Source of the DNA: Linnemannia elongata
Lineage: Eukaryota; Mortierellomycota; Mortierellomycetes; Mortierellales; Mortierellaceae
Length of the DNA: 64,000 bases
Direction: 5' to 3'
Assembly (NCBI GenBank): GCA_036320915.1
Contig: JAXBDG010000010.1
Coordinates: forward strand, 1-64,000
The translations under genes were made by a program, and so were the position numbers. Of this stretch, positions 1-64,000 are shown piece by piece; position 1 is the stretch's first letter, and each line of letters opens with the position of its first letter. A model generated the notes under the pieces. The model saw only the letters and a list, made by a program, of their open reading frames with translations. It ran no database searches and was not told the origin of the DNA.

Positions 1-1950
1 TTTTTCTCTTTCCTCTACACTTTTTTTTCTCTCTCTTGCACTTTTTTTTCTCTTTGCACTTTTTTTTTCTTTTCTGCACTTTGTTTTCACTCTCTTCACT
101 TTTTTTCTCTCTGTACATTTTTTTTCATACCTTTGTACCTTTTTTTCTCCCTCTACACTTTTTTCTCTCTCCGCACTTTTTTTCTCTCTCTGCACTTTTT
201 TTCTCCTCTACACTTTTTTTTCTCTCTCTGCACTTTTTTTCTCCCTCTGCACTTTTTTTCTGTCTCTATACTTTTCTCTCTCTCTGTACACTCTTTTTTC
301 TTCTCTAGTACCTTTTTTCTCCCTCTACACTTTTTTTCTCTCTCTGCACTTTTCTTTCTCTCTTTGCACTTTTTTCTCTCTCTGTACGCTTTTTTTCTTC
401 CTTTGCACCTTTTTTCTCCCTCTACACTTTTTTTCTCTCTCTATACTTTTTTTCTCTCTGTACGCTCTTTTTTCTTCCTCTGCACTTTTTTCTCCCTCTA
501 CACTTTTTTTCTCCCTGTATACTTTTTTTCTCCCTATGCACTTTTTTTCTCCCTATGCACTTTTTTTTCTCCCTATGCACTTTTTTTCTCCCTATGCACT
601 TTTTTTCTCTCTCTACACTTTTTTTTCACTCTGTACACTCTTTTTTCTTCCTCTGCACTTTTTTCTCCCTCTACACTTTTTTTCTCCCTGTATACTTTTT
701 TTTCTCCCTATGCACTTTTTTTTCTCCCTATGCACTTTTTTTCTCCCTATGCACTTTTTTTCTCTCTCTACACTTTTTTTTCTCTCTGTACACTCTTTTT
801 TCTTCCTCTGCACTTTTTTTCTCCCTCTACAATTTTTTTCTCCCTCTATACTTTTTTTCTCTCTCTGCACTTTTTTTTCTCTCTCTGCACTTTTTTTCTC
901 CCTATGCACTTTTTTTCTCTCTCTACACTTTTTTTCTCTCTGTACACTCTTTTTCTTCCTCTGCACTTTTTTTCTCCGTCTACACTTTTTTCTCCCTTTA
1001 CACTTTTTTTCACTTTCTGCACTTTTTTTTCTCTCTCTGCACTCTTTTTCTCCCTATGCACTTTTTTTCTGTCTCTACACTTTTTTTCTCTCTCTACACT
1101 CTTTTTCTTCTGCACTTTTTTTCTCCCTCTACACTTTTTTTTCTCTCTCTGCACTTTTTTTTCTCTATTTACACTTTTTCTCTCTCTGTACGCTTTTTTT
1201 TCTTCCTCTGCACCTTTTTTTCTCCCTCTACACCTTTCTTCTCTCTGCACTTTTTTTCCCCCCTCTACACTTTTTTTCTCTCTCTGCACTTTTTTCCTCT
1301 CTTTACACTTTTTTTTCTTCCTCTGCACTTTCTTTCTTTTCTACACTTTCTTTTTTCTCTCTATCCTTTTTTTTTTCTCTGTACACATTTTTTTGTCTCT
1401 CTACACTTTTTTTTCTTCCTTTGCTCTTTTTTCCTACCTCAACACTTTTTTTTTCTCTTTCTGCCAGTGTTTCTCAAAATTATTCGACTCTCATTGGCCT
1501 AGCACGGGTCGAATAAAAGTCGAATGAGAGTCGAATAATTTTGAGAAACACTGCTTTCTGCACTGTTTTATATCACCCTACACTTTTTTTCTCCCTTCAC
1601 ACTTTGTTTCTCACTCTACACTTTTTTTTCTCTACGCACAGTTTTTTTCTCCGTCTGCACTTTTTTCGCAACACTTTTTTTCTCACTCTCCACTTGTTTT
1701 CTCTCTACACCTTTTTTTTCTCTGTACACTTTTCTCCTCTCTTTACACTTTTTTTTTCTCTTTACACTTTTTTCATCTCACTACACTTTTTTCTCTCTCT
1801 ACACTTTTTTCCTCTCTCCATACTTTTTTTTCTCTCTCTGTACTCTTTTTTTCCTCCTACACCTTTTTTTCTCTGTCTACACTTTTTTCTCTCTAAATTT
1901 ACCTACACTTTTTTTTCTCTCTAGACCTTTTTTTCATTCTTTACGCTTGG
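1..1950. repeat. Polypyrimidine minisatellite, unit about 19-21 bp
   Basis: The + strand is a degenerate tandem array of a unit reading roughly TGCACTTTTTTTCTCTCTC, with variants TACAC for TGCAC, T-run length changes and CCCTC for CTCTC. Almost every base is C or T. All three + frames and some minus frames stay open for hundreds of codons because the unit lacks stops, giving Phe/Ser/Leu-rich or Lys/Arg/Glu-rich translations. I treat none of these as genes. The array is interrupted at 1457-1561 by a MITE-like insertion. It fades into simple pyrimidine tract after about 1.95 kb. Confidence 0.9.
1457..1561. mobile_element. hAT-type MITE, 89 bp, with 8-bp target duplication
   Basis: Positions 1465-1495 and 1523-1553 form a perfect 31-bp inverted repeat around a 27-nt centre. 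The termini read CAGTGTTTCTCAAAA inward, and begin CAGTG as many hAT-superfamily ends do. The element is flanked on both sides by the identical 8-bp CTTTCTGC (1457-1464 and 1554-1561); 8 bp is the hAT target-site length. The insert is AT-rich and unlike the polypyrimidine host, so its edges are sharp. It has no coding capacity and would depend on a transposase elsewhere. Caveat: the host is itself repetitive and rich in CTTTCTGC-like strings, so the duplication is weaker evidence than in unique DNA. Confidence 0.85.
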
Positions 1951-4660
<2,710 letters not shown>

Positions 4661-5015
4661 GGTGAGAAAGTAGAAAAGTGAAGAAAGATAAGTGGGAGAA
4701 GTGAATGGAAAGCAGAGCACGACAGAGAAAGAGAGAATTGAAAGGGAAGCTGAGCACGACAGAGAAAGAAAGGATTGAAAGGGAAGCAGAGCGCGGCAGA
4801 GATAGAGTGGAGTGAAAGGGAAGTAGAGCACGACAGAGAAAGAGAGAAGTGAAAGGGAAGCAGTGCACGACAGAGTCCGCGTGGAAACGGGTCCATCAAC
4901 TGCCATGGTCTATGTCCTTTCTTGGTTGCCGTTGTGATCAAAGCGATTCATCAGCGAGTGAGACTGATAGAATGTGAGCGTTTCATCTTCACGTCGATCC
5001 GTTTTGTCTCCTAGC
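4661..5015. repeat. Dispersed repeat, copy A, with internal 37-bp tandem
   Basis: Positions 4701-4877 hold about 4.6 copies of a 37-bp unit containing GGGAAGCAGAGCACGACAGA. From about 4850 to 5012 the sequence aligns with 16500-16672 (copy B): both run through GAAAGGGAAGCAG, a GTCCATC/GATCCACTG segment, TGAGACTGATAGA(A/G)TGTGAG and GTCGATCCGTT. Copy B has only one 37-bp unit, so the tandem expanded in copy A or contracted in B. The open frames on the minus strand are explained by the 37-bp period. No coding domain is visible; it may be a fragment of a non-autonomous element. Confidence 0.75.
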
Positions 5016-6300
5016 CTTCTTTAGACTTCGAGAAGGGAGCAGAGTGAGAGAGAAACAAGTCTTCTCTACGCGATCGAGTTGTTCTTTGTCGTACTGTACG
5101 CGTGCTTGTGTGAAAGGGTGTCCAAGCAAGCAAGCAACATTACTTTCTTTTATCTATGCTCTGCGTGGGAAACAAAACAAAGAAACAAAGATGAGAAAAA
5201 GGGGGGTTAAAATCCACTCACTCCCATTCTGTCCCTACCTTTTTCATTTCCGATCAACACTCACACCCCTAGCATTCACCCTGCCATATAATCAGCTTAT
5301 CGTTTAGAATTACAAAGAGAACTCTCTTTTATACAAAGAATAAAAAAGACTTCCCTTCTGCTTTTACTCCTTGGCTAACAAACGACAACATATGCACTCA
5401 CTTGTTCAACAGCTTGTCTGGTTCTCGCGTCATCTTCTTTTGCTTCTTCTTCCTTTTCTTTCATATCATCATTTACTCGCCCTCTCGTTCATGTGCCTTT
5501 GCGGAAGACAGAGGGGGGCGCCCGATCGTGTATCAAATGAGGATGGAAGACAAGAGAACATTTTTTAACCAGTATGCTTTACTTCTCAATAGACACTCAA
5601 TACCAAAAAAAAAAATCTATGTCCCTTCCTTCCACTCCTTATAAAGTTGCTCCATGCCACCGCCCCTTTGGTCACTCTATCTTTCTAGATGACAGCAAGA
5701 AGTGGAAGGTGATATGGGAGAGGGAGAGAAGAGGTGCCAAGTATCTTCACCTCTCAACAGCCAACGTGAGGAAGTCTGAACACGTGAATTCGCTTTTTTC
5801 AAGAAAGTGAAGTTGCTCCTTTCCACGGTTCCTAGGCTGCAAAATACAAGGAGCCTAGGAGATGTTCACAGTGGACGTTCCGAGGTCGGTTTGTCGTAGG
5901 TGTGGTTATCGACAAAGTGGTCGATGTCCGATTGATAAGTGACAACATCATTTTCTTCACTCACTAGCGCAATGCGAAAGAAGTACACTGTGCTGAATGG
6001 CAACAGGTCTGATAAAATATTTGTGTTGTTTGCTTTGTTTGTTAGCATTCGCTTTCTGCTTGTTATCCTTTTGGTCAGTCTTTGCCACTGCTCTCAGGCC
6101 CTATCTTGCTCCTTTTCTCGCTTTTTCTTTGCCACCATTCGAACATCTTTATCCCCTTGCCACCGCTACCACATCCTTTTCATCTCTCGCCTTTGAGTAA
6201 TGGCATTATGCGAGTGTCCATTGATAATTGAATAAAAGTAAGGTGTTTGTCCCAGGCACAAGAAAAAAAAACCTGCCTCGCTCCTTCTTCGCCACCCACG
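5016..6300. other. No gene recognised
   Basis: Only short open frames without recognisable domains. A small palindrome CCTAGGCT ... AGCCTAGG lies at 5831-5859. Nothing else stands out up to the F-box relic. Confidence 0.4.
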
Positions 6301-7916
6301 ATGAACACGCATCCACTTTCCCTCTATGAAATCGTTCTCGCCCATCGGCCACTTTATCCCACTCTGGGAATCTGTACATTTAGCCTACGAGGACGTCTGA
6401 CTCTTAAAACCAAAAGATCTCCTCGCAGCCATATCCGTCAACCGTCTCTTCCGCACAACCCTTACACCTCTCCTATGGCCCGTATATGTCGAATCCGCCG
6501 TCAAGTCTTTCGGCAACGCCTACGAATGTATTGAAAATGAAGAGTACGAAATTCCTGTCGATATTGTCCAGAAAAACAGCTCGTACATTCGCTTCCTCGA
6601 CCTCTCAAGCTATTATACGCGATTTAGTTGAATAGACGAGCCACCTTAGCTCAATTGCTCTCGCCTCCAAGAGCTCCGTCTGTCTGCCTTCGTTGACAGT
6701 GCTTGGGCTAAATGCCTGATCCTCGCCAACCCCGGACTGCGTGTGCTTCATTGGGCGCGAAACCGCAAGAATATATCACGAGAGGAGTTGAAGGACTTTG
6801 CGAGTATTTTATCTCTCCAGCAACTGCGATACCTGGGTCTCGATCACTGGACCTACCTTACCGAGTATCTCTACCGCACCTTGGCCAAGAATGCAGGACA
6901 CCTCAAGGAACTCCGCCTGAAGCGCTGTGACTCCATTCTACTCAAACGCTCAAAACGGAATGACACGGGCAAGTCGCGATATACGGTTATAACGTCGATG
7001 GAAACAGGAGTCGAGGGGTTCAAGACGCTGGAGCAGACGTGTAGGCGTATTAGGCTTGCCAAGCTCAAGACGTTCCATCTGGATGTTGAGCATAACCGTT
7101 GCCCGCTGACGCTCTATTGGTTAATTGACATTGCTCCTGCTCTGGAGACGGCTGTGTTTAGAGACCTCTTAGGGAGTACAAGCAAGGCACTGGGTCCAAC
7201 TTTGCGTAAGTCCTGCCCACGCCTGCAAACGATTAAGCATGGCAACGACTGGGAAGAGAAAACTTTGCGGCTTCGTCAATGGGGTGTTACTGCTCTTCAC
7301 CTTCTCAACGCTTGCGCTCCAGGACACTTGGTCCATGCCTCGCTGCGTGGATTGAGGCTGGACAACACTTTCATGGAGGCTTTCTCAGTGCACCGGATCT
7401 GTCTCGAGACCCTGGAGCTGGACATTCGTGACGATAACTATCGGGATTCCTTCAGCAACTTGGGCACAATCCTGGAGCAGTGCAGTCAACGCAAACATCT
7501 GCCGGTGGCGGTGCCTTTTTACCGAGAACCGTGTGCTCGTCGACAACCATTGCTATTTCTGGACAAACTGGTGACATGTCCGGGCCTGGAGAGTTTGACG
7601 CTCAATGGATTCAGACTCGCGGGAGAGAATAATCACTTGCACGAGGGTGACGAAGACTATGGAAGCAATGAAGGGACATCGAGGGACAGTATTGAATGGG
7701 ACCCAGAGTTTGAAGATTACCATGACCCTCAAGCCTACATTTTTAGGCCCGGTTGGCGTGAGGTGCACCTGGCCTTCAGTTCTGATGATTGTACAGGCTG
7801 GTGCAGCGCTCATTTCAAGAGACTTGTAGGTGATGTGATTGGTTCGTTGTCTTCTTTGAAGTACGTTTGGTTTGGCATTATTAGCTATGTAAGAGTCCTT
7901 TCTTCATCCTCTGAAT
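6301..7916 (+). pseudogene. F-box/LRR protein gene, broken at the 5' end
   Basis: The remnant resembles the large F-box/leucine-rich-repeat families of Mortierella-type fungi, whose members usually pair substrates with SCF ubiquitin ligases. An ATG at 6301 opens a frame reading PLSLYEIVLAH; similarity then continues one base over, from 6344, with an F-box-like stretch (GHFIPLWE, then LLKPKDLLAAISVNRLFRTT, then PLLWPVYVESA). That frame has a TGA at 6398 inside the F-box and another at 6629 after FLDLSSYYTRF. From 6651 to 7916 a third frame is open and reads LRR-like sequence (LQELRLSAF, LRYLGLDHW, LKELRLKRC, LETLELDI, LESLTLNGFRL). At least one frameshift and two stops argue for a pseudogene. 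An intron does not obviously remove them. The 3' part alone could still be expressed. Confidence 0.75.
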
Positions 7917-8543
7917 AAATGTAAAACTTTCGGTGTCAAGCGGCTTCGAGCCTTCTACGGTTCCATCATATCTAAAGTCAAGAAAAGGAATCTGAAGTAG
8001 GCTCAGAACGCTACACTAAACAAGGCTGTTGGTGCCGTCATCCGCTCGTGTGGAATCAAGGGCAAGTGGAGAGAGGAAGACGAAGGGGTGCGCCCCTTGT
8101 TTGTTGCTGGCGATTGCAACTTCACATCCAAGCCCGGTCGGCCTATTCGACATTTCCAGTTCTTCAAGAAGCTGAAGACCAAGGTAAGCATAATAATAAT
8201 GTTCTCTTTCTCCCCTTTTTTTCTAAACTACTGTGCAACAAAGAAGACGTATCAATATAATGCTATTGTTTCTCTTGCCTTGCATAATTAGTTGGAGGCC
8301 TTGGGGTTCGAGATCGTGTCGGCAGAGGAGTACTTCACGTCTAAATCGTGCTGTCAATGCCACACCAAGAGTGAGGACCATGTCACTATGGACCGTCGCT
8401 CTATCCAATGCACACAATGCAACCGAGCCAGGGACCGTGACCATAACGGGGCGCACAATATGGCTCGTGCAGCTTTACAATGGATGACAGACTTTTCTTG
8501 GCCTCAAGAGCTTTGTCGTCTCACACCACCTCTACGACATTAA
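7917..8543 (+). pseudogene. Fanzor (eukaryotic TnpB-type RNA-guided nuclease) C-terminal remnant
   Basis: The 3' part reads EYFTSKSCCQCHTK, then CTQCNRARDRDHNGAHNMA: two CxxC knuckles of the OrfB/TnpB zinc ribbon followed by the RuvC-III Asp motif (RDRDHNGAHN). An upstream stretch FVAGDCNFTS matches the Fanzor segment before the ribbon, and the Glu in AEEYFTS sits where Fanzors are reported to carry a relocated catalytic Glu. A clean intron (GT at 8184, AG at 8291) joins 7917-8183 to 8292-8543, as expected for a eukaryotic copy. An in-frame TAG at 7998-8000 and the lack of the N-terminal and RuvC-I part show a truncated, inactive gene. It directly abuts the F-box relic. I did not find terminal repeats or a guide-RNA (omega RNA) region. 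Confidence 0.75.
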
Positions 8544-9289
8544 CTATTACGCTACGCATCAGGCGGCCCTTGCTGGGGCTGCTCATTGTTGATATTAGAT
8601 GTTCAATTAAGTATTCCAAGAGTACTATCAAGAACTATGCCAAGTTCCGCCTATTGAACGTTGATAGGCGTTGGAACCGAAATATCAAGTTTATTTTAAT
8701 GATGTTTGATTGGATTCAAAAATCAGCTATATTTGCTTATCAGAGGCGCCTGGCTCGATCTTCCACGGGCGGCAGATTGACTCGGGCTGAGGATATGTTG
8801 TACCATTCATTCGGCTTTGAAGGTATGAGTGCGCAGATGATAAAAACCTTGAAGTTAGTTTCAAGAGATTCGATTGCTATTGCCAACTAACAATGAACGA
8901 CAATGGTAAAGGAAAAAAATATCGGGAATCTCGGACCGTTGCTATTCCCCCCTTTTATCCGAACAGGCCTGAAGTTCAAGAGCGCCCTGTTTCAGAAATT
9001 CTCAGGGCTTTTCGACGAGTTTGGTAGTCCTCAGTTGTTTGGAACCTTCAGTTGCGACGATAAGAGTGCTGGTCAGGTTGTTCGACCCACCTTCCTCCCC
9101 TCTCGCTTGTAAACGCTACTGTCGTTTTCACTTTCCGCTCTCACCCGCCGCAGTGAACACCTTGACCTTGGTTGTAGGAACCCCGAGATTGAACTGCGTC
9201 ATGCTTTTTTATTGTCGACAGGCTAGAGATACCAGATTATCACTTGCGCGTATTCTAGAGTCACGCGTTAGCCTTCATCGTAAAAAATG
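8544..9289. other. Degenerate sequence; possible transposon ORF relic
   Basis: A frame ending at 8890 gives an unrecognised basic protein tail (FRLLNVDRRWNRNIKF, then FEGMSAQMIKTL). A second frame ending at 9112 contains KFSGLFDEFGSPQLF and GTFSCDD. That pattern recalls the N-terminal domain of Helitron-like helicases (a G-x-P-x-x-F-x-T-x-S core), but the match is short and may be chance. No start codons or element ends could be fixed. Confidence 0.3.
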
Positions 9290-10090
9290 ACCGACGTAGT
9301 TCTAAGCAATAGCATCTCCTTGCTTGGGGTCCTTGAAGTACCACTCCATTGCCTGAAAGTAGACTTAAGGCACATCTTCGCCGAAATAGAGGCCGCCAAT
9401 GCAGCGCTGAGCATTGTCATATCCTTCTTTGGCAACTTTGATATATTCCACTTTCATCAATTCTAGAGGTACACCTAAACCGACATTATAAATAGGACCG
9501 ATGTTTCACGCCCGGATAGCCGCTTTGAGAAACCACATCATTACTACCGGGTGGCTCTGAGGAACACCCAGACCATAGCCGCTCATATATCCTGCTTTGT
9601 GTCCACCGACGAGACCTCATACCTCGGTGGCTTTCGAGTAACGATCCGTGGCTGTTTGGTAGCCGTGCAAATGCCTCCTGACCATTTGCGTACAAATTAC
9701 TCGGAGAGCCTTGGTCGTCCCTGAAACCATGGGTAGTACTGATGATGGCCTGGGTCAAGTCCATCTCTATCGGAGCATTCATGATTGCGCTCTGCAGTCC
9801 TGTCTGTCGGTTGATCACTCAATGGAGCTTGTGGTTCTCATAAGGCTCCTTAATATAGGGGCAGTTGTCCATCGCTGCAGCTCCCAAACCTTACACGTGG
9901 AATACGCCTGTCATTTGAGTAAAACGCTGGTACCTTGAAAGTTAATTTCCTCATTGTCCATTTTCGCGTCATCCTGGCGTCATCCTGTGGTAGTACAGGC
10001 ACGGACTCCCTCAAGATCATGATTTTGCGACGAAATTTTTCTCGGGGACCAATGGAATAAATCACAACCACATCTAAGATAGGGGTTGGC
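9290..10090 (-). pseudogene. Sel1-like repeat protein gene, heavily decayed
   Basis: On the minus strand, one frame around 9610-9290 reads AGYMSGYGLGVPQ, then MMWFLKAA, then YDNAQRCIGGLYFGEDVP, then EWYFKDPKQGDAIA. These are recognisable Sel1-like (TPR-related) repeats with the usual A/G/Y/A-x-x-W-[FY] positions. The frame carries several stops (for example after KAAIRA and after GEDVP). A neighbouring frame upstream (about 9720-9620) reads NLYANGQEAFARLPN, so there is a frameshift. Near 10086-10050 PTPILDVVV may be the conserved end of the N-terminal domain. Sel1-repeat proteins are adaptor proteins and are abundant in Mortierella-type genomes. This copy is clearly non-functional. Confidence 0.65.
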
Positions 10091-10320
10091 TTGGCGATCA
10101 GTTAAGGCTTGAGACAATTTATTTATTGTTGCAAGAAGAGGTCTAAGCACTCATCCACTCTCAAGTTTACGCCAAACAACATATCCTGGTAAAGCAGGCG
10201 AAGGAGTGGGTAGCTTATTGGGTGAGCTATTTTAGGGTGAAGAGCTAGTTAGATAGGAGAGGTGGTTTCTGTTCATTAGAAGTGGTTCTTAAGAGACGGT
10301 TACAACCATCGCGTCTTTTC

Positions 10321-10329
10321 TATAAAAGG
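10321..10329 (+). promoter_or_regulatory. TATA box of the cysteine-rich repeat gene
   Basis: TATAAAAGG lies 271 bp upstream of the ATG at 10600, in front of an A- and C-rich, pyrimidine-poor leader. It is the best TATA match near this gene and implies transcription from about 10350 with a leader of roughly 250 nt. That leader could contain a small intron (GT at 10470, AG near 10592). The rest of 10091-10599 shows no coding sequence. Confidence 0.5.
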
Positions 10330-10599
10330 GTCGCACACATTCGGCTAAAAATCCATAAAAAAAAACCAAACAACACACCACCAAACCCTCTTCAGTCAAC
10401 CAATCATCCACAAAAGTTTTCCAGATCCACATCGTTTCTTCATTGCTTTTGCTCTTCCCTTGTCAATAAGGTATTCACATAGTCCATTATTCGCTCTTGA
10501 AGGTGGCCATACTCGCTCATTGCAATGACCTTTGCTAACTGTTAAATTGTTCTACGGTATTTCATAATTCACATTGCAATCATAAATTAAGTCGACAGC

Positions 10600-13500
10600 A
10601 TGAAGATCCATTACCTTTTTGTGGCCATCGCATTTTGCGTTTGGGCCGTCAGGGCTTCGGATGAATCCGCCGTGCCATGCTTGATCATCAAGGGTGCCTG
10701 TCACCACAAGGACACACTTCAACCTTGCTCCGAAGGCACAACATGTGTGTCTGGCAAATGCCAGCCACCACCAACATGCTCCCCACTCGGCAAACCTTGC
10801 AGTCTCGACAAGGACTGCTGTGACAGCAAGAAATGTCTTGATGGCAAATGCTGCAACCCTCCGCCACCATGCTCCCCACTCGGCAAACCTTGCAGCCTCG
10901 ACAAGGACTGCTGTGACAGCAAGAAATGTCTTGAGGGCAAATGCCAGACACCACCAACATGCTCCCCACTCGGCAAACCTTGCAGCCTCGACAAGGACTG
11001 CTGTGACAGCAAGAAATGTCTTGAGGGCAAATGCCAGACACCACCAACATGCTCCCCACTCGGCAAACCGTGCAGCCTCGACAAGGACTGCTGTGACAGC
11101 AAGAAATGTCTTGAGGGCAAATGCCAGACACCACCAACATGCTCCCCACTCGGCAAACCTTGCAGCCTCGACAAGGACTGCTGTGACAGCAAGAAATGTC
11201 TTGAGGGCAAATGCCAGACACCACCAACATGCTCCCCACTCGGCAAACCTTGCAGCCTCGACAAGGACTGCTGTGACAGCAAGAAATGTCTTGAGGGCAA
11301 ATGCCAGACACCACCAACATGCTCCCCACTCGGCAAACCTTGCAGCCTCGACAAGGACTGCTGTGACAGCAAGAAATGTCTTGAGGGCAAATGCCAGACA
11401 CCACCAACATGCTCCCCACTCGGCAAACCTTGCAGCCTCGACAAGGACTGCTGTGACAGCAAGAAATGTCTTGAGGGCAAATGCCAGACACCACCAACAT
11501 GCTCCCCACTCGGCAAACCTTGCAGTCTCGACAAGGACTGCTGTGACAGCAAGAAATGTCTTGAGGGCAAATGCCAGACACCACCAACATGCTCCCCACT
11601 CGGCAAACCTTGCAGCCTCGACAAGGACTGCTGTGACAGCAAGAAATGTCTTGAGGGCAAATGCCAGACACCACCAACATGCTCCCCACTCGGCAAACCT
11701 TGCAGCCTCGACAAGGACTGCTGTGACAGCAAGAAATGTCTTGAGGGCAAATGCCAGACACCACCAACATGCTCCCCACTCGGCAAACCTTGCAGCCTCG
11801 ACAAGGACTGCTGTGACAGCAAGAAATGTCTTGAGGGCAAATGCCAGACACCACCAACATGCTCCCCACTCGGCAAACCTTGCAGCCTCGACAAGGACTG
11901 CTGTGACAGCAAGAAATGTCTTGAGGGCAAATGCCAGACACCACCAACATGCTCCCCACTCGGCAAACCTTGCAGCCTCGACAAGGACTGCTGTGACAGC
12001 AAGAAATGTCTTGAGGGCAAATGCCAGACACCACCAACATGCTCCCCACTCGGCAAACCGTGCAGCCTCGACAAGGACTGCTGTGACAGCAAGAAATGTC
12101 TTGAGGGCAAATGCCAGACACCACCAACATGCTCCCCACTCGGCAAACCTTGCAGCCTCGACAAGGACTGCTGTGACAGCAAGAAATGTCTTGAGGGCAA
12201 ATGCCAGACACCACCAACATGCTCCCCACTCGGCAAACCTTGCAGCCTCGACAAGGACTGCTGTGACAGCAAGAAATGTCTTGAGGGCAAATGCCAGACA
12301 CCACCAACATGCTCCCCACTCGGCAAACCTTGCAGCCTCGACAAGGACTGCTGTGACAGCAAGAAATGTCTTGAGGGCAAATGCCAGACACCACCAACAT
12401 GCTCCCCACTCGGCAAACCTTGCAGCCTCGACAAGGACTGCTGTGACAGCAAGAAATGTCTTGAGGGCAAATGCCAGACACCACCAACATGCTCCCCACT
12501 CGGCAAACCTTGCAGCCTCGACAAGGACTGCTGTGACAGCAAGAAATGTCTTGAGGGCAAATGCCAGACACCACCAACATGCTCCCCACTCGGCAAACCT
12601 TGCAGCCTCGACAAGGACTGCTGTGACAGCAAGAAATGTCTTGAGGGCAAATGCCAGACACCACCAACATGCTCCCCACTCGGCAAACCTTGCAGCCTCG
12701 ACAAGGACTGCTGTGACAGCAAGAAATGTCTTGAGGGCAAATGCCAGACACCACCAACATGCTCCCCACTCGGCAAACCTTGCAGCCTCGACAAGGACTG
12801 CTGTGACAGCAAGAAATGTCTTGAGGGCAAATGCCAGACACCACCAACATGCTCCCCACTCGGCAAACCTTGCAGCCTCGACAAGGACTGCTGTGACAGC
12901 AAGAAATGTCTTGAGGGCAAATGCCAGACACCACCAACATGCTCCCCACTCGGCAAACCTTGCAGCCTCGACAAGGACTGCTGTGACAGCAAGAAATGTC
13001 TTGAGGGCAAATGCCAGACACCACCAACATGCTCCCCACTCGGCAAACCTTGCAGTCTCGACAAGGACTGCTGTGACAGCAAGAAATGTCTTGAGGGCAA
13101 ATGCCAGACACCACCAACATGCTCCCCACTCGGCAAACCTTGCAGCCTCGACAAGGACTGCTGTGACAGCAAGAAATGTCTTGAGGGCAAATGCCAGACA
13201 CCACCAACATGCTCCCCACTCGGCAAACCTTGCAGCCTCGACAAGGACTGCTGTGACAGCAAGAAATGTCTTGAGGGCAAATGCCAGACACCACCAACAT
13301 GCTCCCCACTCGGCAAACCGTGCAGCCTCGACAAGGACTGCTGTGACAGCAAGAAATGTCTTGAGGGCAAATGCCAGACACCACCAACATGCTCCCCACT
13401 CGGCAAACCTTGCAGTCTCGACAAGGACTGCTGTGACAGCAAGAAATGTCTTGAGGGCAAATGCCAGACACCACCAACATGCTCCCCACTCGGCAAACCG

Positions 13501-15126
13501 TGCAGCCTCGACAAGGACTGCTGTGACAGCAAGAAATGTCTTGAGGGCAAATGCCAGACACCACCAACATGCTCCCCACTCGGCAAACCTTGCAGTCTCG
13601 ACAAGGACTGCTGTGACAGCAAGAAATGTCTTGAGGGCAAATGCCAGACACCACCAACATGCTCCCCACTCGGCAAACCTTGCAGCCTCGACAAGGACTG
13701 CTGTGACAGCAAGAAATGTCTTGAGGGCAAATGCCAGACACCACCAACATGCTCCCCACTCGGCAAACCTTGCAGCCTCGACAAGGACTGCTGTGACAGC
13801 AAGAAATGTCTTGAGGGCAAATGCCAGACACCACCAACATGCTCCCCACTCGGCAAACCTTGCAGCCTCGACAAGGACTGCTGTGACAGCAAGAAATGTC
13901 TTGAGGGCAAATGCCAGACACCACCAACATGCTCCCCACTCGGCAAACCTTGCAGCCTCGACAAGGACTGCTGTGACAGCAAGAAATGTCTTGAGGGCAA
14001 ATGCCAGACACCACCAACATGCTCCCCACTCGGCAAACCTTGCAGCCTCGACAAGGACTGCTGTGACAGCAAGAAATGTCTTGAGGGCAAATGCCAGACA
14101 CCACCAACATGCTCCCCACTCGGCAAACCGTGCAGCCTCGACAAGGACTGCTGTGACAGCAAGAAATGTCTTGAGGGCAAATGCCAGACACCACCAACAT
14201 GCTCCCCACTCGGCAAACCGTGCAGCCTCGACAAGGACTGCTGTGACAGCAAGAAATGTCTTGAGGGCAAATGCCAGACACCACCAACATGCTCCCCACT
14301 CGGCAAACCTTGCAGCCTCGACAAGGACTGCTGTGACAGCAAGAAATGTCTTGAGGGCAAATGCCAGACACCACCAACATGCTCCCCACTCGGCAAACCT
14401 TGCAGTCTCGACAAGGACTGCTGTGACAGCAAGAAATGTCTTGAGGGCAAATGCTGCAACCCTCCGCCACCATGCTCTATTCTCGGTGGCGCCTGCCACA
14501 AGGACAACGAGTGCTGCGATGGCAAGGTCTGTGTCGACAACAAATGCTGCCACCGTAAGCCAACATGCTCTATTCTCGGTGGCACCTGCCACAAGGACAA
14601 CGAGTGCTGCGATGGCAAGGTCTGCGTCGACAACAAATGCTGCCACCGTAAGCCAACATGCTCTATTCTCGGTGGCACCTGCCACAAGGACAACGAGTGC
14701 TGCGATGGCAAGGTCTGTGTCGACAACAAATGCTGCCACCGTAAGCCAACATGCTCTATTCTCGGTGGCACCTGCCACAAGGACAACGAGTGCTGCGATG
14801 GCAAGGTCTGTGTCGACAACAAATGCTGCCACCGTAAGCCAACATGCTCTATTCTCGGTGGCACCTGCCACAAGGACAACGAATGCTGCGATGGCAAGGT
14901 CTGTGTTTCTGGCAAATGCTGCAAACCTACATGCTCTCCAGTCGGTGGAAGATGCCGCGGCCGCGACAAGAAGTGCTGTGATGGCAAGAAATGTGAGCAT
15001 GGCAAGTGCCAGCCGGATTGCTCTCCAGTCGGTGGAACATGCGGCGGCCGTGACAAGAAGTGCTGTGATGGCAGGAAGTGTAAGCATGGCAAGTGCCAGT
15101 CGGGCGGAGGTCACTTCAGCCACTAA
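10600..15126 (+). CDS. Secreted 1508-aa protein of 48 tandem knottin-like six-cysteine modules
   Basis: Single uninterrupted exon. Residues 1-19 are a signal peptide (MKIHYLFVAIAFCVWAVRA), so the protein enters the secretory pathway. A divergent five-Cys module follows (residues 27-55), then 41 type-A modules (10777-14472), five type-B (14473-14931) and two type-C (14932-15123). A and B share the spacing C-x6-C-x5-CC-x4-C-x4-C, and type C has x6 in the second loop; this fits the inhibitor-cystine-knot (knottin) pattern. Linkers are short and Pro/Thr rich (QTPPT, CNPPPP, CHRKPT). About 20% of the mature protein is Cys. No Kex2-type KR/RR site lies in the linkers, so it is more likely one long disulfide-rich chain than a precursor of many peptides. 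Type-A modules are almost identical, which shows very recent expansion. The function is unknown: wall or surface protein, metal binding, or antimicrobial/inhibitor roles are all possible. The fold is inferred from Cys spacing only. Confidence 0.9.
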   Translation: MKIHYLFVAIAFCVWAVRASDESAVPCLIIKGACHHKDTLQPCSEGTTCVSGKCQPPPTCSPLGKPCSLDKDCCDSKKCLDGKCCNPPPPCSPLGKPCSLDKDCCDSKKCLEGKCQTPPTCSPLGKPCSLDKDCCDSKKCLEGKCQTPPTCSPLGKPCSLDKDCCDSKKCLEGKCQTPPTCSPLGKPCSLDKDCCDSKKCLEGKCQTPPTCSPLGKPCSLDKDCCDSKKCLEGKCQTPPTCSPLGKPCSLDKDCCDSKKCLEGKCQTPPTCSPLGKPCSLDKDCCDSKKCLEGKCQTPPTCSPLGKPCSLDKDCCDSKKCLEGKCQTPPTCSPLGKPCSLDKDCCDSKKCLEGKCQTPPTCSPLGKPCSLDKDCCDSKKCLEGKCQTPPTCSPLGKPCSLDKDCCDSKKCLEGKCQTPPTCSPLGKPCSLDKDCCDSKKCLEGKCQTPPTCSPLGKPCSLDKDCCDSKKCLEGKCQTPPTCSPLGKPCSLDKDCCDSKKCLEGKCQTPPTCSPLGKPCSLDKDCCDSKKCLEGKCQTPPTCSPLGKPCSLDKDCCDSKKCLEGKCQTPPTCSPLGKPCSLDKDCCDSKKCLEGKCQTPPTCSPLGKPCSLDKDCCDSKKCLEGKCQTPPTCSPLGKPCSLDKDCCDSKKCLEGKCQTPPTCSPLGKPCSLDKDCCDSKKCLEGKCQTPPTCSPLGKPCSLDKDCCDSKKCLEGKCQTPPTCSPLGKPCSLDKDCCDSKKCLEGKCQTPPTCSPLGKPCSLDKDCCDSKKCLEGKCQTPPTCSPLGKPCSLDKDCCDSKKCLEGKCQTPPTCSPLGKPCSLDKDCCDSKKCLEGKCQTPPTCSPLGKPCSLDKDCCDSKKCLEGKCQTPPTCSPLGKPCSLDKDCCDSKKCLEGKCQTPPTCSPLGKPCSLDKDCCDSKKCLEGKCQTPPTCSPLGKPCSLDKDCCDSKKCLEGKCQTPPTCSPLGKPCSLDKDCCDSKKCLEGKCQTPPTCSPLGKPCSLDKDCCDSKKCLEGKCQTPPTCSPLGKPCSLDKDCCDSKKCLEGKCQTPPTCSPLGKPCSLDKDCCDSKKCLEGKCQTPPTCSPLGKPCSLDKDCCDSKKCLEGKCQTPPTCSPLGKPCSLDKDCCDSKKCLEGKCQTPPTCSPLGKPCSLDKDCCDSKKCLEGKCQTPPTCSPLGKPCSLDKDCCDSKKCLEGKCQTPPTCSPLGKPCSLDKDCCDSKKCLEGKCQTPPTCSPLGKPCSLDKDCCDSKKCLEGKCQTPPTCSPLGKPCSLDKDCCDSKKCLEGKCCNPPPPCSILGGACHKDNECCDGKVCVDNKCCHRKPTCSILGGTCHKDNECCDGKVCVDNKCCHRKPTCSILGGTCHKDNECCDGKVCVDNKCCHRKPTCSILGGTCHKDNECCDGKVCVDNKCCHRKPTCSILGGTCHKDNECCDGKVCVSGKCCKPTCSPVGGRCRGRDKKCCDGKKCEHGKCQPDCSPVGGTCGGRDKKCCDGRKCKHGKCQSGGGHFSH
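10777..14472 (+). repeat. 41-copy coding minisatellite, 90-bp unit (type A)
   Basis: Units start at 10777 (93 bp), then at 10870 and every 90 bp to 14380 (the last is 93 bp). The first and last units have the variant linker CCNPPPP; the 39 units between them encode identical protein. In DNA I see only two variable positions in those: CCT/CCG (Pro; CCG in the units starting at 11050, 12040, 13300, 13480, 14110 and 14200) and AGC/AGT (Ser; AGT at 11500, 13030, 13390 and 13570, plus the last unit). Units 13300-13659 alternate CCG and AGT, a 180-bp higher-order pair. Five of the six reading frames lack stops across the array, which makes long false ORFs. Confidence 0.97.
14473..15124 (+). repeat. 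Older module types B (5 x about 93 bp) and C (2 x 87-105 bp)
   Basis: Type-B units start at 14473, 14566, 14659, 14752 and 14845 and encode a CSILGG(A/T)CHKDNECC core. They differ at a few sites, including one silent and one Ala/Thr change, and the last has the linker CCKPT. Type-C units start at 14932 and 15019, with cores CSPVGGRC and CSPVGGTC. Divergence grows from A to B to C, so the array seems to have grown by local duplication at the 5' side. Confidence 0.9.
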
Positions 15127-15208
15127 TGATGGGATGGTACACATGTGTGTCTGGCAGATGCCAAGTGCAATGCACACCAATCTATGACCTTGTGGTCTTG
15201 CACTACTC
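15127..15208 (+). pseudogene. Relic of a further module just past the stop codon
   Basis: Directly after the TAA, positions 15138-15166 read ACATGTGTGTCTGGCAGATG and onward. This is nearly identical to 10741-10763 in the first module of the same gene (TCVSGKCQ), but in another frame relative to the present stop. It reads TCVSGRCQVQC. The gene probably once extended further and lost its last module by frameshift, or recombination copied a 5' segment here. Confidence 0.55.
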
Positions 15209-16091
15209 TTACTAAGCTTAGCTGAATTGTTTGTTGCTGATGGATGTTTTGACACAACGCCTGTCAAACACTTAAGTAGCTGCTGTTACACATATTGTTG
15301 CATACTCGAACCCCATATCATCCCCAATATATCTTTTTGAATATTCTTATTTCTTAAAAAAAAGGAAAACAAGTTCAATAGCAAAATCTCTCAGTTGCAA
15401 CTTCTCCGTCTCATTAGACTCTAGTCCTCGTTCTTTTTTACCTATTCTGTGACATGACAATTGAAGGTATTAGTCATGCAGTCGCCTGTCCAGGAAATGG
15501 CGCCAGAGGCAACAGGCACAGAAACAGTAACCTTCTTTCATCTTTTGGACTCCCATCCTCAGCACTCTTCTGCAGTAGGAAAAGTTTATAAAGAATTAAG
15601 AATGATCTTTACAAGATATTTCTGTACCACGTTCTTCTCCACTGGGTTAGGCGCGCCCTGAGGTCGTTACAGCTGATACTCGTTACCGTTCGCTGACTGT
15701 TCAGGGGTTCGCTGTTTTTCTACACTGGGTGATGCTTATTCTTCCAACAATGTCTGAACCCTTGAGCCGATGGAAATGAAAGGGGGTCTGTTTGCGTCTG
15801 ACAGTTGGGTTGGCGTTTGAGTCTTAAAAAGCGTAGTCCTCGTTGCCTGCTCTCTTGGTCTCCCGCAGTAACACTCGTAACATCTTATTTAATCTAGTTG
15901 ACACCAATTCTTCCATATCTCTCTGTCTTTCTCTCTCTCTCCCTCTCTCTCTCCCTCTCTCCCTCTCTCTCTTTCTCTCTCTCTCTCCCTCTCTCTCACT
16001 CTCTCCATCACTCTTGCTCACTCCATCTACCCTCCATAACAGCCCATCCAAAGATGTCCCACTCGCAGGCCCCACAGAACAGCCTCGTGTT
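15209..16091. other. No gene recognised; CT-rich microsatellite at 15918-16015
   Basis: Contains the presumed 3' flank of the cysteine-rich gene and an imperfect (CT)n/(CCCTCT)n tract. Open frames here are short or low-complexity. Confidence 0.4.
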
Positions 16092-16304
16092 ATGTCGGCA
16101 TTGATGACGCCAGTTCCTACAACCACGCAGCTGTTGTTCTGCCCTGTCTGCAGTCAAGCCTTCAAACCAAGTAAGAACCGGAACTTTAACTTGCGCCGTC
16201 ATATCAAGAACATTCACAACATGTCACCAACAATGCACCTCCGCAAGTGCAAATGGAACTCGATACCTGACGTCTCTGTCGCACGGCTGAGGAGGCAACC
16301 TTAG
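16092..16304 (+). CDS. Small C2H2 zinc-finger-like protein, 70 aa
   Basis: From the ATG at 16092 the frame encodes FCPVCSQAFK followed by RNFNLRRHIKNIH: a C-x2-C-x16-H-x4-H finger, with a longer middle than the usual x12. The tail is basic and ends RLRRQP. The frame is open further upstream to 15843, but that part translates the CT microsatellite, so I prefer the internal ATG. A GTAAGA inside the finger (16171) could be a splice donor, in which case the exon ends there and the histidines are not part of it. The role would be nucleic-acid binding if real. It could also be the last exon of a decayed gene. Confidence 0.4.
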   Translation: MSALMTPVPTTTQLLFCPVCSQAFKPSKNRNFNLRRHIKNIHNMSPTMHLRKCKWNSIPDVSVARLRRQP

Positions 16305-16369
16305 GGTTGTGCATGCTCAGTCAGGCGGTCTAAGACAAAAGGCTTCCCCCCCCTGAAGTTGGTGTCAGA

Positions 16370-16680
16370 AAAATTATACTATAAACAGGAAATTGAAAGT
16401 GAAGAATGTGAGTGGTAGCAGCATGACGAAAAACAAAAAAAAAAATGTTGAAGGGGAAAGAAGAGGTAGATAAGGTAGGGAAGGGATGATGTTTCTGCAG
16501 AAAGTGAAAGAGAGAAGCAAAAGGGAAGCAGAGCACGGCAGAGTTCGGCGTAGGAATGGATCCACTGGCCTCTGTTGTCTGTGAGACCGTTATGAACAGA
16601 GCTGCTCATCAGTTAGTGAGACTGATAGAGTGTGAGAGTTTCACTCCCAAGTCGATCCGTTAGTCTCCATCCTACATATA
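16370..16680. repeat. Dispersed repeat, copy B
   Basis: Similar to 4661-5015 in the same orientation, with shared blocks GGAAGCAGAGCACG, GTGAGACTGATAGAGTGTGA and GTCGATCCGTTAGTCTCC. It carries one 37-bp unit instead of about 4.6. It ends near 16675, where a short TACATATACTATTC direct repeat begins. No terminal inverted repeats were found. Confidence 0.7.
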
Positions 16681-19199
16681 CTATTCTACATATATTCTAC
16701 ATATACTTAGGAATAAGCGAGTTTGCCCCTGCAACGTGATTTACGCACTTTGAATCGGTCTCCGAGAATGTCTCATTTTTTCCTATGTGATTTTTTTTTG
16801 TTTCTGATTCTTGTTCTCTCTGACAACCTTTCTCCTTCGTTGCTGCTTGGTGCTGTAGGGTTTCTATCACGAACTGTTTGCTTTATTTCCTCTTTTGTTG
16901 TACCTCTTTCTCCCCTTTCTTCCCTCCACATTTAACTTTGCACAGATCACAAATACCTTTCTCTCTTCCCAGGATTTCTGCATCACCATACTGCTTTCTC
17001 TTTATCACCTACATTTTCTATGGATATGATCAGCTTTGTGGATCTTTTTACAATAGCGCCTTTGTCTACCGATGATGTTAGCGGTGTCATACCTGGGTTG
17101 TACCACGAGTAAGTCTAAGTCTTTCTCTGAGTCCAGTGCGGTGTGGGGTGTGTGCTATAAGTTGCTTCGAATGTGTGTCTGACTATGCATTGTTTGCTCT
17201 GGCTTCCATTACTTCTTCATACTTCGTTTCTTTGTCCTTTTTGGTTTATTTAGTGCTGCTTTTACGCGTTTGATTTCCGCAAGCCTTGGGCTCATGGCGC
17301 CTGAGAGTCTGAGTCTGGGTCATGGCTAGTATCCTCCTGCAATGATTCTTTAGGATGTGATCTGCGGTGGCAAGAGCTAGAGAACGAAATGTTGTCGAGG
17401 TAGATGTCGACTTTATTTTGGCAGGCTTCATATCTGTTTCTGATTCCCTTATGCACTTATTTTCTTCCGTCACATTCTCTTTCTGCTCTGATTTTCTTCT
17501 CGACATCCTCTGTACATTGGTGCAGATGGAGATGGACGTTGTTTTTCTATGATATCCTTTGACCCAAGCGGTGGCATTGTCGCCCTCATTGCTTCTCTTA
17601 TTCAACTTTTCCTTCTGTTTTCCCTCCTCATCACTCCCTCGCCTCAGTGTTTTCTCTTCTTTGCTTTTTCTAATATTATCCTTACTCCTTTTCTCTCCTC
17701 TTTCATTTGGTTTGTTTCTTTTCTTCTTTCCCTAAAAAACTTCTAAATCGTTTCTCTAAAGTACGCAGGCCACGGGCAACTGTACATGTCATTTGTTTCG
17801 AATCCTGAAGGCGCATTTCTGTACTTTGGTGAATGGTAGAGGTAACTGCATATATACTGATAAGATCGATTTGTTGGGCGTTCCTTTGTTATTGTGTTCG
17901 TCAACAGGAGTGAATATGTTTATGTCTATGGGCATTTTGCTTGGCCTGATGGTCTGATCGCATATTGATCGGCACTCTGTTGAATCATGCACTGCCCTTC
18001 AAAAAAAGTTTTGTCTCCTACATGCACTGTGATCATTGGAACTATTTTTCTGCCTCCTCGACTTCTCTGTCACCACACCTATGTTCTCTCTTTCTTTTCA
18101 CATCTCCTTCATACATTCTGACCCAACTGGGAGTGATCGCAGTTGACCATATTTTTTTTTAGGAATGACTCAGGTGAATGAAAAGTTAACAAAGTGAAGG
18201 TGACGAATAGACGCGAGGAAAGGACGAGAAAAAAAGGTTGCGTTACTATGTCGACCTTTCAAGGGCATAGTACCTTTTTTGTACCCTCCTTCATTTTCAT
18301 TCAAAAAAAAATGCAACGCGCCGTGGACAATGTCATTTCTCAAAAAAAAAAAAAAAAAAATATAGGCAGTTGTCTAATTTGAGCACTGTTCCGGGTACAA
18401 CCTATTTTGTAAAGAGACGCTGCTATAGGCACTATGAAGAGGCCATTTCAGAGTAATGTTCGATGAACATCTTCGTCTCCATATCGTTTCTCATTCTTTT
18501 ACGTAGCACCACCCTTTTCTTTGCTTGCCTCTGTCTCCTCTTTTCTCTCCTCTCCATCCCTTCTTTCCTTTGGTAGCACAAACACTTCGTTTTTCGTTTG
18601 TTTTCTCACTCCGATGGCAGCTGCGGAGAGTAATTGCTACCCTCTTTCATTGTCAAGACAACGACATCTATAACAAAAGGAATCAGCTTAGGTTTGATAC
18701 GGATCTCTTTCTTAATTCACAACGATACGCCGATCTCACCTTATGCCTGACACTGTCTATCATGAGACAGAGAGAGAGGGCTGCAAGGGCATGGGAAACT
18801 GGCTGCGGTGCATGTACTTAAAGTATACGCATATTTTTTTTTCTAAATCCTCCCACATCGACATATCAATTTTCATGGCCTTCTTGAATGTACCGTATGT
18901 TGAAATAAATGGGGTATTAGGAGAACATGCATATGGCCCCAGGATAGTTCTTTCGCAATAGTCTCAGCTCTTGCGATATTGCAATTTTTTTTATTTTCAA
19001 ATGCAAGGTTTCCTTGTTCTGTTCTTGAAGGCACCGCCTCCAGACCGCGTAAACATAGCGAACTGCTTGTCTCTCACCTTTGGCTATCTGAGTTGATCGT
19101 TTTTTGTCACGGAGTGTTGTTGCAGTTGTTGTTGCAAAGAGTTGTTATTACATGATACCGTTGTTGTTGTTGTTGTTGTTGTTGCTGTGGTGGTTGTGG
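16681..19199. other. No gene recognised
   Basis: AT-rich and pyrimidine-rich sequence with poly-A at 18342-18359 and a GTT-type trinucleotide repeat at 19158-19185. Open frames are under 120 codons and show no domain I recognise. Confidence 0.4.
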
Positions 19200-21174
19200 G
19201 TGTTGCTGTTCACGCTCACGTGGTAACATCACTCGAGGGCGAGTCGCGAAGACGAGTCGAGCGTATCGCCATCAAGATTCCACAAAAGAATGTGGCGAGA
19301 TCCAACTACGACGACAAGAACCGGCGTGATCGTATAGCTGTCCCTTTTCCACCTCTCGATCTTGGGCTCTGCATGTACTCTCGAAGTGTTGCTCAGCAGA
19401 ACGCTCCTTGCCATCTTTTGGTCCAAACAGAATCCAGTCCTTGATGGTCTGATCAGCTCGAAATTTGTCGCTCCTGAACTTCAGATCCAAGACCTTACTG
19501 GCATCAGAGATATCCGCGAGAGTATTGGCCCTTTTCAATCGTGTTCCAGAACTAATCTGGATGAAGTCGATTTGGATGGACTTCCATTCGAGAACAAACA
19601 GTCGCTTTGCAGTGGAACGGAAACCAACAGGTCAATTCGGCCTGGAGTTCCCGAGGGCTATGGCGGAAATTAAGAATGCAATCGTTATTCTAAATAACAC
19701 TCATATCGCGGACATCACGACATAACATTAATCATTCATACCTTGGTAATGGTTGTCTCGACGCCAGCTTTCCGAAGGGACGGGTGGATATTAACTAGGA
19801 GGGTGAAACGCATCGAGTTACAGTGATCCACTTCCTTCTTTTGAAAATCACGAACTCCGACATCGCGTTGCTGCATACCACGGGCGTATAGTTCGACGAT
19901 CTTGTCGATGAGCCCATCGTTTATAAGTGATCTAAATGCGTTATTCACATCTTCTAGGCTTGTATGAAGCTTATCACTCCCAATTCGCTCTGCAGCCACC
20001 AAGTTTGGAATCCTTAGTGCTTTCTTGCCGACACAAAACGTCAGTCCACCAATGTGTACCATGTACGACAACCACGCCGCCTTGCTTTTGTAAAGATCGC
20101 CAGCCTGAAGTACATAAGGGAAAACATAAAAAGCCGTGTTATTCACTGAAAGAGCAGAAGCATGAAACAACAACAGCAGCAGCGGCGGCGGCAATTTATG
20201 CGTTATCCCGAACATTACCAGGCTTGCGAGAGTAAATGTTTGCCCGATTTTGTCAAATGGGATCAGTCCTTCTTCCACATTCTTGCCTTGCTCGCTTCCG
20301 CTGAAGAGTCCGTCCTCTAACAATCGCGTCGCCACTGGCGATGCTGCGAGCAGTCGCAGCGATACTTCCGAGGCCTCAGAATTGAGGACTGATAGAGGAT
20401 CCTCCATCGGCTCTCCCTCTGCCAGGCTCTATAAACATTATCATAATTTGCAGAGAAAATAGCGTGTGTGTCAGTAGACGCTATTATCAAGTCAGATATC
20501 CACCTCTAACAACTTGTGAAAGAAACTCACTTCCAAGTACTCGAGGCATGTGTTTGTGTTATAGGTCAAAGGCCCTTGTCCGCCAGGAACGAAATTGTAG
20601 CCGTTGTAATGATCCCTCATAATCTTCAAATGCTTCTCTGCTTCGACTGCGGACTCAGAGACTAGTGCCAACGCGGCGGCGACATCTGCTTCCGTCAAAC
20701 CACAAAATCCCGCGACCTCTGGTCTCCAGGATACAAATCGAGCCACGTTGAATCCAGACGTGTTGTCCGCCAAAGATTGCGGCGAGACACCTGTAATATA
20801 GCATTTGGCGATCTTGCGGCAACCCAATTCACTCTTCACAGACGCCCAGAATCCCTTCAGCAGGCTGTCCGTGTCGACTCGTCGTGGCGGTTTCCACTGA
20901 ACACTGTCGATGGGGACAAGATAATCATTGCTATAGCTGTCATATTCGTCCGCCATCAGATAAATCTAACAGTGAACAGATAGACAGTTAACTGTCGTCA
21001 TAATGAACTTGCAATCACAAAAAAAAAGAGAGATATCCATCTGCACTTACTCCCTTGATCATTGAAAGGGGGTCCTCAGGACTCTTGGCACTGGAGAGTA
21101 TATTATGCACGACATTCGCGCATGCTCTCACACTAGTCATGGCATCGTCATGAGTAAGGGTGTAAGTCACCAGT
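19200..21174 (-). pseudogene. Crinkler-type gene, C-terminal half: ATPase and PD-(D/E)XK-like nuclease part
   Basis: Minus-strand exons can be traced: 21174-21051, 20965-20531, 20429-20219 and 20104-19742, all with GT-AG borders. The second opens with IYLMADEYDSYSNDYLVP, the Walker-B-like motif of the AAA-ATPase-like family (Pfam PF09820 type) found in fungal Crinkler proteins. Later exons carry FYVFPYVLQAGDLY and SLINDGLIDKIVELYARG. A last piece near 19600-19450 holds LFVLEWKSIQIDF and LDLKF, which matches the PD-(D/E)XK-like C-terminal domain (ExK core), but stops and frameshifts separate it from the previous exon. The 5' side ends at a TGA next to CAGTCGACTG palindromes. Such proteins are classed as effector or conflict nucleases. 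This copy is broken, and its front half is probably at 27.5-28.6 kb. Confidence 0.75.
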
Positions 21175-21189
21175 CAATAAACCTGACTG

Positions 21190-21245
21190 CAGTCGACTGA
21201 TGAAGAAAAAAAGTCAGTCGACTGAAAAAAAATTGGAGTCGACTG
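21190..21245. repeat. Three copies of the palindrome (C/G)AGTCGACTG
   Basis: CAGTCGACTG at 21190 and 21215 and GAGTCGACTG at 21236, separated by A-rich spacers. A fourth, CAGTCGACTT, lies at 27550, exactly where the matching front half of the Crinkler gene stops. The pair may mark the ends of an insertion. Confidence 0.6.
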
Positions 21246-21598
21246 CCAGCCCATCTCTCAAGATGTCATGCTCGGCACCCGAATGCCGATTGCCCCCTCG
21301 TTGCCTGTACCGACAGGCAAACGAGTAGGCATACCTATCGTGGTCCCTTCGGCGCCCTTGAGATACTGGCCTTGATAACACTACCTTAAATTAGCCTTCT
21401 TCCCTTGACCTGAGTGGTTCCTTCCTTTTCACCTTGGAACAACTCAGGTACAAGACCCCTCCTTACCCTTAGTTTACTAGCATACCGCATATACTCATTA
21501 CTTATTAAACGCCCTTTTCACCTTAAAACAACTCAGCCCCGCTGATACGTAGAAATAGAGGATCACCCCCAAGGAGCACCCCCAGTACTCCTAGGCCC
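21246..21598. other. No gene recognised; GTTGCCTGT hairpin at about 21300-21325
   Basis: Contains an inverted pair (CGTTGCCTGT / ACAGGCAAACG) with a 4-nt loop, and two related segments CCTTTTCACCTT(G/A)GAACAACTCAG / CCTTAAAACAACTCAG. This could be part of an LTR or other transposon relic. Confidence 0.3.
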
Positions 21599-22080
21599 CT
21601 ATTCTTTCAAACATTCGCAGGTAATGACGATGGAGAAGCCGGAACCCTGGTACTTAGTGAAACAATTATACAGGGTCAAAGCTGGGTAAGGGATGTTTTG
21701 TTTTTGAAACAGAGCGCCAGCACGCGTTCCTTGTGAGAGGCGGTGCAGAGATCGAAAAAATGAACCATTGCCCAGCAACCGCCTGGCGCAAAATCTTCGT
21801 TCTCTTCCTTTTTTTTGCCTTTGCGACAAGTAAACATATTGCTTTGTAAAAGGAGGCAGACTCCTACGTTTTGGCCAGTACAGATGACGGTACGGGGAAT
21901 CGTATATCAACGAAAGAGTCGTGTGGGCGAGGTGTTTGGAGACGCAGAGGATAGGCAGTAGAGGGTGGATAATTCTGATGAGCTAGTGGAGGGGAACGGG
22001 GAGGAGTAATAGGATCCGGTGCAGGATTTCTGGAGGCAACTTGGACAGGTATTCCTTTGTCGGCAGTGGTATTTTAGGGT
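21599..22080 (-). pseudogene. F-box protein gene remnant
   Basis: On the minus strand, about 22052-22017 reads YLSKLPPEILHRILLLL, a clear F-box start, followed by ILCVSKHLAHTTL and YDSPYRHLYWP, as in fungal F-box proteins that continue into LRRs. A TAG interrupts the frame shortly after the F-box start (PVPLH-stop). The ORF then runs 21910-21599 without visible LRRs and ends early. It is truncated and interrupted, hence a pseudogene. It lies inside the interval between the two Crinkler halves. Confidence 0.6.
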
Positions 22081-24053
22081 GGAGTGGATTTCATTGTGGT
22101 TGGTGGGGGAGATGAGTAAGTGTTGGTCATGAGTGAATGGATCATTGTTCTCGGACGTAAGCAGTAATAAAAAGATGTTTTGGTAGTGGCTGCGTTGATT
22201 GAAAGAAAGAAAAGCGAATAGGAAAACCTCCCGTTGCGACGGATTTCCAGACTCTCTCTCTTTCTCTCTTTCTCTCTTTCTCTCTTTCTCTCTTTCTTCT
22301 CGCTTTCCCTCTTTCTTCTTGTTTCCTATCTTTCTCTACTTCTTCTTGCTTTCTCTCTATTTTATTCGTTACAAATTTTCAAAAGTGAATAAAACGAGTG
22401 AAGACTGAAGAGTTGCATGCTTACCTCATCTATTTCGTTTTAGTAGCCAGAACCGGTCAGGGGTGTTATTTTATTCTGTTCGGTTTTTGAACGGGGGTGT
22501 TTTTTAATGCCAGGTTTTGTGGAGGTGGTGGTGGTGGTGGTTGAGGGGGAAGGGGATATTATCTTTTCATTTTTTGACCGGCAACGTTTTTCTCTGCTCG
22601 TTTTTGTGGGGAGGATACAACATTTTCAAATAAAAAAACCCCCCTTGTAGGAGCAAGGACGATAGAACGTTCTCATCAAAAAAGTAGAGCTCTGGGCTAT
22701 ACGAAACTACGGAGGATAGAGAACCTTCATGAACAAGTAGAGCGTGTGGATGTGCTAAAGTGAGGGAGAGGGGAGGGGGGATGGGCGATTTTTAAAAACA
22801 GTTGAAGAGCTACGCGCTTCCAAATTAGAGGATGAGAATGATTAAGGTATTATTATTAGACATTTAAAGGAGCAGGCAGGCGAGACGGGGAAAAAAGAGA
22901 GAAAGAAAGGGGTAAAGAATAACTCCCTCACGCAGCCGTGCAAAATAAAAGAAAGCAAGGATAGGAGGAAACCAAAGTGAAAGAAGAGCCTATTTTATTA
23001 ACTGGTCAGCTGCGATGGTGCAACTCATCACTGCATTGCCTCTTATTCACAGTAACAGCTTTACATGGCGAGAGAAACATAAGCCATAGTTTGTATCATG
23101 TTTGATTGTGATATTGATACGACACAAACATCAGTAATCCTGGACAAAGTTTTTATTCTTTTCAACGCGTCGTGATCTTCAACGAAATACCGTGTGTTAT
23201 AGATTCCTTTTCCTTTTCGCTCTTCGTACGAAATGAATCTTTGCATCCTTTATGCACGCCACACCTTTTCTTTTACAGCCGCGTCGCATTTGCATAGGAC
23301 TAGCAAGCAATTCATCTATCCTCAGCTCTCTTCCTTCACATCAGCTCACTCACACCAATCTTTCCATGCATACAACCCATACACGCACATTCATCGGCCT
23401 TATTGCGTTCCTTTGGCAGTGATTTTCTATTTTCTATACTTTGTTCTCTTGTCCTCTTCATTTCGCCCGCTTTTCTTGTTCTCTTTGATCTCTTTTCCTT
23501 TTCTGTTCTCCTTGTTCTCTTTTCTCCTCAACTTTTTGTTCCCGCTTCCCAAATTTTCCTTCAAACGACACGAAAAAAAAAGTTATCGCAACGAATAAAC
23601 CATCTTGCTCAACGATGAATAGCCGCCATAATCAACAACATCCTATCCGCCTTCGTAACTAGGATGCAATCGATCCAATTATTCACCTCACCGACTAGAT
23701 GTATCTTGCAAAAAAGGATCCGAGCAAGAGTACATGTCATTTTCAGATGCCGGCTCAATCTCATTCACGCCATATCCACTCTTTATTCTCATTCAAGTTT
23801 TTCAATCATCAATAAACAAGAAAAAAAATGATAGGAAGAAACGTTGGGTTAAAAAAAATATGGGAGAGGAGGGATTTTTATTAGTTGGCTCGCTGCCTGT
23901 CTATGGGCTCCCACTTCAAGAACCTACAATCCAGGGCACACCGCGAGGAGGTCGCGAGCCGGGTGCCCCAAAGGTTGGTAGTTTGATAGTTTTAAAAAAA
24001 AGAAATCAAAAAAAGCAAGCCTTCAATTGTCCCAATGCCACTATAATAAAGAA
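22081..24053. other. No gene recognised
   Basis: Contains a TTTCTCTC microsatellite (22250-22300), GT/GGTGGT-rich and purine-rich stretches, and short open frames without domains. A patch at 23880-23990 is GC-rich and non-repetitive but matches nothing I know. Confidence 0.4.
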
Positions 24054-24540
24054 AGCCGATAGTGGACACTTGCAGCAGGTGTCATTAGACTTGGAGCAGA
24101 TGTCATCATCCGCAACGTTTTGTGCCCTCAGTTATGCCAATGCCACACCAACAAAGAAAAGTCGATAGTGAAAACTGCGTCAGACTTGGAGCAAGTTTCA
24201 TCATTCGCAACGTATTGTACCCTCAGTTATGCCAATTATTCCAAAAAAGAAAAGCCGATAGTGGAAGAAGATGCGTCAGACTTGGAGCAAGTATCATTAC
24301 TTGGAGCAAGTATCATTACTTGGAGCAAGTTTCATCATTCGCAACATATTGTACCCTCAGTTATGCCAATTACTCCAACAATGAAAAGCCGATAGTGGAA
24401 GAAGATGTGTCAGACTTGGAGCAAGTGCCATTAGACTTGAACCAAATTTCATCATCCGCAACGTTTTGTGCCCTCAGTTGCCTCGGTACCACTCCTACAA
24501 AGAAAGGCCGATTGTGGAGACTGCCTCAAACCTCAGTTTG
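24054..24540. repeat. Minisatellite, four to five diverged units of 93-134 bp
   Basis: Each unit runs AGCCGATAGTGG, GACTTGGAGCAAGT, TTCATCATTCGCAACG, TTTTGTGCCCTCAGTTATGC. Unit starts are at about 24054, 24160, 24253, 24387 and 24504. The 134-bp unit contains a 20-bp triplication of TTGGAGCAAGTATCATTAC. Frames are open through it (up to 139 codons) with a repeated DLEQVSSFATYC phrase. The unit length is not a constant multiple of three, so I read this as non-coding. Confidence 0.8.
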
Positions 24541-25019
24541 AGTATTATGATAGGTTAATTGAGCCCGCGTCCCCATACAGCACAAATTTATCCCTCGACC
24601 CAACAGTAACCCGCGATGCCATAGTGAGCCCTCAGATTGCCGTAATAGCCCTCAGAAGCCCATATTAGCCCGCGACCCCATCCTAAAAAAAATATTATTA
24701 GCACCCCGATAACGTCTTCCTCCAACAGCGCATGCCAGAGCTGGGAGGGCCAGACGCCCCCAAGGCCACCACCGTGCCGGCGCACCCACTCCCTTGGCAT
24801 AGTCACAGGCTGATGACCATGTCAAGCCGGGCTTGCGGACACTTAGGTATGAGGGGGAGGGGGGTGTTGACTCCTCTTGACCCCGTCTTGGCACCTCCTT
24901 GTCACTAAATTGATATATATGAAGGCAAAGAAATTTTGTGATTAGCTAAAAGGCATGCGCCACCAAAATTGTGTGCAGATGTTCCTGAATATTAATGGCT
25001 GATCACTGATCAGCTTGAA
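24541..25019. other. No gene recognised
   Basis: GC-rich centre (24700-24900) with open minus frames of 70-80 codons but no domain. Repeats of the phrase CCCTCAGA(T/A)(T/G)CC occur at 24630-24660. Confidence 0.3.
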
Positions 25020-26015
25020 ATGATGTAATCAATGACGATCAATTCGACGCGAAGAAGGCGAGAGAGTGTGGGGAAGCAGAGTGAGGGAGAAAGAAGATAG
25101 AAGGAATGAAAGGGAACGAAGCAACAACAACAACGCGGACACGCACACCCCACAGAGACAAAAACAAAGGAAGGGGGCGAAGATAGAAAAATGGGGAGGG
25201 GAAGAGTGGAACATGGACACGCACGTGCACCCTCTTTTCTTTTCGTGTTGCTTGAAGGGAAAGGGAGAGGGAAGGGATAGGGAGAGGAAGGGGAAGGAAG
25301 GGGAAGGAAGGGGACGGAAGGGAAGTGTCATCGTACCAGACGTCCCATAGCCAGGGAACAGGGTCCAAAGCGGTAGAGTCGGGTGTGAGGAGGAGAATCT
25401 CGACTCGACTCACACCCATTTATCTCGGTAGATCCAAGTCTCAGGGTGAGGAGGGGGATCAGTCCCTCGCAGCACCCTCACACATCACATCACTATAATA
25501 ATACGGATGACAATAGTTAAAACCCACTGATGATCAGTACAAAGTATACGCGACCCAATTTGTCTGCATGTGTTTTTAATCAATTTTGATCAGTGTGATA
25601 ATAACGTAACCACTGATGGGGACTTCACTTAATAAAGAAGGAGGCGGGTGAGCGTGGGAATCGTATAGTTGTGTAAAGGAACGAACAAAGAAACGCGGAC
25701 TCAAGACACACACCCTCAGAAACACGGAGAGGAAATAAACACGGAACGAGAAGACAAAAGCAAACATACACCCTCGCAAACAATAGGAAGGACCCAAGGA
25801 TAGGTGAAGGAGGAGCGAAGCAGTGACCTCCAAAAAAACGCGGTGGCAAATGAGATACAACGACAAGCGTACGCACACACGCACACCTTCAGTCGTTTCT
25901 CTGCTTACTCGGGAAGGAAGGGAGGGGAAGAGAATGGAGTTGGCTTTCTTACTAGGTGTCCCATAGCCAGGGAGCGGGGTCCAAACGGTAGAGCTGGTGC
26001 CAAGAAGAGGGGCCA
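25020..26015. repeat. Two diverged tandem copies of an about 600-bp segment
   Basis: Copy 1 (25020-25390) and copy 2 (25600-26010) share GTCCCATAGCCAGGGA, then (A/G)C(A/G)GGGTCCAAA and CGGTAGAG, and upstream an acaCGCGGAC...CACACCC segment and a GGCG(A/G)G(A/T)G(A/T)GAGTG start. Both are purine-rich on the + strand. Copy 1 also has a GGGTGTGAG/CTCACACCC inverted repeat at 25380-25418. No protein is evident. Confidence 0.5.
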
Positions 26016-26729
26016 AAGAGGAGTGAAGAAAAAGAAAAAGAAGAAGAAAACAAAAGTTTTCGCGAGAAAACGGCTTTTATACCTCCCAAGGCACGTGCAC
26101 ATTAACAAGGACGATCTTTTCCTCCCTTTACCTTCGCGTTCGCGCGTTTATATTAACCCACAGCTATCTCTTAGCCTTATCAGCATGAAGGAATCAGTAC
26201 AGATAAAGCAATGATACCACTTTATTCAATGATCCCCCGATGTAGGTTTAGGGAAAAAAAAGGTAAATCCCTCCCTAACTTACGTCTTTTGTAGCTCTTG
26301 TTGCTGACGGATCTAACTGAGGCTGAGAGGTTGATACGCGCTTTAGGGGTGGTGGAGACAAGGAAAAGTGTGGAGGTACCATTGCAATCAAATTAGGTAT
26401 ATTTGATCAGTGACGAATGCTTTTTCATGTTTAATCATTTTCCCGCGTGTTCGCGCACTGGAAAAGGAAAAAAAACCGAACTGGCTCAACCCCCTCCCTT
26501 TTCGATTTCTTTCTTTCCTTATCCTCTCAGCCTCCTTCTGCACTTTCAGGAGACATAAAAACATTCTTCACCGCCACTACCACAGCCACCGGTTACTCAA
26601 ACAACAACAAACCGCACCCACACCACGCCAACTGTTACACCGTAGCCGATATGGAGTCCTCGTCCGTTGCCTTCCCATGAACTCCGAGCACAGGCTCCTT
26701 TTCCTCCACCGAACACTACCGCTGGATTC

Positions 26730-26942
26730 ATGTTCGCGGCCGAAAGCCTCCTCAACATCGCCAGCAGAGTCGGGCAAGCCAAGATCCATGTTGAGTCCAT
26801 GCCTTTGGTAAGTTACACCGTCCAGCTAACAAAACAAACAAGATAAACGGAGAACGACTGCAGATCAGGAACGGCGCCTTTTATTTTTCTGCCACTCTAT
26901 GATGCCTTTTTAGCTGCTGACATAACAACTTTCCTCGTTTCT

Positions 26943-26985
<43 letters not shown>

Positions 26986-27234
26986 GGGAATGGCAGGTTC
27001 CGCCTTCGGATCCAAAAAGGAGAACGTTTCTTGTCAACCGAACTCGAGTTCACCAATAGAACCACTCTCGAAATCAGGGAAGGTCATAGCAGGGCGCTGA
27101 TGGGTAAGTGCCGTGGCCCACAGTAGATTTTGCTGGTTGTCTTGTCCACAATATCTTTTTTTGTTTGGTACCGTCGAACAGATAAAAAATGGAAACACTT
27201 ACGTTCGACCTATTGTTCTTTTTGCACATACTGA
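26730..27234 (+). CDS. Possible small three-exon gene, unrecognised
   Basis: A spliced frame can be drawn: exon 26730-26807 (MFAAESLLNIASRVGQ), exon 26986-27103 (GNGRFRLRIQKGERFL) and exon 27182-27234 ending FCTY-stop, with GTAAGT donors and AG acceptors. The first intron ends in 39 T residues followed by AG, an extreme polypyrimidine tract. The joined product is about 82 aa with no family I know. It may instead be a fragment of a larger, decayed gene. Low certainty. Confidence 0.25.
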
Positions 27235-27541
27235 TAGTCATGGCCTTCACTATCCCCAGCGGCTCCACGAGTGGTGAAAACGACCTCAGAGTCGAGTTGA
27301 CCTGTCTTTTGAACCTTCACCGAATTATGCACGGTTATCATTTTTTCATTTTGCGCGTTAGGCGATGGAGGCCCGACTGTATAATCATGCTTCTTTTCCC
27401 CCTTCAACGATGAAGTAAAGGAGAGCTTGATATTTAAAATATATATGATCAAAAGAATGCGTATTGCCGAAGAAAAAAAGAAAGTTAGAACCCAAACACC
27501 ATGGCTACCACGCTGCAGAAGAGCTTACACTGCGCATAGTA

Positions 27542-28560
27542 TCACCTATCAGTCGACTTAAAATTTTTTGGCAAGTTAACATCCTTATCAATGAGATAAT
27601 CGGCTGGCATTCGGAGATATGGTTCATAAGTCCTGTAGAACTCCATGATCGACTCGTTCAGCATCAGGTTCAAGCTGTGTCTGGCCACCTTTAGGTCCTG
27701 AGATCGATCGACTGCAGAGAAATCAAACCGCAGGACAAAGTAGCGCCCTGGATTCAGACGCTCCTTCTGAACGTGCTCGTGGATGGCAAGGCCCTACAAG
27801 TAAAAGTAGGATTCAGTAAGCATGCGAGAGGGCACTGAGCAAACAAATATTATCGGTAAAACAGGCAAAAATCACTTACTTCTAAGAGGGGTTTGTAGTC
27901 TGGAAGGTGTTCACGACCATGGAAATGTGCCAGCATACTCAATCCGAGCGACTTTCCCGACCTGCGGGGACGAAGGAAGACAAGACCTGGCTGGTAGAAG
28001 GATTCGAGGGCCAAGATGAATGCGGTTTTGTCAAAGAAACCGAGTTCCGGGCGTTCACGCAGCGTCTTGAAGTCGGGGACAACATGGACAGGAAAGCTTT
28101 TGAGCTTGTCCTCTCTCCAGACAAAGTCCCCGGAGCGACGATTGTATTGGACGATGTTCAGTAGGCTACGCATGAAGCCTAGAAAGGTAAGTGGTCAGTT
28201 AGCAAAACGTAACGAAATATCGTTCCGAAAATAAAACAAGGACAAGCAAGGTAACAAGGTTTTTACTTGGAGGTCAGACAATCACTTGAACCGCGTTCGT
28301 TTCTGCAAACATGCCATGCAGATAGTTAGTGGCATTGATCTCGTCTTTTCGCTCCGACAGTGACACCTGGCTCTGTGTTCAAGCCTACTTCTTTAGGGGC
28401 TTTGTACAGAGTGAGGGTGTTGGCATGCGGGAGGGGGCGAGGCGACGTCGTTTTGATCTTCATCTTAATATCAGAAAAGGTGTCGCTATCATTAATATCC
28501 ACCTGAAAATCCTCTCTGCTACCATCGATAGCGCAAAGAATTTTGAGCGGACGCGACTGG
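27542..28560 (-). pseudogene. Crinkler-type gene, N-terminal half: ubiquitin-like header and P-loop ATPase part
   Basis: The minus strand from 28560 reads KILCAIDGSREDFQVDI, then SDTFSDIKMKIK, then TLTLYKAPKEVG, the ubiquitin-like header of Crinkler (CRN) proteins. A shift of frame is needed to continue with SLSERKDEINATNYLHGMF and AVQVIV (about 28360-28285), and a stop follows. Exon 28178-27880 carries VFLRPRRSGKSLGLSMLAHF, the P-loop of the AAA-ATPase-like family, and exon 27793-27542 carries GRYFVLRFDFSAVDRSQDL. The coding sequence stops abruptly at 27542, next to a CAGTCGACTT motif. A start codon is not evident: a TAG lies 21 nt before KILCAIDG in frame. The order header, P-loop, (gap), Walker B and nuclease matches one Crinkler gene whose rear half is at 19.2-21.2 kb on the same strand. 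Confidence 0.75.
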
Positions 28561-29042
28561 AGCTATATTGGGCGCAGCCAAGGAATTATTAGACTTATGG
28601 ATACTACATGCAAATGAAGTCGAATAAATGAATGCGATTGAAATGAGAAATGCTTGCCTGAGGGAATTGGAAACGTTTGAGGCGAGACTCGGAGAGAGTA
28701 CGGACTCCTCGCGCACGAAGTGATCCAGCAGACAACATTGTTCCAAGGAGTGCAGCGGATGTATAAAGAAGGAAAGGAATGAAGCGTTACAGGGCAATAG
28801 ACCTCATTTCCTTTGTTTCGTAGTCACAGCAGGGGTTTCTCAGGAATTTAATGCTTATCCCTCTTATCCCTTGAGAGGAAAAATTAAAAAAGAATTGCCA
28901 CCATAGGCTGCGCTCAGCGAGCGCAAAAGCGACGTCACTTTTTTTTGCCCACTCAAGACCACCACCACTTCGCTACCACCCACACAAACATAAACACTCC
29001 GCCGCCTTCAATTCCTTCTCTTCACCTCTCACCGCCTGACTA
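28561..29042. other. Border between accessory and core regions; no gene
   Basis: No coding sequence recognised. The last about 100 bp are the C- and A-rich leader of the PPR gene (CACCACCACTTCGCTACCAC), which begins the conserved gene block. Confidence 0.4.
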
Positions 29043-30578
29043 ATGAATCCAGCAAACATCCCTTCAGCCGCGCTCACATCAGGCACACGCGCCTTGTCAA
29101 CAGCGGTCGCTTGTCGTCCGTCCTTCTCCACAGGCATCGCTTCAAGACTCGACAGAGCCATCGCATGGCTGCACCCTACACAGCACATACCCGCAATATC
29201 ATCAACACCAGCTACAGCAGCTTTATTCTCCACCTCAGTATCTTCACATCGCTCATCCTCTAAAGAGGAAGACGATCTCTACCAGGTATTCTTCATTTCT
29301 TTAGTTTCTCATACCAGGAATTGCTGCCTCCTTGACAGTGTGCATGCCCAAATGACCATTACTAACATACAATGTGTCTTGAATCCCCCTTAGGCGCTTA
29401 CAGTATCGTTCAGGACACGATTGGCGGAGCAGATCCATAAGCCAGAGGACGGATACAAGGCTGTCATTGAGCATTGGACGGCACACACGCAAAAGGACGC
29501 CCTGACCCGTCAAAGGACACGCGCCCGAAAGGAACGACTTGCAGCTGCTGTCCAACACAAGGACATTGTCTGGATTCAGAAGGAGCAGGAACGACTTGAA
29601 CTTGAGGCAAATGGCTCGTCCGATGACCATTTTTATATCATCCAGGCGTGGATCAAATGTGGCGAGCTCAAGCGTGCCACCCTGGCGTTCGAACATATGG
29701 AGTCCCTGCGAGTGCCGCTTACTGCCCGGACGCTGGCGGCGATGACGAGAGCTCATTCTCGACCAGGAGGCAATCTGGCTATTGCGGGTGCTATGGTCCA
29801 AAAGATGAGCAACCTCAACCTCCACCCGAAATCCATCTACGACCTCAGTGCGCTTTTGGAATATTACATCAAGACTACGCCATCAACACCCGCAGCGGAG
29901 TCTACAGTGGCAAGTGGAGGAGGAACTACGAGCAAGAAACTGGATCATGGAAACGAACGAGTGCACGATATCTGGAGATCCATCGAACCACAACTTCAAG
30001 TCAGCACATCCACAGCAGTCAACAGCAACGCCTCATTCTCCTACAGGACGTACTTGAACTTTTTGGTCAACCGGACTCATGATCTTGAGAGTGCGGTCGA
30101 ATTGATTGACAGGATGTCAACCAGGAACATCTCACCCGAACTGGAACGATACCCAAAGACAGCTCTTTCACTTGTACAGCGGCTCTCCAATCACGGCTAT
30201 TTCACAGAGATCCAAAAGTTATTGGACCAAAAGGATGCGGCCCTCGGCAAGGTCTTTCCCACAACGGCATGGAGCGATCTCATGGAGGCCTGCATTGCAC
30301 GTGGTCAACACCAGACGGCTCGGTGGTTCTATAACGATATGGTGCGCTACGGAATCCAACCGGACGTCAAGGCCAAAAAGATGTTTGCGGATCTTCAGGT
30401 CATGGGGGGCACCGTGGACAAAGTCGGTCCAGTCGTCGTACGAGCGGGAGCCATTCAGGAGACTGGATCAACAAAAGGATCAGGGAAGGGTGGCCTGAAT
30501 GGCGGTGGAGCAAAGCAAGACGAGGCTGGCATCTTTAGCATACTCTTCAATCGGAATCCTAAACCTGCGCTCTCATAA
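29043..30578 (+). CDS. Pentatricopeptide-repeat (PPR) protein, probably mitochondrial
   Basis: Exons 29043-29285 and 29394-30578, with a phase-0 GT-AG intron of 108 bp, give 475 aa. The first about 80 residues are rich in Ser, Ala, Thr and Arg with few acidic residues, as in a mitochondrial presequence. The rest is helical. PPR-like units are visible at FYIIQAWIKCGELKRATLAF, RTLAAMTRAHSRPGGN, YLNFLVNRTHDLESAVELID and WSDLMEACIARGQHQTARWF with NDMVRYGIQPDV, the classic end of a PPR. Such proteins bind organellar RNA and control its processing, stability or translation. The C-terminus is Gly/Lys-rich. I cannot assign it to a specific fungal PPR orthologue. It converges with COX20, with 232 bp between the stop codons. 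Confidence 0.8.
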
Positions 30579-30810
30579 ATGCGGTTTGCAGATAATAAAA
30601 AAAATTCGACCACAAATCTCGCATGCTGGACGACATGCAGCTCAATGCGGTATCCCGAATACTTTCCAGAGTGCTTCTCTCATCAAGCTTCAAGTCAGTT
30701 GTCAGTCATTATTCCCTGACTAGTGTGTCATTCATGTAAAAGTATGCGTTTATGTTATTGCACGTCAGCGATCACCAAAAAAACACTGATTGCGTATTTG
30801 AATATGTATA

Positions 30811-31880
30811 TTACACGTCCCGCTGGCGAGCAGCAATGGCCTCTCTCCTCTTGGCAGCATCGACGTCAAGAGTGTTGACAACTGGCATCTGTCCTGAAGC
30901 CATGAGCTGGCGCCTCTCCCTGATCTTGAAATGGCAATACTCCCTAAGCGTGTTCACAAGTGCAATCGTAATTCAGTTACAGCGTTGGCATTGAACTCGC
31001 GGATCAGAATATTAATTGAAGATCCATTGTTGCGGCGCTTACCATGTTCCTACGGTCATGAGTACAAATGCTCCAAAACCCCAGTTTGCTGCAGATCGAT
31101 TTGCGCCTAGCAAATTCAAAACGAAATACATAGGTCGTCAGCCCATGTTACGACCGCGTGTCGATTGAACAGAGATATGACGATGCGATCGAGTAAAGTG
31201 TAGAATAGAACGATAAGTACCTGATCGCATGGCTTTCAAGAGACCGACGCCCAATCCGAGAGCAGCTCCGTCGATAAAGGACTCCTTGGCACATGGAGAC
31301 TTTGTCATGGTCGAAAAGTTGCGTGTTGGTTCTAGTGTCTAGTTGTATATGGGAACAGGTACATCGCCCTATATTAGCAATGGTGCTCTCGTAGACTACG
31401 AGTTGACCTGATATCCACCTGCTCTCTGTCGCCTGTGTGCGTTGTCATGGTTCCGCGAGTTACGGTGCGCGATCTGCCAGTGGGCGTGGTCCCTCCACCT
31501 CCTGACTGACTGTTCTGATTATTCCCTCTCGAGAAAAAACCCCTCAGTCTGGCGCAGATCTATCGTACCCCAGGCACTTTCGTAGCCCTGTGAACGAAGT
31601 CCCAAATACTGTCAATAATACAACCTCTCACTCTCCTCAGTTAGGCAGCATCAAGGGCTTGGCTTGCCCGCTGTAGCTAAGTGGGGTCTCTCTTATATCC
31701 TAGTCGCCTTGACTCCATATCCCTGTTCGCCAACGATGCGCGCCTGATTCCTCCAAAGTCGCTAACCTTGAATGCCGAGACGACCTGATCGGTGTCGGCT
31801 GGAGGTCTTGGGTCATTGAGAAGAGGCAAGGGGATCTCGGGCAATGGCTCTTTGTCTTTGTTGTTGTTGATTCCTGCCAT
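30811..31880 (-). CDS. COX20: Cox20, cytochrome c oxidase assembly factor
   Basis: Four exons: 31880-31767, 31299-31221, 31106-31043 and 30943-30811, giving 129 aa. The core SPCAKESFIDGAALGLGVGL, then ANRSAANWGFGAFVLMTVGT, then EYCHFKIRERRQL is the Cox20/FAM36A domain: two membrane helices preceded by the conserved P-C and followed by the basic Y-C-x-x-K-x-R segment. Cox20 is an inner-membrane chaperone that holds newly made Cox2 during its maturation and copper insertion. The last three exons are firm. The first is inferred from a donor after VVSAFK in phase 0 and an acceptor in front of SPCAK. The alternative is a start at 31308 (MTKSPCAK, 94 aa). A frame through the donor reads on to 31677 (67 aa) and is probably unspliced intron. 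Confidence 0.85.
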
Positions 31881-33311
31881 TGTGTCTGTGAGTTGTGGTT
31901 TGGGTGTGTCAAGGGCAGGGTTGAGAGGTAAATGGTTTTTGTGGTCGGACAAGTCGGGGAGTGCGAAAGACGTGAAAAAAAAAAAAAAAAAAAAAAATGA
32001 TGTTAAGGGCTCTAATAAATCTCGCGAGAATATTGGCGGCAATCAAACGCGCGTTGCAGACATTTATTCGTGGTATACATGTTTTGCGGCGGATCTCAAA
32101 GAGTAGAGAGAGTCGCTGGGCGCTAGATCTTGCATTGTCTTCATCCCAAGTCCTGCACCAATCCGACACCAGCGGTGCCACACAAAAGAGCGTATCGGAT
32201 AGTAATTGAAGGGCTCAGGAACCGTAACAGGACTTTCTGACACTTACTCGTCTGCGCTAAGATGCAGGTTACTCATCTTTCTTTATTGAGATGGTTTTTC
32301 CTGCCTCAGATTCTGTTTCCTTGAATCCATCGTTTTCATTTTGCTGCTGCTGGACGCCTTTGTGATCCATGTTCATTAGCCCCGATATCACCATGCATTA
32401 CATCCTTCCGGTTTTCGAGAAAACAGAGGGAATAATGGCGCGGGGAGAGAACGTACTCAGACGCGACTCTGTCAAATGTGTCAAAGGTGCAAAAGGAAAA
32501 AAAAAAAAAAAAAAACTGAGCCGATAGTTACCTAGCCTGGCCTGGGGTGGGACTAATCCAGCCAGATAACAGGTCTCCAATATAACACGCCCTGCACATT
32601 CCAGGCGGTACCCAGCCTAGTATGTCCTGAGTCCATGACAAAAATCCGACCAAAAAAGAGTGAAAAATGAAAGTTGGACAGGAATGGGTGGTTATAGAAG
32701 TTGAAGATAGAAGTAATCAACCCCAGGAGATTCACCAATGCCGCAGGTAACAGTGACGGAATAGTTCATAGCTAACCCCAGTTGTCCCCAGTGATTGGAC
32801 CAGTTAGTAGCCCATGTCCATGTCCTCTAATCTAGGGCTGTTATCTTTTTTTCGTTAACTCTGCTGCTGGGTCAAATAGAACGAGGAGATAGAAAAAGAT
32901 AGCAAGATCAGAGTTTAGGGGCTTGGGCCTTGTTCAACCATGACAATCATGTGATTTACGTAGTACCCTCCTTTTTCTTTTCCCGCCGCCTCGCTACTTT
33001 TTTTTTTTTTTTTCTGACCCATGCCTTGCAGCCTTCGATGCGGTCATATTGAAGGCACCGAAGACAGAGGAGATGACTGCGATATCAGCCACTGTTTGTT
33101 ACCCCTTCATGACGGCAATTGAAGTTCTCTCCTCCTGGGGGTTCACATGGTCCATGGTTCATTCTTTTCTTCTTTTCTTTCTTTTCCTTTCTTCTTTTCA
33201 TTCTCACCATCCACTCTTAGAAACTCGCACCCTCCCTGCACTCATTGCTCAACTCCTCCTTACAACCTACTCACGCCTACTTAACTCTCCTTTCAACCAA
33301 AACAACGCCGT
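31881..33311. other. Divergent promoter region between COX20 and GPC1
   Basis: No coding sequence recognised in 1.4 kb. Poly-A runs at 31976-31996 and 32498-32516 and a poly-T run at 32998-33013 are the main features. The last 150 bp are a C/A/T-rich leader for GPC1. Confidence 0.4.
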
Positions 33312-35553
33312 ATGGTGGAGACACAGGACAAGGTGCACAATACAACAATCACTCGCGTCCCTGACACGAAACTCTTCCAAGATAACAACATAACGACAGA
33401 CAACAATAATAACAACTTGGCAAACATGTCCGACTCTGATTCAGACCTGCCCCTGACCAGGTCAGTCTCGGCACCAGAACCTGACGAATACACCTACGAG
33501 GATGCCCACGCGTCCGACCCTGCGATCCTCTCCGAGCCAGCTAGTCCTTCCATGGGCCCCAGTCTCGTACCCAAAATCTTTACGCAGTTATCCTTCAGTC
33601 TCGACTCGTTCATATCGCAGAACCTCGAAGAGGATTTCACAGACCTGCCCATCCTCGCCAACCAGATGTATAACAATCTCCGTTCCGACCTGTCCAAGAC
33701 CAAGCACCAACTCCGCCATCATGTGGGCACCACAAAGCGGCAGATCCGTCACCAGGTCGACCACACTACCAGCAATCTCAAATCCCAGATTGACACGTCA
33801 ATGATGATCTGGAAGCAGCAGATGAAGAAAGCGAGTGTCGTACGGTTCATGGATAAGATTGCTTTCACGCTGGGTATGCTCGAGTGCTGTTGCACCCCCT
33901 GGGTGATCTCTCAGTACCCCGAGTGGATCCCCTTTGTCCACACCTTCCAGTCCTCGATCCTCATCGTCGTCCGCTACTTTCTCTACAAGCGCAAGTCCTG
34001 GCACTTTTTCCTCCTCGACATGTGTTATTTCGTACGTCAACCCTTTTTATTTTTTCTTTTTTTTTTTTTTGGTCCTTTTTGCTCATATGAAAGACAAACT
34101 ACCACCGAGTTTAATAGCAACAAGCTGTTGTTATGAAAACGTATTAACACGTTACTTCTGTCTCGTCTTGCTGCTTTCACAGGTGAATGTCGTCGTGATC
34201 ATGTATCTCTATGTATTCCCTCAATCACAAGCTCTTCTTGGCGCTGTTTGGCTTCTCTCGCATGGACCCCTCGCCTTTGCGATTGTTACATGGCGCAACA
34301 GTCTTGTCCTGCACAGGTACAGTTTCCCTCTCATTTTGTCATTCTCAGAGCCAGGGGTGAAAAAGAGTATAAGAAAAAAGAGGATAAAAAAAAGAGGATG
34401 CATGAACATTGACGATAAGGAAAAGAAGGGGTCGAGCTGTGATGATCATGATGTGTTTCCTTGTCGTCGTTTGCCTCTTATTATGCCCCGTCGATATCTG
34501 TTGGTCGTGTTGTTCAGCAACATTATTGTCTCATCCGTTGTTTATTGGTGAGCCCTCTTTTGTAGACCCCCCCTGCACTGTTTCCTAATCATATTGGCCA
34601 ATGCTCTTTCTTGCTTTCCTTCATTTCCCAATAGTCTGGACAAGGTCACAAGCGTCTATATTCACATGAGTCCGCCCATTACGCTTTATGTCGTTCGATG
34701 GCTGTATCCAGACCCCAACTATACCCGATTCTCAGCTCTGAAGGACATGCCTGTCTTGCCCACATCCAGCTCGCTGACATACGCCATTGCACTCTACTTG
34801 ACGTGGCAGGTGGCATATTACGTCTTTGTGGTTGTCCGTCAGAAGGAAAAGATCAAGGCAGGAAAACGAGTGACCTCATACACCTGGTTGCTCAACGATC
34901 CCAAAGCTGGAGTCATCTCCAAGGTTGCTCATACCTTTGGTGAAAAGTACAGCATCATCACCTTCATGGGCATGCAGCTCATCTATACCGTACGTATCCC
35001 TCTTGGCTCCCTTGCTATGCTAACCTATGTCGATTTGTCCCTTCATTTTCTCTATCTATCTTTCCTCACTTTGTCTCTTTCCCATCTCTTCTCTCTTCTT
35101 TACTCATTCATTTCCCTTCTGCGAATGTGTATTATTGTTCATCAAATCCTCCATTTTCATACTTTGTTGCCTCTCTTTCGCTCCTTCCTTATACTGTACC
35201 ATTCAACACTAACCATTTTTTCATTCTACAATTCAATGCAACTCCAATAGTTCGTGACATGTCTGTTTGCGCTGCTGTCGTACAAGTACTTCCGACTGAA
35301 CACTGTGTTTCTTGTCGGTCTGTTCTTGGTCAGTGTCTGGAATGGAGCGAGTTACTACATGGAAGTGTTCAGCAAACAGTATGAAAAGCAATTGAACAAG
35401 CTGGCTGAGGAAGTCTCGTCTGCGGTAGCTGCCAATCAACGGGCTCATGACTCTGCAGGAGCAGGAGCAGGAGAAACAACAGGAAATGGTGACAAGCATT
35501 CCTCTGTTGAAGCTGAACCTCAGAAGAGTGCTTCCGCCAAGAAGGATGACTGA
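33312..35553 (+). CDS. GPC1: Glycerophosphocholine acyltransferase Gpc1 (DUF2838 family)
   Basis: Exons 33312-34031, 34183-34316, 34635-34989 and 35251-35553 give 503 aa; yeast Gpc1 is somewhat shorter. Gpc1 transfers an acyl group from acyl-CoA to glycerophosphocholine to make lyso-PC, part of phosphatidylcholine remodelling at the ER. The N-terminal 110 residues are acidic and disordered (MSDSDSDLPLTRS). The conserved part begins with DKIAFTLGMLECCCTPWVI and contains PEWIPFVHTFQS, YFLYKRKSWHFFLLDMCYFV, LLSHGPLAFAIVTWRNSLV, DKVTSVYIHMSPPITLYVVR and SYTWLLNDPKAG, typical of this family, with about eight hydrophobic helices. All introns are GT-AG. The second ATG at 33426 is an alternative start. 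The C-terminal tail is Gly/Ala/Lys rich. Confidence 0.93.
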
Positions 35554-36095
35554 GTGTCTTTGTCGTATTTGCCATTGACAATTCAATCGGATTATTTTTT
35601 TTATTTATTTATTTGTGGCGTGCATTATCACTTCCAGTTTCACTCTTTCTTCTCAATTGAAGAGTACAAATACAAATCCAATCCATCTTGCATCATGAAC
35701 GATGATCCTTTGTAATGTTGGTTTGTTTTGTGCTGTGTGCGAGTGATAATGATAGCGCCATATGCGAATGACGGTAATATCCATTGATGCTGTCCGTGTC
35801 CATATTCGTTGAAGAGATGAGGTATGTGTGCACAAAGGGCGCAATTTTCTTCAACAACGCGACGTCATGAGGCACATTCGTCCATAGGCAGACACAAAAA
35901 AAAAAAAGAATTTGAATTTTCGTTCTGTCTCACCAAAAGACTGCTCTGGACAGATGCCAGTCCAGACAGGGGCGACAGGTGGGAAGAACCAAAGGAACGA
36001 AAGAAAGAAAAACACCGCTCTGTACTCTCTTTTCTTTTTTTCTTTCTTTCATCCTTATTCTCATCATACCATCGACATCACCAACATAACCAACA
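35554..36095. other. Intergenic, GPC1 to GVP36
   Basis: Contains TTTATTTATTTATTTG (35602-35614), likely part of the GPC1 3' end, and the C/A-rich leader of the next gene. No further gene seen. Confidence 0.4.
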
Positions 36096-37998
36096 ATGGA
36101 CCAGTTCAAAGCATTCTCTTCCCAGCTCAACCCCCTTGCCGCCAAGCTTGGCAAGCAGTTCGGACAAGTCAAACAGGTACTATCTTTTTTCACTCACACT
36201 TCACGCTCCCTCTCATCTTGCAAGGAGCAAGAACGAGAAAAGTCATCATCCTCCCTTCAGATGTGTTGTACCTTGTCTTGCATGGATGAACAATAGCGAC
36301 CACGCTCCTTGCTTGTTCTACTGGCCCATAAGATACCTGTACCCTCATCGACAACTCTCTCTCGCGCCTCTTCGACACACGCGCTACGATTCTCTACTAC
36401 ACCGTAGAGTGTGCCAGCGACCTTATCCTTATCACTGCATGACCGCCACAAGCATGATAGCCTTTTCACACAACGCCAAGCCAGACCCACAGCCAGCTAG
36501 TCACAGGAATGCCGATAAGAAACGCATACAGCAGGGCGATAACACAAACAGGTTGACCACCTGTCAGGAGAGCGACTTATCCGGGTGTCTTATCCTCACC
36601 GAGCAATGCCAACAGCAGCAGAACCCCTCTCTTTCTCTCTCCTCGGTCACACTCTCCATCAGTTTTTGCATAAGCCTACTGTTCTAACATCCGTGTTACG
36701 ACATGTTCATTCCTCAATTGAAAAAAAAAATAGTTTGCTCAGGAGAAGATGGGCACAGCAGAGGACATTACCGAGCTTCCCCAGGAGTACAAGGACTTGG
36801 AGAAGGTATGACTGAATCAGAATACGAACATACCTTTGTGGCGCCTCTCTATGGACTGGAGAACACATAGACGTAGTGGAAGAAATGCAAACCTGGTTGC
36901 ACCAGACGTGGAAGTGAATTGATACAGACGAAAGAAGAACACCCATTCGCGCTGGAGCTGAAGAAGACAACAACTTGGAAAGCACACCCTTTGATGTTCG
37001 TCTGAACGCAACCAAGTATTGACAAAAGACATCATGAGGCGCTTCTATTCGCACTGGAGCAATAGAGAGGAACGATCCAGAACGCAATCTAATGGTATGT
37101 TTGGATACATATTTGTTTATCGCGGACACTTAGCGCGTTGATGCATTGCGCAACATGCACAACAGTCTCCTTCGTGTCACCCGCACATACCAAAACTCGA
37201 GCTACGACTACCCCGCCCAATTGCAGGAGACCCTCGGAGAGTTTGGTCGCACCGTCACCGACAAGATCCAGGCTGTCGCACTCTCGCCCGCCGAGAAGGC
37301 TGCCTCCGAGGCTGCCGCCCTCGAGGAACGCAAGGAAGCTGCCCCTCCCAAGACTCTTGCCCACGCCCTTTCCCGTGCCAGTTTCCAGGGATCAGAACAA
37401 CTCGGATTGGAGGAGCCCATGGGATCTGCCTTGTTCAAGTTTGCTACCGTTCAGGAAAAGATTGGCGACTTTAGATTGAAGATGGACAATGAGATCTCGA
37501 CAAAGTTTGTCGCTCCCTTCGGAACCACCTTGAACACCCAGATTGGATTCGCCATGAAGGCTCGTCGCAACGTCCAAAACGCTCGTCTCTCTCTGGACTC
37601 TGCCAAGGCCCAATACAAGTTTGCCAGGCCCGAGAGGTCCGAGGCCAGCCGAGTTGAGGTTGAGCAGGCTGAGGATCTCTTTGTTGCCGCCGTCGAGGAG
37701 GCCACCACCCTCATGAAGTCCGTCCTCGAGAACGTACGCCCTCCTTGTTTTCTATAGCTAACTTTTGTGCGATGGATGAGATGTTCTCTTGAGTCATTAA
37801 CTCTGAACTCGTTTACTAACCACCTATTTTAAACTTGTCCGTGATTAGCCCGAGCCTCTTCGCAACTTGGCTGACTTGGTTGCTGCTCAGCTCGCATTCT
37901 ATAAGGAGGCACAGGAGATCTTGGCTGATGTTGCACCAGAGATCGACGAGCTCTCGGTCACCCAGGAGGCTCTTTACCGCAACAGCCGCAGCGAATAA
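36096..37998 (+). CDS. GVP36: Gvp36-type BAR-domain protein
   Basis: Exons 36096-36176, 36734-36805, 37134-37733 and 37849-37998 give 300 aa. The sequence LGKQFGQVKQFAQEKMGTAE, then DITELPQEYKDLEKRVDALR, then SLLRVTRTYQNSSYDYP, and the end LVAAQLAFYKEAQEIL are characteristic of the fungal BAR_2 family (yeast Gvp36, also Bar proteins). These bind curved membranes on Golgi vesicles and act in endocytosis and vacuole integrity. The protein is predicted to be a helical coiled-coil dimer without membrane segments. The acceptor of exon 2 is odd: ten A then TAG instead of a polypyrimidine tract. An in-frame AG nine bases further (GCTCAG) would drop FAQ, but family similarity favours keeping it. It converges with LETM1 (165 bp between stop codons). 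Confidence 0.93.
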
Positions 37999-38163
37999 AC
38001 GAAGGAAAATAGCGTTAAGAAAGCGAGAGTTGGTGAATAACAGCAAGAACACGCGACGGCAGGAGGCGAAGAATGAAGTACATAATACCACACAAGAATC
38101 AAATAAGAACACAAAAAAATACACTTCAAATATTTGTACACATTTGCATCTGCTATGTTAATG

Positions 38164-39547
38164 CTAGCTATCTTTGAGGACATCGATTTTCCTGAGTCGC
38201 TTCCCGTCAACGACAACACCCTCTCCAAAAATACCACCAGTCCCTTCTTCCTGCTCCACCAAATCGGCCAGCTCAAAGATATGGTCCAACTGAATCAGAC
38301 CATCACCGTCGATATCGAGTTTCTGAACTATCAGTCTAATAGTCTCTTCGTCAGGAGTGTGTTTGATGATACGGAGGGCAGCCTCGACCTCGGCGACGGT
38401 CAATTCGTTCCTGTCGTTGGTCTCCATGGGTTTGAATTTTTCTTGACTGTAAGATTCGTAGGCTTGTAGTTCCTCGTCGAGTTTCGAGATCATCTTTTCG
38501 ACGCGGCTACCCAACAGGCGGTCGGCTACTTTTGTTTCAGGAGCGGTGGTGGCGGTAGCGGTGGCGGTGTTGGAGTCTTGTTGGTTTTGTTGTGAGGGGG
38601 AGGAGGAAATGATGTCGTGTGAGAAGAAGGTTCCTTGCTCCTGTTGGCGCACTTTGGCTTGTTGGGTTTGTTGCTCTTTGAGGCCCTCGAGTTTGACACG
38701 CTCTTCTATGACAGGGGAGGGTGCGGTCATGACAAAGAGCGCTTTTCGGAGTTCGAGGAGTTGGACGGTTGTGAGGTGCGATTTGTGTGGAGTAGTGTTG
38801 GTGGTGGTGGCAGTTGTTGTGGGTTGTTGTTTGACAAAACCCTGATCAGAGTCGGATGATATGCTAAAGGCAGGCTCTTCAAAAGGCTGAGTGGAGTGAG
38901 TTGCGTCTGCTGTTACTGTTGCATTGTCAATGGGTGATCGATACAAGAGGTCGTCAGTAGAATACGAGGATCCAAGGAAGATAGGCGCAGCATTAGCGCT
39001 TTGCTCCTCCACAATCCGTTGTCGTTCCAAGAGCTCAATCTCTTTTTCGACTCTGGCTTGTTCCATACACAGCTTCCGGATCTCCTCCTCCTGCGCCTTC
39101 TCATTCGCGATAAGTTCCTCCTGTTGCTGAAGTTCCCTAAGTTTCAGCTCCGGGTCGGCTGCCACTGCCGCAGCGGCAGCAGTGTGTGCAGCTTGCTCGG
39201 TATGTAAGAGCTCCGTCTCATGGAGGAGCGAGTTTGGGAGGGAGGATAGGGTCGCGTGGAGGACTTTCCCGGATCGATCGGGGATGTAAGAGTCTGAATA
39301 CGAGAAGGTCCGGGAGAGGATGAGGATTGTTGCGGGGATGGAGTAGGTGAGGTGGAGTTCTAGCCATTGAGCAAGTTCTGTGCGGAGTCGGGAGGAAGAG
39401 ACGTCGGTTGTGTTTATCCCGCGCGATTGGCATGCTGCTTGGAGTTCTGGTTCTGTCAACGAGTCTACTCCCTCTGTCATTATCAGCTATTTTGGTAGAA
39501 TGTCGGATGAAATGTGAATATACGAGAGTAGGTAAAAGAAAGAAAGG

Positions 39548-39586
<39 letters not shown>

Positions 39587-41088
39587 TGTAAAGAGATGCG
39601 ATACCGCAACACGGAGGAGTGTGTTACCTTGTCGTCTTTGCGGATAGAGCTCATGCTGGTGCGGATCTGGTACCTCAAAAAGTTATCTGTCCCAAAGGCA
39701 TTGAGGTTCATGTACCGACACATGGACAACAACTGTGGCCGACTCAAATTATCAACCGTCAATTCGTCTCCAAACAATCGTGCCACACGGATCATCTCTG
39801 CAGTTGTGGGTGGCAATTCATCCGCGTCTGTTGAACGAACTTTTCGGAAGCATTCTCCAAATTCCTTGATCACCTCTGCTCTTCCTGTTGCGGTAGAATT
39901 GACATGGGCGGTGGTGGTGGAGGTAGGAGCGCTGTTGGGATGTTGTTGGATGATGGTTTCTTGCAGGAATTTAGCCATTTCAAGACGCATTTTCAGCAGC
40001 TTGCGCTTCTTTTCTTCCTCCGCAAACCTGTCCTCGAATGTCGAGGGGAGCATGTTGGGGAAGAGTTTGAGGGCGACTGGAAGGAGGAATTCCATGAAGG
40101 GTACGATGATAAAGACCGAGAACGGGATCAGTCTCAGCAAGTCTCCTGACGTCCTTCTCAGCTACTCATATGATAACAAACATGAAGAACATTCATTGTC
40201 ACTCGTCGATCCTTTCATGTTGATCATCGATCGATGAATTGACCAGGCTAATCAATAGACATAGTAAAGTTACCTGGCGCTGCTCGCGACGGGTGAGTTT
40301 GCTGCCATGGAGGAGGCGGTTTGCCAACTTGGTCGAGATTTTGATCTCTGTCCCCAACAGTTTGGTTCCATGCCAATAATGAACCAGTTCCTTCTTGACC
40401 CTGACCCACAATGACTTTTTGGGTATCGCCGCTCCGTCACTTCCTATTCCCACTCCTGCTCCTGCTGTGGTTGCTTTATGGGCAGCATTAACTGCTTGGG
40501 AGGACGCTGTTGTGGTTGTTAATGGCCCAACAACAAGGCCCTTGGTGATTCTGATCCTGGCCAACTCCGCAGAGCGGGCGAGGAGGGTTTCTTTGTCGAG
40601 TGTGGGCTTTAGAAGGAGTTGTTGGGCGGCTTGGGAGGAGCGGAGGAGGCGGAAGGAGCATAGTGCTGAAGGGTGGAACGCCAGCGACGATACAGCAGAT
40701 GACGGCGATGATGACGAGGATATGGCGGTAGATTGGTAAGAATGCTGTGGCCGCCGTCGTCCAGTTGATAGTATGTGGCGATGAGAGTGAAGATGAGGCT
40801 TGGGGTGGGGAGAGATTATGACGGTGGTGTGGTAGCGTGGTTGAAGAAGTGGTGTGGGTGTGGAGTGGATGGACAAGGAGGACCCTCCTCGTGGTGCTAT
40901 AAAGTGTGAGTTGGGAACAGCAGGGAAGAAAATAACGTTTGGTCAGGAAGTTTCTACCGATAGCATACATTTTTGTTATGTGAAAGTGAATGAAGAATGA
41001 GCAGAGGTGTGCATTTGACTTTTATTTCTTTGAAAATATGTAAGTGACGTAGAGTGATAGTCTTACCTGAAAGAATGGAGCGGTACAT
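38164..41088 (-). CDS. LETM1/Mdm38 homologue, mitochondrial inner-membrane protein
   Basis: Exons 41088-41067 (only 22 nt, MYRSILS plus one base), 40896-40274, 40161-39628 and 39486-38164 give 833 aa. The hallmark DLLRLIPFSVFIIVPFMEFL, then LFPNMLPSTFED, is the LETM1 membrane helix and its Pro-rich flank. The ribosome-binding-like LETM domain follows (GVDSLTEPELQAACQSRGI, then LRTELAQWLELHL, then PATILILSRTFSY). Coiled-coil Glu/Gln-rich stretches come next. An EF-hand with loop DIDGDGLIQLDH is near the C-terminus. LETM1 proteins maintain K+/H+ (and Ca2+) exchange and mitochondrial volume, and Mdm38 binds mitoribosomes. The N-terminus is Ser/Arg/His-rich, fitting a presequence. Exon 1 is very short but has a perfect CAG|GTAAGA donor, matching phase and a pyrimidine-rich acceptor. 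Confidence 0.93.
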
Positions 41089-43918
41089 CACGAAGATGGT
41101 GAATGAGTTTTTGAGTAAAGTACAAGGATGTAGAGTCGAAGAAGGTGTACAAGATATGTGGGAAACGCAATAGAGCAATTGGCGAGGGCGTGGGTCAATT
41201 TAGGGAGAGGGTTGACAGAATGAAAGAGAAAGTAAGTAAAAAGGTTTTATTTCTTGTTTTCGTTCATCTTTATTCCTTGATTGTCTTTGTTTGTCTTTGT
41301 TAAGTTTTTTTTTTCTGTTGTCGGTAAAGATGGAGATAGAACAATGAAAAGAAAAGGACGCGAAGGAACAAAGAGAAAAAAAAAATGTTCCGAAATAAAA
41401 ATAAAAAAATATCCACGGACGCGAAACAACCAATCAGCCACCAGTTACTGATCAATCCATCACCCAAGTCTACAACAAGACGTAAATCTATACCATTTCT
41501 TTCTGCTTTACACACACTCATCTGCTCAGCGAATATCCTTTTGGTTCGATGGTCGACACCATGATGGTCTAGCCTAGACACCACCGTAAAGGAAAGGAGG
41601 GATGGAGGCTGTGTCCGTGCATTGTGCTTCCATTCATTTAAACGTTTTTCTCTTTGTTGTGGAGAGGAAAGAAAATGCACGTGTCACTAACGAACAAAAA
41701 GGCGCGTCTAGATTCATCGCTTGCGCACAAACACGCCAACGGAGGTTGGGCTGTTGGTCCAAACGGGCCATGTCGAGCAATGATATCAAACGAGAGAATG
41801 GATGTACAAGGAAGAAGGTGTCTCTTGTGGAATGATTCTTGTTCGCTAGTTTCGAACCTGCAATCTAAAAGATCGGATATCCCCTCGACTACCACTGATA
41901 GTTTCGGCACGGGGGCATGATGGAGGATATGGAAGAAAGACAAGGCAGGGGTCAGGATGATTGCTTGTGTGTTTTTCACTTTACCAAGAGGACCTAGACA
42001 AGACCAGAACATCACCCCACTCATTCTCCTGGGCTATGATGAGTAAGAACAACAAGCAGAAAAGAGAAGTAAAGAGAAAGTTTGCATGTCCGAGCTCGGA
42101 TGTTTATTATGTTATCAATGTCTTGAACTTTTTTTATTTGTTGTTTGTTGAACTAATTGAACGCTGATAAAGTGGTTTCGGCCAGAATAGGGAGTAGAGA
42201 AAGTGCCAAAGAAGGCGAAAGTGTTTAAGTGGTGCAACTTCCACATGCTAGAATTTGTCATCCTTGTTAGCGGTCTTGTTTTGGAGTGTGTATGTTTTGT
42301 TTGAGTAAAGAGAGACAAAAAAAAGAGAGAAGAAGAGGTTCAAATGACCTGAGCATGCATGCATGTTGCGCTTCCGTTTGGCCAGGAAGTAAGCGAACGC
42401 GTGGAGAGATAAGAGGCTATGTAAATTTTGGGCGCATTTTTTTTTGTTTGTTTAAACATTGAGGGTAAAGCTGAATTGAAGTTTGTTTGTTTGTGTGTCT
42501 TAGTGCATGCCTGCATATCCAATGTGTAATTATGTGGAGAAGAACGAGGAGTAGAGAAGGATGCGTCGTGGGCAAAGAAATTAGGTTACTACATGAGAAT
42601 GGGCAAATGCAAACGAACGAGTGGTTCGTTCTTCTCCAAAGGATGGGCTGGGCTGTTGTTCCTTTGACCTGACCTGACCTGTGAATGAATGCAGTTCCCT
42701 CCGAGTCCGATGCAAGGCAGAGTCAAGGCAATACAATTGTGTTTCGATGTAATGCTCCGTGGTTCCATTTTGATAATGTCTAGTGCCTTGTATGCAGACT
42801 ACATGCCTTTTCCTTGTCTCTTTGAAGGGTGGTCCCATCTATTATTTCTCAGTCACCGACTCTTTCGCTGGAGGGTTGTTTAGCCCAGGTTGATCATGAC
42901 TGGCAATTTGATTGTCAATGACGGTCTCTGATTGGCCAGGAAGATAAAAAAAAGAACAACAACACAACATACATCACATTTTTTTTTTCTATTGAAAGGT
43001 CTGGGAACTGGAGCTGGCTTTGACGAGGAGAAGAAGGTCACCAAAGAGTCATTGAACAAAAACTGCAAAGGATAGAAGTTAAAACAAAGAGCAAAAAAAG
43101 AACACTAAAGACAAGAGCATGAAATGTGAATGAAGGAAGTGAGAATAGCTGATGAATGTGCATGTGTATGTTCGTTGAAGAGTGAGCCTTTTTTCTAACT
43201 GAAAAGTCTGTTTTTCTGTGTACTGAAAAAAAATCATTTCGCCTTCTCTCCGTACATGGATTATGTCCCCGTGGGTGCGATCAATTTTTCTTCTCTGCTA
43301 CCCTCGACTCTCCCTTCGTTCTCTTTGAGCTCTTTAGTGTGAGTGTGTCACTCTTTCCTCTTCCTTCTTCTTCTTCTTCTTCCTCTTCCCACTTCGCCCT
43401 TTGACACTTTCCTTTACTCTTTTTTAGCTCCTCTCCCTCGTCTCTCCTCTTACTCCTTTCCCTCCCTTCCCTTCCTCCCCCCTCCACCAGCTGTGTTGCC
43501 ACCACTTCCTCATTCCATCCCATCACCCATTCCCCTCCTCTCACTCCTCACCCACCTCTGCTTCATTCGCTCTCCTCTCTTTCTTCCACAGACAGGACAG
43601 CCAGACAATTACACACACCTACACACAATAGACCACAACAGCAACAGTAAACATCAGCAAATAGACAAAAAACTACACTCGCACTTACATTCATAACTCG
43701 GTGAGTAGACAATCAAAAAAAGCTTAACAGTGCCCAAGAGCTTACGAACCAACTTGCCTTACTGCTATTTCAACCTTACTCGGTTTGTTGGCCTGTTGCC
43801 ACCATCACATTACCGTCCCCTTCAACAAGCAGACAGACACACTACAACAAACTCATCTTCTATTCACTCGTTTACTCTTAGACCCTAGAAGAACAAAGAG
43901 AGCAAAGAAAACCGTGTC
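41089..43918. other. Divergent intergenic region, LETM1 to Cid-like gene
   Basis: 2.8 kb without a recognised gene. A tRNA-like fragment lies on the minus strand at about 41840-41910 (see rejected list). Positions 43280-43600 are pyrimidine-rich. A likely 5'-leader intron of the Cid-like gene runs from GTGAGT at 43700 to TTAG at 43879-43880. Confidence 0.4.
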
Positions 43919-46900
43919 ATGCCAATGGTCCACACCACCACACAGCCCGGCACAGAAGACTCCTTTCGAACCTCGTTGACCCACACCGAACACCACCACC
44001 AACAACAGGAAAAGGAAATCGAGTCAACGCCAACACCTACCCACTGCGAACCTGCTGCTTCTGCTCACTCCGAGGGAGAACTCTTACCGGCGGCTCAGTC
44101 AACAAACCCATCAGCAAAGGCTACAGAAGCTTCATACTCGCACGATCCAGTCAAATTGAGCAACACACAGCAACAGCAGCTCTATCTCGACCCCAGCGAC
44201 TGCAGTAACAACGAAGAAGACGAAGACCAGGATCGTATTGTTATCGAACAGGGACTCGCATTCCAAGCTCGCTGCCGATCCATACACAGACCCGATTCAC
44301 CCACAAGCCTGGAAGACTCTCAATCCGACAGTGGTCCTGACTCCTTTGCTGTCGACATTGCCAATAAGGAGCGATTGATGAGCCGATTCCCCATAGATGC
44401 CCTGCCTCTGTCAAAACTAAGCATGGCCAATCACAACATCCCCTCGGTGCCAATTCCTGACCAACAGGACTTGCTCAACGGAAACTCGCCTATGTCGCCC
44501 TCTCAGGTTGCAACACCACCCCTGTCGCCCATCAAGGCACCTGTCCACAGCAAGAGCGACGAAGATGAAGATGATACTTTTGAGGACGATGACGACGAGA
44601 GCATCGAGAATGGAATCGGAAGGGAGGCAAGGAACCATCAGGATGCGACTTTGGACGAGTTCGACAGTGTATCACAGGAGATCAGCCAGGCACAACAAAA
44701 CCTTGAACGGGTTATCGAGGAGGAGCAGAGCTGCGTTACGGACTCGGGATCAGAGGCATTGTTGCCATCCTTGCAGGAAGAGACTTCATCAGCATCATTA
44801 TCCGCTGACGACACGTCTGCAGCTGCGGGATCATCCACTTCCTCAACCGGCAACCCTCCCAAGGTCTCGGCTTGGTCAACACTCTTGCCGGGCGTTGCTC
44901 CTATTCCTCAACCGAAACCAACGACTCGCCCCTCAGCAATACAACGATCAGAGCAGGCTCGTCTCCATGAGCGGTTCCCTATTGTCCTGCCCTATGAGAG
45001 TCAAGTCAAGCTTTCCATGGAAATGGTCGATCTATTTGAGGTACGGTGTTTTGACTCTTCCTCCGAATATGCTTTATTATCAGCACAATTGACGATATTG
45101 ATCTAACCTGGATCGCCTTTTTATGTCCACCACCCGAATATAGAACCTCTTGCCGACGGAAGAAAGTCATGAGCGCAGGACGAAGTTCATGAAGAAGATT
45201 GAAACCATTCTGAGTGTCGAGTGGCCAGGACAGGACATTCAAGCCTATCCATTTGGGTATGCTTTGTTTTCAATTCACCGACAGGATCTGCTAGAGCGAA
45301 CAGGGAATCAACCTAAAAGATGCTTTGAATTGACACCTCATATGGTTCTTATTCCTTCCTTTTCATAGTTCGACGGTGAATGATCTCGGGACAAGCACAA
45401 GTGACGTTGATATCTGCATCATGACGACGTGGTCTGGACTGAAGAATGTTCAGATGTTGGCAAATGCTTTCCGCAAGCATGGAATGCAAAAGGTCTTTTG
45501 CGTACCCAGAGCCAAGGTTCCAATCGTTAAGCTGTGGGATCCAGAGTTGTAGGTCGATGACGTCGTGAACATTGTATTTAAATGCCTAACGCGCGATCCC
45601 AAAGGTCGAAACCTTCTTTTGAATATCCCCTCCCGTGTGGCTAACAGATATGCTCTGTGTTCATGAAATTCTTTATTTCATTTAACTAGGCACCTCTCGT
45701 GCGACGTGAACATCAACACACCTTTGGGACTCTTGAACACAAAAATGATCAAGACCTATGTCGCCATCGACCCCAGAGTCCGCCCTTTCGCCATGATTAT
45801 CAAGCACTGGGCACGGAGGCGAGTCCTCAATGACGCAGGTAAACTCTTGATTTTTATGGTTATAATTGCTCTGCAGCACAAGAGAAACGAGCTTCGCTAG
45901 ATCCATTTGCTTACAATCTATATTTTCAATGCTTGTCTCATTAGCGAACGGAGGAACCATCTCGACATATACCTGGATTTGCATTGTCATCAACTTTTTG
46001 CAGATGCGGTCGCCTCCCATCTTGCCAGTGCTGCACAAGATCCCTCATACCCTCTCGGACGACAACCAAGTCATCAATGGAAACAACACTTCATTCTGCG
46101 ACGATATCGAAAGCCTTGAGGGATTTGGCTTTCCCAACAAGGAAACGTTAGGCGGGCTCCTTTACGCCTTTTTCCGAAGGTATGTTGAAACGAAGGAGGG
46201 AAAATAGTTATCGATTCTCAGTCCTCTTAAGATTAATTTGAGCCGAAATTTGGAATACTGCAGAGCCATCGGATCTAACAGCCTTTCTCTACTCTTACCT
46301 TCCATGCTTACTAGGTTTGCGATCGAATTTGACTACGACAACCATGTCATTTCCGTGCGCGAGGGATGTTATTTGACAAAAGAGTCCAAGGGATGGCATC
46401 TTCCAGGAAAACAATACAAGATGTTTTGTGTGGAGGAGCCGATTGATACCAGCCGTAATCTTGGAAATTCGTCCGACATGACGAGCAGTAAGGGCTTGCG
46501 AGAGGAATTCAGGAGGGCTCTCGACATTCTTTACAAGAACGCCTCCCTGAATCTATGCTGTGCCCAGTTTGTCTTCCCACCAAGCTACTACCACGGCAAC
46601 AATAACGTACGGAAAGGAACCAATGGAACCATGATCACAAACAACAACAATTATGCGGCAGGACGACGCTACCTCAACGGATACCGATCGCAGAACTACT
46701 ACTACGACGAGGCCGACTATGATGACGATGATGACGATGACTCGGTGAGCGAGATATCTGTCATGGAGACGCTCAACATTGGTACTCGGCCAGCACACAG
46801 CAAGGACCCTACTGGAGGCAGTAAGCAGCAGTCTGGCCGACGGGACTCGGTGTCGTCATCAAGCCGTGGTCAAGGAGGCGAGAAAGGAAGAGCGTCTTCA

Positions 46901-47572
46901 AAGGAGTCGAACAACTCTGGTCGTCAGGGTGAGACTACTAGCAACCGGAGTCAGTCCAAGAACCGGGCCAAGCAGACCAAGGGTGATAAGGACAGCGCGT
47001 CATCGACAGCCGGCGACTCCTCTAAGCCAGCATCGTCTCGTAGTAAACAGGAAAAGTCGAGCAGCTCTAGTTCAGCGACGGCCAACCGGCGCAACAAGAA
47101 GTCTTCTGGAGGAAGTGGAGGCGACGGACAGAAGGGAGGTCGAGGTGGTGGAGGAAGCAACGGCAGTGGTAATGGCAGCGCAGGAGGAAACAACGGACGT
47201 GCCCCGCGTGCGGCAGTCGAGTTTAGCCTCGCTGACATTGCCACCGCGGCACCCAGACTGCTGTCGACCAGCAGCAAGGCTGATCAGGAGTCGTTGTTGG
47301 CGGCGGTTGACAACTTTGTCGGATCAGATCCGGCTGGAAGCGGCGATGGATCAAAGAACAGGCAAAAGAAGCGAGCCGGGTCCAAGAATGTTGTCTGGTC
47401 GACCAACTCGAACCGTGGTGAGTCCTCACGACGACAGCAGCCGACCAACAAGGGAACGCAACTGCCTGCAGATCAGGACAAGACGCGTGTGATCATTGTT
47501 GCTTCTGAAGAATCGCCGTCCAACAACCTCAACGGCGCCACCACTAACGGCGATGCCGCTCTCTCAACATGA
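43919..47572 (+). CDS. Cid-family nucleotidyltransferase (non-canonical poly(A)/poly(U) polymerase)
   Basis: Exons 43919-45040, 45144-45256, 45369-45548, 45690-45838, 45945-46179 and 46315-47572 give 1018 aa. The catalytic core has the nucleotide-binding PFGSTVNDLGTSTSDVDICI: GS, then the first two catalytic Asp in DVD. The third Asp is in LSCDVNINTPLG. The central and PAP-associated domains follow (MIIKHWARRRVLNDA, GGTISTYTWICIVINFLQ, GGLLYAFFRRFAIEFDYDNH). The arrangement matches S. pombe Cid1/Cid11/Cid13/Cid16 and animal TUT/GLD-2 enzymes, which tail RNAs with U or A in the cytoplasm. The base specificity cannot be read from sequence alone. About 370 N-terminal residues are acidic and disordered, and the last 250 are Ser/Gly/Lys/Arg-rich, as for RNA binding. 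Confidence 0.9.
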
Positions 47573-47968
47573 TCTGCCTCCTCCTCCTCCTCCTCCTCCT
47601 CCACTTCCCCTCTCTTCTTTTCTTCCTTTCGCTGTGTATCGTTTATCGTTTCCCTCTTCTTCTTGACCTTTTTTTTTTCCTTTTTAATTGTTTATCCTTT
47701 TGTCACATTTCCTCATGCACACCAAGAACCCCCAACCGTAATTCGTTGCCCTATTATTTGTTGTTTTATCTCTCTGCATTTGTCAATTCTCACCTCTACT
47801 GTAAAAACTCTTTTTTTTCTTCCTTCTTTGCAATCCCATTTCAATCACACGTACAAAACATACACTGACATACACTAAATCTTACACCCACAAACACAGC
47901 CAGAAAGAATGTACTGAAAAAAAAAATATATAAAAAAAAGTTAAGCGAAGCCTTTAATGAAGTTGTCG
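47573..47968. other. Shared 3' flank of two convergent genes
   Basis: Begins with CTC repeats, then T-rich, with A-runs and ATATATAAAAAAAAG before the stop of the next gene. No gene seen. Confidence 0.4.
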
Positions 47969-48900
47969 TTACATGTTCTTGAGGTGGTGGACGAGGCGTT
48001 CGTGGAGGTAATCGCTCAATTGGAAGAGTCCGAGGCTGCTGACGATACGATGCGTTGGCATTCTCTGGTACGAGTCTGGCTGGATGACCCCGTCGACGAT
48101 CTGTACACTTCCAAAGATATCTTCAGGCAATGGGATCCTATACGCATTTTGCAACAATGATAATTTTGTTGAAGGGTGTGAGTTAGAGCAATGACGAAGG
48201 TTATGTTGGCGTTCTGGAAAATGATATCCTGACATGTGTAATAGACGCCGGTTAGTACCTTCCGTAAGGAGCAGGGTTGCGATAGTCGGCGATGTGTGTC
48301 CAACTAGTATTAAAAAAAAGGAGGGCGAAGATTTAGCTTGCGGGGTCAAGTCTGCTGTTCTCCACGGATCAAATCATCATGACGAGACAAAAGATATAGC
48401 AACAAAACACGACAAGATCGTGATCTACTCGGTTGTTGCCTTTTTTTTTTTTTTTTTTTCTATTACCCTTCGAGTTGCTGCTGGAGGACGGATTGGACCA
48501 TAGGATCATCAGCCAAGTTCTGCTGAATCACCGTGTGCAGAACATTATTGAAGGCTTCGTTCTCGGTAAACTTGTTAGGCTTGACCAGCAGGTCCTCCGA
48601 GTCACTATGAGAGATATATCCGACGACTTGGCGGGTGTGTTGGGGAAATGTTGGGAGGAAGGAGAGTGCGTAGCTTGATACGGGGGTGCTGGTGGTTGTG
48701 GAAGAAGAGGTGGTGGAAGAGGGGAGGAGGTGGTAGTAGAGAGGGAAGGGGTATGCGGTGTCACGGACGAGGCGTCTTTCGGGAGCTGTTGTGAATTGGC
48801 GACGGAGGAGGAGATGTGCTGTTGAAGGGAATGCGGTGTGAGTGACAGTCTTTGTTGACCGGCAGAAGTGGGAAATGATTGAATTGCGTGTCGCGAACAT
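47969..48900 (-). CDS. Conserved fungal protein with mitochondrial-type N-terminus
   Basis: Exons 48900-48467, 48303-48259 and 48137-47969 give 215 aa. The start (MFATRNSIISHFCRSTKTV, then LLLRRQFTTAPERRLV) is rich in Arg, Ser and Thr with no acid, like a mitochondrial presequence. The C-terminal half is compact and conserved-looking: GWTHIADYRNPAPYGRIPLP, EDIFGSVQIVDGVIQ and SYQRMPTHRIVSSLGLFQLS, ending DYLHERLVHHLKNM. I recall this N-P-x-P-x-G-R-I-P-x-P-E-D-I phrase from uncharacterised fungal proteins but know no function. The small 45-nt middle exon is supported by phase and by continuity of the conserved stretch. Confidence 0.75.
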
Positions 48901-49409
48901 GGCAGTGTGATGTGTCGGATCAGTGAGGCGTGAGGTGAACGAGGAGCTGGAGAAAGGACACTGAGAAAGGTGCGCTTGGAAGACATACTTCCGAGATTGA
49001 TAAAGACTGGGTCATGTGATTAGTGGAATAGTTCGTTTCACACGCGAACAAGTTGCGAGCAGCAAGAAATTGAAACACGACAGTCGAAGACAGATAATGG
49101 CGAATGATATCTGCGTTTTTTATTCTCTTCAAGGGTCAACCCTTGTGTTGGTATGTCTCGACGACATTGGCTTTGTACTATACAGAAAAATGACAGAGGG
49201 GTAGGTATAGATGATCGGGCACTGTCCTCAAACTCCTCTTGCTGTTTGATAGAGTTGAAGGTCAAAGGAGAAAAAAAGTATCCTAAGCAATAACAAGCGT
49301 TTACTCCATGTTGATGTGGCGTTCAAATAAGAAAGGCGCTATCTGTCGAAGGTTGGAGTGGTGGTGTGTTCCTGAGCCGTACATTCATGTCTATTAGTCC
49401 TGGGTATCC

Positions 49410-49889
49410 TTATGCGCCTATTGCTCCAAAGGAACGGAACTTGTAATGGTGTTGAAGGAACCGTGTCCACACTATCATTCGAATTAAATAAAAAAGGCAA
49501 TGATATCGGTTAGTTGCTTTGTTGCAAACATCCCAATTGATCATACGAAGCGAAGAGGCTCCAAGTGGGAATGCGAGAGTATAGCGCAGGGAGACCAACT
49601 AACCCCAGTAAGACATCTTCTTGCCGATCCAGCGTCCGACAAAGGGGAAGATGACCATAGCAAAGAGCTGACGACCCTGTTCCATGTTCTCGTCCCACTC
49701 GCGCTGGATATCGCGTGTGTCGGTTGAAGAGGTGGTTGAGAACTCCGAAAAGTCAGAGTCGTCGTCGATGGAGTCGACGTCGGAGAGCTGCTCATCGATG
49801 TCCCATATCCGCTGTTCGAGTGTGTCCTTTGTCTCTTGTGCTGCGGTGTCGATGTAGCCGTCCGCGGTTGTTGGGAGTGGTGCTGCCAT
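49410..49889 (-). CDS. MIM2: Mim2-like mitochondrial outer-membrane import protein
   Basis: Exons 49889-49604 and 49471-49410 give 115 aa. After an acidic, Asp/Ser-rich N-terminal half (SDVDSIDDDSDFSEFSTTSS) there is a single membrane segment: REWDENMEQGRQLFAMVIFP, then FVGRWIGKKMSYWVWTRFLQ. The combination of an acidic N-terminus, one helix, G-R-x-x-G-(R/K)-(K/R) and a following aromatic W-x-R matches Mim2, a partner of Mim1 in the complex that inserts multi-span and signal-anchored proteins into the mitochondrial outer membrane. The identification is from motif memory and overall layout. The second exon is supported by continuity of the aromatic/basic tail. It faces PAT1 across a 655-bp divergent promoter. 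Confidence 0.7.
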
Positions 49890-50544
49890 TTTTGCTCTTT
49901 GGTTGAATGAATGAATGAATGAATAAATGCGAATGTGTGAGTATGAATGAAGAGAAGGGCGTTTGCGGCCGTGTAACGGGTTGTAACGCGCTCCCTCTCG
50001 AGATTCGAGATCGTGACGTAGTAGTTATTTTGCAAATAATCGCAAGTGCTACAGAAGTGTTCCATTGGAGCGATGTGAGCCAAAGCTGCAAAGAGTGGGT
50101 GGCGCGCAAGGCTAAAGGACCCAAAGGAAGAAGAGAAAGATAGACATATCGAAGAAGAGCACCTTCCTGTCCCTCACAGCTCCCTCCACGTCCCCCTCCT
50201 TTCTTCTTTCTTTACGCACATCCATCCACGCTCACCCCCACGGCGGATTTGCATCAGAGAGAGACAGAGTGCGAGAGCGAGACGACAGTTAGACAGTCAG
50301 ACAGAACGAGGACATAACACAGTCATCACCCGACAGACAAGTCAAGCAAGCGCAGGAAACACACTCATCCTAGCCTGTTGTCAGCATAACACTCACTCCC
50401 AACAAATACACATACTGAGAACAAGGACCCAGAGCAGCAAGGGAAAAAAAGGGACCAAAATAACAACAAACAATACAAACAACTTTTTTCACCACTCAGC
50501 CAGAACAGATTCCATCAGGACTCAGGATTCCCAACCTATCCCTC
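49890..50544. promoter_or_regulatory. Divergent promoter/leader region, MIM2 and PAT1
   Basis: 655 bp between two start codons on opposite strands. A GAATGAATGAATGAAT repeat lies right upstream of MIM2 (49907-49924). The PAT1 side has a long A/C-rich leader (50280-50540). No other gene recognised. Confidence 0.45.
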
Positions 50545-53500
50545 ATGTCCGACTTTTTTGGCTTCAACACGGTCATGCCTGGCCGCCAGGGTGGCAGAAT
50601 CGCCCTGAACCTCGAGGAGCAGCAGGAGCTCGACCGTCAGGTCCAAAAGTACGCTCTCGAGACCGGTGAGGACTTTGAGATTTACGACTATGGCGAGACC
50701 TACGACAACCTAGCCGATGATCTCGAGGAAACGAGGGATGATCTTAACGACGAGACCTTTGGTGGTGCAGGCGGAGCAGATGAAGGCAAGTTTTTTTTGT
50801 TGAGCTCATTCTTCTTGAGACAATTGGACTCTCACTTACACACCCACAGATACACATACACGGTGGAGGAAAGGAACAATTGACATCTATTACAATCTAA
50901 CAAACTAATGCTAACATAATACTACGCTCACCTTCCCTCTATCAAACAGGAACCGACTTTGACTTTGCAAAGAACACGCACCAGGTCGCCCCTGCCCTCA
51001 AGAAGGAAGAGGAGCTCTACATCAAGCAGAGTGATCATTCCGGTGAGTGCCACATCACTCGTTAGCAAAACAATTCGATATAGCATTCCAAGGAGATTTC
51101 TTTTGACTAACTTTTTTGCCTATGTATTCATCAACAAACAACAGGTGTCCGCCGCTCCTCTTTTGCCTCTTTGTGGGAGAACAACGGAAACAACTTGCAG
51201 GGGCTGCCTGAGGTATGGATGTTATGGAACAGTTACTTTCGCAATAGCAGGCGTACTCAACAACATATGAACACCTCTTACGATCATGGACTCTGGATGC
51301 GTCACATCACACCGCTAACTAAGCATTATTCAAATGTCATTATTAGCCTTCGCATGCTGCGTCGTCGATCTGGGGCTCTTTCAGCAACACAACCGCCAAG
51401 GGTATGGGTACGAACAGAATATACAGGACGAAACTATGATACTATGTCAAAACTGGATAATGTGTTCCTCGACCAGGCTATTGATCCTGTTCACGCTTTT
51501 CCAAAATATACACAAACTGGACAATCGGCATTCGCTCTCCTCTAGATCTCGGCGGCAATGGTGGATTCGCTGTTCACGATCCTGTCTTTGGACAGGGCAC
51601 CTTTGCTCTTTCACGACCTTCCGGCTTTGGTGGCAACCAGCCTAGTCTGGAGGAAATTGAGGCTCAGCTCTCGAGAACTGCCGGCGCTCAGCCCCACATG
51701 CAAATGCAACAAGAGCGCAAGATGATGAGTTTGGAGGAGGTTGAAGCTGCCTTGATGAATATCAACGGAGGACGCCCCATCTACTCAGAGGCCATGATCG
51801 CCGAGCAGCAGGCCAAGCAGGCCAGACTTGAGCAACGCCGTGCCGAGAGACAGGCCAAGCAAGCTGAGATTGTAAGTCACTTGAACAGGATCATGATCAA
51901 AATGGGCTATTCGACATGGGCTTTTATGAGCTGGATCTTGTAGATCAGATCGACTTAGACCATCTATTCCATTTTTCCGTTTTCACCTTAGGCCAAGCAC
52001 AATGGCTTGATGACACAGAGCGACAAGGACTTTATCAACCGCATTCAGATCTCGCAGTTGGTCACGGATGATCCCTATGCCGACGACTTTTACTGCCAGG
52101 TCTACACCGCTCTTCGCAACAGACACTTGCAGCAAATGGGTATTCCTGGCAACATGATGGACCCAGAGGGCAACCAGGGCGACAGCAGACGTCGCGGAGG
52201 CAACGGCCGCACTGAGCAGCGCATGCAGCAGCAGGTCCAAAGAATCGTCAGCGATGCCAAGCGTAACCCCAAGCGCACCAACGGTAACCCCTATGACATT
52301 TTCTTGTTGTTTTTATCCATGTCATGGTGTCATGAAAATGATGAAAAAAGGTCGACGCCTCGCTCATATATTTGTTAACTCGCTATGAAATAGTGACTGT
52401 GGAGGGTGCTCTTGGAAAGATTGCAGTGAACTCGGTTCTCAACCCTCGTCAGCTTTTGCAGGTCTCAAAGCGTGGAAGCTACACCGAGTCGTCGGGATCT
52501 AACTCGCCTAAGCCCCCTTCGCCTGGACCCGTCAGCACCAAATCGCACACTGTTCTTGGATGGATCGAGAACGTTTACACATACGTCCTGGCTCTGGAAC
52601 AGAAGAGGCGACAGCAACCACCACCTCCAAGAATGGGGGAGGAGGAGATTGCCGGAGAGGCCATCCGTCGTTGGAACGAGGAGTATGGTGTCCTTGCCCG
52701 CAAGATGTGGAACGAACTTCGTATCACTGTCCCCATTGGCATCGTGTAAGTTGACAACACCACCGTTGACTGGCAGTTCTACTTGCCTCTTGTCTTTGAA
52801 GTACCTACATGCGATGACTGAAACTCTACTCTAAAACTCTTGCTATTCCATTCCGCTTGTTAGCCATCCTCATCCTTTCATTTCGATTTTGAACTACTCC
52901 AAGGGCAAAAAGGTCATTCCTCGTGTCCTTCGTCATTTGTTGCCTGAGCAGACGCTGACTCTGTTGACCATGTTGGTGGCCAACTTTGAGTCATTGAATG
53001 TATGCAAGTCGGAGGTCTACGCCGATGTCCAGGGCAACCAGGAGATTGAGTTGTTTATGAACACGATTGTCCCACCACTCCTCGGGTTTGTCTCTGAGGC
53101 GCCCTTCAGGATCGTTGTCGGTCTTTTGGCCTTGTTTATTGAGCGCAACAATATGATTTGGGTTGCCAGGAGCAAGGTAATGAATAGCTTTATGGTTTCC
53201 CCTCGTTTTATCAGATCTGCCTGTTGTGAGACAATCAGATGGGATACTATGATTGAATATGGTGCCAATGCTAATACTTTCTGCCTATGCGTCATAACCT
53301 CATTTTTAGCCTGGTTTGGCCTTTTTGACACTGTTCTTGAGCCGCGCCGAGATACTTAAGCAGGGCCAGGGTAACTACCCCATCCCCGACGACCGCGAGG
53401 TTAACCAATGGTAAGCATTCCTCGGTACAATATTGGTTTCTGGGCTGCAGCATGGCTTCATGGGTGTTTGTTATTTTATTTTGGCCGTATGACGAGTGCT

Positions 53501-54032
53501 TTCAGGTTCGAGGGCCGCCTCGCCGCGGGTACTTTTTGCGTTGTATATACCCTTGAACGAATCTAACATTTCCTCTTTTTTTACCATTTGGTTTATTCGC
53601 CGACACCTTAATAGGAACGAGCTTTACCATAGACTGTTTAACCAGTTGCAGACGCACTTTTCAGCATTGTTCATGCCCAAGGCCACGATGGCCGAGGATG
53701 TGCACGTATGGCGCTTCTTGGCCGCCATGGCCGTCGGCGCCACTGTTGACCAGCAACACGTTCTCGTCACCGAAGTGAGGTAATTAATCCCCATTGGCAT
53801 GATGCTGTCAAGTTGTCTCTTTTTTTATCATTTTAAAACGCGTGTGGCAATCGGCTAACGTTTCTTGTTTTCTTACCTGTGTAATTATAGAGAACAAGTA
53901 CTGGAAAATGTGATTGCGGCACAGACATCGCGTTTGTCGCCCGAGAAGGCGGCACAGAGGATCGGAAACGTCAACTTGTTTTTGCACGCACTTGGCCTGG
54001 ATGCCTCTCAAGTGTCAGTGCCAGCCATGTAA
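50545..54032 (+). CDS. PAT1: Pat1, mRNA decapping activator
   Basis: Eleven exons: 50545-50785, 50950-51042, 51145-51212, 51347-51401, 51546-51871, 51992-52283, 52394-52745, 52864-53176, 53310-53410, 53615-53779 and 53891-54032, giving 715 aa. The N-terminus MSDFFGFNTVMPG with an acidic helix (ETYDNLADDLEETRDDLNDE) is the Dhh1-binding region. It is followed by short motifs SSFASLWENN and SSIWGSF, then a Gln/Arg-rich stretch and the helical Pat-C domain (FINRIQISQLVTDDPYADDF, EGALGKIAVNSVLNPRQLL, LLPEQTLTLLTMLVANFESL, ISILNYSKGKKVIPRVLRHL). Pat1 links Dhh1, the Lsm1-7 ring and Dcp2 in P-bodies. Intron 1 uses a GC donor (GAAG|GCAAGT), and the 55-nt exon 4 is needed to restore phase. It converges with the TMEM184-family gene. 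Confidence 0.95.
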
Positions 54033-54319
54033 AAAATCCCCCTCACAACAAAAGTCTTGTGCCCTTCTTTTTTTACGCGCATTTTTATCCACCCCATCAC
54101 TACCAGCTTACGATGCACTCATTACCAGACGAAAAGAAAGAAAAAAACAAATAAAAAAGTACAAAAACAAGCAGCAAACCATACATTGCAGATTCTCCTT
54201 TGGTTTGTTTTGTTTGAGATGGATCGTGGGAGAAATAAGAAAAGGCGGTGCTAATTTTATTAAAGGTTGGGGGGGGGAGACAAGATGAAGATGGTATGGA
54301 CAGAAGAAAACCCCTAAAC
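54033..54319. other. Shared 3' flank of PAT1 and the TMEM184-family gene
   Basis: 287 bp between convergent stops. It contains AACAAATAAAAAAGTAC (54147-54163), which may serve as PAT1 polyadenylation signal, and a G9 run (54269-54277). Confidence 0.4.
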
Positions 54320-57300
54320 CTAGTCTCGAAGAGTGGGGGCTGGGACGGCAATGGGTGGTGAGCGTGTCCAGAGGATTGCCTCTTCGTAAGGTCCATCATC
54401 CTCGTACGCTCCCGGTCCAGGCCCTTGTCGGTGTGGTTGTAAAGGTGGGACACGAGAACGACCATCGATATCACCAGTGCCACGTCTACCGCCGATCTGA
54501 GGGATCATTGGGCGGTCAACAGACTGCTGTTGTTGCCATCGTTGAGCAGGTGGCTGTTGTTGCTGTTGCAATGACAAAGGATCGACCATGGGTGGGCTTC
54601 TGATAATTCGCTGACGGGCGTCTCGTTCTCGCTGCTGAAGCTCGTAGTCGCGGACAAAGGGGGCTGCATACCGTGAGGCGGGGAAGAGGTTCTCGGAGGG
54701 GCTTTCGGGCGGGTAGTAGGGGTCTCTGCTGCTGTTGTTGTTGTCGTACTTGTCGGCCGTGTACCTTGGGTCTCTGTCTCTATCGCGGTCTCGGCGGTCT
54801 CGTGTGGTAGGAGAAGGGTCTTGGGCACGACGGATAGGACGAGAGGAACGGCTGTCGAGAGGGGCGAGGACTGGAGGGGGTGGAGATCGGTAGAGGGTGT
54901 CGACGGAGGGGCGGCTGTATTGAGGTTGGGGCTGAGGAATATAGGGTAGTCTCGAGAAGTCATCCAAATAGGGCCGGGAGGAGTACTGCTGCTGGTAGGG
55001 TTGTTGCGGTCTCTGGTAATAGTACCGTTGATCCCTATCTCTGTCTCTGTCTCTGTCTCTGTCTCTGTCCCTGTCTCTGTCCCTGTCTCTTTCTCTGTCT
55101 CTGTCCCAGTCGCGATCCCTTGTGTTAGCTCGCTCGCGTCGCTGTCGATCGTACAGGTCTTTATCCTGAGGGAACTGGTAGAGCTGCGCTGGTGGGACTG
55201 GTTGCGGTAGAGGCATCGGGTATCTATAAGCCTGTTGGTACCGACTGCCTTTGGGGACTCGACTGACACCCCCACCGACCGTTGGTCTGAATCCATAGTC
55301 GTGCACTCTAAACCCTCCACCACTGCTGTCCGAGTCGAGACTTTCTAAGCTATTCCTGCGCCTAGGCAATAGGTGCTGCTGATGTTGTAGGTGTCGACAA
55401 TTAGAAGAAGGAGTAGGAGGTTTCATAGTTGCCCGCTGCTGTTGCTGGTCGCGCGAGTCGTGTTTCTGATGATATGGTAGTTGACGCTGACGTCGGTGCT
55501 GTTGCTCTTGGTACTGCAGCTCCTGTTGGGTGCGCTGTTGGTCCTGCAGTCTCTGTCGGTGTTGCAATAGATTGTACTCTGCCACGATTGGATCTTCCTG
55601 CACCACCTGTTGTTGTTGTTCCTGCACTGCATCTGCAGCTGCAGCTGCAGTATTATTACTATCGTCCGATGGTACTTTTCCCGGATCGGGAACTTGACTT
55701 TCGACGGGAGCAGGCAGTGGTAAGGTTGATTCTCCTCCTCCTCCTCCTCCTCCTCCTCCTCCTCCTCCTCCTCCTCCTCCTCCTCCTCCTCCTCCTCCTC
55801 CTCCTCCTCCTGTTTTCTTTTCCTTGGAAAGGAGATGAAGCTGGTCAGACTTCTCCTCGCCTTGTATTACAACGGAGGTATGGTCAGGGGCAGCAACAAC
55901 ACTTGCAACACCTCCTACAGCTGCAACTGCATCATCGACAGAGCCAGGGACAACGGGAGCGGCGGAGGAAGAAGAGGTAGAAGAAGGATCGGAATGATCT
56001 GATTGCATTGGAAACTGAGAGCGCCTTCTTTCTTCGCGCAGGAGCTGTTGTTGCTGTTGCAGCTGGAGGTAATACTGGGCCTGGCGGTCCTGCTCCTCGA
56101 GGTAATGCATCCGTTCGAGGTAGTGTTCGTGGTCGAGGCCGTAATGGGATAGCTCGGGGTCTGAGCGACTTGCCTCTCGGTGGTGGTAGAATCCTTCTCC
56201 TACTGCTCCTAGAGATGCGGGTGCGAGTGAGTCGGTGGTGGTACTCATCGACAGGACAGAGGTGTCGGCAGAATCGCCGCGCTGATGGTGAAGGAAGTGG
56301 TGGCTGCTGGGCACTCCTCTTTGTTGCTGCTGTTGGCCGTAGTGTGAAAGTGCGGCAATGCGGGGATCGCTCGTTGCTGAGAATGGCTCGCGGGTGAATC
56401 CTTTGCCGCCATTGTTGTTCCTGTCATTGCTCTTATTGTCGTTAATGTTGTTCTCAAATTCCCGATCGAATTGGTAGGGCCTACTGCCTTTGGTGACAAA
56501 GTTATCGTTTGCCAACCTTGTCAATCCGCCACGAGGAGGAACATCGATATCGACTGGTGGTACACTTCTGCCTCCGCCTCGACCTGAACCAGCAACAGGA
56601 GCATGAGGCTCTGGCGATATGGGTGGTACGGGAATAGGAAGAACATAAGGTGCCGGTCCTACTCCTACCGCTGCTGCTCGCTCCAGATCGCGATCGCGGT
56701 GGTCGAATCGACTTGTCGTAGGTTCCTGGTCGATTTCTACACGGTGGTCTCGTGGGCGTTGTTGTTGACGACGCTCATAGTCCCACTCGCTACCTCCTCC
56801 TCTAGCTGCAGATTCCTGAACATTGTAAGGTTGATATTGGTGACGGTGATCTTGCCGGTACTGCATCGGGACCGGGCTATCGACCGAGGTGCCAGGAGAA
56901 CCTATATTCCCGTTAACAGGTGACAGGGGCAGGTCGACATAGAGTCCAGAGAGGGCAATCTTGCGCTCGACCGGGTCTGGCTGGATATCTGGAAGGGTCG
57001 CTCGTTCGGTCCTGGCTGCATCTGCTTTCTCCAGCTTGATTGATGGGTCGCGCTCGAGGTGGGGTAGGATCGGGTTTGTGGCGGTGGCCTTTTTGACAGG
57101 TTTGACGGGTTTGCGGGCGACGGTTGAGCGACCGACGGTTGAGAGGCCGTAGGCTTCGGTGCCTGATCCTGCGCCCCCTCTTCCCTCGCCCATGTCGTAG
57201 GCGGCGTCTGCACGTCGACTTCGACCTCCCTGGTAGCTGCCATTGTTGTTGTTATCCTGGAACTGGCGATAGCGACTAACGGGTCCTTGTCCTGCGCCTG

Positions 57301-59982
57301 TTCCTTCACCACCATCGGCTTCACGTCGCCGTCGATCCCTCTCGTCGTTATCTCTGTTGGCTCCCTTCTCCAGGTCCTTGTCGCCATTATTGTCAGACTC
57401 ATTATCGTCGTCGTCATCCTCATCGTCGTCATTTGAACTACCGCCTTCCTCATCCTCCTCATCCGTATCCAACCCCATCTTCTTCCTCTCCTTCCTCCTC
57501 TTCTCCTTCTCCTTCAACTTCTTCTTCTTCTTCTCCTTCCTCTCCTTCTCCAACTCCTCCTCCGTCGGCGTATAAGGCACCTCGGGTCTTACCCGCCCAA
57601 ACGCAACCTCCAAATCCAACAACCGCCGACTATCCTTATCGACGGGAACGCCCCGGATCCACTTGTACATGTACTTGCATCCGTAGGCAAGTTCTCGGAT
57701 CGTATCGAGTGGGTTGAATGAGTCGAGGATTCCGCGCCAGATGGGAGTCTTTTGGGTAAAGTCCATGATCTTTTCGGGTGGGCCTTGATCCTTTTTTGAT
57801 TTCTTTGACTTTTGGTCACCCTTTTTGTCGATGAGTGTAGCAGAGGGTGCTGGTTTCCGTCTAGGTGCTCCTCCTGTTGCTCCAGTCTGCTGTTGCTGAA
57901 TCCTGCCACCAGCAGCCGTAGGCATCGTGTCGACACTTAGAGACGCCAACGCCGCCTCTCCACGCCCACCTTCCCGATTGCCACCACCACCACCACCACC
58001 ACCACCAGAAGAAAGAAGCGCCTCCTGCTGCTGCTGCTGCTGCTCTGGGGGTGGAAGATCCGGGTTCGGAATTCTAGGGACATAGGGCTTATAGGAGAAG
58101 GCCTTAAGATGGATGAGGGCAAAGATGACCATCTCAAAGTCAATAAGGAGAGCATTGATTCCTATCGAGATGTCACCGGTCGACCAGTACTTGGACGCCT
58201 TGATGTATCCTAATTTAGTGTGTTGGTATTTGTGTTGAGCAATGGGCGAAAAGAATGGCGTTAATGGGGTTTTGAATGAGTGAGGAGTACAGTTGAGCAG
58301 ACAGGGGCGTTAGGGTAGAGTTTGAGAGTTAGGGCGAGCAGGTGTGTTGGATTGGGCTGGTTTAGTGAGCATATGCAAAGTAAGCGTACATTCAAGAATA
58401 GCATTGTACGCTAAAGGGATGTGCTCAGTGCCCGTTTAAACAATTGCGTCTGTGTAGGGAGCATTGTAATGCAAGGTACAGAGCATGTATAATGTAAAGT
58501 ACAAAGCTAGTAGTTAAACACGTTACCAAAGTAGACAAAGCCCTCGACGACCAACGACTGCCAGAAGGAGAAAAAAATGACCTATGGTATCATTGAATGG
58601 TGTATGCGTGTGGAGCGGAACGGCAGGTGTAGGAATGGAGGAATGGGAAGGGACAGAAATATAAATTACATGGCGTGTTTAGTAACAGCAAATGACACAC
58701 ATATTCATATGCCATCCCACCCATGTCCATGGATGTCCACGGAAAGAGACATAGGATTGGGAGAGAGCGAGCGAGATGAGATGAGGATCTATCTGCTCTT
58801 TCTCCTTGTCCCTTCTAGAATAAGCCCTTTCAATTTCATTTCATGGTGCATTGTTATTACTTACCAGCTTGATGGCGAGGAACTTGTAGAAGGGCTCGTA
58901 CTCTTTTAGGTCTGCCCGGATCGTAAAGTAGAACATGATCTAAAGAGTAGGATGGAGATAAAAAAAGAACAGCGAAAGAAAGCTCCAATGTCAATTAGGA
59001 CGCCCTCGTGTTTCTCTACGGTTGTCGCGTCAAAGAAAGTAATGTCCTAGCTAGAAAAGAAGAGACTTACGAGAAAGTAGGTAGCCAGGGTAACTGAGGT
59101 AAAGTTGATGAACAGGATCCACACATGTCCAAATTTGGGGTTCCAGCTACTCTCGCAGTACGTCCCTTGGGTCTCCAACACAACCGTCAACAGACTTCCT
59201 AGCACATTCAATGGCACATACTGCAGAATCCCCCACTTCATAAACTGCAAGAAGTGTGGCCGTGAGGGGTTGTACTTTAGACAGCACATTGGGAAGAACC
59301 ATCGCTCAGTCTTCTTGTGTCTTTTCAAGGCCCGTTTCTGGTCCTCGAGAGAGTCGCCGAGGTACTGGAGGAGGAGGATAAGGAAGGAGGCGATGACGAA
59401 GGCCTCGTAGAAGACGCGGATGGTCTCGTAGTAGATTGCTTCGCGGACGTAGACAAAGGAGAACCAGGAGGTGATTGCGTAGATGGGAACCATGAGCAGC
59501 ATCCGGACGATGTATCGCTGTTGGTTGGGCTGAGTGTTTTTTGTTGTTGTCAATGTATGATCGATGAAGTATCGTAGTCGTTAATAACAGGAATCGAGAG
59601 TGAACGTTTTTTTGAACGGTTCTGTTAGTAAAGTTCAATTGCACCGATCGATAGAACAACGCTCTTCGTTCTCCTCCGTCACAATCCTGTTTGTTTCAAC
59701 CACTCAACCTAGAACACACCAGAAATAACACAAACGGGTTTTTATCTTCCACAACTTGAACGTTACGCATTCCTTTACCTTGGTGTAGTACTGGTAGTGC
59801 CGGTAGATCAGGACCAAAGATATAGCCGTCGCGAGAAAAGTACAGCACCCGCCTGCGATCCATCCAATACGCGGGTAGTCGAGTGTCAGCCCATTGGCCG
59901 TGAAGAGTCTTTCGGGGTCTTCAGGAAAGTTCTCGATAGGACAGCCCTTTGGCGACAGGATCGGTTCATGCTCTGTCGACAT
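54320..59982 (-). CDS. TMEM184/Ost-alpha family membrane protein with giant disordered tail
   Basis: Exons 59982-59779, 59529-59071, 58939-58865, 58557-58527 and 58209-54320 give 1552 aa. The first about 280 residues are the seven-helix Solute-transporter/Ost-alpha (DUF300, TMEM184) domain: YPRIGWIAGGCCTFLATAIS, NQQRYIVRMLLMVPIYAITS, then YEAFVIASFLILLLQYLGDS, YVPLNVLGSLLTVVLET and YWSTGDISIGINALLIDFEM. The next about 1270 residues in one exon are low-complexity: basic Lys/Glu, acidic, poly-Gln, a run of about 28 Gly, and RDRD repeats. Other fungal members also have long tails, but this one is very long. The biological role is uncertain; relatives act at vacuole/lysosome or plasma membrane. 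The start at 59982 (MSTEHEPIL) is the first good ATG; the frame is open further upstream without a supported start. Confidence 0.88.
55731..55811. repeat. (TCC)27 coding microsatellite, encodes poly-Gly on the minus strand
   Basis: An uninterrupted run of TCC triplets (GGA on the coding minus strand) inside the tail of the TMEM184-family gene. Its length is probably polymorphic. An RDRD-encoding CTGTCT hexamer repeat is near 55035-55110 in the same exon. Confidence 0.95.
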
Positions 59983-61223
59983 TGGTATATGAAGTGAGAG
60001 AGAGAGAGGGAAGAGAGGGGAAGAGCTGTCTTGTTCTTCTTCTCTCACTCACACTTGAATAAAGAGAGAGGTGGCGAGACTGTGGAAAGGGAGGGAAGGT
60101 GGCAACAAGGTAGGATGGCGTACAGGGTGTGAAGGTAATAGGCGTTATGGGAAAGTGGGTGTAGCTGTCGATGAGTTGGTTCGTTCTTGCTTCTGAGTCC
60201 TTATGGAGGTATTGTCAGGGTCAAAGAGTCGTTGAGTTGAGTAGATCCTCTCCTTGAAGTCCGTTCGTTGAGAGGTCGAAAAGGTCACACTGGAATCTGC
60301 TTGCTTAGTCGATCTTTCAGGTACAGAGCGACAAGAAAGGACTGCAGTTGGGAATAAGATGGATTTGCAAGGGCGTGAAGCAGGGGATCGATGCAGATGC
60401 TGGTCTGATAGTGGTAGTAGTGGTGGCCCCGCCGAGTAGAAAGGTGAAAGTAAGGAAGAGTAGTGCGAGGAGAGAAGGGGAAAGGGGAAGGGGAGGCGGA
60501 AAAGGTGGACGGCGGAGGCAAAGAGAAGAAAGAAGCGAAAACGAACAGAAAAACAGCGACATCGGCACTTGTCCCCCTTCGCCTCCACTTACCCCTGTCA
60601 TCGCTGTTTTTTATCGACAGCTGAACGAAAGTGTGCGTGAGGGTGAGGGCATGGTCGTCGTCATGTCAGTGCTGACAAGCAAGCGCAGACAGAACAGAAA
60701 AGGAGGGAGGAAGGAAGGCATACCAAAAAAAAAAGATAATAGGGGGTGATCAACTATGTCCGGCTGACCGTCAGACAAAGTCACTCAGTCAGGAACATGC
60801 AGCCATAACATAAGTGACCCTTTTTTTTTGTCACTGTTTGTTGTTGTTGACCATCGGTACATTTCTTAACTACACTTGTGCTCGAGCCAGGGTGGTTCAA
60901 CATCAAGAAAAGGGGGGTTCTTGTTAAAGAGGGTGAGAGAGCGAGGATAAAGGAAAAGCCTTTTTTGTCAGCAACGTATGTGTTTTTATGTGTGCTCGTG
61001 CAGTAATGATCGACCCTTCTTCCCTCCATCTATTCTTATCCAATGTCACCAACCATTCCACTCTCCACAAACAGGCAATGAAATGTGTTCAAAAAATAGA
61101 AACGATGCATGCGTGTTTAATGTTGCAAAAGGGGAAGAGGAGAAGAGTATCTATGGTACGAGAGGGGATGAATGGAATGCTGGTAATGATAATAACAATG
61201 AATGAAAGAATAAGAAAGAGAGA
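59983..61223. other. Intergenic; no gene recognised
   Basis: 1.2 kb with open frames up to about 150 codons on both strands (for example 60145-60588 minus) but low-complexity composition and no domain. It contains the leader and promoter of the TMEM184-family gene on the left and the 3' flank of UTP22 on the right. Confidence 0.4.
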
Positions 61224-64000
61224 TTAGTTGGTGGCAGAGGGGTCCCTGTTCACCTGCACCGAACGAACAAGACCGTGGCCAATCCGCTCGATCTCGCTCA
61301 TCAATGCCTCAATGTTGGGCACCACCATCTTGGATCCACCCGTCGTCTTTCCATTCTTTGCCTTTGTGCTCTGCTCCTTTGCAACCTCCTATTTAGGACA
61401 AACATTTGAGTAAGAAAAGATATTAGTCAAGTGCTTCTTCCTTTCTTTACAATATTACAAACAACCAGAAAACAAGAACGGATACGTACCAAAACACCAG
61501 CCTTGTTGACATCGGCTGGCTTGTTGTTGAAGCCGAGGTTGACCTTCCAGGCCCTTGGGCTAAGCGCCATAGGGTTCCAGAGAACACCGATCTGCGTGCC
61601 TCCGTACCGGTCGTGGAAGAACAGTGCAATATCGCCATATGTCCTCTACAATGATCGCAAAGAATAAAAAAATACTTGGTCAATAACCATCGACATGCCA
61701 GAGAGGGGACAACAAAACAAAACGATGAAAAAGGGGCGTACCTGGAGCTCTGCAAGATATTCAGCGGCGGGGTCAAAGCCAATGAGGATCTGGTCGCCAA
61801 AGACACTCTTTTGGAAAGTGCCCAAGTTCTTGTACTTATCTCCCTTTGTCACAAAGTTCTGTGCGTCGGGCGACAAGTTCTGTGCGTAACGTGTGCACAT
61901 GGCGGGGTCCAGGTCAATGACCACATCGTATTGTGCGGTGGGCGTGATGAACAAGGCGTTCAGGGCAGAAGAGCTGGTGGTGGCGGATGCAGCAGTGACC
62001 TTGAGCATATGATCTAAGCTGGTCTTGGCCAACGCCTTCAGACGCGCCACCATCATGGGCGAGGGGGACTGCCATGTCCACCACTTGGAGAAGGTATCCT
62101 TGTTGGTCGCAATAAACATGCTGGCATGATCGCTAGAGATTGAAGTCGTCTTGGTCTGGGGCGAGGTGGCCGAGTTGGAGGTAATCATGTTCTTGCGGGT
62201 GTTGGCAAAGTTGTGGCGGATATCGTCTCTCTCCTTGGCGGTCATCTCTCCATTGAGATCCACAACAAGGGGCTCATGCTTCCAATCCCAGGTTGACAAC
62301 AAGCTCAAGACACGGGCAAATCCAGCGAATCCACTGGCAGGGGCTGCCCAAGGTGCTGGGTCAGTGTAGACGGCGGCGGAGAGGAGCTCCAAGGCCTCGT
62401 CGTTGAAGTAAGGGGCGAGCCAGTGGGCACTCACCCAACGCTTGGTGAGACGGATGGTCTGTGAGAGCGAAGGGTACTTGTGAGCAAGGGCGTGCATGAG
62501 GAAGGTGTGCATGGGTGCTTGGACAAAGTATCTGTTGTAGACGTCCAGCGCCTTCTGGTGCTGTTCCTTGAGACTCTGGCTAGACTTGCGGTCGGAGATA
62601 ATGTCCTCGCACAAGGTAATCTCCTTGTCATAGGCGATCCTGCAGCGGAAGACGAATCCTGGTGCAACCCGGACATCCAAGTATCCGTTCAAGCCCAGCG
62701 AGTCCTCGGCAGTCTCCTCAACAACGGTAGAGCGCATACCCTTGTACTTGATTTTGTCGGCCAGACGCAAGTAGAACGCCGTCTTCATTCTCTGGATCGC
62801 CTTGAGGTTATCGGGCCACTTTTGAGAGGTCTCGAACTGAATAATGACATCCAGAGGCTCAACATACTGAGCACTGTCGGGGAAGTGGGTCGCTGGCACG
62901 TTGAAGTCTCTGGGTTGAGGGATAAAAGTGGACGCAAGACGAGCGGCGGGAGAGGTAAAGTACATGTGGGTGACGGACAAAGGCATGTCCTCAGCGGTCT
63001 TGACGGCCTTCGAGAGAGCCTCGAAAGCGTTGACGACAGTCTGGAATCCGTTCGCAGCGGCAATCTTGTTGTCGAAGAGTCGCTCGGGGATGGCCTTACT
63101 GTTGTACTGGATAAACTTGTTGAGCTGACCAGCCCAGTAGTGGACAGAGTCCTGAGGAACGGCAAAGTGGTGCTTCAAGAGGTATCCAATCATCTGTCCG
63201 ACAATGAGGTGGCGAGCATCCGTGCCCTGAGCCTCCCAGACAGCACTCTCCAAAATACTGCCATCCTTGAAACGACGAAGTTCGGCCTTGTTGCCCCAGA
63301 GAGTACGGAACACGTTGGCAGCCTCCAAATCATCGGCAGGAGGTCCCAAATCCACCAGACGAGCACATTCGGCAGCATTCAAAAGGAGACCGATAGTGAT
63401 GACCGAATCTGCTCCAAAGTCGGGTGTACTGCTTGAGGTAGCCCAGTTCCCAAGAGGTTCGTAGCGAGTAGCGACCAAGTGAATTCTGTCCGTCAACCCA
63501 CGTTTCAACAGGGGTGCAATCGACCGTGCAAAGTGGACAAAGGGTGAGGGGTAGTCCAATGCGGCGACCTTGGTATAGCTCTTCAATCCGGCAACGTCCT
63601 TGGGGACATGAATCTTGACAACATTGTCGAAGCGGAGGATGGGGCTGTCGACCCTCTTCAAGAACAGAGCCTCGAACTTGTCGTCGCTCGATTCGGTGAA
63701 GAACTTCATGGCCAAACGAGCCTCATGTTGAAGCTCATCGAGGGCGGCCTTGGAGACGTGGCCTGCCAAGTTGATCTTTCCTGAAGGGTCGACGATAACG
63801 ACGTCAAAGTTGGAAACAAAGGCCTCCTTCGAGAACTCTCCTGAAGAAGCCTGCTGACCCATCATGATGGGCTGGGCAGTAAAGTCGTGCTGAGCGATAA
63901 AGTCGATCGTTCCCTTGGCGAGCTGGTATGAACTGAATCCGTTGGCGAGCTTCTTTCCTCCGTTGGCCCCTCCTCCCTGCAACAAGTACGCCATAAGCAT
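61224..64000 (-). CDS. UTP22: Utp22/Nop6-like (NRAP) nucleolar protein, 5' part beyond window
   Basis: Exons present: 64000-61742 (continues past the window), 61645-61490 and 61388-61224. Together about 859 codons of the C-terminal part of a protein usually near 1100-1250 aa. Diagnostic NRAP segments are DRIHLVATRYEPLGNW, VFRTLWGNKAELRRFKDGSI, LESAVWEAQ, HALAHKYPSLSQTIRLTKRW, VSAHWLAPYFNDEALELLSA and TYGDIALFFHDRYGGTQIGV, then WNPMALSPRAWKVNLGFN. Utp22 (human NOL6) is part of the UTP-C/SSU processome module that matures the 18S rRNA in the nucleolus. It is built on inactive nucleotidyltransferase folds. The C-terminus ends with a short Lys/Gly-rich tail. GT-AG introns are in phase 0. The start codon is not in this window. 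Confidence 0.95.

Follow-up and report, generated by a model that had tools for sequence, protein, structure and literature searches.

A Possible Extracellular Chain of 48 Cystine-Knot Modules Encoded in Linnemannia elongata

The window considered here, a stretch of 64,000 nucleotides at the start of contig C2 of Linnemannia elongata, contains a gene for a protein built from 48 six-cysteine modules. The reading preferred is that the product of this gene, about 157 kDa in size, is secreted and consists of 48 small inhibitor cystine knot (ICK) modules joined by short linkers. The chain would remain whole outside the cell, where it would coat the hypha or spore or act as an adhesive strand on it, multivalent and resistant to proteases. 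Such an extracellular structural or adhesive multivalent chain is assigned a probability of about 0.45. It is favoured over an inhibitor or toxin, a neutral gene, a peptide precursor and an assembly artefact because the copies are identical rather than diversified, Kex2 sites are absent, aromatic residues are few, and cysteines occur outside the knots. The module most likely has a fold that is already known; the long chain of copies is what is unusual.

The Gene and Its Predicted Product

The elements of the gene, all on the + strand, are as follows (window coordinates).

10321..10328, +, TATA box TATAAAAG (letters checked)
10471..10598, +, possible 5'-UTR intron: GT at 10471, CTAAC at 10535-10539, acceptor AG at 10590-10591 or 10597-10598
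10600..15126, +, coding sequence, 1508 aa plus stop
10600..10656, +, putative signal peptide, residues 1-19, cleavage near VRA/SD
10678..10761, +, N-terminal cap, a degenerate module with 5 Cys in which CS replaces CC
10777..14454, +, 41 type-A modules, with a 90-bp period starting at module 2
14473..14919, +, 5 type-B modules, 93-bp period, separated by four CHRKPT linkers that carry an extra Cys
14932..15096, +, 2 type-C modules with an x6 second loop
15141..15194, +, past the stop codon, decayed relic like the last modules of the paralogue on contig C4

Translation gives one open frame of 1508 codons, and a sequence check found the coordinates, strand, start and stop assigned in an earlier note on this DNA to be correct. 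The open frame counts for little on its own, since the 90-bp unit contains no stops and leaves other frames of the array open too; independent proof of the coding frame was therefore sought. The other five frames contain no modules. In 2000 shuffles of the protein, the mean was 0.0015 modules and the maximum 1, against 48 in the real protein. The description of the gene as an intron-free exon holds for the coding region, whereas the GT...CTAAC...AG stretch largely kept in the paralogous loci suggests an intron in the 5'-UTR.

The signal peptide was called by eye; the N-terminus of the C4 paralogue is similar. From residue 20 onward the product has 1489 residues (157 kDa, pI 8.3), with 16% Lys, 12% Pro and 300 Cys (20.1%), the latter divided among the modules (288), the cap (5) and the linkers (7). 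This part contains no Tyr, Trp or Met and a single Phe. No N-glycosylation sequon occurs in the whole protein, Pfam gave no anchor or wall-binding domain in it, and an NCBIfam search with three proteins returned no matches.

The Module Array

Parsing of the protein recovered the 48 six-cysteine modules reported earlier behind the signal peptide. They follow the pattern C-x6-C-x5/6-CC-x4-C-x4-C, and their number is the one given by the assembly. The six cysteines are retained in 48/48 modules, in the order C-C-CC-C-C with short loops as in knottins. The second loop, x5 in 46 modules and x6 in two, is the only one whose length differs between modules. As protein, 40 of the 48 modules are identical, and module 1 is one residue off. 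The 47 linkers are short, QTPPT in 39 of them, and seven carry an extra Cys. At the DNA level, an array of 90-bp period (41.1 copies, 99% matches) is followed by arrays of 93 bp (4.9 copies) and 87 bp (2.0 copies).

The cap upstream of the array has the pattern C-x6-C-x8-C-x5-C-x4-C. Its five-Cys pattern recurs in the C4 paralogue and, when a single frame is read, in the remnant on contig C27. It reads as a module whose CC turned into CS, which would leave one Cys partnerless.

Two variants recur along the array: T20G in modules 4, 15, 29, 31, 38 and 39, and C26T in modules 1, 9, 26, 30, 32 and 41. The presence of the same variants at scattered modules fits unequal exchange. The 90-bp unit allows 270 single changes, 54 of them silent; in A modules 2-41 both variant sites are silent, and module 1 has one replacement change. 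The silent variants lend weak support, being two sites only, apparently spread by exchange. Unequal exchange inside the gene probably lengthened the array from a short ancestor, and it would also keep the copies identical.

Family Loci in the Genome

Protein searches of the genome (51.1 Mb, 32 contigs), whose counts are lower bounds, gave at least four family loci: the window gene, an intact paralogue and two broken copies. The intact paralogue at C4:1185391-1186287 (-) has a signal peptide similar to that of the window gene, the same five-Cys cap, 7 modules with a second loop of 6 or 7 residues, a Cys-rich tail and a TATA box. One broken copy lies near the other end of C2 (start at about 2260504) and has a frameshift inside the cap. 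The other, on C27 near 42.9 kb (L031, about 2236-2570), is interrupted in the signal-peptide region by about 140 inserted bases and has lost its frames, with a TATA-like box kept.

The signal peptide and cap are under constraint, as a comparison of the window gene with the C4 paralogue over 57 codons gave pS 0.48, pN 0.24 and dN/dS 0.39. Among 55 representative module pairs, pN exceeded pS in one (B vs c4_6, 0.39 vs 0.38) and equalled it to two decimals in two. Since two of the four loci found are broken, the family may be dispensable. Three of the four lie within 45 kb of contig ends, for which the chance is about 7e-4 as computed after seeing them. A subtelomeric location is not claimed, (CCCTAA)4 being absent from the assembly.

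Two neighbours of these loci may be recorded. The broken copy near the right end of C2 has a berberine-bridge-type FAD-linked oxidase (L030:3643-5172, -) about 0.6 kb upstream. The C4 paralogue has, about 1.5 kb upstream, an open frame (L029:5759-6517, -) that matched a Cas12f1-like TNB domain weakly (E 0.036, 14.7 bits, cut-off 26.3) and may be what is left of a Fanzor/TnpB-like protein.

Upstream Region and 3' Relic

Alignment of the upstream regions bears out the TATA box proposed earlier, which is retained in the intact C4 paralogue. The sequence CTATAAAAGGGTCGCACA is common to the window gene and the C4 paralogue, occurs as a variant in the C27 remnant and is absent from the C2 right-end remnant. 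The GT...CTAAC...AG stretch ahead of the start codon is largely kept in the alignment of the four family loci, with TTAAC for CTAAC in C27. It is probably an intron of the 5'-UTR, which would start at 10471 and end at 10591 or 10598. A scan for bacterial-type promoters, a method ill suited to a fungus, gave nothing.

The relic past the stop codon matched the C4 paralogue by blastn with 42.8 bits, while the best of 200 shuffles reached 24.7 bits. It corresponds to the region of the last C4 modules, and an ancestor of the C4 type was therefore inferred. The window gene most likely descends from such a gene, its 3' end having decayed and one module type having multiplied about 40-fold.

Genomic Surroundings

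The gene had been placed in a repeat-rich accessory region. This applies only to its position at the contig end, whereas conserved genes (PPR, BAR, LETM1) follow 14-25 kb downstream. At window 29394-59580 the conserved genes encode a PPR protein, DUF2838, a BAR domain, LETM1, a PAP-associated domain and an Ostalpha-type transporter; three of the nine frames searched there with Pfam had no match. For the LETM1 exon at 38164-39486 (-), the closest named proteins are those of Mortierella sp. GBA39 (87%), M. hygrophila (84%) and Linnemannia hyalina (83%), which places the host in the Mortierellaceae close to Linnemannia.

Among the repeats, window 1-1977 at the start of C2 is a long degenerate pyrimidine-rich tandem array with a 19-bp unit. 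Within it lies an inverted repeat (1465-1553; 36-nt arms, 94%, 17 nt apart), which looks small and MITE-like. A 134-bp unit is present in 1.9 tandem copies with 93% matches at 24184-24433.

Fold of the Module

The inhibitor cystine knot is well supported as the fold of the module by the cysteine spacing, by precedent and by a moderate model. Dickkopf-4 (DKK4) has exactly this spacing with ICK pairing, according to the available text of PMC6078440; by analogy with it, disulfides I-IV, II-V and III-VI are predicted. The modules in the AF2 model resemble ICK toxins and Dickkopf; the alignment behind it had 7 rows, the pTM was 0.35, and the other models went down to 68.4. The knottin-type reading of the earlier note thus agrees both with the predicted fold and with the pairing in a solved protein of identical spacing. 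With the second model, itself poor (pLDDT 68.7), Dickkopf and colipase came out high in the ranking; neighbouring modules may therefore be paired in another way. In structural comparison Z was at most 3.5 throughout, and Foldseek with the predicted module gave no matches at E 0.001. The structural neighbours are mainly venom peptides, and the Foldseek list also has squash trypsin inhibitors. Its low-probability rows name unrelated proteins as well.

With the Pfam profile Toxin_19 (conotoxin I-superfamily), one A module scored 21.8 bits vs a cut-off of 23.2, two modules 30.0 summed, and the full protein 150.6 bits summed over 40 stretches; B pieces, C pieces and the C4 paralogue gave no match. 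With Pfam Dickkopf_N (cut-off 25), one A module scored 18 bits and three B modules 34.8 summed, the match spanning only about positions 25-51 of 51, and the C4 paralogue gave none. The alignment-A3 profile had DKK4 as its only two matches (E 0.0024 and 0.0034).

Function and Alternative Explanations

In the preferred reading, one surface would be repeated about 40 times along an extracellular chain. Such chains could be cross-linked into a network through the cysteines that lie outside the knots, of which the cap has an odd number and seven linkers have a single one each. A polymer of the 'beads on a string' kind, as first suggested, is plausible. Features that speak against the preferred reading are the module 1 change, the weak models and structural matches, the lack of a Pfam anchor and the two broken family loci. 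A further and speculative step, which is rather unlikely, would be a lineage-specific biomaterial: strands of about 48 knottins, cross-linked via cap and linker Cys into a hyphal or spore network of great chemical and proteolytic stability, with a length quickly altered by recombination.

The roles listed in the earlier note (surface, adhesive, metal-binding, inhibitor or antimicrobial) are narrowed by the evidence, not settled. A metal-binding polymer would need free thiols and is disfavoured, since knot positions take up 288 of the 300 Cys from residue 20 onward.

The rival that survives best, though still rather unlikely, is a multivalent inhibitor or toxin. Each of its knottins would bind a target in a grazer, a microbe or a plant partner, be it a protease, a channel or a receptor, and the tandem copies would add avidity. 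An avidity gain is known for tandem ICK toxins of the double-knot type (PMC6262176), and fungal knottins are described as candidate effectors or toxin-like in the available texts of PMC4503680, PMC6889267 and PMC12099005. The venom peptides and squash trypsin inhibitors among the structural neighbours fit this role, as does the confinement of length variation to loop 2. On the other side, the lack of Tyr and Trp and the single Phe after residue 19 leave no aromatic patch, which channel toxins usually carry, and the 40 identical modules are undiversified. Lys in loop 1 of type A precedes Pro, and Lys before Pro is poor protease bait.

A decaying or neutral gene, in which the array is a coding minisatellite expansion without present use, is improbable. 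It is in keeping with the broken state of two family loci among the four found, with the relic of the ancestral 3' end past the stop codon and with the lack of a convincing relative among database proteins of the lengths searched. It accords poorly with six Cys in 48/48 modules, a frame open throughout, the retained TATA box and the dN/dS of 0.39 across signal and cap.

A precursor cut into many single knottin peptides has still less in its favour. A signal peptide with near-identical repeats is typical of Kex2-processed repeat proteins, or KEPs (PMC6339444, PMC7329392), and KK, a lesser Kex2 site according to the available text of PMC6339444, is present 44 times. All these KK pairs, however, fall within the loops of modules, 41 of them in A and 3 in C, while the linkers have none; of the five RK pairs four stand in B linkers before Pro. 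As the protein has no KR and no RR, a Kex2 precursor is unlikely, and for the same reason the chain would stay whole; proteases of other specificity could still cut it.

That the copy number is an assembly artefact, the real gene having far fewer or more modules, is very improbable: 40 near-identical 90-bp units over 3.6 kb are uncountable by short reads, but variant units are scattered along the array, and 51.1 Mb in only 32 contigs suggests long reads.

Relatives and Distribution

No convincing relative of the window protein was found among database proteins of 829-2639 aa (query residues 1-600), and the C4 paralogue had none at E 0.001 among 6403 candidates of 164-523 aa. A LETM1 control returned 81 proteins, the database being rich in Mortierellaceae proteins. 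The searches with the window and C4 proteins did not return these two proteins themselves, however, and the database may lack the predictions from this genome. Among predicted proteins of the lengths searched, the family looks restricted to this Mortierellaceae lineage.

The sole matches of the full-length search were two bacterial FG-GAP proteins (E 8.9e-8 and 5.4e-6) with N-terminal Cys-rich repeats (precomputed PF23416). By eye their Cys-rich part has no array of CC modules; the match is apparently compositional and kinship is doubtful. Scans with single-protein queries, which find close relatives only, confirmed none of 9 pattern stretches in viral_contigs (two A modules) and none of 170 in genome_contigs (C modules). 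A bacterial or viral origin was set aside, these scans having given no relative. A Pfam family search of the genome gave nothing and was uninformative, as its 14 controls gave nothing either.

Comparison with Known Systems

Most known knottins are single or paired peptides, and the unusual copy number pointed out earlier is borne out. In the titles and opening lines of abstracts among the literature matches listed, no fungal protein with tens of knottins is named. A natural chain of 48 knottins, 40 of them identical copies, would show that the fold is usable as a repeating building block and, if true, would provide a ready scaffold for very stable multivalent display. It would also be a clear case of recent array growth beside a short 7-module paralogue in the same genome, and it would extend by one family the secretome of Mortierellaceae, which has been little studied.

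Giant extracellular strings of small disulfide domains occur in Dumpy and in Dictyostelium EcmA/EcmB. Their modules are unrelated as far as is known, and the likeness is one of analogy only; the DPY module 1oig was row 8 of the Foldseek list (E 1.2).

The closest likeness at the level of the module is to ICK peptides (conotoxins, atracotoxins, squash inhibitors), which share the C-C-CC-C-C framework, the predicted fold and the module size. These are small and single or paired, whereas the window protein has 48 modules per chain and nearly no aromatics. Identical spacing (6,5,0,4,4) is found in the Dickkopf N-terminal region (PF04706), in the C-subdomain of DKK4 CRD1. Dickkopf proteins have two cysteine-rich domains of five disulfides each and act on Wnt receptors (PMC6078440). 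The window protein lacks this architecture, being an array of six-Cys modules, each about half of one Dickkopf cysteine-rich domain.

As a tandem protein, it shares with SCREPs (including DkTx and Hi1a) repeated Cys-rich domains and secretion, the latter judged here by inspection. Secreted tandem ICK toxins gain avidity; ICK is outside the 20 commonest SCREP folds, and two other domains reach 8 and 12 repeats (available text of PMC6262176). Fungal knottins (the Histoplasma family, Avr9, Melampsora MLP124266, Beauveria toxin-like proteins) are likewise secreted knottin domains; likened here by description, they differ in that no long knottin array is described in the available texts. Venturia Cin1, a genus-specific fungal Cys-rich protein also likened by description, has eight repeats (PMC9632046), fewer than the window protein. 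Kex2-processed repeat proteins have Kex2 sites between their repeats, in contrast to the chain proposed here.
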